NCBI GenBank assembly: GCA_947290775.1
Contig: CAMYPM010000015.1
Span: 1 to 40,011 of the forward strand
Direction: 5' to 3'
From: an uncultured Bacteroidales bacterium
Lineage (GTDB): Bacteria; Bacteroidota; Bacteroidia; Bacteroidales; Porphyromonadaceae
DNA length: 40,011 bases
Every line of letters begins with the position of its first letter. The stretch's first letter is position 1. The notes beneath the pieces were generated by a model, which worked only from the letters and a program-made list of their open reading frames with translations, had not been told where the DNA came from and made no database searches. The translations under genes were made by a program, and so were the position numbers. Shown here in pieces: positions 1 through 40,011 of the stretch.

Positions 1-81
1 CATTTTTTCCCCATACCAAATTTCTGCCACAAGTTTTTCTCTATCAGGAACACGCGACAGTTCTATATTAAATTCGCTCAT
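1..81 (-). CDS. Start of a probable immunity protein (runs off the window)
   Basis: Only the first 27 codons are inside the window, beginning MSEFNIELSRVPDREKLVAE and continuing to the left edge. An N-terminus of the form 'F-[ND]-I-E-[LF]-x-x-[VL]-P-D-R-E-x-[LV]-V-A-E-I' is one I associate with small immunity proteins encoded just after contact-dependent or Rhs toxin tails; this is recollection, not a search. The ATG (79-81) overlaps the TGA stop (78-80) of the upstream toxin-like ORF as ATGA, so the two are probably translationally coupled, as expected for a toxin/immunity pair. The remainder of the gene, and hence its true length, cannot be judged here. Confidence 0.55.
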   Translation of the reverse strand, partial: MSEFNIELSRVPDREKLVAEIWYGEKM

Positions 82-365
82 CCTCTTATTCTAAAAAAAA
101 CTATAAAAGTTTTACCATCACTAGTAAATCTTGCTCCTTGCCCTCCTGGAATTCTATATTCCAATATTTCTCCAAATCTAGCATGATGCCTTACAGTTTT
201 GACTACATTGGGATTAGTTAATATTCCCTTTAAAACTGCTTCACCTTGAGCATTTATCGCTACTGCATTTCCTGTAGCCTTTGGGCTTTTCTCTCTCTGC
301 TTCTCTGAATAATATGTTGGATTGTGCTTAGGGTGCGATCCATTTTTTGTAGGTATGAGTTGCAT
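78..365 (-). CDS. Orphan toxin C-terminal tail (polymorphic toxin cassette)
   Basis: This 95-residue ORF has no signal peptide and no membrane segment. Its second half has the pattern of a polymorphic-toxin tip: V-x-[KR]-T-x-R-H-H near residues 54-61, then a glycine-rich stretch ending GGQGARFTSDGKTFIVFF. It lacks any Rhs or hemagglutinin carrier, so it resembles a displaced toxin tail rather than a complete effector. It sits directly after the MORN-like gene in the same reading frame, separated only by TAA-GAA, and its stop overlaps the next gene's ATG. The ATG used here may therefore be fortuitous, the real coding part having once been fused to a longer protein. The enzymatic class is not recognised; a nuclease-type tip is possible. 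A decayed relative of its first 30 codons lies at 3831-3913. Confidence 0.5.
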   Translation of the reverse strand: MQLIPTKNGSHPKHNPTYYSEKQREKSPKATGNAVAINAQGEAVLKGILTNPNVVKTVRHHARFGEILEYRIPGGQGARFTSDGKTFIVFFRIRG

Positions 366-377
366 TTCTTAATTGAA
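291..377. repeat. Cassette-junction repeat, copy A
   Basis: This segment spans the last codon of the MORN-like gene, its TAA stop, and the first 25 or so codons of the toxin-tail ORF. It is similar to 3831-3918 in the same orientation. Shared blocks include CTGCTTCTCTGAA, GGTTGTGCTT/GGATTGTGCTT, TTTTGTAGGTATG and CTTAATTGA. The two copies flank the Rhs, MORN and lipoprotein genes. Confidence 0.6.
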
Positions 378-926
378 TATACGCGTTTTTACGCCTTGCG
401 AAGTGTAGTATTTCCATATCCCTACTTCCTGTGCATCAGCTTCTACATCATCTTGAAATATGCACCATCCTTCTGAAGTGATTTTGCCATCAACATCATA
501 ATTTATGATATAGCATTGCAGTGTTGAGCTTGGGTTATAAAATCCTGCCTTTCGCGCCTCTTTTAGAAAGTCTGAATTCTTTGAGATTTTGGTTTGTGAA
601 GTGGAAACCATACCATTAGCATAGAAAAATAGCCATTGATGCACTGGCATATTATTGTGGTAATATCCAGAGGCTGCTAGATAATATCTATCTTGTCCCA
701 ACTTTCTGTATATCTGATCAAAGCCGTTTTTAACTCCATCAGCATAGAAGCATAGTGAAACAATGTCATCAGAAGCTTCACACCAATACCCCGTTTTTCT
801 ACCCAAAGAGTCAGATTGATTAATGCGTTTTAAGTTGATATCCAAGGGGGCTATGGGTAAACTTATTGTTTGTCCCCAAATAGTGGTGCAAACAACAAGT
901 TGTAGTATTAATATAGACAGTCTCAT
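369..926 (-). CDS. Secreted MORN/YwqK-like protein, probable immunity to the adjacent Rhs toxin
   Basis: This 185-residue protein begins with a clear signal peptide (MRLSILILQLVVCTTIWGQ, no lipobox cysteine), so it should act in the periplasm. The mature part has degenerate MORN-type repeats of the 'YwqK antitoxin' style: D-S-L-G-R-K-T-G-Y-W near residues 39-48, a G-Y-Y-H-N-N-x-P-V-H-x-W-L-F-F-Y-x-N-G repeat in the middle, and V-G-I-W-K-Y-Y-T-S-Q-G near the end. It starts 6 bases after the Rhs stop codon, the classic position of an immunity gene. Periplasmic export fits the prediction that the Rhs tip acts on peptidoglycan. The assignment as immunity protein is inference from position and compartment; MORN-variant proteins next to Rhs toxins are common in Bacteroidetes. 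Confidence 0.65.
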   Translation of the reverse strand: MRLSILILQLVVCTTIWGQTISLPIAPLDINLKRINQSDSLGRKTGYWCEASDDIVSLCFYADGVKNGFDQIYRKLGQDRYYLAASGYYHNNMPVHQWLFFYANGMVSTSQTKISKNSDFLKEARKAGFYNPSSTLQCYIINYDVDGKITSEGWCIFQDDVEADAQEVGIWKYYTSQGVKTRIFN

Positions 927-932
927 GTGTAG

Positions 933-2768
933 TTATTTAAGTATATATATTAAGCTCTTATCAACTACTCTCAGGGCATCTACTGGTATTGTAACAGGTG
1001 GAATCACAATTCTCGAGCTTTCAAAACGAGACATTTGAGACTTTTCTAAGTTTTGATTTGTTGGAGATGACATACTCCGAGATACCGTCACACTTATAAG
1101 AGCAGATGCTTCAAATTTCCCCATAAACTCAGCCCAACTATTTCTATTGATTAAGAAACAGCCTTCCGAAATAGGAGTGTTTGACAATGTCATTCCTGTC
1201 AAATTATTCAACCCTGGCTTATGGATATTTATTCCATATGCCTTTGTTGTTTTTGAATTTGACGGATTGGGTTTCCCAAGCTCTATGGAAGACGAATTAA
1301 AATCGGTAGTTCCAATATCGCTCATACGTAAAGCTTTATACTGTGCAGAACTACCATTGTGCATACCGACTTTTGCTTCATACATACCCTCTGGAACTGT
1401 AGCATATTTATCTAAGTTCAATGGATAAGTACAGGCTTCAAACTCAGAGGTTGTGCCATCCGCACAATAAACCGTAGCGATTGAAGAACCCATATTAAAT
1501 CTGCTTTTCGAATCAAAGTTTTTACCATTGTACCCCTGATTGGAGAAAAATATAGCTTGCTCATATAATCCTGGGAGTAATTTCCCATTGGAATCATACG
1601 ACTTTGCTGGATCTATCCATTCATATCCTGTATTCTGTCCTGTTTTTTCATTTTTAGTAGGTTTCCATGCCTTTCCGTCTGGATCTATTAGGATTGTTGG
1701 ATTATTGGCCGTGTAGCAGTATACGGTAATATGCGGAGCTGTTTCTCCAAGAGGATCAGTAGACATCCACAGGCTCAATCTTGGATCATAGTACCTCGCA
1801 CCATAGTAGTACATACCTGTCTCCTCATCCAGCTCTTTGGCATTGAAGAGATAAGGCGTGTTCCAAGTGTTATTGCGTTCCTCGATAAAGACCTCACCGA
1901 ACGGCACATACTCAATGTGCTGCGATACCTCGCCATCAAGGTTCGTGATATAGCTACTACTACCTAGGTGATCAGGGTGGTAGTAGAACTGCATCTTCTC
2001 GTACTCTTCATTCGGCTTGAAGTTACCATCAATAGAAGCACGAGCCATCGCCCTTGCTTGAGCAGCCTCTGGTGTACCATCATCACAACAGAACCCTTGA
2101 CCATTCACATAGTCGTTATTATCCTTTCCAGTATAAGGGATGTCAAACGTCTTATAGTTGTCCTTGATAGATTGCAGTTGCTGTGCATACTTATCCTTGT
2201 AATTGATGGTCAAGCCATCAGCCTCATATCCTGCATACGGTATTCGTCTTGGGTCTGCACCATAGCTTGCCAAGTCGCCCAATTTAGAAACGATTCTTTG
2301 ACTACCGATGTAGATATGCTTGGTGTACTTACCACCCTGTCCTGCGACCAAGTATGGGCTGACATAGAGCGAGAAGCGTGCCGTACCAGTGTTGCCACCC
2401 GAGAACTCGGAGTTTACATAGATCGCTTCGTTCTCACCACTAGTCTTCACCGTGCGCTCACCATCGGCATCATACCAATAGTTGCTCACAAAACCATTCT
2501 CATCGACTGCCAGCAAGCGGTTCTCTTCGTCCCACTTGAACTTCTGCTCACTTGCCTTGTCATCCTCTTTGCCATCACGCTTTACACGAGAAGTGTTGAT
2601 GTAGACAAGATTGCCGTTGGCATCGTACTCGTACTTGTGTCCATTGTTGATGGTCGTGCTGTCCGTTGGTGCTTCTTCCGTGCGGTAATTGATGTCACGC
2701 ACATTGTCGAGTTGGAACTTCTTACGCCGTAGAGTCCTAATAGGTATAGGTGAGGTCATAGCTAGCAC
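933..2768 (-). CDS. 5'-truncated Rhs core with C-terminal L,D-transpeptidase-like toxin tip
   Basis: The 611-residue ORF opens at GTG (2766-2768); an in-frame ATG follows three codons later and an in-frame TAA lies ten codons upstream. Residues about 45-365 are Rhs shell: YD repeats (EYDANGNL 47-54, WYDADGE 98-104), then the Rhs-associated core with YHPDHLGS 263-270, YYYGARYYDPR 320-330 and closing DPDG 362-365. Full Rhs proteins exceed 1000 residues with a signal peptide, so most of the shell is missing and the gene is probably a silent or decayed cassette. After DPDG the tip (366-611) changes character and is more AT-rich. It contains P-E-G-M-Y 459-463, INIHKPG 513-519 (His516) and SEGCFLI 534-540 (Cys537), the order and spacing expected of a YkuD/Tlde1-type L,D-transpeptidase active site (H ... 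S-x-G-C). That function is inferred from the motif only. The immunity candidate follows after 6 bases. Confidence 0.8.
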   Translation of the reverse strand: MLAMTSPIPIRTLRRKKFQLDNVRDINYRTEEAPTDSTTINNGHKYEYDANGNLVYINTSRVKRDGKEDDKASEQKFKWDEENRLLAVDENGFVSNYWYDADGERTVKTSGENEAIYVNSEFSGGNTGTARFSLYVSPYLVAGQGGKYTKHIYIGSQRIVSKLGDLASYGADPRRIPYAGYEADGLTINYKDKYAQQLQSIKDNYKTFDIPYTGKDNNDYVNGQGFCCDDGTPEAAQARAMARASIDGNFKPNEEYEKMQFYYHPDHLGSSSYITNLDGEVSQHIEYVPFGEVFIEERNNTWNTPYLFNAKELDEETGMYYYGARYYDPRLSLWMSTDPLGETAPHITVYCYTANNPTILIDPDGKAWKPTKNEKTGQNTGYEWIDPAKSYDSNGKLLPGLYEQAIFFSNQGYNGKNFDSKSRFNMGSSIATVYCADGTTSEFEACTYPLNLDKYATVPEGMYEAKVGMHNGSSAQYKALRMSDIGTTDFNSSSIELGKPNPSNSKTTKAYGINIHKPGLNNLTGMTLSNTPISEGCFLINRNSWAEFMGKFEASALISVTVSRSMSSPTNQNLEKSQMSRFESSRIVIPPVTIPVDALRVVDKSLIYILK

Positions 2769-2789
2769 ATGTTTTTTTGCAGAAAAGGT

Positions 2790-3560
2790 TTATATGAAAT
2801 TCAAATATTCTTCTATGCTCATACCATCAGTCATTCTTTCTTTTCCAAAATACGTAAATTCAATAGATGATATTTTGTGATTATCTATTGTCAAAAGAAG
2901 CATTGTAAAGTCGCCAAGACCTTTTTGGCAACCTACCTCCATCTTTTTATTTACAAAATTTGAACGAACGACCATTGGGTGTATTATAGCAATATACTTA
3001 TATTTCGACAAATAATTTGGAAAGAAATTGTTATTAAGCTCTATATCCTTTATTAAGGAGTCTATTGTCATTCCCTCCTTTATAACCATATCTATTGCAT
3101 GGTCACTCCTTAATATACCCTTGGACAACTGATAGTAAGCAGATTTTATGGGAGTCTTTTCGTAAATAATTGTATCCGACAAAGATGTTGCACAAAATCT
3201 TATGGGGATTTCTTCATCAAAATCCAGTCGATACCCCTTATATATTTGCCTAGCCCTCTTCTTGGTTGCTATAGAGTAAATGTTATTATTAAAGAATCGA
3301 GAGTCATCAGATATAATGGTCAAGGTATCCCCCATATCTAGTATAAGGAAAATTCTATCTTCCATATTCCTTTTCTTAACCTTCCTGCTTGAATTTTCCT
3401 TCGGCCAAAGTCGAATGCCATAATATACTACATTACTTTGAGAATAATTTGTTGTTATGGAGTCAATTGAATTATACGTGCTGTTTTGAGAAGATCCCAC
3501 GCAACAGGAATTAATAAGAAAAAGAAGTTGCCATAAGATTATTGACATAATATTTTTCAT
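2790..3560 (-). CDS. Lipoprotein of unknown function in the Rhs island
   Basis: The best start is the ATG at 3558-3560, giving 256 residues that begin MKNIMSIILWQLLFLINSC: a charged start, hydrophobic core and lipobox I-N-S-C with Cys19, so a type II signal peptide. An in-frame ATG 18 codons further upstream would put hydrophilic residues before this signal and is less likely. The mature protein is AT-rich in codon use and rich in Asn, Ile and Lys; I recognise no domain. A segment near the middle reads D-M-G-D-T-L-T-I-I-S-D-D and the C-terminus is E-R-M-T-D-G-M-S-I-E-E-Y-L-N-F-I. It sits immediately before the truncation point of the Rhs gene (21 bases apart), where an unrelated Rhs cassette's immunity gene would lie, so it may be a left-over immunity lipoprotein. 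That role is inference. Confidence 0.6.
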   Translation of the reverse strand: MKNIMSIILWQLLFLINSCCVGSSQNSTYNSIDSITTNYSQSNVVYYGIRLWPKENSSRKVKKRNMEDRIFLILDMGDTLTIISDDSRFFNNNIYSIATKKRARQIYKGYRLDFDEEIPIRFCATSLSDTIIYEKTPIKSAYYQLSKGILRSDHAIDMVIKEGMTIDSLIKDIELNNNFFPNYLSKYKYIAIIHPMVVRSNFVNKKMEVGCQKGLGDFTMLLLTIDNHKISSIEFTYFGKERMTDGMSIEEYLNFI

Positions 3561-3694
3561 AAAGCTATAGTTTCGTTGTGTGCTTGTGCGGTAAGAAATG
3601 TCATACAAGCACACACAATTACTTTTTAGTTCTGACTTATAAACTGGTAGGTTCCTGTCAAGTCACACCCCGTTGGTACATGTTTTCCAAAATC

Positions 3695-3910
3695 CTAATT
3701 GTAGGGGAGGATGTCGCAAATGTACGAAACTAAATCGTTGAAACCAAATCCTTTGTCGTTTTTTTTCTCTGCCGTTCGTGCATTTGCCCTTTTCATACAG
3801 TGAAATGTTGTCTCTGAATCTACATTTCCCCCTTTCTCTGCTTCTCTGAAGAATGTATTGGGTTGTGCTTGGAACTCAATCCTTTGTTTTGTAGGTATGT
3901 ATTTAATTCC
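3695..3910 (-). pseudogene. Decayed relative of the orphan toxin-tail gene start
   Basis: Following an in-frame TAA (3911-3913), 71 codons are open to a TAG at 3695-3697 but begin without ATG. The first codons read K-Y-I-P-T-K, matching Q-L-I-P-T-K at the start of the toxin-tail ORF at 365. The DNA resemblance to 291-377 is plain over about 88 bp, but one base insertion/deletion and the loss of the ATG shift the frame, so the downstream protein differs. In an alternative frame the copy still reads S-K-H-N-P-I-H-S-S-E-K-Q-R, matching P-K-H-N-P-T-Y-Y-S-E-K-Q-R of the intact ORF, before a stop. It is best seen as a broken cassette remnant. Confidence 0.45.
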
Positions 3911-3918
3911 TTAATTGA
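3831..3918. repeat. Cassette-junction repeat, copy B (degenerate)
   Basis: This is the second copy of the junction seen at 291-377, in direct orientation about 3.54 kb away. It retains CTGCTTCTCTGAA, GGTTGTGCTT, TTTTGTAGGTATG and CCTTAATTGA, with scattered substitutions and one single-base indel. No intact gene is left on either side, so it marks where another immunity-toxin junction once stood. Confidence 0.55.
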
Positions 3919-4051
3919 TCCTACGAGTTCGAAATCTAGTACACCATCTTGAGTAGATTTTATATCAGAATAGAGATTTCTTTGAAGCACTGTAGAATGA
4001 AGATAGGAAAAGAAACTTGCTCGTTTCCAACTCGCAACCCTTTTACCCTAA

Positions 4052-4186
4052 ACTCTTTCCCACTCTGTTGATTATCTGATAGATACAAGTTTCTTGAATC
4101 TTTTGGGGGCAGCAAATGGCTTTTCTGAGGCTGAGTGTGCTGCAATCCGCTATCTATTCAAAGAGGAATTAAAAGAGAAGGTATAA
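4052..4186 (+). other. Possible 3' remnant of an unknown gene
   Basis: A 44-codon open stretch with no start codon, bounded upstream by TAA at 4049-4051, ends at TAA 4184-4186. The last residues (SEAECAAIRYLFKEELKEKV) look like a real amphipathic protein end rather than noise, but I cannot name a family. The rest of the stretch 3919-4260 holds nothing else I can support. If genuine, it is the tail of a plus-strand gene lost during rearrangement of the island. Confidence 0.2.
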
Positions 4187-4262
4187 CACTTTACAAATAG
4201 ATATAGTTCTCCTTATATTCATTTCACTTCTACGACAACAACCTTACAACAATAGACATTTA

Positions 4263-4294
4263 TTTGCATATTCAAGTTTTTTCAAATATGTTTG
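4263..4294 (+). promoter_or_regulatory. Bacteroidetes-type promoter of the adhesin gene
   Basis: TTTG at 4263-4266, a 20-base spacer, and TATGTTTG at 4287-4294 match the Bacteroidetes housekeeping consensus (TTTG, N19-21, TAnnTTTG) fully. Transcription should start near 4300, leaving a leader of about 85 bases before the ATG at 4387. A weak, A-rich ribosome binding region precedes the ATG, as is usual in this phylum. Confidence 0.65.
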
Positions 4295-4386
4295 CAAACA
4301 CAAAAAAAAAGCCAAGCAAGGACTTATGCACACACGCTGGCAGGAATAGCAATTATAAAAGAGTATAACGATAATAACCGCAAGCA

Positions 4387-7300
4387 ATGAAGAAGAAAGA
4401 ACTACTCATTTTGCTTTGCTCCATGGCAGTATTATGCACCCCCATGGGGCTAACGGCACAACAAAGGGGCTCATCACCATTTAAGAGAGAAGAGGGAGTA
4501 CAGATTCCAAAGTCCTACACTGCTCCCCTAATCGGTAATGAGGTCCAAGCCTCGCCTATACTGCGAAGCAGCAACTCAGTACCTTGGAGTGTAGCGTTTA
4601 CGGATAAGGCGACCTTCGAGACCTTTACCGTGATTAACGCCAATAATGATGACGGCACCTGGGGATTCTACAAAATGCCGGGCAGAGATCCGGCTGCAGC
4701 GTACAATTACAGCTCCCGCAATGATGCGGATGATTGGTTCATTTCCCCCAAAGTCACGCTTCAAGCCGGCGTAAACTACGACATCAAGTTTCATGCCCTA
4801 TCGGACAGCAAGTCTTATATTGAGAAGTTTGAGGTAAAGGTCGGCAAAGAAGCCACACTAACCGGCATGAAGGAAGGGGTGCTCATATTGCCCGTAACGG
4901 AATTGCAGGATCGCAAAAAAGTCTCTTTCGTTCAGCAATTCACACCCACCGAGAGCGGAGCGTACTGCATCGGATTTCATGCTTTAAGTGCAGCGAATCA
5001 GAATCGCTTGCTCCTCTATGATGTAAGCGTGGAAGAGGGAGCTGTAGCCGCAGCCCCCAAGAAGCCGGAAAACCTTACCATAACACCCGATGCCGGCGGT
5101 GATCTCAAAGCAAAAATTTCATTCACAGCTCCCAGTAAAACGGTGAGCGAGGCACCGCTTTCTTCTATTGACAGCATCGTAATAAGGAGAAACACAGAGA
5201 TAATCAAAGTACTAAAGAACGTCACACCGGGTAGCCCTGTTGCGTACAACGACGAGCAGGTAAGCCTCAACGGAATCAATCACTATGCCGTAGCTGCCTA
5301 TAAGGGTGCCGACAAGAGTACCGATGCGGAGAAAGACGTATTTATAGGGGTTGATCTGCCTGTAGCTCCGGCTTCTTTTACCATCACGGACAATCAATCA
5401 TACATAGGGGCGACTTGGGAAAAGGTGACAAAGGGAGTAAGTGATGGGCGCTTTAATCCCGATAAACTGACCTACAAGATATACGCATTCGATAAGAATA
5501 ATAAACCCACTATCGAAGTGAAAGATGTGGCAGCAGCTACAACGACTCAGATAGAGTTCAATACCACTCAAGGGCAACAGCATTTACAACAATATGCCGT
5601 AGCTGCTGTAAATACAGCCGGGAAGGGACGAAGCTGCTACTCCAATGCGCTCATTGTGGGAAAGGCGGATGAAATACCTTTTAGAGAGAGCTTCTCCGAT
5701 GGTCTCTCGCAAAAATTTGAGCACTTCTGGTGGATGGATGGAGAAGGCAAGGGATATGAAAACGGCATGTCTGTGGCTACATTCGACAAGCTCTCGGCCG
5801 ATGGCGACGGCTCTTGCATCAAACTTACCACATTGGGGTACAATGATAAACTGAACCTCAATACCGGAAAGATCAACTTAGTTAAATCCGATAATCTCAA
5901 GTTTGCTTTCAGCTATAAAACCGATGGAGCTCCGAATGCCCAACTCAATCTAATGGTTATCATGCCCGGAGGAAATGCCATAAAGTTGCAAACCTTCGAT
6001 ATTAGGAAGAAGAGTGACTGGAAGACGACCTCAATTAATGTACCCGACTACTTAAGCAATATTAAAGGGGTTATGTTCCGCTTCCAATTAGAGGCTACAG
6101 GGGCTCCCAGCATACCGCAAGTGGTATATATCGACAATGTTAATATTGCCGCAGCAAAGAATATCGATATAGCCGCCGGGCTTATACTTCCGGAAAAGGT
6201 TCAAAAAGGCAGAAGAGCCTCCATCAAGGTGAAGGTAAAGAACTATGGCAGTAGCGATGTTACAGCGTATAAAGTAACCGTGAAAGCCGATGACGAAACC
6301 GTATTCGAAGAAACTATTTCCGAGACCCTTCCGGCTTTTGGATATAAAGAAGTACCGGTTGTTTTCGTTACACATGCCATAGCTACCGGTGAATACCTGA
6401 CAGTAACTGCCGAGGCATCTGTTGATGGTGATGAGGATACCACGAACAACACCGCTGAAGGCGACATTAAGCTATACGAATATGTAGGAAATACTGTGGA
6501 AGATCTTAAAGCGGAATCAACCTCAGAGGGAGTAAAGCTCACTTGGAAAGCACCTATTCCCAAAATAGAAAATATTAAAGAGGACTTCGAGCAGTATGAG
6601 CCTTGGCTGATCGACAACATAGGAGATTGGAAGGTCGTAGACCGTGACCAAAATATTGTGGGAGGTATCTTCTCAGACCTTGCCCTACCGCATGAACACG
6701 AGCGCTATGCCTTTATGGTAATAAACTTTGAACCGGATTACCACGGTGGAAGCTACTTCCCCGGTAATTCAGGCTACTCATACTTGGGCTCTTTTTACTG
6801 TATCAACGAGGATGGGACCTCACATCTGCCGAATGACAACTGGCTGATAAGTCCCGATCTATCCGGCAACGCTCAGACCATATCGTTCTATGCCATCAAT
6901 CACGATGGACCACAGGATGCATTCCCTGAAAATGTCAATGTACTATACTCTAAAACCGATAAAGAACCGGATAGCTTTATACAGATTGGCCAGACACACG
7001 TGATTAGTGGCAATAAGTGGCAAAAAATATCTGTTGATCTACCTCAAGGAGCACTTTACTTTGCTATACAAAGCAAGAATGAGGCCGGTAAGAGTAACTG
7101 GCTCGGTATCGATGACATAAGTTTCGAAAAGGGGACCGGCGATGTAAAATCATACAATATATATCGAGACAGTAAAAAACTATCTACCGTAAGCGAGGGG
7201 ACAGAGTTTGTGGACAAAGCCCCACTTAAAGGCACCCATACCTATCAAGTAACCGTGACCTATGCGAATGGAAACGAATCCATGCCGGCCTCAGTTAGCG

Positions 7301-7464
7301 TTAATAGCGAATTGAGTATGCAGGTAATAGACGGCGAACCCATCGTATTCCCTTGTGATATATATGATGTAACGGGGCATCTTATTTATGGCAATGCCAC
7401 TTCCTTGAGTGACTTACCGAAAGGCACGTATATCGTAAATGGAAAGAAGATTATTGTAGAGTAA
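4387..7464 (+). CDS. Type IX-secreted cleaved-adhesin / choice-of-anchor J surface protein
   Basis: This 1025-residue exported protein starts with a signal peptide (MKKKELLILLCSMAVLCTPM, cleavage after about T-A-Q near residue 25). Two jelly-roll modules of the cleaved-adhesin type show the hallmark W-[FL]-I-S-P motifs: DDWFISP 115-121 (module about 65-215) and NDNWLISP 816-823 (module about 730-916, ending GIDDISFEKG). A third, more divergent module lies at about 430-590. Fibronectin III-like domains occupy about 225-320, 325-425 and 917-975, and a CARDB-like stretch about 595-695. The end (IYDVTGHLIYG 992-1002, then LPKGTYIVNGKKIIVE 1010-1025) is a short type A T9SS sorting domain, so the protein should cross the outer membrane and be anchored outside. 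It is related in architecture to gingipain/HagA adhesin regions of Porphyromonas gingivalis but carries no protease domain. It stands alone between its own promoter and terminator. Confidence 0.85.
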   Translation: MKKKELLILLCSMAVLCTPMGLTAQQRGSSPFKREEGVQIPKSYTAPLIGNEVQASPILRSSNSVPWSVAFTDKATFETFTVINANNDDGTWGFYKMPGRDPAAAYNYSSRNDADDWFISPKVTLQAGVNYDIKFHALSDSKSYIEKFEVKVGKEATLTGMKEGVLILPVTELQDRKKVSFVQQFTPTESGAYCIGFHALSAANQNRLLLYDVSVEEGAVAAAPKKPENLTITPDAGGDLKAKISFTAPSKTVSEAPLSSIDSIVIRRNTEIIKVLKNVTPGSPVAYNDEQVSLNGINHYAVAAYKGADKSTDAEKDVFIGVDLPVAPASFTITDNQSYIGATWEKVTKGVSDGRFNPDKLTYKIYAFDKNNKPTIEVKDVAAATTTQIEFNTTQGQQHLQQYAVAAVNTAGKGRSCYSNALIVGKADEIPFRESFSDGLSQKFEHFWWMDGEGKGYENGMSVATFDKLSADGDGSCIKLTTLGYNDKLNLNTGKINLVKSDNLKFAFSYKTDGAPNAQLNLMVIMPGGNAIKLQTFDIRKKSDWKTTSINVPDYLSNIKGVMFRFQLEATGAPSIPQVVYIDNVNIAAAKNIDIAAGLILPEKVQKGRRASIKVKVKNYGSSDVTAYKVTVKADDETVFEETISETLPAFGYKEVPVVFVTHAIATGEYLTVTAEASVDGDEDTTNNTAEGDIKLYEYVGNTVEDLKAESTSEGVKLTWKAPIPKIENIKEDFEQYEPWLIDNIGDWKVVDRDQNIVGGIFSDLALPHEHERYAFMVINFEPDYHGGSYFPGNSGYSYLGSFYCINEDGTSHLPNDNWLISPDLSGNAQTISFYAINHDGPQDAFPENVNVLYSKTDKEPDSFIQIGQTHVISGNKWQKISVDLPQGALYFAIQSKNEAGKSNWLGIDDISFEKGTGDVKSYNIYRDSKKLSTVSEGTEFVDKAPLKGTHTYQVTVTYANGNESMPASVSVNSELSMQVIDGEPIVFPCDIYDVTGHLIYGNATSLSDLPKGTYIVNGKKIIVE

Positions 7465-7486
7465 CTCCCTTTCCAACTATATTTTG

Positions 7487-7525
7487 GCAGACCCTGTGGC
7501 TATCTCATAGGGTCTGCTTCTTTTC
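7487..7525 (+). terminator. Intrinsic terminator of the adhesin gene
   Basis: A perfect 9-bp stem (GCAGACCCT 7487-7495 with AGGGTCTGC 7509-7517) and a 13-base loop are followed by TTCTTTTC. It begins 22 bases after the adhesin stop. The minus strand has no T-run after the stem, so it acts on plus-strand transcripts. Confidence 0.85.
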
Positions 7526-7640
7526 TATTATTATGCGAATAGCTTTACCGGACAAGCGTAGCAACTTCTATACACAAGTCGAAAAGGGTAAGGACGCCCC
7601 ATTTGGTATAAGCAAAAGAGTCGGAAAACAGCAGGCTATA

Positions 7641-8756
7641 TTAGAATAAGGCAGCTATAATGCCATCGATCAGTAGAAGCCCGTCCGCAGAGGCCTTCAA
7701 ATGATTAGCGGTGTGCAAGAGCGCTCCGTTGGCGAGATAAGGAGCAGCTTTTTTGAGCAAAGTAGTACGATCAGGCTCACTCAAGGCTTCCAAGTTTACC
7801 CCCTGCATGGTACGCAGTCCCAGCATAACCGACTCCTCATAAATTTCCCGAGGCGAGAGCATTTCCGTAAAGTCAATCGGCAGAGTTCCTGCTTTTAAAG
7901 AGCAAATATAGGCAGCCACATCTGCTATATTGGCACTTCTACACTCCGGCACATAGGAGTGGGCCGAGGGGCCTAAGCCGAGGTAGGGTACACGATGCCA
8001 ATAGGATGAATTATGACGACTCCAAAAGCCCGGGAGTGCGTAGTTCGATACCTCGTAATGCTCATAGCCCATACCACGGAGCACACTTGACAAATAGCGA
8101 TAGGCCTCTATTTCGAAGGTCTCCGGCTGCTTGGCAATTTTTCCTTTTTGCCAAAGGCGTGTCAAAGGAGTTCCCTCTTCGTATGTTAACGAGTAGGCAG
8201 AAATATGCTCAGGATGAAGTGCAACAGCCCGCTCAATCGTCTCTTGCCAAGTGGAAACAGTCTGCTCGGGAAGAGCAAATATGAGATCTATACTGATATT
8301 ATCAAAGCCACTCTCATGCGCTACCTTCACAGCACACTCCGCTTCTGAAGCGTTGTGCCGGCGGTTAATGATACGCAACTCGCGATCCTGAAAGCTTTGA
8401 ATACCGATACTCAAGCGATTGAATCCAAGCTGCCTTAACGCTTGACAATAGCTCGGTGTAAGATCATCCGGATTTGCTTCTATCGTCCACTCTGCATCCG
8501 GAGCAAGGACAAAGTGTGCTCTTACGGCAGAGACTATTCGCTCAAGCTGTGAAGGAGTTAGACGAGAGGGAGTGCCCCCACCCCAATAAACCGTTTGAAT
8601 TGTATGGGCAGTAAAGGGGGACTTCGCACGAAGCTCTATTTCCCGCTCCAACGCCGCTACAAAAGGCTCAATAAGACGCTGCTGAGTAGTAGCATAAAAG
8701 TCGCAATAGAGACAGCGACTCTTACAAAAGGGGATATGAATGTAAATCCCTGCCAC
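7641..8756 (-). CDS. hemW: Radical SAM heme chaperone HemW
   Basis: A 371-residue radical SAM protein. The cluster motif is near the N-terminus, IPFCKSRCLYCDFYATT, with Cys11, Cys15 and Cys18 (C-x3-C-x2-C) followed by the D-F-Y characteristic of the HemN/HemW family. The glycine-rich VYWGGGTPSRL and the later ISIDLIFALPEQT and GLGPSAHSY motifs agree with HemW. It starts at the cluster domain without the longer N-terminal extension of true oxygen-independent coproporphyrinogen oxidase HemN, so HemW, a heme-binding chaperone delivering heme to respiratory enzymes, is the better name; older annotations call it coproporphyrinogen III oxidase. It is the last gene of the run from the ECF sigma factor; the gap to the GHL10 gene is 12 bases. 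No clear terminator follows on the minus strand. Confidence 0.9.
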   Translation of the reverse strand: MAGIYIHIPFCKSRCLYCDFYATTQQRLIEPFVAALEREIELRAKSPFTAHTIQTVYWGGGTPSRLTPSQLERIVSAVRAHFVLAPDAEWTIEANPDDLTPSYCQALRQLGFNRLSIGIQSFQDRELRIINRRHNASEAECAVKVAHESGFDNISIDLIFALPEQTVSTWQETIERAVALHPEHISAYSLTYEEGTPLTRLWQKGKIAKQPETFEIEAYRYLSSVLRGMGYEHYEVSNYALPGFWSRHNSSYWHRVPYLGLGPSAHSYVPECRSANIADVAAYICSLKAGTLPIDFTEMLSPREIYEESVMLGLRTMQGVNLEALSEPDRTTLLKKAAPYLANGALLHTANHLKASADGLLLIDGIIAALF

Positions 8757-8768
8757 AATGCAGTAGGC

Positions 8769-10346
8769 CTACTCTACTCTATGCTTCTTCAGATTGACAA
8801 TGACAGGTGTGGAAGCACGTCCTGTAATCCCCAAACGATTCATCGCCTCTACGCGAAAGTGCAGCTTTGACTTCTTAGGAAAGAGATAAAGCGGTATCAC
8901 ACACTCCTTGCCATTTACTGCCGGATAGAGTAATGCATCCTCCATGGGATTTCCCTTGCTATCGTATATATTGAAGAATATATTGTAACTGAGCGCTTCG
9001 TCACCGACTACCGACCAACGCAAAACGATTTCGTTATGCCGAAGTATAGGCTGTACAAGTACAGGCTGCGGTGGCACAGGAGCGTTTTTCTTATGAAAAC
9101 TCAATGGACGCACGGGCAGTGCAAAGTGGCTATCCAAAATAGGAGCCATACCACGAACATTCGGACGTATATTTGCCTCCCGATAAAAAGCTACGCCCCA
9201 CATGCCCAACTCTTCTATTTCACTGATTTGGCGATCAATCACAGAGGGCGACCATTTGCTTTTGTCAGTGACCCGATAGGCAGCCAAACCGGGTATTACG
9301 GCTCTATTGCCGAAGACCTCTTTCCAATCCTTCAAGTAGGGCGAAAAAAGCTCATCTTTATGATACATCATAGGCACGATGAAATCCACACTCCCCTGCT
9401 TAAACCAAATCAGGGGGTCTTGGAATACAGATTCCCGACAGGTCCATCCGGAGGATTTTCTACCGGGGATCTCTCTATAGCGCCCCAGAGTGGCGGCACT
9501 CATCAGTGCATAAGGGTTATTAACATGCACACTATCCGCAATTTCTTTTACTAATTGGGATATGTTATCCGTTCGCCACTGAGCGCGGCTTTTCCCTTTT
9601 CCATAAAGGCGATACTCCTTTTGATCGGGGAACTTACTACCGTGATCCGGATAGCGAATGTAATCTAAATGCACCCCATCGACATCATACTTGCGTACCA
9701 GCTCAGCCGCTACAGAGGCCAGATAAGTACGAGCCTCCGGATTGGCAGGATTGAGATACCACTCTCCATTATGCTTTACACAAAGATTTTGCCTTTGCAG
9801 ACAAACTCCCCCTCGCCCAAGTGTCCGTACCTGCTTATCCGTGCCCAGCGGAAGCGTTACAATCCACGCATGAATACTGAGACCGCGCTTGCGACACTCC
9901 TTGATGGCAAAAGCCAAAGGATCATAATTCGGACGGATTTGCTGCGTACCGGTGAGTACACTACTCATAGGTTCTATATCCGAACGATAAAGCACATCAC
10001 CTCGTAAGCGAACTTGGAAAAATACCGTATTGAACTTATCCTTGGCCAAACGATCGAGGATACGCTTAAGCTCCTCTCGCTGATCCTTCATACGGCTGCT
10101 GGTAGCGGCTACCGTTTGGGGCCAATCTAGTCCATAAATAGTAGTTAACCAAACAGCACGCATCGCACTGCGCTCCGAATAAGCCAGGGGGATATACTCA
10201 CCGGTCGTAACCTCAGTAGAAGTAGATGTAGAAGTAGATGTGCTGGTTTGCGTGCCTGAGTGCTGCCCCTTCTTACGAGAGCCGCAAGAGGTGATCAGCA
10301 GCAAAAGGGCTACCCCTAAAAGTAAACGAGCTACATTCCGTCTCAT
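8769..10346 (-). CDS. GHL10 (DUF187) family glycoside hydrolase-like lipoprotein
   Basis: A 525-residue lipoprotein: MRRNVARLLLGVALLLLITSC gives a type II signal with Cys21. A Thr/Ser-rich linker (residues about 33-46, encoded partly by a duplicated 12-mer at 10216-10239) separates it from the catalytic-like region, which begins AMRAVWLTTIYGLDWP. YDVDGVHLDYIRYP in the middle carries the acidic and aromatic residues typical of GHL10/YngK barrels, followed by VDFIVPMMYHKD. The C-terminal ~110 residues look like a fibronectin III-like beta domain. Proteins of this family are thought to act on cell-wall or exported glycans; the substrate is not predictable. It lies 12 bases after panC and 12 before hemW, with no functional link obvious. 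Confidence 0.85.
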   Translation of the reverse strand: MRRNVARLLLGVALLLLITSCGSRKKGQHSGTQTSTSTSTSTSTEVTTGEYIPLAYSERSAMRAVWLTTIYGLDWPQTVAATSSRMKDQREELKRILDRLAKDKFNTVFFQVRLRGDVLYRSDIEPMSSVLTGTQQIRPNYDPLAFAIKECRKRGLSIHAWIVTLPLGTDKQVRTLGRGGVCLQRQNLCVKHNGEWYLNPANPEARTYLASVAAELVRKYDVDGVHLDYIRYPDHGSKFPDQKEYRLYGKGKSRAQWRTDNISQLVKEIADSVHVNNPYALMSAATLGRYREIPGRKSSGWTCRESVFQDPLIWFKQGSVDFIVPMMYHKDELFSPYLKDWKEVFGNRAVIPGLAAYRVTDKSKWSPSVIDRQISEIEELGMWGVAFYREANIRPNVRGMAPILDSHFALPVRPLSFHKKNAPVPPQPVLVQPILRHNEIVLRWSVVGDEALSYNIFFNIYDSKGNPMEDALLYPAVNGKECVIPLYLFPKKSKLHFRVEAMNRLGITGRASTPVIVNLKKHRVE

Positions 10347-10358
10347 GAATAGTCTTAT

Positions 10359-11207
10359 TTAATGGTAACGAATGTTATCAATAAGGCGCACGTGGCCACA
10401 GTAACAGGTAACACATCCCACTGCATGCTTAGCATCGCTCCAATGAGTAATTTCCTCGAGGGTTTCTTCGTTGACAATAGTAAAATACTCCACCTCCAAA
10501 TGCTCCGTGCTATTCAGCCGCTCTGTCACCCAAGCAATTACCTCTGCCACAGACTTTCCTTCCTCTTTGAGGAGTCGGCTCTCTTTTAGCGTAGCATAAA
10601 TCGTTGGAGCAGCTGCACGCTCAGAAGGACTCAAAAGGCTATTGCGGCTACTACGTGCAAGCCCGCTTTCCTCTCTTACAATGGGCACACCCACAATCTT
10701 TAGGGGGAAATCGTAATGTGCTACCATATAACGGATGATGGCTAACTGCTGAAAATCTTTCTCACCAAAGAATGCCACATCCGGCTTCACCAAGTCAAAG
10801 AGCCTACTTACCACCTGCGCAACGCCTTCAAAATGGCCGGGACGATACTTCCCTTCCATCACCTTATCCAAAAGGCCAAAATCAAAGTGTCGCTCCTTTG
10901 AATCGGGCGTATAGACCTCCTCCGGAGTGGGAAGAAATACACACTGTACCCCCTCTGCTTCCAACAAGGCAATGTCAGCCTCTTCTGTGTGAGGATAATT
11001 CTTCAGGTCATCAGGATTATTGAACTGGCGAGGATTTACAAATACGGAAACAACCACAGTTTTACAACTATGCAAAGCTTCTCTTACCAATGCCAAATGC
11101 CCTTCATGCAGTGCGCCCATAGTAGGAACTAAACCCACAGGATGCTGTTCCTTCTGCATTGACTCAATGTATTTCTCGAGCGCAGCACGCTCTCTTGCAA
11201 TAAACAT
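10359..11207 (-). CDS. panC: Pantothenate synthetase
   Basis: A 282-residue cytoplasmic enzyme that joins pantoate and beta-alanine using ATP, the last step of pantothenate synthesis for coenzyme A. The nucleotidyl-transferase HIGH motif is PTMGALHEGH (28-37). VFVNPRQFNN (56-64), RPGHFEGVA (122-130) and FGEKDFQQL (147-155) are family signatures; the KMSKS-like region reads R-S-S-R-N near residue 187. Length is as usual for the family. panB and panD are not in the window. It follows queA after 39 bases and precedes the GHL10 gene by 12. Confidence 0.96.
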   Translation of the reverse strand: MFIARERAALEKYIESMQKEQHPVGLVPTMGALHEGHLALVREALHSCKTVVVSVFVNPRQFNNPDDLKNYPHTEEADIALLEAEGVQCVFLPTPEEVYTPDSKERHFDFGLLDKVMEGKYRPGHFEGVAQVVSRLFDLVKPDVAFFGEKDFQQLAIIRYMVAHYDFPLKIVGVPIVREESGLARSSRNSLLSPSERAAAPTIYATLKESRLLKEEGKSVAEVIAWVTERLNSTEHLEVEYFTIVNEETLEEITHWSDAKHAVGCVTCYCGHVRLIDNIRYH

Positions 11208-11246
11208 GACTTTATAATAACGTTGATTTTTGTTTTTTATCCGATT

Positions 11247-12488
11247 CTAACGTTGCCTATGAAGCAAAGATGCATCCCCATAGCTTAGGAAACGGTATCC
11301 ATTATCTAATGCATGACGATACACCCTGTGCCAATCATCCCCCACTAAAGCTGCAATCATCAGCAGCAGGGTACTCTTCGGCTGGTGAAAATTGGTAATG
11401 AGTGCATCAGTAATATGCCATTCATACCCGGGAGCAATGAGTAAGCCACTAAAGAAGTGTAGATCGTCGATATTCATTTGCTGCATAGTGTGCAGCAAAT
11501 GCTCCAGCACGACTTGAGTATCCGGCCATGCGGCTTCACTTTCATAAGGTTGCCATTGCTGTACCGAAGGCACACCAAGCAATTCTTCACTCGTAAGAGT
11601 ACCTTTGTAAAGAGCTGCAGCCAAATGGTATAAGCTCTCAATAGTGCGGACAGACGTAGTACCGACAGCTACTATGTTACCCGCTTTACGGAGCATGGCT
11701 TCAATAGCATTTTGTGATACACTGCACAGCTCTCTATGCATTTCATGAGCACCTATTTCCTCACTCTTGACCGGAAGAAATGTACCGGCCCCTACATGAA
11801 GACATATATCGGCTATCTCTACCCCTTTGGCAGTAATACGCTCCAATAATTGATCTGTAAAGTGCAACCCTGCAGTAGGTGCAGCTACGCTACCCTCAAG
11901 GGCAGCATACACAGTTTGATAATCTTTAAGGTCACTCTCCTCTGTCTCCCGCTTCAGGTAGGGAGGTATGGGAAGCTCTCCTACCAGTTCCAAGAGTGTA
12001 CCAAACGTAACATCCGCCCCCTGCCAAGAGAAGCGAACCTGATCCACGGCAAGCCGCTGCATGGTAAGAGTTACCGAAGAGCCATCGGCAAGTGTAATAG
12101 ATTTGGTAAGGAGTTGCTCAGGATCTTTCCAACGCTTGGCATTTCCGATGAGACACTTCCAAGTAGTTTCTTCCGTAGAGGCTAAGGCTCGATCAAAAGA
12201 GGCCGGCTCAAGCGGAGAAAGACAGAATAGCTCTATGGTAGCCCCTGACGGCTTCTCTGCAAATATACGGGCCTTGATTACCTTAGATGTATTGCGTACG
12301 AGCAGAGCCTCACCGGAGAGAAGCTGAGGAAGATCAGAAAAATGGTAATCCTCTATTGTATGCTCTTTAAGAAAAAGCAGCTTACAGGCACTACGATCCT
12401 CCAAAGGGTGCTTTGCTATTCGCTCCTCCGGAAGGGAGTAGTTGTAGTCACTGATGGCTACATGCTGCACAGAGGTTAGCTTACTCAT
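11247..12488 (-). CDS. queA: S-adenosylmethionine:tRNA ribosyltransferase-isomerase
   Basis: QueA transfers and isomerises the ribosyl part of SAM onto 7-aminomethyl-7-deazaguanine in tRNA, making epoxyqueuosine. Signatures are the N-terminal D-Y-x-Y-x-L-P-E-E-R-I-A-x-H-P, R-S-A-C-K-L-L, then V-A-A-P-T-A-G-L-H-F-T, H-V-G-A-G-T-F-x-P-V and the C-terminal L-I-T-N-F-H-Q-P-K-S-T-L-L-L. At 413 residues it is longer than E. coli QueA (about 356); extended forms are usual in Bacteroidetes. Its ATG (12486-12488) overlaps the fumarase stop by one base (TAATG), so translation is probably coupled. Confidence 0.96.
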   Translation of the reverse strand: MSKLTSVQHVAISDYNYSLPEERIAKHPLEDRSACKLLFLKEHTIEDYHFSDLPQLLSGEALLVRNTSKVIKARIFAEKPSGATIELFCLSPLEPASFDRALASTEETTWKCLIGNAKRWKDPEQLLTKSITLADGSSVTLTMQRLAVDQVRFSWQGADVTFGTLLELVGELPIPPYLKRETEESDLKDYQTVYAALEGSVAAPTAGLHFTDQLLERITAKGVEIADICLHVGAGTFLPVKSEEIGAHEMHRELCSVSQNAIEAMLRKAGNIVAVGTTSVRTIESLYHLAAALYKGTLTSEELLGVPSVQQWQPYESEAAWPDTQVVLEHLLHTMQQMNIDDLHFFSGLLIAPGYEWHITDALITNFHQPKSTLLLMIAALVGDDWHRVYRHALDNGYRFLSYGDASLLHRQR

Positions 12489-14134
12489 TAGTGAATGGCA
12501 CAGTTTGCACAGCGTGCCTTTATCTGCTCAAAGAAGTCATTACCCTTATCATCTACTAAGATAAAAGCAGGGAAGTCTTCTACTTCAATCTGCCATATGG
12601 CTTCCATTCCCAGCTCCGGATATGCCAAGCAAGTTACTTTCTTGATACTCTCCTGTGCAAGTATAGCAGCCGGTCCGCCTATACTCCCCAAGTAGAAGCC
12701 TCCATACTTCTTACAAGCATCCGTCACTTGCTTACTTCGATTTCCTTTAGCGATCATTATCAAACTACCTCCATGTGCCTGGAATAGCTCTACATAGCTA
12801 TCCATACGCCCTGCCGTAGTAGGACCAAAGCTTCCACTTGCCATTCCTTTTGGGGTTTTGGCCGGTCCGGCATAGTAGATAGGATGCTGCTTAATGAAAT
12901 CAGGTAAATCCTCTCCTTTGTCCAACTTCTCCTTTAGTTTGGCATGGGCTATATCGCGCCCTACGATAATAGTACCGGAAAGAGAAAGACGAGTAGACAC
13001 AGGATAGCGGGAAAGTTCCTTACGGATCTCGTCCATAGGACGATTGAGATCCACCTTTACTACCTCGCCTTCGTGTGCTTGACGCATAGACTCAGGAATA
13101 AAGCGTGCAGGATTTGTTTCCAATTTCTCAATCCAAATTCCCTCTTTATTTATTTTTGCCCGAATATTTCGGTCTGCCGAACAGCTAACCCCGATACCAA
13201 TAGGACAAGAAGCCCCATGGCGTGGCAAACGGATTACGCGCACATCATGAGCAAAGTATTTACCTCCGAATTGTGCGCCTAAGCCGATCTTGTGTGCTTC
13301 CTCCAACAATTGCTTCTCCAGCTCTATATCGCGGAACGCATGTCCCAGTTCGTTTCCCTCGGTAGGAAGTGCGTCGTAGTATCTGGCAGAGGCAAGTTTA
13401 ACCGTCTTAAGATTAGTTTCGGCAGAGGAGCCACCTATTACGAATGCAATATGATAGGGAGGGCAAGCAGCTGTACCCAAAGAGCGCATTTTGTCTACCA
13501 AGAAAGGCAATAGCTTCTCCGGCGTGATCAGTGCCTTTGTCTCCTGATAGAGATAGGTTTTATTGGCAGAGCCTCCCCCTTTAGCAATACAAAGGAAGTT
13601 ATACTCACTGCCATCGACAGCCATCAAATCAATTTGTGCAGGCAGATTAGTACCGGTATTTACTTCTCGGTACATATCCAAAGGAGCATTCTGCGAATAG
13701 CGTAGGTTCTCGCCTGTATAGGTATCGTACACGCCATGCGAAAGCGCCTCTTCATCTCCCCCTTTAGTAAAAACACGATTTCCCTTTTTTCCTAAAATAA
13801 TGGCAGTACCGGTATCTTGACAGAAGGGTAACGGTCCCTTAGCACTTACCTCTGCATTGCGCAGGAATGTAAGTGCCACAAACTTATCGTTATCACTTGC
13901 TTCCGGATCGTTAAGAATAGCGGCAACCTGCTGCTGATGAGAAGTGCGCAAGTAAAAGGCACAATCATGAAAAGCCGTTTTAGCTAATAAGCGCAGTCCC
14001 TCCGGATCAACTTTCAGTATTTCTTCTCCGTCTAAAGAGAGGGTGGAGACATAATCCTTGGTTAATAGGTAGTACTCCGTTGTATCCTCTCCAACCGGGA
14101 AGGTCGGTTGATACTTAAACTCTTTTTGTGCCAT
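12488..14134 (-). CDS. fumA: Class I (iron-sulfur) fumarate hydratase
   Basis: A 548-residue class I fumarase, which interconverts fumarate and malate with an oxygen-sensitive 4Fe-4S cluster. Both alpha and beta halves are in one chain, as in E. coli FumA/FumB. Visible signatures include [10 protein letters not shown] (cluster Cys), [30 protein letters not shown], the cluster-region [34 protein letters not shown] and, in the beta half, [19 protein letters not shown] and IGGPAAILA. In anaerobic Bacteroidales this step belongs to the reductive branch to succinate. It lies 33 bases after the sigma factor and overlaps queA. Confidence 0.95.
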
Positions 14135-14167
14135 TTTGTTGTTCCTTATCCATTTGTTTGACCTCCG

Positions 14168-14704
14168 CTACTCATTAGAGCGGAGTAATCTGAGGCCTTG
14201 ATTCTTTTGCAATTGACGTCGTGCCAAGAAAATACGACTTTTGACCGTACCTACCGGCAGCCCAAGCCGCTCAGCTATCTCGGTATACTTATTTCCATCC
14301 AGATACATTCTGAAAGGGATCCTATTAAGCTCATTGAGCTCGTCTATATAGTTATTGATCTCTTGGAGATTAAAAGCCGCATCAGGAGCGTAATGGCTTC
14401 CTTCAGCCAAAAGAGCGACATTGTAGACATCTACGTTACTGTCTATCATTTCACGTTTACGACCTTTGCGCTCCACATTATTGAGGAATATATTGCGCAT
14501 CATGGTCATGATCCAGCCCCTAAAGTTGATATCTTCCACGAACTGCTTACTTCGGTCAAGAGCACGCAATATAGTCTCCTGCACTAAGTCATCCGCCTCT
14601 GATTTGTCGTTTGTCAAGCGTAGAGCAGAGCGTAGCATATCATCCTGCAAGTCAAGAAGACGCTGTTCAAAGTCTTTTTTACTCATCAATTTCTGCTCTT
14701 TCAT
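14168..14704 (-). CDS. ECF-type RNA polymerase sigma factor
   Basis: A 178-residue sigma-70 family protein with only regions 2 and 4. Region 2 (about 15-85) includes ALRLTNDKSEADDLVQET and FRGWIMTMMRNIFLN; region 4 (about 118-170) has the helix-turn-helix YTEIAERLGLPVGTVKSRIF. An in-frame ATG at codon 7 (MSKKDFEQ) is an alternative start. It is the first gene of the run leading into fumarase, and no anti-sigma gene is adjacent, unlike most ECF loci. Bacteroidales encode several such orphan ECF factors. A -7 like element lies at 14803-14810 and a 16-bp palindrome at 14841-14856. Confidence 0.92.
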   Translation of the reverse strand: MKEQKLMSKKDFEQRLLDLQDDMLRSALRLTNDKSEADDLVQETILRALDRSKQFVEDINFRGWIMTMMRNIFLNNVERKGRKREMIDSNVDVYNVALLAEGSHYAPDAAFNLQEINNYIDELNELNRIPFRMYLDGNKYTEIAERLGLPVGTVKSRIFLARRQLQKNQGLRLLRSNE

Positions 14705-14802
14705 ATTTTCTTTCTTATCTACTTTGTTATCTCTGATAAGTCACCCTGTACACCCCCGTTAATCAATAGAAAATATTTGACTCCACAAAGTGGACAGGTG
14801 TA

Positions 14803-14810
14803 CAAAAGTA
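14803..14810 (-). promoter_or_regulatory. Possible -7 element for the sigma factor operon
   Basis: On the minus strand TACTTTTG fits TAnnTTTG, within the symmetrical GTAC-TTTT-GTAC. No good TTTG lies 19-21 bases upstream, so the call is tentative. The leader would be about 90 bases. Confidence 0.35.
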
Positions 14811-14840
14811 CCATATTTTAGGGACTTATCTATAAGCTTC

Positions 14841-14856
14841 TACTCACCAGTGAGTA
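14841..14856. promoter_or_regulatory. Operator-like palindrome upstream of the sigma factor gene
   Basis: TACTCAC-CA-GTGAGTA has perfect 7-bp arms with a 2-bp centre. It lies 20 bases after the acetyltransferase stop and about 30 bases upstream of the putative -7 element of the divergently placed next transcript, so it could bind a regulator; the loop is too small for a good RNA hairpin and no T-run follows. Confidence 0.25.
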
Positions 14857-14875
14857 TAGCCACACTTACCTATCT

Positions 14876-15442
14876 CTATGCGTTAAGCCACTCATCAGAC
14901 ACTCGATATATCTCTTTGTACAAGATACGGAGGTATTTATCTGCATCTTTCACCTGTCCATTCCAAGCCATTAGATAAAGCGGCAGTGAAGGCTGTGAAG
15001 GGGCATAGGACGGCTGAATATATTCTGTGGATATAATGGCTGCATCAAGAGATTGATAGAAGTGAAGACGCCTCTCCGCAATAGGGGTTACAGGCGGCTC
15101 AACTTCAAATACAAAGGGCTTTGTCTCTCGTAATTGCAGCAACTCTCGGAGCAGCATACGTCCCCATCCTCTACCTCTCAAGGAGGGCTCCATAGCAAAG
15201 TGCTCTCCATAGTTGATCTCCCCAAGATTCCAAGTGGTAAGGAATCCCGCAAAGGCATGATCTTCTACTGAAAAGATCAAGTTGAGGATAAATCGTGGCT
15301 CTTCTCCTAACAACTCCAAAAAGCGGTGCCAGGGACGCCGCTCCTCGATCGGAAAGCTCTCTTCATATAGTTGCTTTACCGAATCAAGGAGTTGGGCATG
15401 CTGTGCCTCGTCATAAACTTCTACAAGTATAGGCGACGTCAT
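14876..15442 (-). CDS. GNAT family N-acetyltransferase
   Basis: A 188-residue protein with the GNAT fold. The acetyl-CoA binding motif A is visible as MEPSLRGRGWGRMLLRELL (R-G-R-G-W-G), after a beta strand F-A-G-F-L-T-T-W and H-F-A-M. The C-terminal F-Y-Q-S-L-D resembles the motif B 'FY' segment. The acceptor substrate cannot be predicted. It lies only 5 bases after pgk and so is probably co-transcribed as the last gene of the TPR-pgk-GNAT run. Confidence 0.85.
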   Translation of the reverse strand: MTSPILVEVYDEAQHAQLLDSVKQLYEESFPIEERRPWHRFLELLGEEPRFILNLIFSVEDHAFAGFLTTWNLGEINYGEHFAMEPSLRGRGWGRMLLRELLQLRETKPFVFEVEPPVTPIAERRLHFYQSLDAAIISTEYIQPSYAPSQPSLPLYLMAWNGQVKDADKYLRILYKEIYRVSDEWLNA

Positions 15443-15447
15443 CTTAT

Positions 15448-16704
15448 TTACTTCTTAATAGCAGCTACACCGGGAAGCTCTTTTCCTTCAATAGCCTCTA
15501 ACAGAGCACCACCGCCTGTTGATACGTAAGATACCTGATCGGCCAACCCAAGAAGATGTACAAGTGCTACTGTGTCACCTCCCCCGGCTAACGAATAAGC
15601 GTCCTGCTTCGTTTCTGCTACGATTGCTTTTGCCATTTCTTCAGAGCCTGCACGGAAAGACTCCATTTCAAACACACCGCAGGGGCCATTCCACAGGATT
15701 GTCTGAGCACCTTTCAGTGCTTCGGCATACACACGAGAGGTCTCGGGCCCTACATCCAATCCCATTCTATCCTCAGGAATGGCATCAATTGGATACACGG
15801 CTTTTTGCGCATCATTGGCGAATGCATCGGCAGCCACACAATCAGTAGCCATAACCAACTCTACACCACGCTCCTTTGCCTTGCGTTCAATCTCTCCCAC
15901 TAAATCAAATTTATCCTCTTCGCAAAGGGACTTACCTATTTTTCCTCCGTGTGCCGCTACAAAAGTATAGACCATTCCACCCGTAAGGATTAGCTTATCG
16001 ACCTTGTCCAACAGAGAGTCAATAATATCTATTTTGCTAGATACCTTTGCGCCTCCCATAATGGCCACAAAAGGATGCTGTATATCCCCTATAACCCGCT
16101 CAACAGCCTTTACCTCTTTCTCCATAAGGAATCCAAAAAGCTTGTGCTCGCGGTCAAAATGCTCAGCCATGATTGCTGTAGAGGCATGAGCCCGGTGGGC
16201 GGTACCAAAGGCATCGTTCACATATACCTCAGCGAGAGAGGCAAGTTGCTTGGCATACTCCTTCTGCCCCTGCTTAACGGCGGCCTTGGCAGCTTTCTTT
16301 TCTTCCTCAGAGGCATCCTCCGCAAGGCCTCTGGGCTTACCCTCTTCCTCTGCGTAAAAGCGGAGATTTTCCAAAAGAAGTGCCTCTCCATCACGTAGTG
16401 CTTCGGCAGCTGCTTTTACTTCTTCACCAACTGAATCGGGGACAAAGCGCACCTTTTGACCCAATAGCTCCTCTAAGTGTGGCACAATGTGCTTTAGCGA
16501 GAGCGCTTCGGATGGGCCTTTTGGTCTTCCTAAATGAGAAGCAATAATTAGCCGTCCACCATCTGAAAGAATCTTCTGTAGGGTAGGCAGTGCGGCACGC
16601 ATACGCGTGTCGTCTGTTATATGCCCCTTGTCATCTAATGGTACATTAAAGTCTACACGAACAAATACGGTCTTTCCTTTGAAGTTGAACTCTTTGATAT
16701 CCAT
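15448..16704 (-). CDS. pgk: Phosphoglycerate kinase
   Basis: A 418-residue cytoplasmic glycolytic enzyme that transfers the acyl phosphate of 1,3-bisphosphoglycerate to ADP. Signatures: [12 protein letters not shown] near residues 14-25, [16 protein letters not shown], the hinge-region [25 protein letters not shown] and the C-terminal [10 protein letters not shown] followed by STGGGALLE. Length is normal. It follows the TPR gene by 29 bases. Confidence 0.98.
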
Positions 16705-16733
16705 ATGCTGTATTAATTAGTTGATTCCTTTTT

Positions 16734-18860
16734 TTATGCTTTCATACTAACGGCATCCAATAGAAGCCATACATCGTGGCAAGTAATCTTATGTACAAGC
16801 AGAACGGCTTCGTCATCCGCTACCATTTGGTAAATAGCTTGACTATCCCCCTTTTGTAGTGCAAACGCCTCACGGAAGCTCGTTACGGCATCTGTATAGC
16901 GACCCATTGCCATCATTAGATATCCTTGGTTGAGGCAATCTACACTATTCTTGTGCTCCATCTTATTATAAAAAGCTTCACTTTGGACATACTCCTTCAG
17001 CATGAAAAGGGTCCATGCCATAGGACGCAGTACGCGTTCGGGACGGGAGGACTTAAATTCGTACTCGTAAAGCAGAGGCTTAGCCATATCGTAGCACTGC
17101 ATCTCTAAAAAAGTAGCTGCCAAACGGAGGAGTAACTCGGGATTTTCCTTATCCTTCTCACGCAACTCGCTAAGTAGCTCGGTTGCCTTCTTGTACAAGC
17201 CTACAGAGCGATAGGATAGCGCTAATTCGATGATACTATCAGCGTCCAGATCACCAATTAAATCTGCGTGCTCATAGCTTTTAATCGCATCGATATACTC
17301 ATTGAGTTGGTAATGAGCATGCCCTGAGCGAATAAGTAAATTTCTATCCGTTGTACCGCTCTTATGTAATTGCTCTACAATCTGAATAACTTGCTTATAC
17401 TTCTTCTTATTCATAAGCAGATCAATCGCCTGTACCGCCAAATGGTTATAATTGGGTAGATAGGGACGGAGCACTATCATATCCGGCACCAGTAAATTGT
17501 CGAAAAAGTTGAATAGACGCCTGCCGGAGAATGGATATAGCTTCACTAATCGGTAGAAGCATTGGAAATAGCTGTGGATAGCTTGATGAATCCTTTTTCT
17601 ATCGTTGTGCTTTGCTTCTCCCTCCATCTCTCGCTTTTCGTCCAAAGCACGATTGAGATCCTCCGCACTGCCGTTATAAGTAATATTAAATGAGTGATAG
17701 CCCAATAGCGCGCTATACAAATCCGAGTCACACACCACATTGTGAAAGAGCTCGGTAAGGGTTCTCACGGCATCACCTCCCGTTTCTTCAAATCGGGCTA
17801 CAATAGCACTATGCTTGATATCAAAGGGGATCAACCAATTACCTACAGAGCGAAAGAAGGGGAACCGCTTAAAGTTACGAAAGAGTGCATAACGTGTATC
17901 GTACCCTTCTTGCTCCAAGCGTGCTATCCGCTCCATTTCACTACGGAGGTCCTCGTCAGCCATAATTCCTTCTAAGCCACTCTCCAACCCCTCTTCCATG
18001 GATTGGCGCATGACATCTATACTCTGCGCCTGAATACCGGGCATCTTCTTCTCCAACATATGCGTCAAGTCGCTCGTCTCAGTCGCAATTAGGTAGTCGC
18101 TGTAGAGCATCTCAAGCAATTCAGAGAAAGAAATCACCCCCTCATCATCTGAGGCATAGACCATATCACTTACTTTCTTCAATAGGGGGCCGAACTCCTT
18201 ATCGTAGAGAGAAAGACGCTTATCATAGAGCGTGGCTGCCACCACAAAGGCAAAAGCGAGTCTCACCAAGTAGCCCTCGGAGAGGTCTTCACGTGTCAGC
18301 TCGCTTAAAATCCATTTTACTTTCGTTTCGTCCCATAGATACATCAGTGCCATTGTCATAGCTGAGGCAATAGACTGTCTCACATAGTCACTTGCTTGGC
18401 TGTATTCACTGAGTATATCGTCATCAATACCATGAGAGACCCATATAGTATCAAAGAGTTCTTCCAAACAATTGTCAAACACTTTGCGCTGTGCCCCCAC
18501 AAGGGAAGCCGGATCCTGAAGCAATGGTTCACGAAGACGCAGAGCCGAGTCCACATTAGCTGCCAATATCTTCATCGTCACATAATACTGCTCACCGGAT
18601 ATACGTATTCCCTGCTCTCGCCTTAGTTCATCCATTTCCTCGAGTAAAGAGCGCTTTAGAAACGTAACTATTTCGTCCCGCTTGTCATCTTTCACTCCCT
18701 GTACCGCATAGGAGAGCATTTGGCGATAGGTAGTCTCTATATCTGCTATTTTTTCAAGATGAAAGGGATAGGGCAATTCTTCGCTGTATGCACGTATCCC
18801 CTTAATAGCATCATATAGCCGTCCGTTATATATTAGCTCTTCTATCTCTCTTTTTCTCAT
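16734..18860 (-). CDS. Large TPR-repeat protein of unknown function
   Basis: A 708-residue protein without signal peptide or clear membrane segment, so probably cytoplasmic. The first ~450 residues are helical and unrecognised; the C-terminal third is built of tetratricopeptide repeats (for example IRSGHAHYQLNEYIDAIKSY, ALSYRSVGLYKKATELLSEL, LNQGYLMMAMGRYTDAVTSF). TPR arrays usually mediate protein-protein contacts; no enzymatic residues stand out. The start MRKREIEELIYNGRLYDAIK itself resembles a helical repeat. It leads the probable operon with pgk and the acetyltransferase, and a TACATTTG element lies 75 bases upstream. Confidence 0.8.
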   Translation of the reverse strand: MRKREIEELIYNGRLYDAIKGIRAYSEELPYPFHLEKIADIETTYRQMLSYAVQGVKDDKRDEIVTFLKRSLLEEMDELRREQGIRISGEQYYVTMKILAANVDSALRLREPLLQDPASLVGAQRKVFDNCLEELFDTIWVSHGIDDDILSEYSQASDYVRQSIASAMTMALMYLWDETKVKWILSELTREDLSEGYLVRLAFAFVVAATLYDKRLSLYDKEFGPLLKKVSDMVYASDDEGVISFSELLEMLYSDYLIATETSDLTHMLEKKMPGIQAQSIDVMRQSMEEGLESGLEGIMADEDLRSEMERIARLEQEGYDTRYALFRNFKRFPFFRSVGNWLIPFDIKHSAIVARFEETGGDAVRTLTELFHNVVCDSDLYSALLGYHSFNITYNGSAEDLNRALDEKREMEGEAKHNDRKRIHQAIHSYFQCFYRLVKLYPFSGRRLFNFFDNLLVPDMIVLRPYLPNYNHLAVQAIDLLMNKKKYKQVIQIVEQLHKSGTTDRNLLIRSGHAHYQLNEYIDAIKSYEHADLIGDLDADSIIELALSYRSVGLYKKATELLSELREKDKENPELLLRLAATFLEMQCYDMAKPLLYEYEFKSSRPERVLRPMAWTLFMLKEYVQSEAFYNKMEHKNSVDCLNQGYLMMAMGRYTDAVTSFREAFALQKGDSQAIYQMVADDEAVLLVHKITCHDVWLLLDAVSMKA

Positions 18861-18934
18861 TCTATTTCTCCCTTTCCTTTGGTAACCTCTCCTCGCATCA
18901 GGATAGAGTGCACTCGCTCTGTACCAAGTTTCTA

Positions 18935-18942
18935 CAAATGTA
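18935..18942 (-). promoter_or_regulatory. Possible -7 element for the TPR-pgk operon
   Basis: TACATTTG on the minus strand matches TAnnTTTG and sits between the comEC stop and the TPR gene start. The -33 region is poor (TTTC with a shorter spacer). Confidence 0.35.
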
Positions 18943-18945
18943 ACC

Positions 18946-20541
18946 CTATTTTATGGAAAGAGGGGGTTGTGAGCCGCTTGTCAAACCATCTAAATAGGCA
19001 GGTTTCATAAATTTACGGGGCACACGGATTGATTCTTTCAATCTCTTTTCGCTCCCATAAAGGGCTTCGTACCCATCTACACGGTGGTGCAGGATTAAGA
19101 TAGCTTGATAAAGTGCTGCTATCATTAGGTACAGCGCCATCATACCATCTAGGGTAATATGCACCCGGAGCATACCTCCGCCCATTTGCAAAAAACTTTC
19201 TATCACTTCAAGGATCACATTACACAACCATGCAATTACTGCGCCAAGAGTAGAGAAAAGCACTCCCGAGGGTATAAATAAAACAGTAATCAACACCAAC
19301 GGAATTAGCGCACCGCTCAGTATCACCAAGGGGATGTTACTCCACAGGGCCCAAAGCGATGTAGAGCCAAAGTGGTATAGTATAAGCGGTATAGTAAGTA
19401 CTTGAGCCGAAATAGACAAGGCCACAAGTCCATACAGATAGCTAATCAATGGGTTTTTGCGAAGCCGAGCTCTACCGGTCTTATAAAAGAGAGGATAAAA
19501 AAGCGCAATGGACAAAATGGCCATATAAGAGAGCTGAAAACCTATATCAAATAGAAAACCGGGATGGATCGCTAATAATACAAATGCTGAAAAGGCAAGT
19601 ACATTGATTCTATCTCTACTCACTCCCCATACATCCGCTATTTCATAAAGTGTAAGCATGAAGGCAGCGCGTATAGTAGGCGTGGAAAGGCCCGTGAGCA
19701 GAGCAAAAATCCAAGCTACCGCAATTACGACTATTGAGAGCCATCGACGCTGACGAGCCGAGCTTATCAGGGGAGCCAAGAGTAACCATACAAAGTAAAC
19801 CACAATGCCCAAGTGGAGTCCACTTACCGCCATAATATGTGCTGCTCCCACTGTGCGAAATTTATCTGCCACTTCTCTCGATTCATTCCGATAGCCAAAG
19901 CATACAGAGTAAATGATCGCTCTACTCTGCTCGCTCTCTATCAGGCTGTCCACTCGCCGGAGCAGTCTGTCTCTTACAGAGAGAGCGAAACGCCGAACCG
20001 AAGTACTGTGTTGCGCCTTGTAAAGCCGGTAGGTATAGGGATAGCAAACTCCACAAGCCCCTTTGGACATAAGGAAATGACGGTACGAAGCTTGCGACTG
20101 CCGCTCAGTAGGCACTATGGTAGCCCGAGGGAGCTGTAAGGTATCCCCTATCTGAGGGCATTCTCCACTCAAGGGCAAATAGAGCATTACCTTCTTACCA
20201 TCCGAAAAGCGGGTAAGTACTCGCTGATAGTGCTTAGTGCGATTTGCTTCGGAGAGTGTAACCGCCCTACAGGTGCCCTCATACGCTGTTGCCCCGATAG
20301 ATAAATGCTCTTTGAAATTAGCTGCTACAAAGAAGCCAAAAGCCGAAGCAGCAAGCAGAAAAACAACCATCCTGAGGGGCGCATAGTATCTTCCTCCCCA
20401 AAGCGACACAGCTACTACAAGCAGTGCGCCAATAGCTATTTGGAGCGCATATGCGCTAAGGGTCGTGAAGCCAAGCGCAAGCCCGACGAGGAATACCAGA
20501 AGGGCTCCTAACGCAGGCCTACTCCTTAGGCTGCTATACAC
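18946..20541 (-). CDS. comEC: ComEC/Rec2-type DNA uptake channel (short form)
   Basis: A 531-residue multi-pass inner-membrane protein. The N-terminal helices and a soluble DUF4131-like beta domain (about 80-165) are followed by the competence domain with the signature AAHIMAVSGLHLGIVVYFVW and TGLSTPTIRAAFMLTLYE. The family channel carries single-stranded DNA across the inner membrane in transformation. It ends soon after the last helix and lacks the metallo-beta-lactamase-like domain of Bacillus ComEC; many Bacteroidetes members also lack it, but this one is short even so. Its ATG lies inside the rpe end (8-base overlap, 20534-20541), implying co-expression. Confidence 0.88.
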   Translation of the reverse strand: MYSSLRSRPALGALLVFLVGLALGFTTLSAYALQIAIGALLVVAVSLWGGRYYAPLRMVVFLLAASAFGFFVAANFKEHLSIGATAYEGTCRAVTLSEANRTKHYQRVLTRFSDGKKVMLYLPLSGECPQIGDTLQLPRATIVPTERQSQASYRHFLMSKGACGVCYPYTYRLYKAQHSTSVRRFALSVRDRLLRRVDSLIESEQSRAIIYSVCFGYRNESREVADKFRTVGAAHIMAVSGLHLGIVVYFVWLLLAPLISSARQRRWLSIVVIAVAWIFALLTGLSTPTIRAAFMLTLYEIADVWGVSRDRINVLAFSAFVLLAIHPGFLFDIGFQLSYMAILSIALFYPLFYKTGRARLRKNPLISYLYGLVALSISAQVLTIPLILYHFGSTSLWALWSNIPLVILSGALIPLVLITVLFIPSGVLFSTLGAVIAWLCNVILEVIESFLQMGGGMLRVHITLDGMMALYLMIAALYQAILILHHRVDGYEALYGSEKRLKESIRVPRKFMKPAYLDGLTSGSQPPLSIK

Positions 20542-21196
20542 GATGCTTCAGTATGCGAATAGCCTCCTGTGGGGAGCGATGCTTAAATACGTAACTACCC
20601 GCTACTAAGGCATCAGCCCCCGCATTAACTAAAGCTTGGCCAGTCGCTTCATTGACACCGCCGTCCACCTCAATAAGTGTATTCAAGCCCTGCCGGTCTA
20701 TCATGGCGCGAAGCGTCTCCACCTTATGTAGGGTTCGCTGAATAAAGGACTGCCCACCAAAGCCAGGATTTACACTCATCAATAGTACCACATCACACAC
20801 CTCCAGTACATCTTCGAGCATACTCACCGGGGTATGTGGGTTAAGCGACACTCCCGCTTTCACTCCTTTTGCACGTATTGCGGTCATCGAGCGATGCAAG
20901 TGCTGCGATACTTCATAGTGGATGGTCATTACCTCGGTCTGAAGTGCTGCCAAGCGATCCAAGTAATCCATAGGATTGACTACCATCAAATGCACATCCA
21001 ATGGTTTCTTTACTACAGGGCGAATAGCCTCTAAAATAGGAAATCCAAACGATAGATTAGGGACAAAGACCCCATCCATCACATCTATGTGAAGCCAGTC
21101 TGCATCACTTTGATTGATCATTTCCACACTATCCTGTAGGTGTAGAAAGTCCGCACTCAGTAATGAAGGTGATACGATGGTTTGTTTACGCTGCAT
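20534..21196 (-). CDS. rpe: Ribulose-phosphate 3-epimerase
   Basis: A 220-residue TIM-barrel enzyme of the pentose phosphate pathway, interconverting ribulose 5-phosphate and xylulose 5-phosphate. Signatures are SPSLLSADF at the N-terminus, DWLHIDVMDGVFVPNLSFG (metal-binding His and Asp), LDVHLMV, LMSVNPGFGGQ and IEVDGGVN with AGADALVAGS. Normal length. It overlaps comEC by 8 bases. Confidence 0.97.
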   Translation of the reverse strand: MQRKQTIVSPSLLSADFLHLQDSVEMINQSDADWLHIDVMDGVFVPNLSFGFPILEAIRPVVKKPLDVHLMVVNPMDYLDRLAALQTEVMTIHYEVSQHLHRSMTAIRAKGVKAGVSLNPHTPVSMLEDVLEVCDVVLLMSVNPGFGGQSFIQRTLHKVETLRAMIDRQGLNTLIEVDGGVNEATGQALVNAGADALVAGSYVFKHRSPQEAIRILKHRV

Positions 21197-21264
21197 GATG
21201 AAGTAATATTGTTATGATGACTATTCAGTATTTGCTTTAGACTATTTGGACACCTATGTATTAT

Positions 21265-22548
21265 CTATTGATTAAACGATTGCTGCGTGTTTTGTCGCTC
21301 ATTAAATAGATAGACCCGATCATTCGGGCGCACTTTTTCGGGTACGGGAATAGAAATCACACTGCCCTTCGGAGCCTCCGCCACGGGCTTTAGGTCAAGC
21401 CTTATCTCTGCGAGATCCTCTTCTACCAGTCCGGTAGTGGGACCTGTTATGATTATTCTATCTCCCTGCGCTAAGGAACCCGCTTCTAAAAGCACTTCAG
21501 CGACTCCAAGCTTAGAGAAGTAATTGGTTATCTTTCCTACAAATACTTTTTCTCTTGTGGCTGCAGAGCCATAAATAGGCGTCCACTCGCCAAGGCGCTG
21601 TCCGAGGTAGTAACCATTCCAAAAGCCTCTATTGAATACAGTGGCTAAACGCTCATCCCACTCGGCAATCTTCTCCGGACTATAGGTACCATTACAAACG
21701 GCTCGTATAGCCTCCTTATACACAGAGACTACTGTATGCACATACTCAGGACCGCGTGCACGCCCCTCTATCTTAAAGACCCGCACTCCGGCATCCATCA
21801 TCTTATTGATAAAATGAACCGTTTTCAAGTCCTTGGGAGACATGATATTGCTATTCTCTACCTTCAGCTCTATATCACTGGTTTCATCAAACACACGATA
21901 GCTGCGACGGCATACCTGCCCACAAGCTCCTCTATTGGCGGAGCGTCCAAGTTCATGCAGGCTTAGGTAACACTTGCCCGACACAGCCATGCAGAGCGCA
22001 CCGTGGGCAAACATTTCGATACGCACCGGTCGACCGTTCGGCCCCTGAATAGGCTGCTCTTCTATAGCTCGATGAATAGCACTCACCTGATCAAGGTTAA
22101 GCTCGCGCGCTAATACGACCACATCGGCAAAACGGGCATAAAAGCTAAGAGCCTCCGCATTGGTAATATTGAGTTGAGTAGAAAGATGAACCGCCACTCC
22201 CCTCTCTGCCGCATAGGTCATGGCTGCCACATCCGAGGCTATGATAGCGGATACCTCCGACTCCTTCGCCCGATCAATGATTTCGCGCATCAGAGCAAGA
22301 TCATCGTCGTAGAGGATTGTATTAAGGGTTAGATAGCTCTTTACTCCGGCTTCCCTACAAATAGAGGTAATCTGCAACAGATCGTCCCAGCCAAAGTTGG
22401 CTGCTGAACCGGAACGCATATTCAACTTAGATATACCAAAGTAAACACTATCCGCACCGGCATGTATAGCCGCTTGAAGAGACTCATACGAGCCGACAGG
22501 TGCCATCAGCTCAAAATCCGATTCACTATACTTATCCTTTTTCTCCAT
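21265..22548 (-). CDS. trhP: U32 family protein, probable tRNA 5-hydroxyuridine synthesis protein TrhP
   Basis: A 427-residue member of 'peptidase U32'. The family signature is EMFAHGALCMAVSGKCYLS, followed by further cysteines in NRGACGQVCRRSY that probably hold an iron-sulfur cluster, and IEGRARGPEYVHTVVSVYKEA. The N-terminal ELMAPVGSYESLQAAIHAGADSVYFG is typical. Bacterial YegQ/TrhP members are needed for prephenate-dependent hydroxylation of uridine 34 in tRNA; other U32 proteins act on ubiquinone synthesis or 23S rRNA, so the exact substrate is inferred from overall resemblance. A TACCTTTG element lies 19 bases upstream. Confidence 0.85.
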   Translation of the reverse strand: MEKKDKYSESDFELMAPVGSYESLQAAIHAGADSVYFGISKLNMRSGSAANFGWDDLLQITSICREAGVKSYLTLNTILYDDDLALMREIIDRAKESEVSAIIASDVAAMTYAAERGVAVHLSTQLNITNAEALSFYARFADVVVLARELNLDQVSAIHRAIEEQPIQGPNGRPVRIEMFAHGALCMAVSGKCYLSLHELGRSANRGACGQVCRRSYRVFDETSDIELKVENSNIMSPKDLKTVHFINKMMDAGVRVFKIEGRARGPEYVHTVVSVYKEAIRAVCNGTYSPEKIAEWDERLATVFNRGFWNGYYLGQRLGEWTPIYGSAATREKVFVGKITNYFSKLGVAEVLLEAGSLAQGDRIIITGPTTGLVEEDLAEIRLDLKPVAEAPKGSVISIPVPEKVRPNDRVYLFNERQNTQQSFNQ

Positions 22549-22567
22549 TTCCTTCCCTTGACTGCTC

Positions 22568-22575
22568 CAAAGGTA
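22568..22575 (-). promoter_or_regulatory. Possible -7 element for trhP
   Basis: TACCTTTG on the minus strand matches TAnnTTTG and ends 19 bases before the ATG. The same octamer precedes topA and tamB. No TTTG at the right distance upstream. Confidence 0.4.
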
Positions 22576-22700
22576 CTCATTTGATCAGAAAGAGGGGCTC
22601 TCGCATGCGCGCAATACCCAATCAGACAAAGCCACATTGCCAAAAGATTCAGCTGTAATAAACTAAAGCGGATTGAACTTGGTAAGGGAGTAAAAATTCA

Positions 22701-22809
22701 TCCGAATGAAAAAATCGTTTGGTCCGAACGAAAATGAAGAATATCCGCATGCACCCAACGACCGCAAAAGATGTGTTTGAACGAGAAAAAAGGTTCTGAT
22801 CTATTTTTC
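22701..22809. repeat. Degenerate 22-bp tandem array, site 1
   Basis: Between trhP and the copper ATPase gene (389 bases without a gene). Units start at 22701, 22723 and 22744 with TCCGAATGAA, TCCGAACGAA and TCCGCATGCA, then at 22766 and 22788 with AAAAGATGTG and AAAAGGTTCTGATCT; spacings are 22, 21, 22 and 22. The first two units form small palindromes (TTCAT-CCG-AATGAA, TCGTT-TGGTCCG-AACGA). The last unit resembles those at 31171-31258. Confidence 0.55.
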
Positions 22810-22901
22810 AGGGCATATAAGCCTCTCTCGCTCAACGAAAGAGGGCGACTACTGAAAGCACCTATCGCCTTTTCCTACCGATAAGTAAAGAGGCTGCAAG
22901 A

Positions 22902-22929
22902 GCTGCTTCCACAAGCAAAGGGAAGCAGC
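22902..22929 (-). terminator. Intrinsic terminator of the copper ATPase gene
   Basis: On the minus strand GCTGCTTCC and GGAAGCAGC form a perfect 9-bp stem with a 10-base loop, 8 bases after the stop codon. The following TCTTG is a weak T-run, so termination may be partial. Confidence 0.6.
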
Positions 22930-22937
22930 GAATAGGA

Positions 22938-25415
22938 TTAATTGGGATAGATGCGATAATCCACTCCGGCTCGCTCTTTAATCGCTTTCTGCAAGGTTTC
23001 CAAAGGAATCTCCTTGCCCAAGAAGCGTATCGTAGCTAAGGGAGGATACAGGGAAACAAAAGCCTGCACCCCCTCCAAACTATTAAGTGCGTCCTCCACA
23101 TGCTTACGACAATGCATGCACATCATTCCTTCAATGCGATAGATTTTTTCGTTCATATCTTTAATCTGAATCTGTTTAGAAAATTTTACTCGTCGGCTAC
23201 TGGTCGTTGGCGTACTTAGCTTACGCCGGCCCAGCCGAAGACTATTAGTTACCACGCTTACACTGCTCAAAGCCATAGCCGCACCGGCAATCATAGGGTT
23301 GAGTAAGAAGCCGTTTATCGGATACAATACACCGGCGGCAATAGGCACCGCGAGAAGATTGTAGAAGAAAGCCCAAAAGAGGTTTTGACGAATGGTCGTG
23401 ACCGTAAGGTGCGATAAGCGAATGGCCTCCGCAATACGTCGCAAATCATCTCCTATGATAGTAATTCCGGCTACTTCCATAGCTATATCACTCCCGCACC
23501 CCATGGCAATACTTAAGTCGGCTTGAGCTAAGGCAGCCGTGTCGTTTATTCCATCGCCCACCATAGCCACCTTTTTACCCTTTGCTTGCAGCGCCTTCAC
23601 AATAGCCGCCTTTTCATGAGGGAGTACTTCCGAATAGTAACCCTCTATACCGACAGCCGCAGCCACCCTCTCTGCCGCAGCACGATTATCCCCCGTAAGC
23701 ATACATACCTCGATGCCTTTCCGCTGCAAAGCATCAACCGCTTCACGAGAGCTTTCTTTGATGCTATCCGCTATACCTGCCACGGCAACCATCGTGTGCT
23801 CTTGGGCAAAAAGAACGAGCGTCCTGCCTTCCGCAAGAAGACGCTCTACCTCCGGACGAAATAGGTCGGGAATGGGGATCTCAAACTCCTTAAATAAAGC
23901 CTCATTTCCTATCAAGTAGCGGCATGCCCCTGAGTAGGCCGAAACTCCTTTACCGGGATGGGTTTGCAAGTTGGTGAGCTCAGGTAGGTGATCCGTGGAT
24001 AAGTAGGCAGCTACGGCAGCCGCCAAAGGATGCTCACTTCGTGCCTCCATAGCAGCAAATACCGACATATCGGTTTGCGGCAGAGAGTGAAAGTCGGTTA
24101 CTTGTGGCTGTCCGTGGGTTAGTGTACCGGTTTTATCCACGAGAAGCGTATCGATACCTCTCGCTACTTCAAGGCTTTCTGCATCCTTAATAAGAATACC
24201 ATGCTTAGCCCCTACCCCAACTCCTACCATAATAGCGGTGGGGGTAGCCAATCCCAAAGCACAAGGACAAGCAATAACTAGTACCGACACGCAAGCCTGT
24301 AGGCCATGCACAACCCTCTGATCGGCATCTAACAGCAACCAAAGCAAGAGGGTAACCACCGCAATGGAGAGAATCACCGGTACAAACACGGAAGCTATTT
24401 TATCCACTGTACGCTGAATGGGGGCTTTGCTCCCTTGCGCCTGCTCCACCAAACGAATAATACCGGCGAGCAGTGTCTCCTCCCCCACTTCATCGGCACG
24501 ATAAGTAAGCGTATTGGTTCGATTGATCGTGCCGGCAAAAAGCTTGGCTTCTACTTGCTTCAGCTTGGCTTCCGGCTCTCCCGTGAGCATACTCTCTTCT
24601 ACATAACTGCTGCCCTCAGTGACCGTGCCATCTACTGCAATTCGCTCGCCCGGTTTTGCCAAAAGAATATCCCCTTTGCGCAACACATTGATCGCTACCT
24701 CCTCTAAGCTACCATCCTCATTCACTCTTACCACGCGAGAAGGTTGTAGGCCCATAAGCTGATCAATTGCCATTGATGTCCTATGCTTAGCGCGCTCTTC
24801 TAATAAACGTCCCAAGAGAATGAAGGTAATAATTACGGCAGCGGACTCAAAGTAAATGGGCTGTCCTACAGAGTGTGTCCACCTGAAGTAGGGAGCAAAC
24901 AGATTGAAAAGACTATACAGGTAAGCTATTCCGGTGCTTAGTGCCACCAATGTATCCATATTGCAAGAGCGATGCATTAGCTGCTGCCATGCGTTGCGGA
25001 AGAAGTCTCTCCCCATCACAAATACTACAGGCGTAGCAAAGAGCCACATCACCCAAGGCGCCTCGGGTCGATGCATCCATATCATCCCATACAGTACCAC
25101 CGGTATGGTAAGAATAAGTGCTACAAAAGTACGGCGACGCAGTATGCGATACGCTTTCTGTTTGACTGCGGCAGCTTCTTTTCTGCTATCGGAGGCATCA
25201 GTAGAAACAATCAACTTATACCCTGCAGCAGCAACAGCCTTTTGAAGATCCTCGAGCGTAACAACGGACTGGTCGTAGCTTACACGTGCCGTGGCTGTAG
25301 CTAAGTTTACGCTTACCTGCTCCACGCCCTTACTCCTTGCAAGCGCCTTCTGTACATGAGCCACACAAGTGGCACAACTCATCCCGACTACCGGGAAACT
25401 TTGTTCCGTTAGCAT
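22938..25415 (-). CDS. copA: Copper-exporting P-type ATPase with N- and C-terminal HMA domains
   Basis: An 825-residue P1B ATPase. The N-terminal HMA has GMSCATC (Cys14, Cys17). Then come the actuator TGE (278-280), transport motif CPC (383-385), phosphorylation motif DKTGTLT (Asp427), SEHPLA (461-466), TGDN (574-577) and GDGIND (620-625); MALSS (714-718) fits Cu(I) pumps. Unusually, after the last helix a second HMA domain is fused at the C-terminus (about 754-825) with GMMCMHC (Cys766, Cys769). It begins at an internal Met754 (ATG 23154-23156) preceded by an A-rich stretch, so a free CopZ-like chaperone might also be made. Substrate Cu(I) is inferred from motifs; export to the periplasm is the family role. 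A short leader ORF and repeats lie just upstream. Confidence 0.93.
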   Translation of the reverse strand: MLTEQSFPVVGMSCATCVAHVQKALARSKGVEQVSVNLATATARVSYDQSVVTLEDLQKAVAAAGYKLIVSTDASDSRKEAAAVKQKAYRILRRRTFVALILTIPVVLYGMIWMHRPEAPWVMWLFATPVVFVMGRDFFRNAWQQLMHRSCNMDTLVALSTGIAYLYSLFNLFAPYFRWTHSVGQPIYFESAAVIITFILLGRLLEERAKHRTSMAIDQLMGLQPSRVVRVNEDGSLEEVAINVLRKGDILLAKPGERIAVDGTVTEGSSYVEESMLTGEPEAKLKQVEAKLFAGTINRTNTLTYRADEVGEETLLAGIIRLVEQAQGSKAPIQRTVDKIASVFVPVILSIAVVTLLLWLLLDADQRVVHGLQACVSVLVIACPCALGLATPTAIMVGVGVGAKHGILIKDAESLEVARGIDTLLVDKTGTLTHGQPQVTDFHSLPQTDMSVFAAMEARSEHPLAAAVAAYLSTDHLPELTNLQTHPGKGVSAYSGACRYLIGNEALFKEFEIPIPDLFRPEVERLLAEGRTLVLFAQEHTMVAVAGIADSIKESSREAVDALQRKGIEVCMLTGDNRAAAERVAAAVGIEGYYSEVLPHEKAAIVKALQAKGKKVAMVGDGINDTAALAQADLSIAMGCGSDIAMEVAGITIIGDDLRRIAEAIRLSHLTVTTIRQNLFWAFFYNLLAVPIAAGVLYPINGFLLNPMIAGAAMALSSVSVVTNSLRLGRRKLSTPTTSSRRVKFSKQIQIKDMNEKIYRIEGMMCMHCRKHVEDALNSLEGVQAFVSLYPPLATIRFLGKEIPLETLQKAIKERAGVDYRIYPN

Positions 25416-25519
25416 CGTTCAGTTTGTCCCATTACTTGTAGGCAAACGGTGCGCGATAGGATACTCCTGCCCATAGCTCCTCTTAATGCCTGATGAAACT
25501 TATATACCTTTCTCTCCAT
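25409..25519 (-). CDS. Possible leader peptide overlapping copA
   Basis: A 36-codon ORF starts at ATG 25517-25519, placed between 12-bp repeats, and ends MGQTERC with a TAA (25409-25411) that overlaps the copA start (ATGCTAA). This arrangement allows translational coupling. It has two cysteines, T-V-C-L and the final Cys. No family is recognised. A longer reading (from 25630) adds residues of low protein-like quality. It may be chance. Confidence 0.25.
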   Translation of the reverse strand: MERKVYKFHQALRGAMGRSILSRTVCLQVMGQTERC

Positions 25520-25558
25520 AGTTATATACCTACTTGTATACCTCTTGATGCAAAGATA
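25498..25558 (-). promoter_or_regulatory. copA promoter with three 12-bp operator-like repeats
   Basis: TATCTTTG (25551-25558, minus) fits the TAnnTTTG -7 consensus. Just downstream are three near-identical 12-mers read on the minus strand: AGGTATACAAGT (25532-25543), AGGTATATAACT (25520-25531), directly abutting, and AGGTATATAAGT (25498-25509), 22 bases from the second. Repeats overlapping the start region suit repressor binding. Which regulator binds is unknown, and no regulator gene is adjacent. Confidence 0.45.
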
Positions 25559-25656
25559 TATATCTATTTTGCAACCGATATGCATTAAGTGCGGAGGGGA
25601 TGCACTTGCCCGAAAGAGAAACGTATGCAACTACGACATATCACGGCTCTATCTGT

Positions 25657-26409
25657 CTACAGATAAATAGCATCGGGATAGGCTACTCGGTACAGAAAGA
25701 GGGGCCATGGCTTGACGGATACTCCGGCACAACTACGATCCTTTTGCTCTAATATGCTCTGTATATCAAAGGAATTGAGCTCTCCCCTGCCTACTTGTAG
25801 CAGTGTACCTACAATCGTGCGCACCATACTACGCAGAAAACGATTGGCAGTGATAGTAAATTGATAGCAACCCGGATAAAAGCTTTCAGTCCAAAGTGCC
25901 TCTGTTACGGTACAAATATTCGTATACGTGTCGGTATGCAACTTGGAAAAAGAGGTAAAGTCATGCTCCCCTATAAGCAATTGAGCCGCTTCATTCATAC
26001 GCACTATATCCGGCAGAGGTCGAACCGACAGCACATAAGGCCCCATAAAAGGGTCCCGCTCGGAGGCGATATAGTAGTGATAAGTACGACTCACGGCATC
26101 AAAGCGTGCGTGAGCCGTGGCATTGACCGCTTTAATAGAACGTACAAACACACTCTTGGGAAGAATTCCGTTCAAGCTACGTCTCCATCGCTCCGCCTGC
26201 TCGGGAGTATCCGGTAAGTCAACGTGTGCCGGTAGCGAAAAGGCATTCACGCCTGCATCCGTTCGCCCTGCTCCTACAACGGTAAGAGGAGTATGAAAGA
26301 GTATGCTCAAGGCCTCCTCTACTGCCTGCTGCACAGAGTATCCGTTAGGTTGTCTTTGCCAACCCACAAACTCATCCCCTCGAAAGGCTATATCCAGGAA
26401 GAAACGCAC
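25657..26409 (-). CDS. truA: tRNA pseudouridine(38-40) synthase
   Basis: A 250-residue enzyme that makes pseudouridine at positions 38-40 of tRNA anticodon stems. The N-terminal LDIAFRGDEFVGWQRQPNG and catalytic GAGRTDAGVNA (Asp51) are family hallmarks; FLRSMVRTIVGTLLQVGRG near the C-terminus also fits. It follows topA by 8 bases and is probably co-transcribed. Confidence 0.96.
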   Translation of the reverse strand: MRFFLDIAFRGDEFVGWQRQPNGYSVQQAVEEALSILFHTPLTVVGAGRTDAGVNAFSLPAHVDLPDTPEQAERWRRSLNGILPKSVFVRSIKAVNATAHARFDAVSRTYHYYIASERDPFMGPYVLSVRPLPDIVRMNEAAQLLIGEHDFTSFSKLHTDTYTNICTVTEALWTESFYPGCYQFTITANRFLRSMVRTIVGTLLQVGRGELNSFDIQSILEQKDRSCAGVSVKPWPLFLYRVAYPDAIYL

Positions 26410-26417
26410 GACGAGAG

Positions 26418-28838
26418 CTACTTCTTTTTGGTGGTCTTCTTGGAGGTTGTTTTTGAAGTTGCTTTACGCTTAGTTGCTTTCTTTGCAGTATCCGTTTTCT
26501 TGCTGCTGCCACTTCCTTTCAATTCGTTCAATAGCGCTACAGCTTCTTCGTAAGAGAGCTCCTCAGGCTTCTTGATACGTGCCGGGAGATAGAAGCGGTC
26601 TTTCCCTTTCTCAATAACAGGTTTCTTGCGCCACAGCTTAATGCGCAAGTCACTATCCTCCGGATAGGTACGAAGAGTTGCTTTGCGCTCAGCCTCGCGC
26701 TTAGCCTCAATGAGATCAATTGCCTCCTCAAGAGTTATTTCGGAGGGATTGTAGCCGCGGGGAATACTTGTATTTGCGCCCCCATGCTTTATATAAGGTC
26801 CGAAGCGACCTACCGCTACTTCTACTTCGCTACCCTCATATTTACCGATATGACGAGGGAAATCAAATAGCTTAAGCGCCTCCTCCAATGTAATAGTCTG
26901 TATAGATTGTCCATCGCGAAGAGAAGCAAAACGCGGCTTTTCTTCATCATTTGAGTCCCCGATCTGTACCAAAGGACCATAGCGTCCTATACGAGCTTTC
27001 ACTAATTTGCCGCTCTTCGGATCAATGCCCAACTCACGTTCTCCGCGCGTATCTGTGCTATCAGAGCTCAATACTTTCTCTACTAAAGGATGAAAGTAGT
27101 GGTAGAACTGATTGAGATGTTCGGTCCAAACAAGCTTTCCATCGGCAATCTTATCGAATTGTTCCTCTATTTTTGCTGTAAAGTCGTAGCTTAGAATATT
27201 CGGGAAGTTAGCTACCAAGAAGTCATTCACCACCATCCCTATATCGGTAGGTAGGAGCTTTCCCTTGGTGGCACCGGTATGTTCGCGCCGTTCCTTGAGC
27301 TGCGGCTCATTGCCGGCTATATAGGGATCGGTATCCAGCAGGTAATCTTTGTAAATTCTCAGTGTACCATTATCCTGCCCCTTCGTTACATATTCGCGAT
27401 TAAGAATAGTCTGAACCGTGGGTGCATAGGTAGAAGGTCTGCCGATGCCTAATTCCTCCAAGCGACGAACCAGAGAGGCTTCCGTGTAGCGTGCCGGTGG
27501 ATTGCTGTAATGCTCGGTAGCGGTATATGTATATGTTTTAAGCGTATCGCCCACTGCCAGCTTAGGCAATCGCTTGACGTTACCTTCCTCTTCGTCATCT
27601 TTTTCCTCCGCTGTACTCTTATAATTATAGGCAGCGAGGAATCCTTCGGACAGAAGCACCTCACCGGAGGCGATAAATCGTTCACCGGTAGCGCTATTCT
27701 CGATTAAAACCTCTGTTTTTTCAAATGTAGCGTCAGCCATCTGGCTGGCCAACGTACGCGAGAGAATAAGGCGATAGAGGCGTGCTTCGCGCTCGTCGCC
27801 CGGTATATTTTCCACGGCAAGATTGGTGGGGCGGATTGCTTCGTGCGCTTCCTGTGCGCCTTTGCTCTTTGTTTTGTAAATGCGCCTCTGGTGGTTTGCC
27901 GCGCCCCAAGTACGGGTATTGATATCTTCCGCCATCTTTAATGCCACGGGGGATAGGTTAACCGAGTCGGTACGCATATAGGTAATCAGCCCTTCCTCGT
28001 ACAGTTTTTGCGCCACACGCATAGTTGTGGATACGGGGAACCCGAGCTTGCGCGCCGCTTCCTGCTGAAGTGTGCTCGTGGTGAACGGAGCCGCCGGACT
28101 GCGCCTTGCTTTCTTCTTTTCAATACCGATAACCGTCATAGTCCCCGGCGCATTCGCTTTTAGGAAATCGATTGCCTTGTTTGCGGAGGAAAACTCGCTA
28201 TTGGCATCGGCACGAAAGCGTATTTTGCCCGTTTGGGTAGAGAGCGCTGCTTGCGCCCGATAGGTAACGGTTGGTGTAAAGTTGCGTATTTCCTCTTCTC
28301 GTTCACAGATAAGCCTTACCGCCACACTCTGCACACGCCCCGCCGATAGGGAAGGCATAATCCTACGCCACAGAAGAGGAGACAGCTCAAAACCGACAAT
28401 TCGGTCCAAAATACGTCTTGCCTGCTGCGCATCCACCAGATTGATGTTTATTTCGCGCGGCGTTTGTATCGCCTTTTTAATGGCGGAGGGAGTAATTTCG
28501 TGGAATACGATGCGCTTGGTGGGCTTATTCTTTAGCCCGAGCACTTCGTATAGATGCCAAGCTATAGCCTCCCCCTCACGGTCATCATCACTTGCAAGCC
28601 ATACCGTGTCGGCGGCCTTAACAGCTGCCTTAAGGCGGCTTACTACTTGTCGCTTATCCTCTGAGATAATGTACTTAGGAGTAAAGTTTTGGGCTATATC
28701 TACTCCCAAATCGCTTTTCGCAAGGTCACGAATATGTCCGTAGGAAGAGAGCACATGATACTGGTCTCCTAAGATCTTCTCGATTGTTTTTGCCTTTGCA
28801 GGCGACTCTACGATAACAAGGTTTCGCGCTTCACTCAT
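26418..28838 (-). CDS. topA: DNA topoisomerase I
   Basis: Type IA topoisomerase that relaxes negative supercoils. The preferred start is ATG 28836-28838 (MSEARNLVIVESPAKAK), giving 806 residues; a start 7 codons further upstream is possible but adds no conserved sequence. The Toprim domain shows VIVESPAKAKTI and SDDDREGEAIAWH; the active-site tyrosine is in EGLITYMRTDS (Tyr287). C-terminal domains are topoisomerase repeats (KSGKLVKARIGRYGPLVQIG and VAVGRFGPYIKHGG) without the four-cysteine zinc fingers of E. coli TopA. The end is a Lys/Thr-rich tail (TKRKATSKTTSKKTTKKK). truA follows 8 bases on. Confidence 0.96.
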   Translation of the reverse strand: MSEARNLVIVESPAKAKTIEKILGDQYHVLSSYGHIRDLAKSDLGVDIAQNFTPKYIISEDKRQVVSRLKAAVKAADTVWLASDDDREGEAIAWHLYEVLGLKNKPTKRIVFHEITPSAIKKAIQTPREININLVDAQQARRILDRIVGFELSPLLWRRIMPSLSAGRVQSVAVRLICEREEEIRNFTPTVTYRAQAALSTQTGKIRFRADANSEFSSANKAIDFLKANAPGTMTVIGIEKKKARRSPAAPFTTSTLQQEAARKLGFPVSTTMRVAQKLYEEGLITYMRTDSVNLSPVALKMAEDINTRTWGAANHQRRIYKTKSKGAQEAHEAIRPTNLAVENIPGDEREARLYRLILSRTLASQMADATFEKTEVLIENSATGERFIASGEVLLSEGFLAAYNYKSTAEEKDDEEEGNVKRLPKLAVGDTLKTYTYTATEHYSNPPARYTEASLVRRLEELGIGRPSTYAPTVQTILNREYVTKGQDNGTLRIYKDYLLDTDPYIAGNEPQLKERREHTGATKGKLLPTDIGMVVNDFLVANFPNILSYDFTAKIEEQFDKIADGKLVWTEHLNQFYHYFHPLVEKVLSSDSTDTRGERELGIDPKSGKLVKARIGRYGPLVQIGDSNDEEKPRFASLRDGQSIQTITLEEALKLFDFPRHIGKYEGSEVEVAVGRFGPYIKHGGANTSIPRGYNPSEITLEEAIDLIEAKREAERKATLRTYPEDSDLRIKLWRKKPVIEKGKDRFYLPARIKKPEELSYEEAVALLNELKGSGSSKKTDTAKKATKRKATSKTTSKKTTKKK

Positions 28839-28876
28839 AAATAGATACTTCAATAGCAAAATGGCCGTTCAAGGCA

Positions 28877-28884
28877 CAAAGGTA
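28877..28884 (-). promoter_or_regulatory. Possible -7 element for topA-truA
   Basis: TACCTTTG on the minus strand, 38 bases before the topA ATG, matches TAnnTTTG; -33 element not evident. Confidence 0.4.
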
Positions 28885-28942
28885 GTAATTGATAAATAAT
28901 CTCCTATTCGTATACCCGATAATGGGTACTTTTGTACATGCC

Positions 28943-28976
28943 GATAAAAAGATAGGGCACGCATTACGCGCACCCT
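28943..28976 (-). terminator. Intrinsic terminator of dnaK
   Basis: On the minus strand AGGGTGCGC and GCGTGCCCT pair over 9 bp (two G-T pairs) around a GTAAT loop, followed by ATCTTTTTATC. It lies about 38 bases after the dnaK stop. Confidence 0.75.
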
Positions 28977-29013
28977 ACTCTATTCTGTTTATTCTTCTTT
29001 GCGAAGCACCTCT

Positions 29014-30924
29014 TTAAAGCTCTTCAAAGTCGGCATCTGATATTTTTTCGTCACCGCCCTTATTCTGAGCATTTCCCGGCTGAGGTCCGTCATTTGGATT
29101 AGGCTGAGCCTGACCGCTTGCAGCATTCTGCTTATAAAGCTCTTCGCTTGCCGCATGGAAAGCTTGGTTTAAGGCTTCCATTGCACTGTCGATAGCAGCT
29201 ACGTCCTCCTTTTGTCTAGCCTCCTTGAGGTGTGCGATAGCATCCTCAATTGCCTTCTTATGGTCGGGAGAAATCTTATCAGCTATCTCCTTAACCTGCT
29301 TCTCGCTATTGAAAATCAGATTATCTGCTTGGTTAAACTTATCAACCTGCTCCTTAAGCTTCTTATCAGCCTCTGCATTAGCTTCTGCTTCTGCCTTCAT
29401 ACGCTTGATTTCATCATCTGTCAAGCCGCTGGATGCCTCAATGCGGATCTTTTGCTCCTTGCCGGTAGCCTTATCAATTGCACTTACGTTAAGAATACCG
29501 TTAGCGTCAATATCAAAGGTTACTTCAATCTGAGGAATACCACGAGGTGCCGGTGTAATACCATCTAATATAAAGCGACCTATACTCTTATTATCGCTCG
29601 CCTTTGTACGCTCCCCTTGCAGTACATTGATCTCAACTTGCGGCTGATTATCGCTTGCCGTGGAGAATACTTCGCTCTTCTTGGCAGGAATGGTTGTATT
29701 GGCATCGATCAACTTGGTCATCACACCACCGAGGGTCTCAATACCCAGAGATAGAGGCGTCACGTCAAGTAGCAATACATCCTTTACTTCTCCGGTCAAC
29801 ACACCACCTTGAATAGCTGCACCAATGGCTACTACTTCATCGGGGTTCACACCCTTTGAGGGTTCCTTACCGAATATCTCGCGTACTTTTTCCTGTACGG
29901 CGGGGATTCGTGTAGAACCACCTACAAGGATCACCTCATCAATTTGATCCTTAGAGAAGCCCGAATCCTTCATTGCCTGCTCGCAAGGAGCCACTAATGC
30001 CTGGATGAGCTTGCTGCTTAACTGCTCAAACTTAGCCTTAGTAAGAGGCATTACCAAGTGCTTAGGCACATTGTTGATTGAGGTAATATAGGGCAGGTTA
30101 ATATCTGTACTATTAGCTGAAGAGAGCTCTATCTTAGCTTTTTCAGCAGCCTCCTTCAAGCGCTGCAATGCCATAGGATCTTGTCGAAGGTCAACTCCCT
30201 CCTGAGCTTTAAACTCTTCTGCCATCCAGTCTATAATAACGTGGTCGAAGTCATCACCTCCCAAATGGGTATCTCCATTGGTGGACTTCACTTCAAAGAC
30301 TCCGTCACCCAACTCGAGGATACTAATATCAAACGTTCCCCCACCAAGGTCGAAGACAGCGATCTTCATGTCCTTATTTACCTTATCCAAGCCATAGGCA
30401 AGTGAAGCTGCCGTAGGCTCATTTACGATACGGCGTACCTTAAGTCCGGCTATTTCACCGGCTTCCTTAGTGGCCTGACGCTGTGCATCGCTAAAATATG
30501 CCGGTACAGTAATTACAGCATCTGTAACTTCAGCACCCAGGTAATCTTCAGCCGTTTTTTTCATCTTTTGCAGGATCATAGCAGATATTTCCTGCGGTGA
30601 GTAGAGGCGTCCGTCCACATTTACGCGGGCTGTATTATTGTCACCGCGAACTACTTCAAACGGCACACGGCTCGTCTCTTTACTTACGCGGTCATAGGTT
30701 TCACCCATGAATCGCTTAATCGAATAAATCGTCTTTTTCGGATTGGTGATGGCCTGACGCTTTGCAGGATCACCCACTTTACGCTCACCTCCTTCTACGA
30801 AGGCTACAATGGAGGGAGTTGTACGCTTTCCCTCACTGTTGGATATAACGATGGGCTCGTTGCCCTCTAACACAGCTACACAGCTGTTCGTTGTTCCTAA
30901 GTCTATTCCAATGATCTTTCCCAT
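29014..30924 (-). CDS. dnaK: Chaperone DnaK (Hsp70)
   Basis: A 636-residue Hsp70. [21 protein letters not shown], the phosphate-binding [25 protein letters not shown] and the substrate domain with [17 protein letters not shown] are all present. The C-terminal tail ends in ISDADFEEL, close to the usual EEVD-like acidic end of bacterial DnaK. It helps fold and disaggregate proteins with DnaJ and GrpE, neither of which is adjacent; the gene stands alone with its own terminator. I see no CIRCE element upstream. Confidence 0.98.
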
Positions 30925-31170
30925 ATTGTGTCGTATATCTTTTATTTCTAATGGTTATGCTTTAATCTTTTCTCTTATATGCCCCCTTCGGCATCCCGAA
31001 TCGAGCATACACCAAGTATAATACAAATACTATGCCAAAAGAGAATTGCTGACAAATAGGACAAAAAGTATTATTACTGTCCGATCAAGAGCAGAGCGCA
31101 AAACGCCCCTCACCCGTTTACCCAGGAAGAGGACAAGCATCTACTGATCAGGCAGTTAGAAAGAATAGAA

Positions 31171-31258
31171 AAAAGATTCTGATCTTTTTCGTAAAAGATA
31201 TAGATGTTTCATTCAATAGGTTCTGATGTTTTAAATGAAAGATATAGATCTTTTTTCT
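31171..31258. repeat. 22-bp tandem array, site 2
   Basis: Four units of exactly 22 bases start at 31171, 31193, 31215 and 31237: AAAAGATTCTGATCTTTTT, AAAAGATATAGATGTTTC, AATAGGTTCTGATGTTTT and GAAAGATATAGATCTTTTTT, each followed by 2-4 variable bases. Units 1/3 and 2/4 are more alike, giving a 44-bp higher-order repeat. It lies in the 372 bases between the dnaK start and the next terminator; otherwise I see no gene in 30925-31296. Confidence 0.7.
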
Positions 31259-31292
31259 CAAGAAAGTAGGGCTTTATAATAATGGGAAAGAA

Positions 31293-31330
31293 AAAAGGGG
31301 CGGACCTACTTATCAGTCCGCCCCCTTTTC
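31293..31330 (-). terminator. Bidirectional intrinsic terminator after the Cys-rich lipoprotein gene
   Basis: GGGGCGGAC (31297-31305) and GTCCGCCCC (31316-31324) form a perfect 9-bp GC-rich stem with a 10-base loop, flanked by A6 and CTTTTCTT, so it can end transcripts on both strands. It serves the minus-strand lipoprotein gene about 80 bases away. Confidence 0.85.
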
Positions 31331-31335
31331 TTGGG

Positions 31336-31379
31336 CAAAGCCGGTGACCGGTAACTTCGTTACCCGCCTAAGAGCTTTG
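31336..31379 (-). other. Small structured element in the 3' UTR of the lipoprotein gene
   Basis: CAAAGC (31336-31341) pairs with GCTTTG (31374-31379) and encloses a hairpin GGTAAC-TTC-GTTACC (31350-31364). It lies between the stop and the terminator. It could protect the mRNA end or be a processed RNA; function unknown. Confidence 0.3.
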
Positions 31380-31407
31380 TATAACTATCTCTTCTCCAAG
31401 AGTCTCA

Positions 31408-31884
31408 TTATTCAGCTGCAGGTGCCTTTTCAGCGCACTCGGCAAGCGTGAAGATATACTCCTGAGCGCCTTCTACATTAGCACGCTTTCCTTCGCTGTC
31501 AAGCATATAGAGCTTATTTTCTTCCAACTCAAAGCTCTTATCGGCAAATGAGAGCTTGCCGTCAGCGAATGTATAGTCAGCGTCCAAAATATTCTCTCCT
31601 GCAGTAGTCGTATAGTCTACTTTGTTGCCCTCCTTAACGGTAAGGGTAGCTTCAATTACCGCTGCTGCATCAGCTTGGGGCAATGTACCTTTCCAAACCC
31701 CCATAGGTAACTGTGCACAGGTTGTGGCTGGGGTTTTGTCCTGGCAAGACTGGCAGGTGCATCCCTCCTTACAACCCATTTCTTTACATTGTGTACCATC
31801 ACAGGTACAAGTGTCACTCTTCTTATTGCCATTGCATGCTACACAAGCCAATGCAATAACGGCTACTGCAAATAACTTTTTCAT
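31408..31884 (-). CDS. Cysteine-rich NlpE-like lipoprotein
   Basis: A 158-residue lipoprotein: MKKLFAVAVIALACVAC gives a lipobox with Cys17. The next ~35 residues are unusually rich in cysteine (CTCDGTQCKEMGCKEGCTCQ, then SCQDK and TTC), nine in total, resembling a small metal-binding peptide. The rest (about 58-150) has the G-V-W-K-G-T-L-P-x-A-D start and strand pattern of the NlpE N-terminal domain, seen in copper-responsive envelope lipoproteins. The family match is from memory of this motif. Copper or other thiophilic metal binding is an inference, but fits the presence of a copper ATPase 6 kb away. It has its own terminator. Confidence 0.75.
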   Translation of the reverse strand: MKKLFAVAVIALACVACNGNKKSDTCTCDGTQCKEMGCKEGCTCQSCQDKTPATTCAQLPMGVWKGTLPQADAAAVIEATLTVKEGNKVDYTTTAGENILDADYTFADGKLSFADKSFELEENKLYMLDSEGKRANVEGAQEYIFTLAECAEKAPAAE

Positions 31885-32087
31885 AATTCTTTATTGTTAC
31901 TTTAAAGTTCTACTTCTTAATATTGTTGAGAAGGGCGAGCTTTACTGACTCCCTTCTGAGTGCGAAGATACTATAAATTATCGATTGATACACCAATACA
32001 CCGACCGATAGCACTCCGGCAGACAAAATAACCTATGCTTACGATTACAACACACATTATATCCGACCTGGCCGGATGGGCACTTTC

Positions 32088-34403
32088 TTAGAATGGATAG
32101 CCAATAGCCAAATGTATTCCAAGGGCATCCTTAAATTTGGGAATATTGTAGTACCCCCTGCGGCTCGTCTTGTAAGGAAGGTGAAGCCCGATACCGGCAT
32201 CCAAACGAATCACGAAGAAGCCCAAGTCGTAGCGCAGCCCTAAGCCTGTACCCAAAGCGATTTGATCAAGGAAATCCTTGAAGTCGGCTACCTCGCGTAG
32301 CGATCCATAGGGTCGATAGGGATCCTTATGGATCAGCCATATATTACCGGCATCAAGGAAAAGAGCACCATGCAGATTACCGGCGAGACGCATACGCCAC
32401 TCGGCATTCATCTCCAACTTGAACTCACCGGTTTGATCAATAAATGCATACTTACCCTCCATAGGACGATATGCCCCGGGTCCTACACTACGTACCGTAA
32501 AAGCACGAATACTATTTGCGCCACCCACATAAAACTGCTCACTATATGGAGCCACTTTCATATTACCAAAGCTGTAGATAACTCCGGTTGCCAAGCGCGC
32601 AGCTACCGTCTGATTACGATTGATCGTGTACGTATAACGGAAGTCAGCGGTAAACCGCACAAACTGAGCAAAAGGAACACTAAGTAGCGTTTTCGTATCG
32701 TTGTAGCGTTTACCGGCAGCCGCATAGATTCCATTCAATAGATTACCCGCTTCAGAGATGGAATATTCCATCCAAATCTTATGAGATCCATGATCTTCAA
32801 ATACATTATTGTAGGTGTACACATATCCTAAGCTGGGGATAAACTGACTCCTCAGACTCAACCCCAAGGCAGGATTCTCCTTCACGATTTCCTTAAATAG
32901 GTCCGAACGATTGGACAAGCGGTTGAACTGCAATCGGAAAGGAGTAACCACATGCTTATTCGATTGATTTACATCAAAGGTATAGGATATAGAGGCACCT
33001 GCGGAAAGCATGCGGAAATACCCGGCACGATTGAGAATACTGGCAGAGAGTGTCAAGTCGGTAGCTGTAGGAAATGGGAGCACATTATCCTTCACTCCGG
33101 GGAGAAAGATAGCAGGAGCCTGCAAGCCTATATCAATACCAAACTCGTAACTATTGATCAATGCGGCACGACCCTCCGCATTATTCCACGACTGCCACTC
33201 ATAGGAGCCATGAATACTGCCGGAGAGCGTTTCACCACCTCCGAGCAAATTTTGTCGTGCCAAGGAGAATGTGAGCGCAGGACCTAAGAAGTTGTTACTC
33301 TTTACCTTGAAAGCAGTTTCCAATGAGGTATCCCAAAGGCGATCCAACGTAGAGTTTACGTATAGATCCAGTACATGATTCACCGTATCGATCGGAGTAA
33401 AGACAAACTCCGTATAAGCAAATACGCCCAGTCGTGCCAACGCCTCGCGGCTCCGCATCTCAGCACGCTCCGAATAGATATCACCGGGACGCAGTCGCAT
33501 ACGACGCCCTATTACACCACTACGTACCTGCGGGCGTCTTCCGTTATAGCGGATGAGAATATCATTAAATTGGGTACTATCCTTCATCGTATCACTGCGA
33601 AAGCCATTGATCGTAAAAACTACGTTCCCTATTGTCCAAGGCGTAAATACAGACTCGGGGGTGCCCTGCTTGATACGAGCTTTCAGGTGTACTGCATTAT
33701 CCCTGTGCAGCGTATCGGCTTCATAATAGATTACATCCGGAGTATAGTAATAAAAGCCCCTATTGCGGAGCATCGTACTGATAAGCTGTCGGTCTTCCAA
33801 AAGACGGCCCAGATTAAACTGATCTCCTACTTGGAGCTTAGAAAAAAGGGAATGATCAAACTGCACGCCTCCCACCAAAGAGATAGGGGGAAGGAACTCA
33901 ATAGAGTCGTATAAGTAAGGCTTTCCCATGTCTATCGTATAAAAAACACGGGCTTGCAGAGAGTCTTTTAATGTAGCTATGCTATCCCTAACGGAGGCAG
34001 CAAAGTAGCCATGCTCGCGCAAAGCATTTTTAGCATTGATACTTCTAAGATCAGGATTCACATTACTAAGCAAAACTGGTTCGGAAGCAAACATCTTATA
34101 AATGCGCTTACCTAATGCCGTAGAGTCGTTTACATAGCGATTGTACACCCACAGACCAAAAGGAAAGGGGATTCTCATACGGGCACTTCCAAAAAGAGAA
34201 TTATTTGGTTTTACATTAATGGCGCTTTCAGCGGCAGATAGAGCACGCTGCCCGGCAGACGAACCATCTTCATTGATAATTTTCGTCTTACCTATTCCCA
34301 CATAGAGCTGCTCTCCTTCCGGAAGATTCTTGGTTGTGGAGCATCCTACTGCTCCACACAGCAGCAAAACCATTAGTATATAGAAAGGAACCTGCTTCTT
34401 CAT
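32088..34403 (-). CDS. tamL: TamL, outer-membrane BamA/TamA-like lipoprotein
   Basis: A 771-residue protein with lipobox GAVGC (Cys21) then STTKNLPEGEQLYVG, the typical TamL start. The first half contains POTRA-like domains (for example residues about 150-235 and 255-350); the C-terminal ~380 residues are an Omp85 beta-barrel with FYVGGANSIRAFTVRSVGPGAY, the conserved substrate-loop region, and a final Phe (AIGYPF). In Bacteroidetes TamL replaces TamA and works with TamB in the envelope. Its ATG overlaps the tamB stop (ATGA), so the two are coupled. Confidence 0.92.
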   Translation of the reverse strand: MKKQVPFYILMVLLLCGAVGCSTTKNLPEGEQLYVGIGKTKIINEDGSSAGQRALSAAESAINVKPNNSLFGSARMRIPFPFGLWVYNRYVNDSTALGKRIYKMFASEPVLLSNVNPDLRSINAKNALREHGYFAASVRDSIATLKDSLQARVFYTIDMGKPYLYDSIEFLPPISLVGGVQFDHSLFSKLQVGDQFNLGRLLEDRQLISTMLRNRGFYYYTPDVIYYEADTLHRDNAVHLKARIKQGTPESVFTPWTIGNVVFTINGFRSDTMKDSTQFNDILIRYNGRRPQVRSGVIGRRMRLRPGDIYSERAEMRSREALARLGVFAYTEFVFTPIDTVNHVLDLYVNSTLDRLWDTSLETAFKVKSNNFLGPALTFSLARQNLLGGGETLSGSIHGSYEWQSWNNAEGRAALINSYEFGIDIGLQAPAIFLPGVKDNVLPFPTATDLTLSASILNRAGYFRMLSAGASISYTFDVNQSNKHVVTPFRLQFNRLSNRSDLFKEIVKENPALGLSLRSQFIPSLGYVYTYNNVFEDHGSHKIWMEYSISEAGNLLNGIYAAAGKRYNDTKTLLSVPFAQFVRFTADFRYTYTINRNQTVAARLATGVIYSFGNMKVAPYSEQFYVGGANSIRAFTVRSVGPGAYRPMEGKYAFIDQTGEFKLEMNAEWRMRLAGNLHGALFLDAGNIWLIHKDPYRPYGSLREVADFKDFLDQIALGTGLGLRYDLGFFVIRLDAGIGLHLPYKTSRRGYYNIPKFKDALGIHLAIGYPF

Positions 34404-37400
34404 TTCGGTATCTTTGTGGTAAGGGAATCGATAGGAGTTTCCTCACGGTTGAGTGTATCAACAGGAGGTACTGCGATCGGTGTAGTGGACAAGCTGTCAA
34501 TCGGTGCTGACTTAATCTTTCGCCTTTGAGGACGGAATAAGTCGCTCAACTTATACAAGCTGCGACGTAATATGTAGCTCGCACCTGTTTCCGTAACCAA
34601 ACCTTCCAAAATATTATCGTTGTTTCGCTTATGGAATAGACTCATATACTGGCTTCCGGACTTATCTATACGATACTCGAGTGTAACGTTGTCGATAAAT
34701 GTTTGCTCATAATTGGTAGGTAGGTTACCTGCTGCAACCTTTCCGCCTATTACGAAGCGCACCCGATCGTTGAAGAATCGCCTGCTGAAGCTATACGTAT
34801 AGTCAGTATAAACGGAGCCGGAGCCGGTATTATGCAGTTCCATGCCCACATTGAGGTCTGTCCCTTCGAGGAACTTACCGGTCAGGTTGTTCAATTCACT
34901 TACTGCAAAGCCACTAAGAATACGCTGCATGCTCATCTCCGACGGATCTGTCGCCAGGAATGCACCGCTCACCATAAGCGCCATAGCCTGCTTTCCGCGC
35001 TCTTCCTTACTCATGGTAGCAAGTGTATTCTGTACGCCCAAGTCATCCGGCGCTTCCAAATCAAAAGCCAAATCTATCTTAGAGAGATCTTCACGAGCCA
35101 CAATAAGCACATCAAAGTCAACCTTCCGCGAAGTACCCGCTTCATTTACGTCTGCACGCACCCTATTGACCGCCTTGAAGTTGATGTAAGGATTGTCAAT
35201 TGGTCCATTCCATGCCACATAACTCTCCTTATCAATTACAAAATCTTTACGTCCTACAACCGGGAACTTATAGCGCACTTGTCCTCCACCACTCAAGTTA
35301 TAGCGTCCTGTCAGGTTCATAACTCCGAAAGGCGGTGACTGGAAGCGCAGATCCCCTCCGCCTATAACCTTCACATAATCCTGATGTCCACCGGATAGAT
35401 CTACCCCCAACTGAACGGCAGGATCTATGTGTATATTAAGTGCTATGTCGGCACTACCCGGCGAAGGCAAATCGACCGCAGGCTCTTCCACAAAGAGTGT
35501 ATCGGAGAAGTCTTTAAACACGACCACCCCGGCCATATTATCTGTTGCTTTAAGCGCACTACCGGCATATACATAGGTTAAGTTTGTTCCCCCCAATATA
35601 TTCAAGGAGCCACGTATCACCGGCTTTGATACATTACCTCGCAGCGTAATATGAGGACTGGTAATCAAGCGGCCATAAACCATCTGTCCACGGCTCTGCT
35701 TACTATCAATCAACTCTACCTCATCCCCATCTACTCGAAGATTAGCCTGCATAGCTTCCGGCCCGAAGAGCGTAAAATCTCCATTGACCGAAATTGGTGT
35801 ATGCTTATCACTATTCCGCAAACAGAAATTTTTGAGGTGTAGCTTACTGTTTTCAAAGCGCAACGGCTCTGTATCGATAGAGAATGTTTCGCCTACTTGC
35901 GGCAAATGCACTGCGGCATCCTTCAGGTTGAGTGCACCATTGAGTCGCATATACTTAGGGGTACCTGTCGCTTGTATATCGCCCTCCATAGAGCCATACA
36001 GCGAAGCTAAATCAGCTCCTAAGAACGGATTCGCCAAATCAAGCGGAAATTTATTGACGTGTGCACTCGCCTTTATAGGAGAGTGTTCATCGGCTGTGTC
36101 GTAGCGTCCCTCTATCTCCAAAGCCGGCTCTCCATTGTGGCTTAGATAGGCTGAGATATAATGCTTTGTTTTATCGTGCGGCTCATAGAAAAGCGCTACA
36201 CTGACGTTACCCAAAGGCTCATGATTATAGGTCAAGTCATTGACCGACACATCCCCTACCGCACGAGGAAGCTGCGTATTTGAGTCACGCTCTAAGCGTA
36301 CATCCACGAAGGAAAGTCCACCGAGACCTTCCAGCCCTAAGGCATTCTCCAGTATGCCGAGTTGCAGCTTCTGTATCATCAACTTGATTTGATCATGACC
36401 ACTTTCGGTAGACTCCTCGCTCTTCATGATCAATTGTCCTCCCTTCTCCTCCGTCAGTTGCAGATCCGCCTTGAGCGTTTGCTCCTTGGGGTTATAGAAA
36501 AGTGCATTTTGTGCATTGGGAAGTAACTTAATACCGGACACGATTACCGGCTGCGGCTTAAAGGAAAGCCCAAATCCCTGCTCATTACGGAAAGCCAATG
36601 CCGCAAGCGAATAGCTCGTTTGTCCCTTTTCCCTGTATTGGGCAGCCAAGTCAACGGAGTTAAGGTCGGTAGAGGCCTCAACATCTATATTGAAGGGGTG
36701 CTGCCCTCGGTAAGAGGACTTTTGTACGGAAGCCTTTAGCTTTAGCAAGATGGGCGTGCCATTATCGGCTTGCTCAAAAGCAGGACTGAGCGGCTTCGTA
36801 CCCGGCCACTTAAAATAAGTAGCGGCTTGCTGCACACTTTCGGTAAGACGATCCTCCGGAGTTACCTCCTTGGATACCAACAGAAGGCCCACCGAGTCTA
36901 TTCGTGTCGTATCCTGACGGAAGTTAAGTGCTGTAGCCTTCAAGTGCATACGCTCCTGCGGGCGATTCACAAAGTCTAATTGCACACGCTCTACATACAT
37001 GCGTTCATCACGCAGGAAGGGAGTCACAGGATTGTTTTCTCCCATTTCGAAATGCACTTCCGCAAACGGCATAGCATGTGCGATAGCGGTCATTTGGTTA
37101 TTACCTGTCGTATCACTCAAAAGGCCACCAGCGATTTGCCCCACCGAACTTACTTTTTGTATAAGGCTATCCAAAGGCTCAGCAATGTGCGCATTGAGCT
37201 TTAAGTCATCGGAGAAGAGAGCGACCCTACCTGACGTGCTGTCCAATCCGGCGGTAAGGGATAAGGGGAAACTGCGGGGAGGAAGCCCTTGCATATAATA
37301 CTGCAAGCTATCGCTCTGCCAACTTAATGCATGATGTTGTTTAAAGTCTGACTCTACATCTACATGAAGATCCGTGCGCAGGGATAATGTATCCTGAGTA

Positions 37401-39268
37401 ACGCCCAACTGAGAGAGGGAGAGCGAATCTATCTGCCCGCTTAGCGAAGCTTTTAGTAAGCCATTCTGCAGCGTACCGCTCAATAGCAAATCGGCTTGGG
37501 CCCAGTTCATGCCACTTTGAAGTGCCAAGGAGAGATCTTCATGATCCATTAGCCCATCGAGTTTGATCTTTTCTATTCGGTTGCCTTTGTACCAAAGCTC
37601 CGTAACCTCCCCTTTGATAGAGGCTTTACTGCGCCCTGATAGAAAATCAAAGCCCGCCCCTTCTGCCGATAAAGACAAATCGGCTACTCCAATAGAATCT
37701 TGTGGCAAAAAGTCAAGCACATTAAAGCGATGCGCTTGAACGGAGGCACTGTAGTGTTGCCTGTGCGCTGCATAGTGCCCTCGGATATTGAGCTGCCCAC
37801 TATGCGGTGCCGCCAAAGAGGCGTCTGCCGTGTAAGCCTGTCCTACTAAGTTTGCTTTTACCTTTAACTTCGTATTGCCGGGGATGGCTACACGCTGTTG
37901 CAAACTCGGCACATAGGTGCTGATCACTTGAGCTGCATGAGGCTGCAAGAGCGCCTCTAAGCTCACCTGAGCATTTCGCTTGCGGGGGGAAGTAAGTTGA
38001 CTTGCCTTTCCCTTCAGGTCGAGATTTACAAGTCCCTTTCGCTGCAATTTGAGGCGGTTAATCTCCATCAAATCAAAGTTTCCGAAGGCATCTACATCTA
38101 TACTAAAGAGCCCCTTAGGAATAGGACCAAGTAAATCGCTCGTTCGCTGCCCGGCAAAATAATAGAGATCTTCATCACTGAGCGTACCCTCCAGCAAAAG
38201 CTCTGCCACATGCGTTGTATCACCGGAGAAAAGAGCAAAGGGGAGCTTTATCCTGCCCACCAGGTTACTTCCGGGGGTACGCAAGGCAATATCCTTAACT
38301 TCGAGTACTCCGTCCTCCATTTTCAGGCGACCTCTGAAGCGATCAAGCGAAGCGCCGCTCCGTTCGTCCATGCTTAAAGAGATAAAGTCACCCGAAAGCC
38401 TACTACCCTGCTGCTCAAAGTCGGCAATCTCTACCTGCAAGCTTTTAGCATGCAGGTCACTAAAGTTCACCCGATCAGTAGGCGCTGCGGTTAGATCGTT
38501 GCTATAGTACGTTTCTCCACTATTGACCTTAATGCGCTTGCTTGTAATGAGCGTATTAGCCAGATCAATAGAGAACACTTCTACCTGAGCCTCCTGCATG
38601 TCAGCACGCACATAGAGATCACCATCCGGCATTTCAAGATCGAAACGAACCGAATCGAGAAGTATTCGATTAACGTCAATCTTCCATTTTACCGGATTCG
38701 ATTGGGTTGAATCGCTGCTCTCTCGTGCAAAATACTTGAAGAATCCCTCCCGATAACTCAATGACCCTACATCAACCCGCTGCTTCTGCAAATCTACCGA
38801 CAGTGGGCCAAGGGCCAGTGCTTCAGATGAAGCCGATATGACGGAAGTGCTATCCTCTGAGGGGATAAATACCCGCACGCGCTCCAACTGTAACTGATGT
38901 GACTCAATACGACTATTCAGCAGCGAAAAGGGGGATAAGGTCGTTTGGAGACTGCCCACCCCCACGAGCGTATCGCCTGTAGGCTTGACCACGGATACCT
39001 CTTCTAATTTCAGACTGAGCGGAAAGCCTAACCGAAACTTCCCCACCTCTATCTTCATATCTCCCGAAGCGTTCACCTCTTGAAGTACTTTGCGAAGTAT
39101 AATGCGCTGAACGGGAGGCGTATAGAGTAGCACAAAAAGAAGAATAATAAGGAGGAAGAGACTTAAGACCACCCAACGGAGTACACGTACTACACGATGC
39201 GTACTTCGCTTTTTCTTGGGCGACGGGGCTTCCTTCCCGTTCACTTCCTTCTCCTTATCTGCTTCCAT
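34400..39268 (-). CDS. tamB: TamB, translocation and assembly module / lipid-transport-like protein
   Basis: A 1622-residue envelope-spanning protein. A basic N-terminus is followed by one membrane anchor (about residues 30-49, VVLSLFLLIILLFVLLY). The very long middle is made of repeating beta strands typical of AsmA/TamB-like groove proteins, and the C-terminal ~450 residues are the DUF490/TamB domain (GRLITSPHITLRGNVSKPVI, then FAVSELNNLTGKFLEGTDLNVGMEL). TamB partners with TamL at the outer membrane; roles in protein insertion and phospholipid transport are proposed for the family. It overlaps tamL by 4 bases. Length is in the range of Bacteroidetes TamB. Confidence 0.93.
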   Translation of the reverse strand: MEADKEKEVNGKEAPSPKKKRSTHRVVRVLRWVVLSLFLLIILLFVLLYTPPVQRIILRKVLQEVNASGDMKIEVGKFRLGFPLSLKLEEVSVVKPTGDTLVGVGSLQTTLSPFSLLNSRIESHQLQLERVRVFIPSEDSTSVISASSEALALGPLSVDLQKQRVDVGSLSYREGFFKYFARESSDSTQSNPVKWKIDVNRILLDSVRFDLEMPDGDLYVRADMQEAQVEVFSIDLANTLITSKRIKVNSGETYYSNDLTAAPTDRVNFSDLHAKSLQVEIADFEQQGSRLSGDFISLSMDERSGASLDRFRGRLKMEDGVLEVKDIALRTPGSNLVGRIKLPFALFSGDTTHVAELLLEGTLSDEDLYYFAGQRTSDLLGPIPKGLFSIDVDAFGNFDLMEINRLKLQRKGLVNLDLKGKASQLTSPRKRNAQVSLEALLQPHAAQVISTYVPSLQQRVAIPGNTKLKVKANLVGQAYTADASLAAPHSGQLNIRGHYAAHRQHYSASVQAHRFNVLDFLPQDSIGVADLSLSAEGAGFDFLSGRSKASIKGEVTELWYKGNRIEKIKLDGLMDHEDLSLALQSGMNWAQADLLLSGTLQNGLLKASLSGQIDSLSLSQLGVTQDTLSLRTDLHVDVESDFKQHHALSWQSDSLQYYMQGLPPRSFPLSLTAGLDSTSGRVALFSDDLKLNAHIAEPLDSLIQKVSSVGQIAGGLLSDTTGNNQMTAIAHAMPFAEVHFEMGENNPVTPFLRDERMYVERVQLDFVNRPQERMHLKATALNFRQDTTRIDSVGLLLVSKEVTPEDRLTESVQQAATYFKWPGTKPLSPAFEQADNGTPILLKLKASVQKSSYRGQHPFNIDVEASTDLNSVDLAAQYREKGQTSYSLAALAFRNEQGFGLSFKPQPVIVSGIKLLPNAQNALFYNPKEQTLKADLQLTEEKGGQLIMKSEESTESGHDQIKLMIQKLQLGILENALGLEGLGGLSFVDVRLERDSNTQLPRAVGDVSVNDLTYNHEPLGNVSVALFYEPHDKTKHYISAYLSHNGEPALEIEGRYDTADEHSPIKASAHVNKFPLDLANPFLGADLASLYGSMEGDIQATGTPKYMRLNGALNLKDAAVHLPQVGETFSIDTEPLRFENSKLHLKNFCLRNSDKHTPISVNGDFTLFGPEAMQANLRVDGDEVELIDSKQSRGQMVYGRLITSPHITLRGNVSKPVIRGSLNILGGTNLTYVYAGSALKATDNMAGVVVFKDFSDTLFVEEPAVDLPSPGSADIALNIHIDPAVQLGVDLSGGHQDYVKVIGGGDLRFQSPPFGVMNLTGRYNLSGGGQVRYKFPVVGRKDFVIDKESYVAWNGPIDNPYINFKAVNRVRADVNEAGTSRKVDFDVLIVAREDLSKIDLAFDLEAPDDLGVQNTLATMSKEERGKQAMALMVSGAFLATDPSEMSMQRILSGFAVSELNNLTGKFLEGTDLNVGMELHNTGSGSVYTDYTYSFSRRFFNDRVRFVIGGKVAAGNLPTNYEQTFIDNVTLEYRIDKSGSQYMSLFHKRNNDNILEGLVTETGASYILRRSLYKLSDLFRPQRRKIKSAPIDSLSTTPIAVPPVDTLNREETPIDSLTTKIPK

Positions 39269-39275
39269 TGCAGTG

Positions 39276-39283
39276 CAAAGGTA
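39276..39283 (-). promoter_or_regulatory. Possible -7 element for tamB-tamL
   Basis: TACCTTTG on the minus strand ends only 7 bases before the tamB ATG, so the mRNA would be nearly leaderless. The same octamer precedes trhP and topA. No matching -33 element seen. Confidence 0.35.
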
Positions 39284-39404
39284 AGCGATTTTATTGTCTC
39301 TTTTATCTTTGAGAATCCTTTACTATATCCCTTTCCGGCGACTCTCGTATAGAGAGAAAGAGAGCGTTCAATACTTGCCGCTTATTGGATAGAAACTTTG
39401 TAAG

Positions 39405-39492
39405 AAAAGGCTATAGAGTTTTCACAAAAAGGCTACAGGGTTTCCAAGAAAAGGCTATAGGGTTTTCAGAAAAACCCTATAGCCTTCTGTCG
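39405..39492. repeat. 22-bp tandem array with terminal inverted unit, site 3
   Basis: Four 22-base units start at 39405, 39427, 39449 and 39471. Three read AAAAGGCTATAGAGTTTTC, AAAAGGCTACAGGGTTTCC and AAAAGGCTATAGGGTTTTC; the fourth is AAAACCCTATAGCCTT, the inverse of the third. Units 3 and 4 therefore form a perfect 16-bp stem (39451-39466 with 39471-39486) around CAGA. The array is upstream of tamB in a stretch (39269-39680) with no gene. Confidence 0.75.
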
Positions 39493-39611
39493 AATAGTAT
39501 AGAAAGAAAGATCCGACTCCCTACCCTCTCCCGCTACCCATCACTATTAGAATGAGGGCAAAGCAGCAGTAGATGCCACGTGTGCTGCAAAATAGGCGAT
39601 AAGGGAGATAG

Positions 39612-39641
39612 GCATCCTTAGAGGTCGCAAGGATGCTTTTT
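39612..39641 (+). terminator. Plus-strand intrinsic terminator with no known gene upstream
   Basis: GCATCCTT (39612-39619) and AAGGATGC (39629-39636) form a perfect 8-bp stem with a 9-base loop followed by TTTTTAT. No plus-strand gene lies upstream in the intergenic region, so it may end antisense or small RNA transcription, or insulate the RNA gene that follows. Confidence 0.55.
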
Positions 39642-39686
39642 ATACCCTCTTACAATGCAAATATTCGGATAGTGCACTATACAATA

Positions 39687-39717
39687 GTTGCTATATCATA
39701 TTTAATATGTATCTTTG
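39687..39717 (+). promoter_or_regulatory. Promoter of the putative structured RNA
   Basis: GTTG (39687-39690), a 19-base AT-rich spacer, and TATCTTTG (39710-39717) match the Bacteroidetes promoter well. The expected start is near 39724. Confidence 0.65.
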
Positions 39718-39723
39718 TTGCAC

Positions 39724-40003
39724 AAGGAAAAGTGATCTTTAAAACAGATTGAAAGCATCGGATGGGGTTCCGCCCTACAAAACGTCACTTAAAGTGCGTA
39801 ATATATGCCACACCGGTTTTTGGGAAACTCATCAAATATTTACGATGCCTCGAGTTACTGACAGCGGTCAATGGCGTGCCGGTCTCGTAGCCGGATTACA
39901 GAAATCGTTGTAGGACTCATAATCCTTACATTCGGGGTTTCTACAAATCAAGGTGTGGCACCCATAAGAAAAGCGGATACGGCTTCGGCTGCATCCGCTT
40001 TTT
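39724..40003 (+). ncRNA. Putative structured non-coding RNA (6S-like candidate)
   Basis: About 280 nt between a promoter (39687-39717) and a terminator (39969-40005), without a convincing ORF. Complementary segments are: AAGTGA 39730-39735 with TCACTT 39785-39790; TGCCACACC 39806-39814 with GGTGTGGCA 39952-39960 (perfect 9 bp, about 137 nt apart); inside it GAAACTC 39824-39830 with GGGTTTC 39935-39941; and GGATTA 39893-39898 with TAATCC 39920-39925. A long closing stem with internal loops and a defined promoter and terminator is the plan of regulatory RNAs such as 6S RNA, and the Bacteroidales-1 RNA described from this order has similar bounds. I did not see the conserved cores of RNase P RNA, tmRNA or SRP RNA. 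Identity is therefore unproven. Confidence 0.6.
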
Positions 40004-40005
40004 CT
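39969..40005 (+). terminator. Intrinsic terminator of the putative RNA
   Basis: AAAAGCGGAT (39969-39978) pairs with ATCCGCTTTT (39993-40002). The inner part closes further (CGGC-TTCG-GCTG) on a UUCG tetraloop, and a T-run follows. Very stable. Confidence 0.85.
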
Positions 40006-40011
40006 ATTTTA

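Follow-up and report, generated by a model that had tools for sequence, protein, structure and literature searches.

A divergent Bacteroidales-1 RNA gene, probably encoding a 6S-type RNA, in a bacterium of the Bacteroidales

Bacteroidales-1 is listed as a structured RNA of Bacteroidales in a 2010 table, in which its columns for cis-regulatory and switch function both carry a question mark (Weinberg et al., 2010, PMC2864571). The corresponding Rfam family, RF01693, is described with the words "6S-Bacteroidales RNA suggested". Manual re-annotation of three Porphyromonas gingivalis strains in 2018 gave one Bacteroidales-1 RNA in each (PMC5771137). In Bacteroides thetaiotaomicron, which is of the same order as the organism studied here, a 6S RNA and two classes of pRNA were reported from dRNA-seq (PMC7366714). 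The name Bacteroidales-1 occurs 0 times in the main text of that report, and the B. thetaiotaomicron 6S RNA is equated with RF01693 because of Rfam's own description only; by that description the two are probably the same family. Two other families have a presumed 6S role. These are classical 6S RNA (RF00013) and 6S-Flavo (RF01685), the latter a Bacteroidetes family of the same 2010 table (PMC2864571). Here we describe a locus at the right end of a DNA stretch of 40,011 nucleotides (the window), for which we obtained the gene anatomy, the family membership, a covarying structure, and the finding of one match per genome in relatives.

Gene anatomy and family membership

A complete RNA gene, with promoter, core, and terminator, was confirmed on the plus strand at the right end of the window. 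The sigma-ABfr consensus of Bacteroidetes is TAnnTTTG near -7 and TTTG near -33 (PMC7366714). The window has a -33 element TTG at 39688-39690 and a -7 element TATCTTTG at 39710-39717, both on the plus strand, and together they fit this consensus. The good promoter of the original prediction is therefore present and is of the Bacteroidetes type. Its use in this bacterium is probable. A generic scan of the Escherichia coli type, which works without a Bacteroidetes consensus model, listed neither the promoter nor the terminator of the RNA gene. In Flavobacterium psychrophilum the -7 box lies at -12 to -5 (PMC9723704). Because the -7 box of the window was set at the same distance, transcription is predicted to start at about 39722, and the transcript has a length of about 284 nt, a small correction to the approximately 280 nt first proposed.

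The predicted transcript begins with an 84-nt 5' leader (39722-39805) containing GATCTTT at 39734-39740. It is followed by the core (39806-39966), which is closed by a stem, P1, whose 5' arm TGCCACACC (39806-39814) and 3' arm GGTGTGGCA (39952-39960) are exact complements 137 nt apart, as had been noted before. The motif GGGAAACTC at 39822-39830, consisting of (near-)invariant columns among 37 copies, includes the 5' arm of P2 and runs into the central bubble (ATCA...). The conserved TTCGGGGTTTC at 39931-39941 forms the 3' edge of the central bubble and the 3' arm of P2 in the same alignment. The gene ends in an intrinsic terminator, a hairpin at 39969-40002 capped by C(UUCG)G, after which the sequence is rich in U up to about 40010. 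The claim of a UUCG-loop terminator thus holds. Long-range pairs had been proposed within about 280 nt; the conserved structured part of the RNA is 39806-39966.

Scanning with Rfam covariance models had been suggested together with the original prediction, and the scan was positive. RF01693 matched 39806-39966 on the plus strand over the full model (1-179) with 66.0 bits against a gathering cut-off of 60 (E = 1.3e-8), and it was the sole match at curated cut-offs in the whole window. A permissive scan of 39270-40011 gave eight matches up to E = 1. RF01693 led these by a wide margin, and the remaining seven (Srn266, STnc50, and others) each scored below their own cut-off and were taken as chance. 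Neither RF00013 nor RF01685 had a match at the locus (39270-40011) up to E = 1. The core contains all four motifs of the Rfam consensus, namely GGGAAACUCAUCA, AAUGGCG.GCC, GGAUUACA, and UUCGG.GUUU. The host falls in Bacteroidales, a placement made by protein similarity only (Omp85). The leading guess of a 6S RNA or a Bacteroidales-1 type RNA was borne out by a family above its curated cut-off that is itself described as a suggested 6S RNA; both guesses thus name the same family and do not compete. The locus is a divergent member of the known Bacteroidales-1 family, and as such it is an ordinary gene of a kind already described. It has the full-length model match and the motifs of that family, but differs in its score (66 bits, compared with up to 192 among the compared copies) and in its predicted 84-nt leader.

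Conservation among relatives

The ten best matches of the window Omp85 in the nearest bacterial family are 53-61% identical. Protein similarity suggests that the host may be near Porphyromonas. Of the 38 genomes in the nearest family, 36 have a single RF01693 match (E <= 0.001). Thirty-two of these matches exceed the cut-off, and four are just under it (57.6-59.9 bits). The two genomes with no RF01693 match are the smallest ones (1.2 and 1.4 Mb). Of 149 genomes sampled from another family, 138 also had one match under stricter filters. One match was present as well in 13 of 18 genomes that had been chosen by motif-pattern hits and are hence motif-enriched. RF00013 had no match in the 38 nearest-family genomes, while its control was positive in 5 of 14 named genomes (four over the cut-off), including E. 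coli and Bacillus subtilis. Therefore, no other recognizable classical 6S RNA fills the role in these genomes, and a single copy without another 6S RNA is what was seen in relatives. RF01685 also had no match in the 38 genomes; its first control was negative everywhere, and a later control was positive in one of five genomes (a Psychroflexus), with two other flavobacterial and two Bacteroidales genomes giving no match.

The sequence 39720-40006 folds with -88.6 kcal/mol (z = -3.7; 1 of 200 shuffles was as low), and the core alone has z = -3.2 (0 of 200 shuffles as low). All 36 nearest-family copies and the window copy were aligned with MAFFT (37 copies), and the RNAalifold structure was derived from the same alignment. 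Its elements are a closing stem, a second stem of the GAAACUC/GAGUUUC type, a large bubble, and an apical stem with interruptions; 18 of its 29 pairs have compensatory changes. Covariation in orthologues had also been proposed as a check, and it was positive when assessed by pair counting (not R-scape). After one short-range pair (columns 170-183) was dropped, 28 pairs were counted, with 93.7% of cells paired and two-sided changes in 18 of the 28. Two-sided changes numbered 154 cells compared with 51.8 in shuffles, the covariation score was 0.429 compared with 0.203, and 0 of 500 shuffles reached the observed value on any of five covariation measures, although shuffling does not remove relatedness among the copies. 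Sliding the partners by 1-3 columns lowered pairing to 30-53%, a control that somewhat favors the structure because this was derived from the same alignment.

All eight counted pairs of P1 show two-sided changes; at columns 12-207, for instance, 21 copies have G-C and 16 have A-U. This stem is fully paired in the window. P2 cells are 98.2% paired; this stem is kept by sequence conservation, without two-sided change. The RF01693 structure is thus supported by covariation with relatives, and the window RNA has the closing stem, large central bubble, and apical stem that make up the 6S layout.

The original prediction saw no protein in the transcript. Two ATG frames of at least 25 aa are present, with 42 and 47 aa. 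The start site of the 42-aa frame lies in the leader and is used by 0 of the 36 other copies. The 47-aa frame starts at ATG 39871-39873, within the conserved AAUGGCG motif, and all 37 copies share this ATG without change. The frame that follows it varies from 7 to 87 aa across the 37 copies, 20 of which reach at least 25 aa. Relative to this ATG, a conserved GGATT further downstream occurs in all three phases (phase 0 in 5, phase 1 in 12, and phase 2 in 20 copies). Because of this variable length and phase, a conserved small protein was rejected, and the ATG is part of an RNA motif rather than a start codon. Neither frame is conserved as a peptide, in agreement with the earlier reading.

Promoter elements were compared in the same 37 copies. 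All 37 have a perfect TAnnTTTG in the 105 nt that precede the core (2.1 expected from resampled sequence), and a TTG starting 20-25 nt 5' of the -7 box was present in 36 (6.0 expected), the sole miss being L210. The TAnnTTTG box was also found in 38 of 41 further Bacteroidales copies (3.0 expected); these comprised all 13 from the motif-pattern genomes and, of the 30 best-scoring loci of the second family, in which 138 genomes matched, the 28 that were not yet included. Our own strict terminator pattern was found in 22 of the 37 copies, and the miss in L217 is a contig end. Under this pattern, L198 and L202 have no separate terminator hairpin downstream of the core. Leader and 3' tail are complementary in these two copies and might extend the closing stem.

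The 5' leader and the upstream region

In other bacteria, 6S RNAs can arise from longer precursors. The predicted leaders of the 37 copies range from 13 to 84 nt, about a six-fold spread within one family, and that of the window is the longest. GATCTTT occurs in the window leader and, among its five nearest relatives, in the leaders of four, whereas the fifth (L202) has GGTCTTT; in these six leaders the element begins 9-17 nt from the predicted start. GATCTTT was found in 0 of the 31 other leaders. The five nearest relatives were ranked by Omp85 score (L198, L202, L203, L205, and L210, from genomes G553, G549, G551, G563, and G561, respectively). By Omp85 identity alone, the partial matches G568 (59% over 343-771) and G556 (57% over 337-771) are also near the top, and their leaders are without the GATCTTT element. 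The six leaders with GATCTTT or GGTCTTT belong to kin, and shared descent alone could explain the element. When L198 and L202 are folded as single sequences, their leaders pair with sequence past the core.

The leader is presumably removed from the RNA. An unlikely reading is that in the clade of the window the long leader with its conserved GAUCUUU adds a function of its own, making the transcript a dual-purpose 6S precursor. Such a leader might act as a processing signal, as a second, base-pairing sRNA freed on maturation, or in the control of folding.

Several sequence features occur between the RNA gene and its neighbor tamB. On the minus strand, 32088-39268 carries overlapping genes for TamB (PF04357) and an Omp85/POTRA protein (PF01103, PF07244), apparently an outer-membrane assembly pair. 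A TACCTTTG box at 39276-39283 on the minus strand is only 7 bases ahead of the tamB start codon, which suggests that the 5' leader of tamB may be very short. Three imperfect direct repeats with 22-nt spacing (AAAAGGCTATAG...GTTTTC) are located at 39397-39486, and they end in an inverted repeat whose two 16-bp arms (39451-39466 and 39471-39486) are perfectly complementary and separated by 4 nt. The plus strand has a second TATCTTTG box at 39304-39311, which lacks a -33 TTG. A hairpin resembling a terminator is found at 39612-39641 on the same strand (GCATCCTT, a 9-nt loop, and AAGGATGC, then TTTTTATA). Box and hairpin could possibly belong to another small transcript, about 325 nt long, that lies directly upstream of the RNA gene. 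The upstream and leader DNA (39270-39805) had no match in the 38 related genomes, in a search that had no positive control and shows little.

Proposed function and alternative explanations

We consider it very probable that the locus is a Bacteroidales-1 6S-type RNA gene of a bacterium near Porphyromonas, whose product would serve as an RNA polymerase decoy released by pRNA synthesis. This reading was reached because of the layout of the RNA, the single match per genome, the absence of classical 6S RNA, and the published evidence for 6S RNA and pRNAs in Bacteroidales. The RF01693 match, the promoter kept in all 37 copies, and the covariation also speak for it. Against it stand a score only 6 bits over the cut-off, the four nearest-family matches just under that value, the two genomes of that family with no match, and the negative search for -7 mimicry described below. 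The mechanism is carried over by kinship from B. thetaiotaomicron (PMC7366714). Expression and pRNAs are reported for the B. thetaiotaomicron RNA (PMC7366714); for the window gene, expression, polymerase binding, and pRNA synthesis are predicted by analogy. The housekeeping sigma factor would transcribe the RNA from TTG and TATCTTTG, and the UUCG hairpin would end transcription. The RNA would then fold into the closing stem, large central bubble, and interrupted apical stem, resembling melted promoter DNA, and would bind the holoenzyme of RNA polymerase and the housekeeping sigma factor as an open-promoter decoy. When abundant, it would lower transcription. The RNA would be released once polymerase had used the 5' side of the bubble as template for a short pRNA.

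The window RNA probably has its general layout and presumed function in common with classical 6S RNA, but the RF00013 model fails to recognize either the locus (E up to 1) or any sequence in the 38 related genomes. A presumed 6S role would likewise be common to 6S-Flavo, whose model finds nothing at the locus (E up to 1) or in the same 38 genomes. These missing matches at the locus agree with an alternative that we regard as improbable, in which the gene encodes a Bacteroidales-1 RNA that is not a 6S RNA and has another protein partner or a base-pairing role. The word "suggested" in the Rfam description also leaves room for it. Mimicry of a -7 box by the 3' strand of the bubble is not supported, which fits the same alternative: on average, the best matches to a -7-like element were no better than those in shuffled sequence (mean P was 0.60 for the 37 copies and 0.92 for the 41 others). 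The window bubble has TACATTCG, which is -7-like in 5 of 6 positions (P 0.07). A role outside the 6S group is opposed by the layout of closing stem, bubble, and apical stem, by the single match per genome, by the absence of RF00013 matches from the 38 nearest-family genomes, and by the 6S RNA with pRNAs reported from a Bacteroides (PMC7366714).

That this RNA is a cis-acting leader or trailer of a neighboring gene is extremely improbable. The RNA is about 0.45 kb from the tamB start, the next gene to the right lies outside the window, and the 2010 table has a question mark for cis-regulation (PMC2864571). However, tamB is on the opposite strand with its own TACCTTTG box, and the RNA is bracketed by a promoter and a terminator. 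The window TamB was compared with the flanking DNA (up to 1.5 kb on each side) of 30 of the 36 nearest-family copies and had no match there, as expected of a free-standing RNA. When 71 copies were considered (these 30 and 41 others), there was one weak match (E 8e-4, L154, outside the nearest family), and a conserved neighborhood was rejected. A chance structure or a decayed copy, to which the low score (66 bits) and the longest leader of the 37 might point, is just as improbable given the conserved motifs, the fully paired closing stem, the presence of both promoter and terminator, and covariation counts that speak against chance.

The 6S-type reading concerns a locus of low surprise, a divergent new copy of a known family. 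The variable length of the leaders is a small, testable oddity, and the predicted 84-nt leader is the one unusual point of the window copy. The analysis locates this divergent copy along with the promoter and terminator that belong to it. In bacteria near Porphyromonas, the family gains support from covariation among the 37 copies compared, which also show a consistent promoter.
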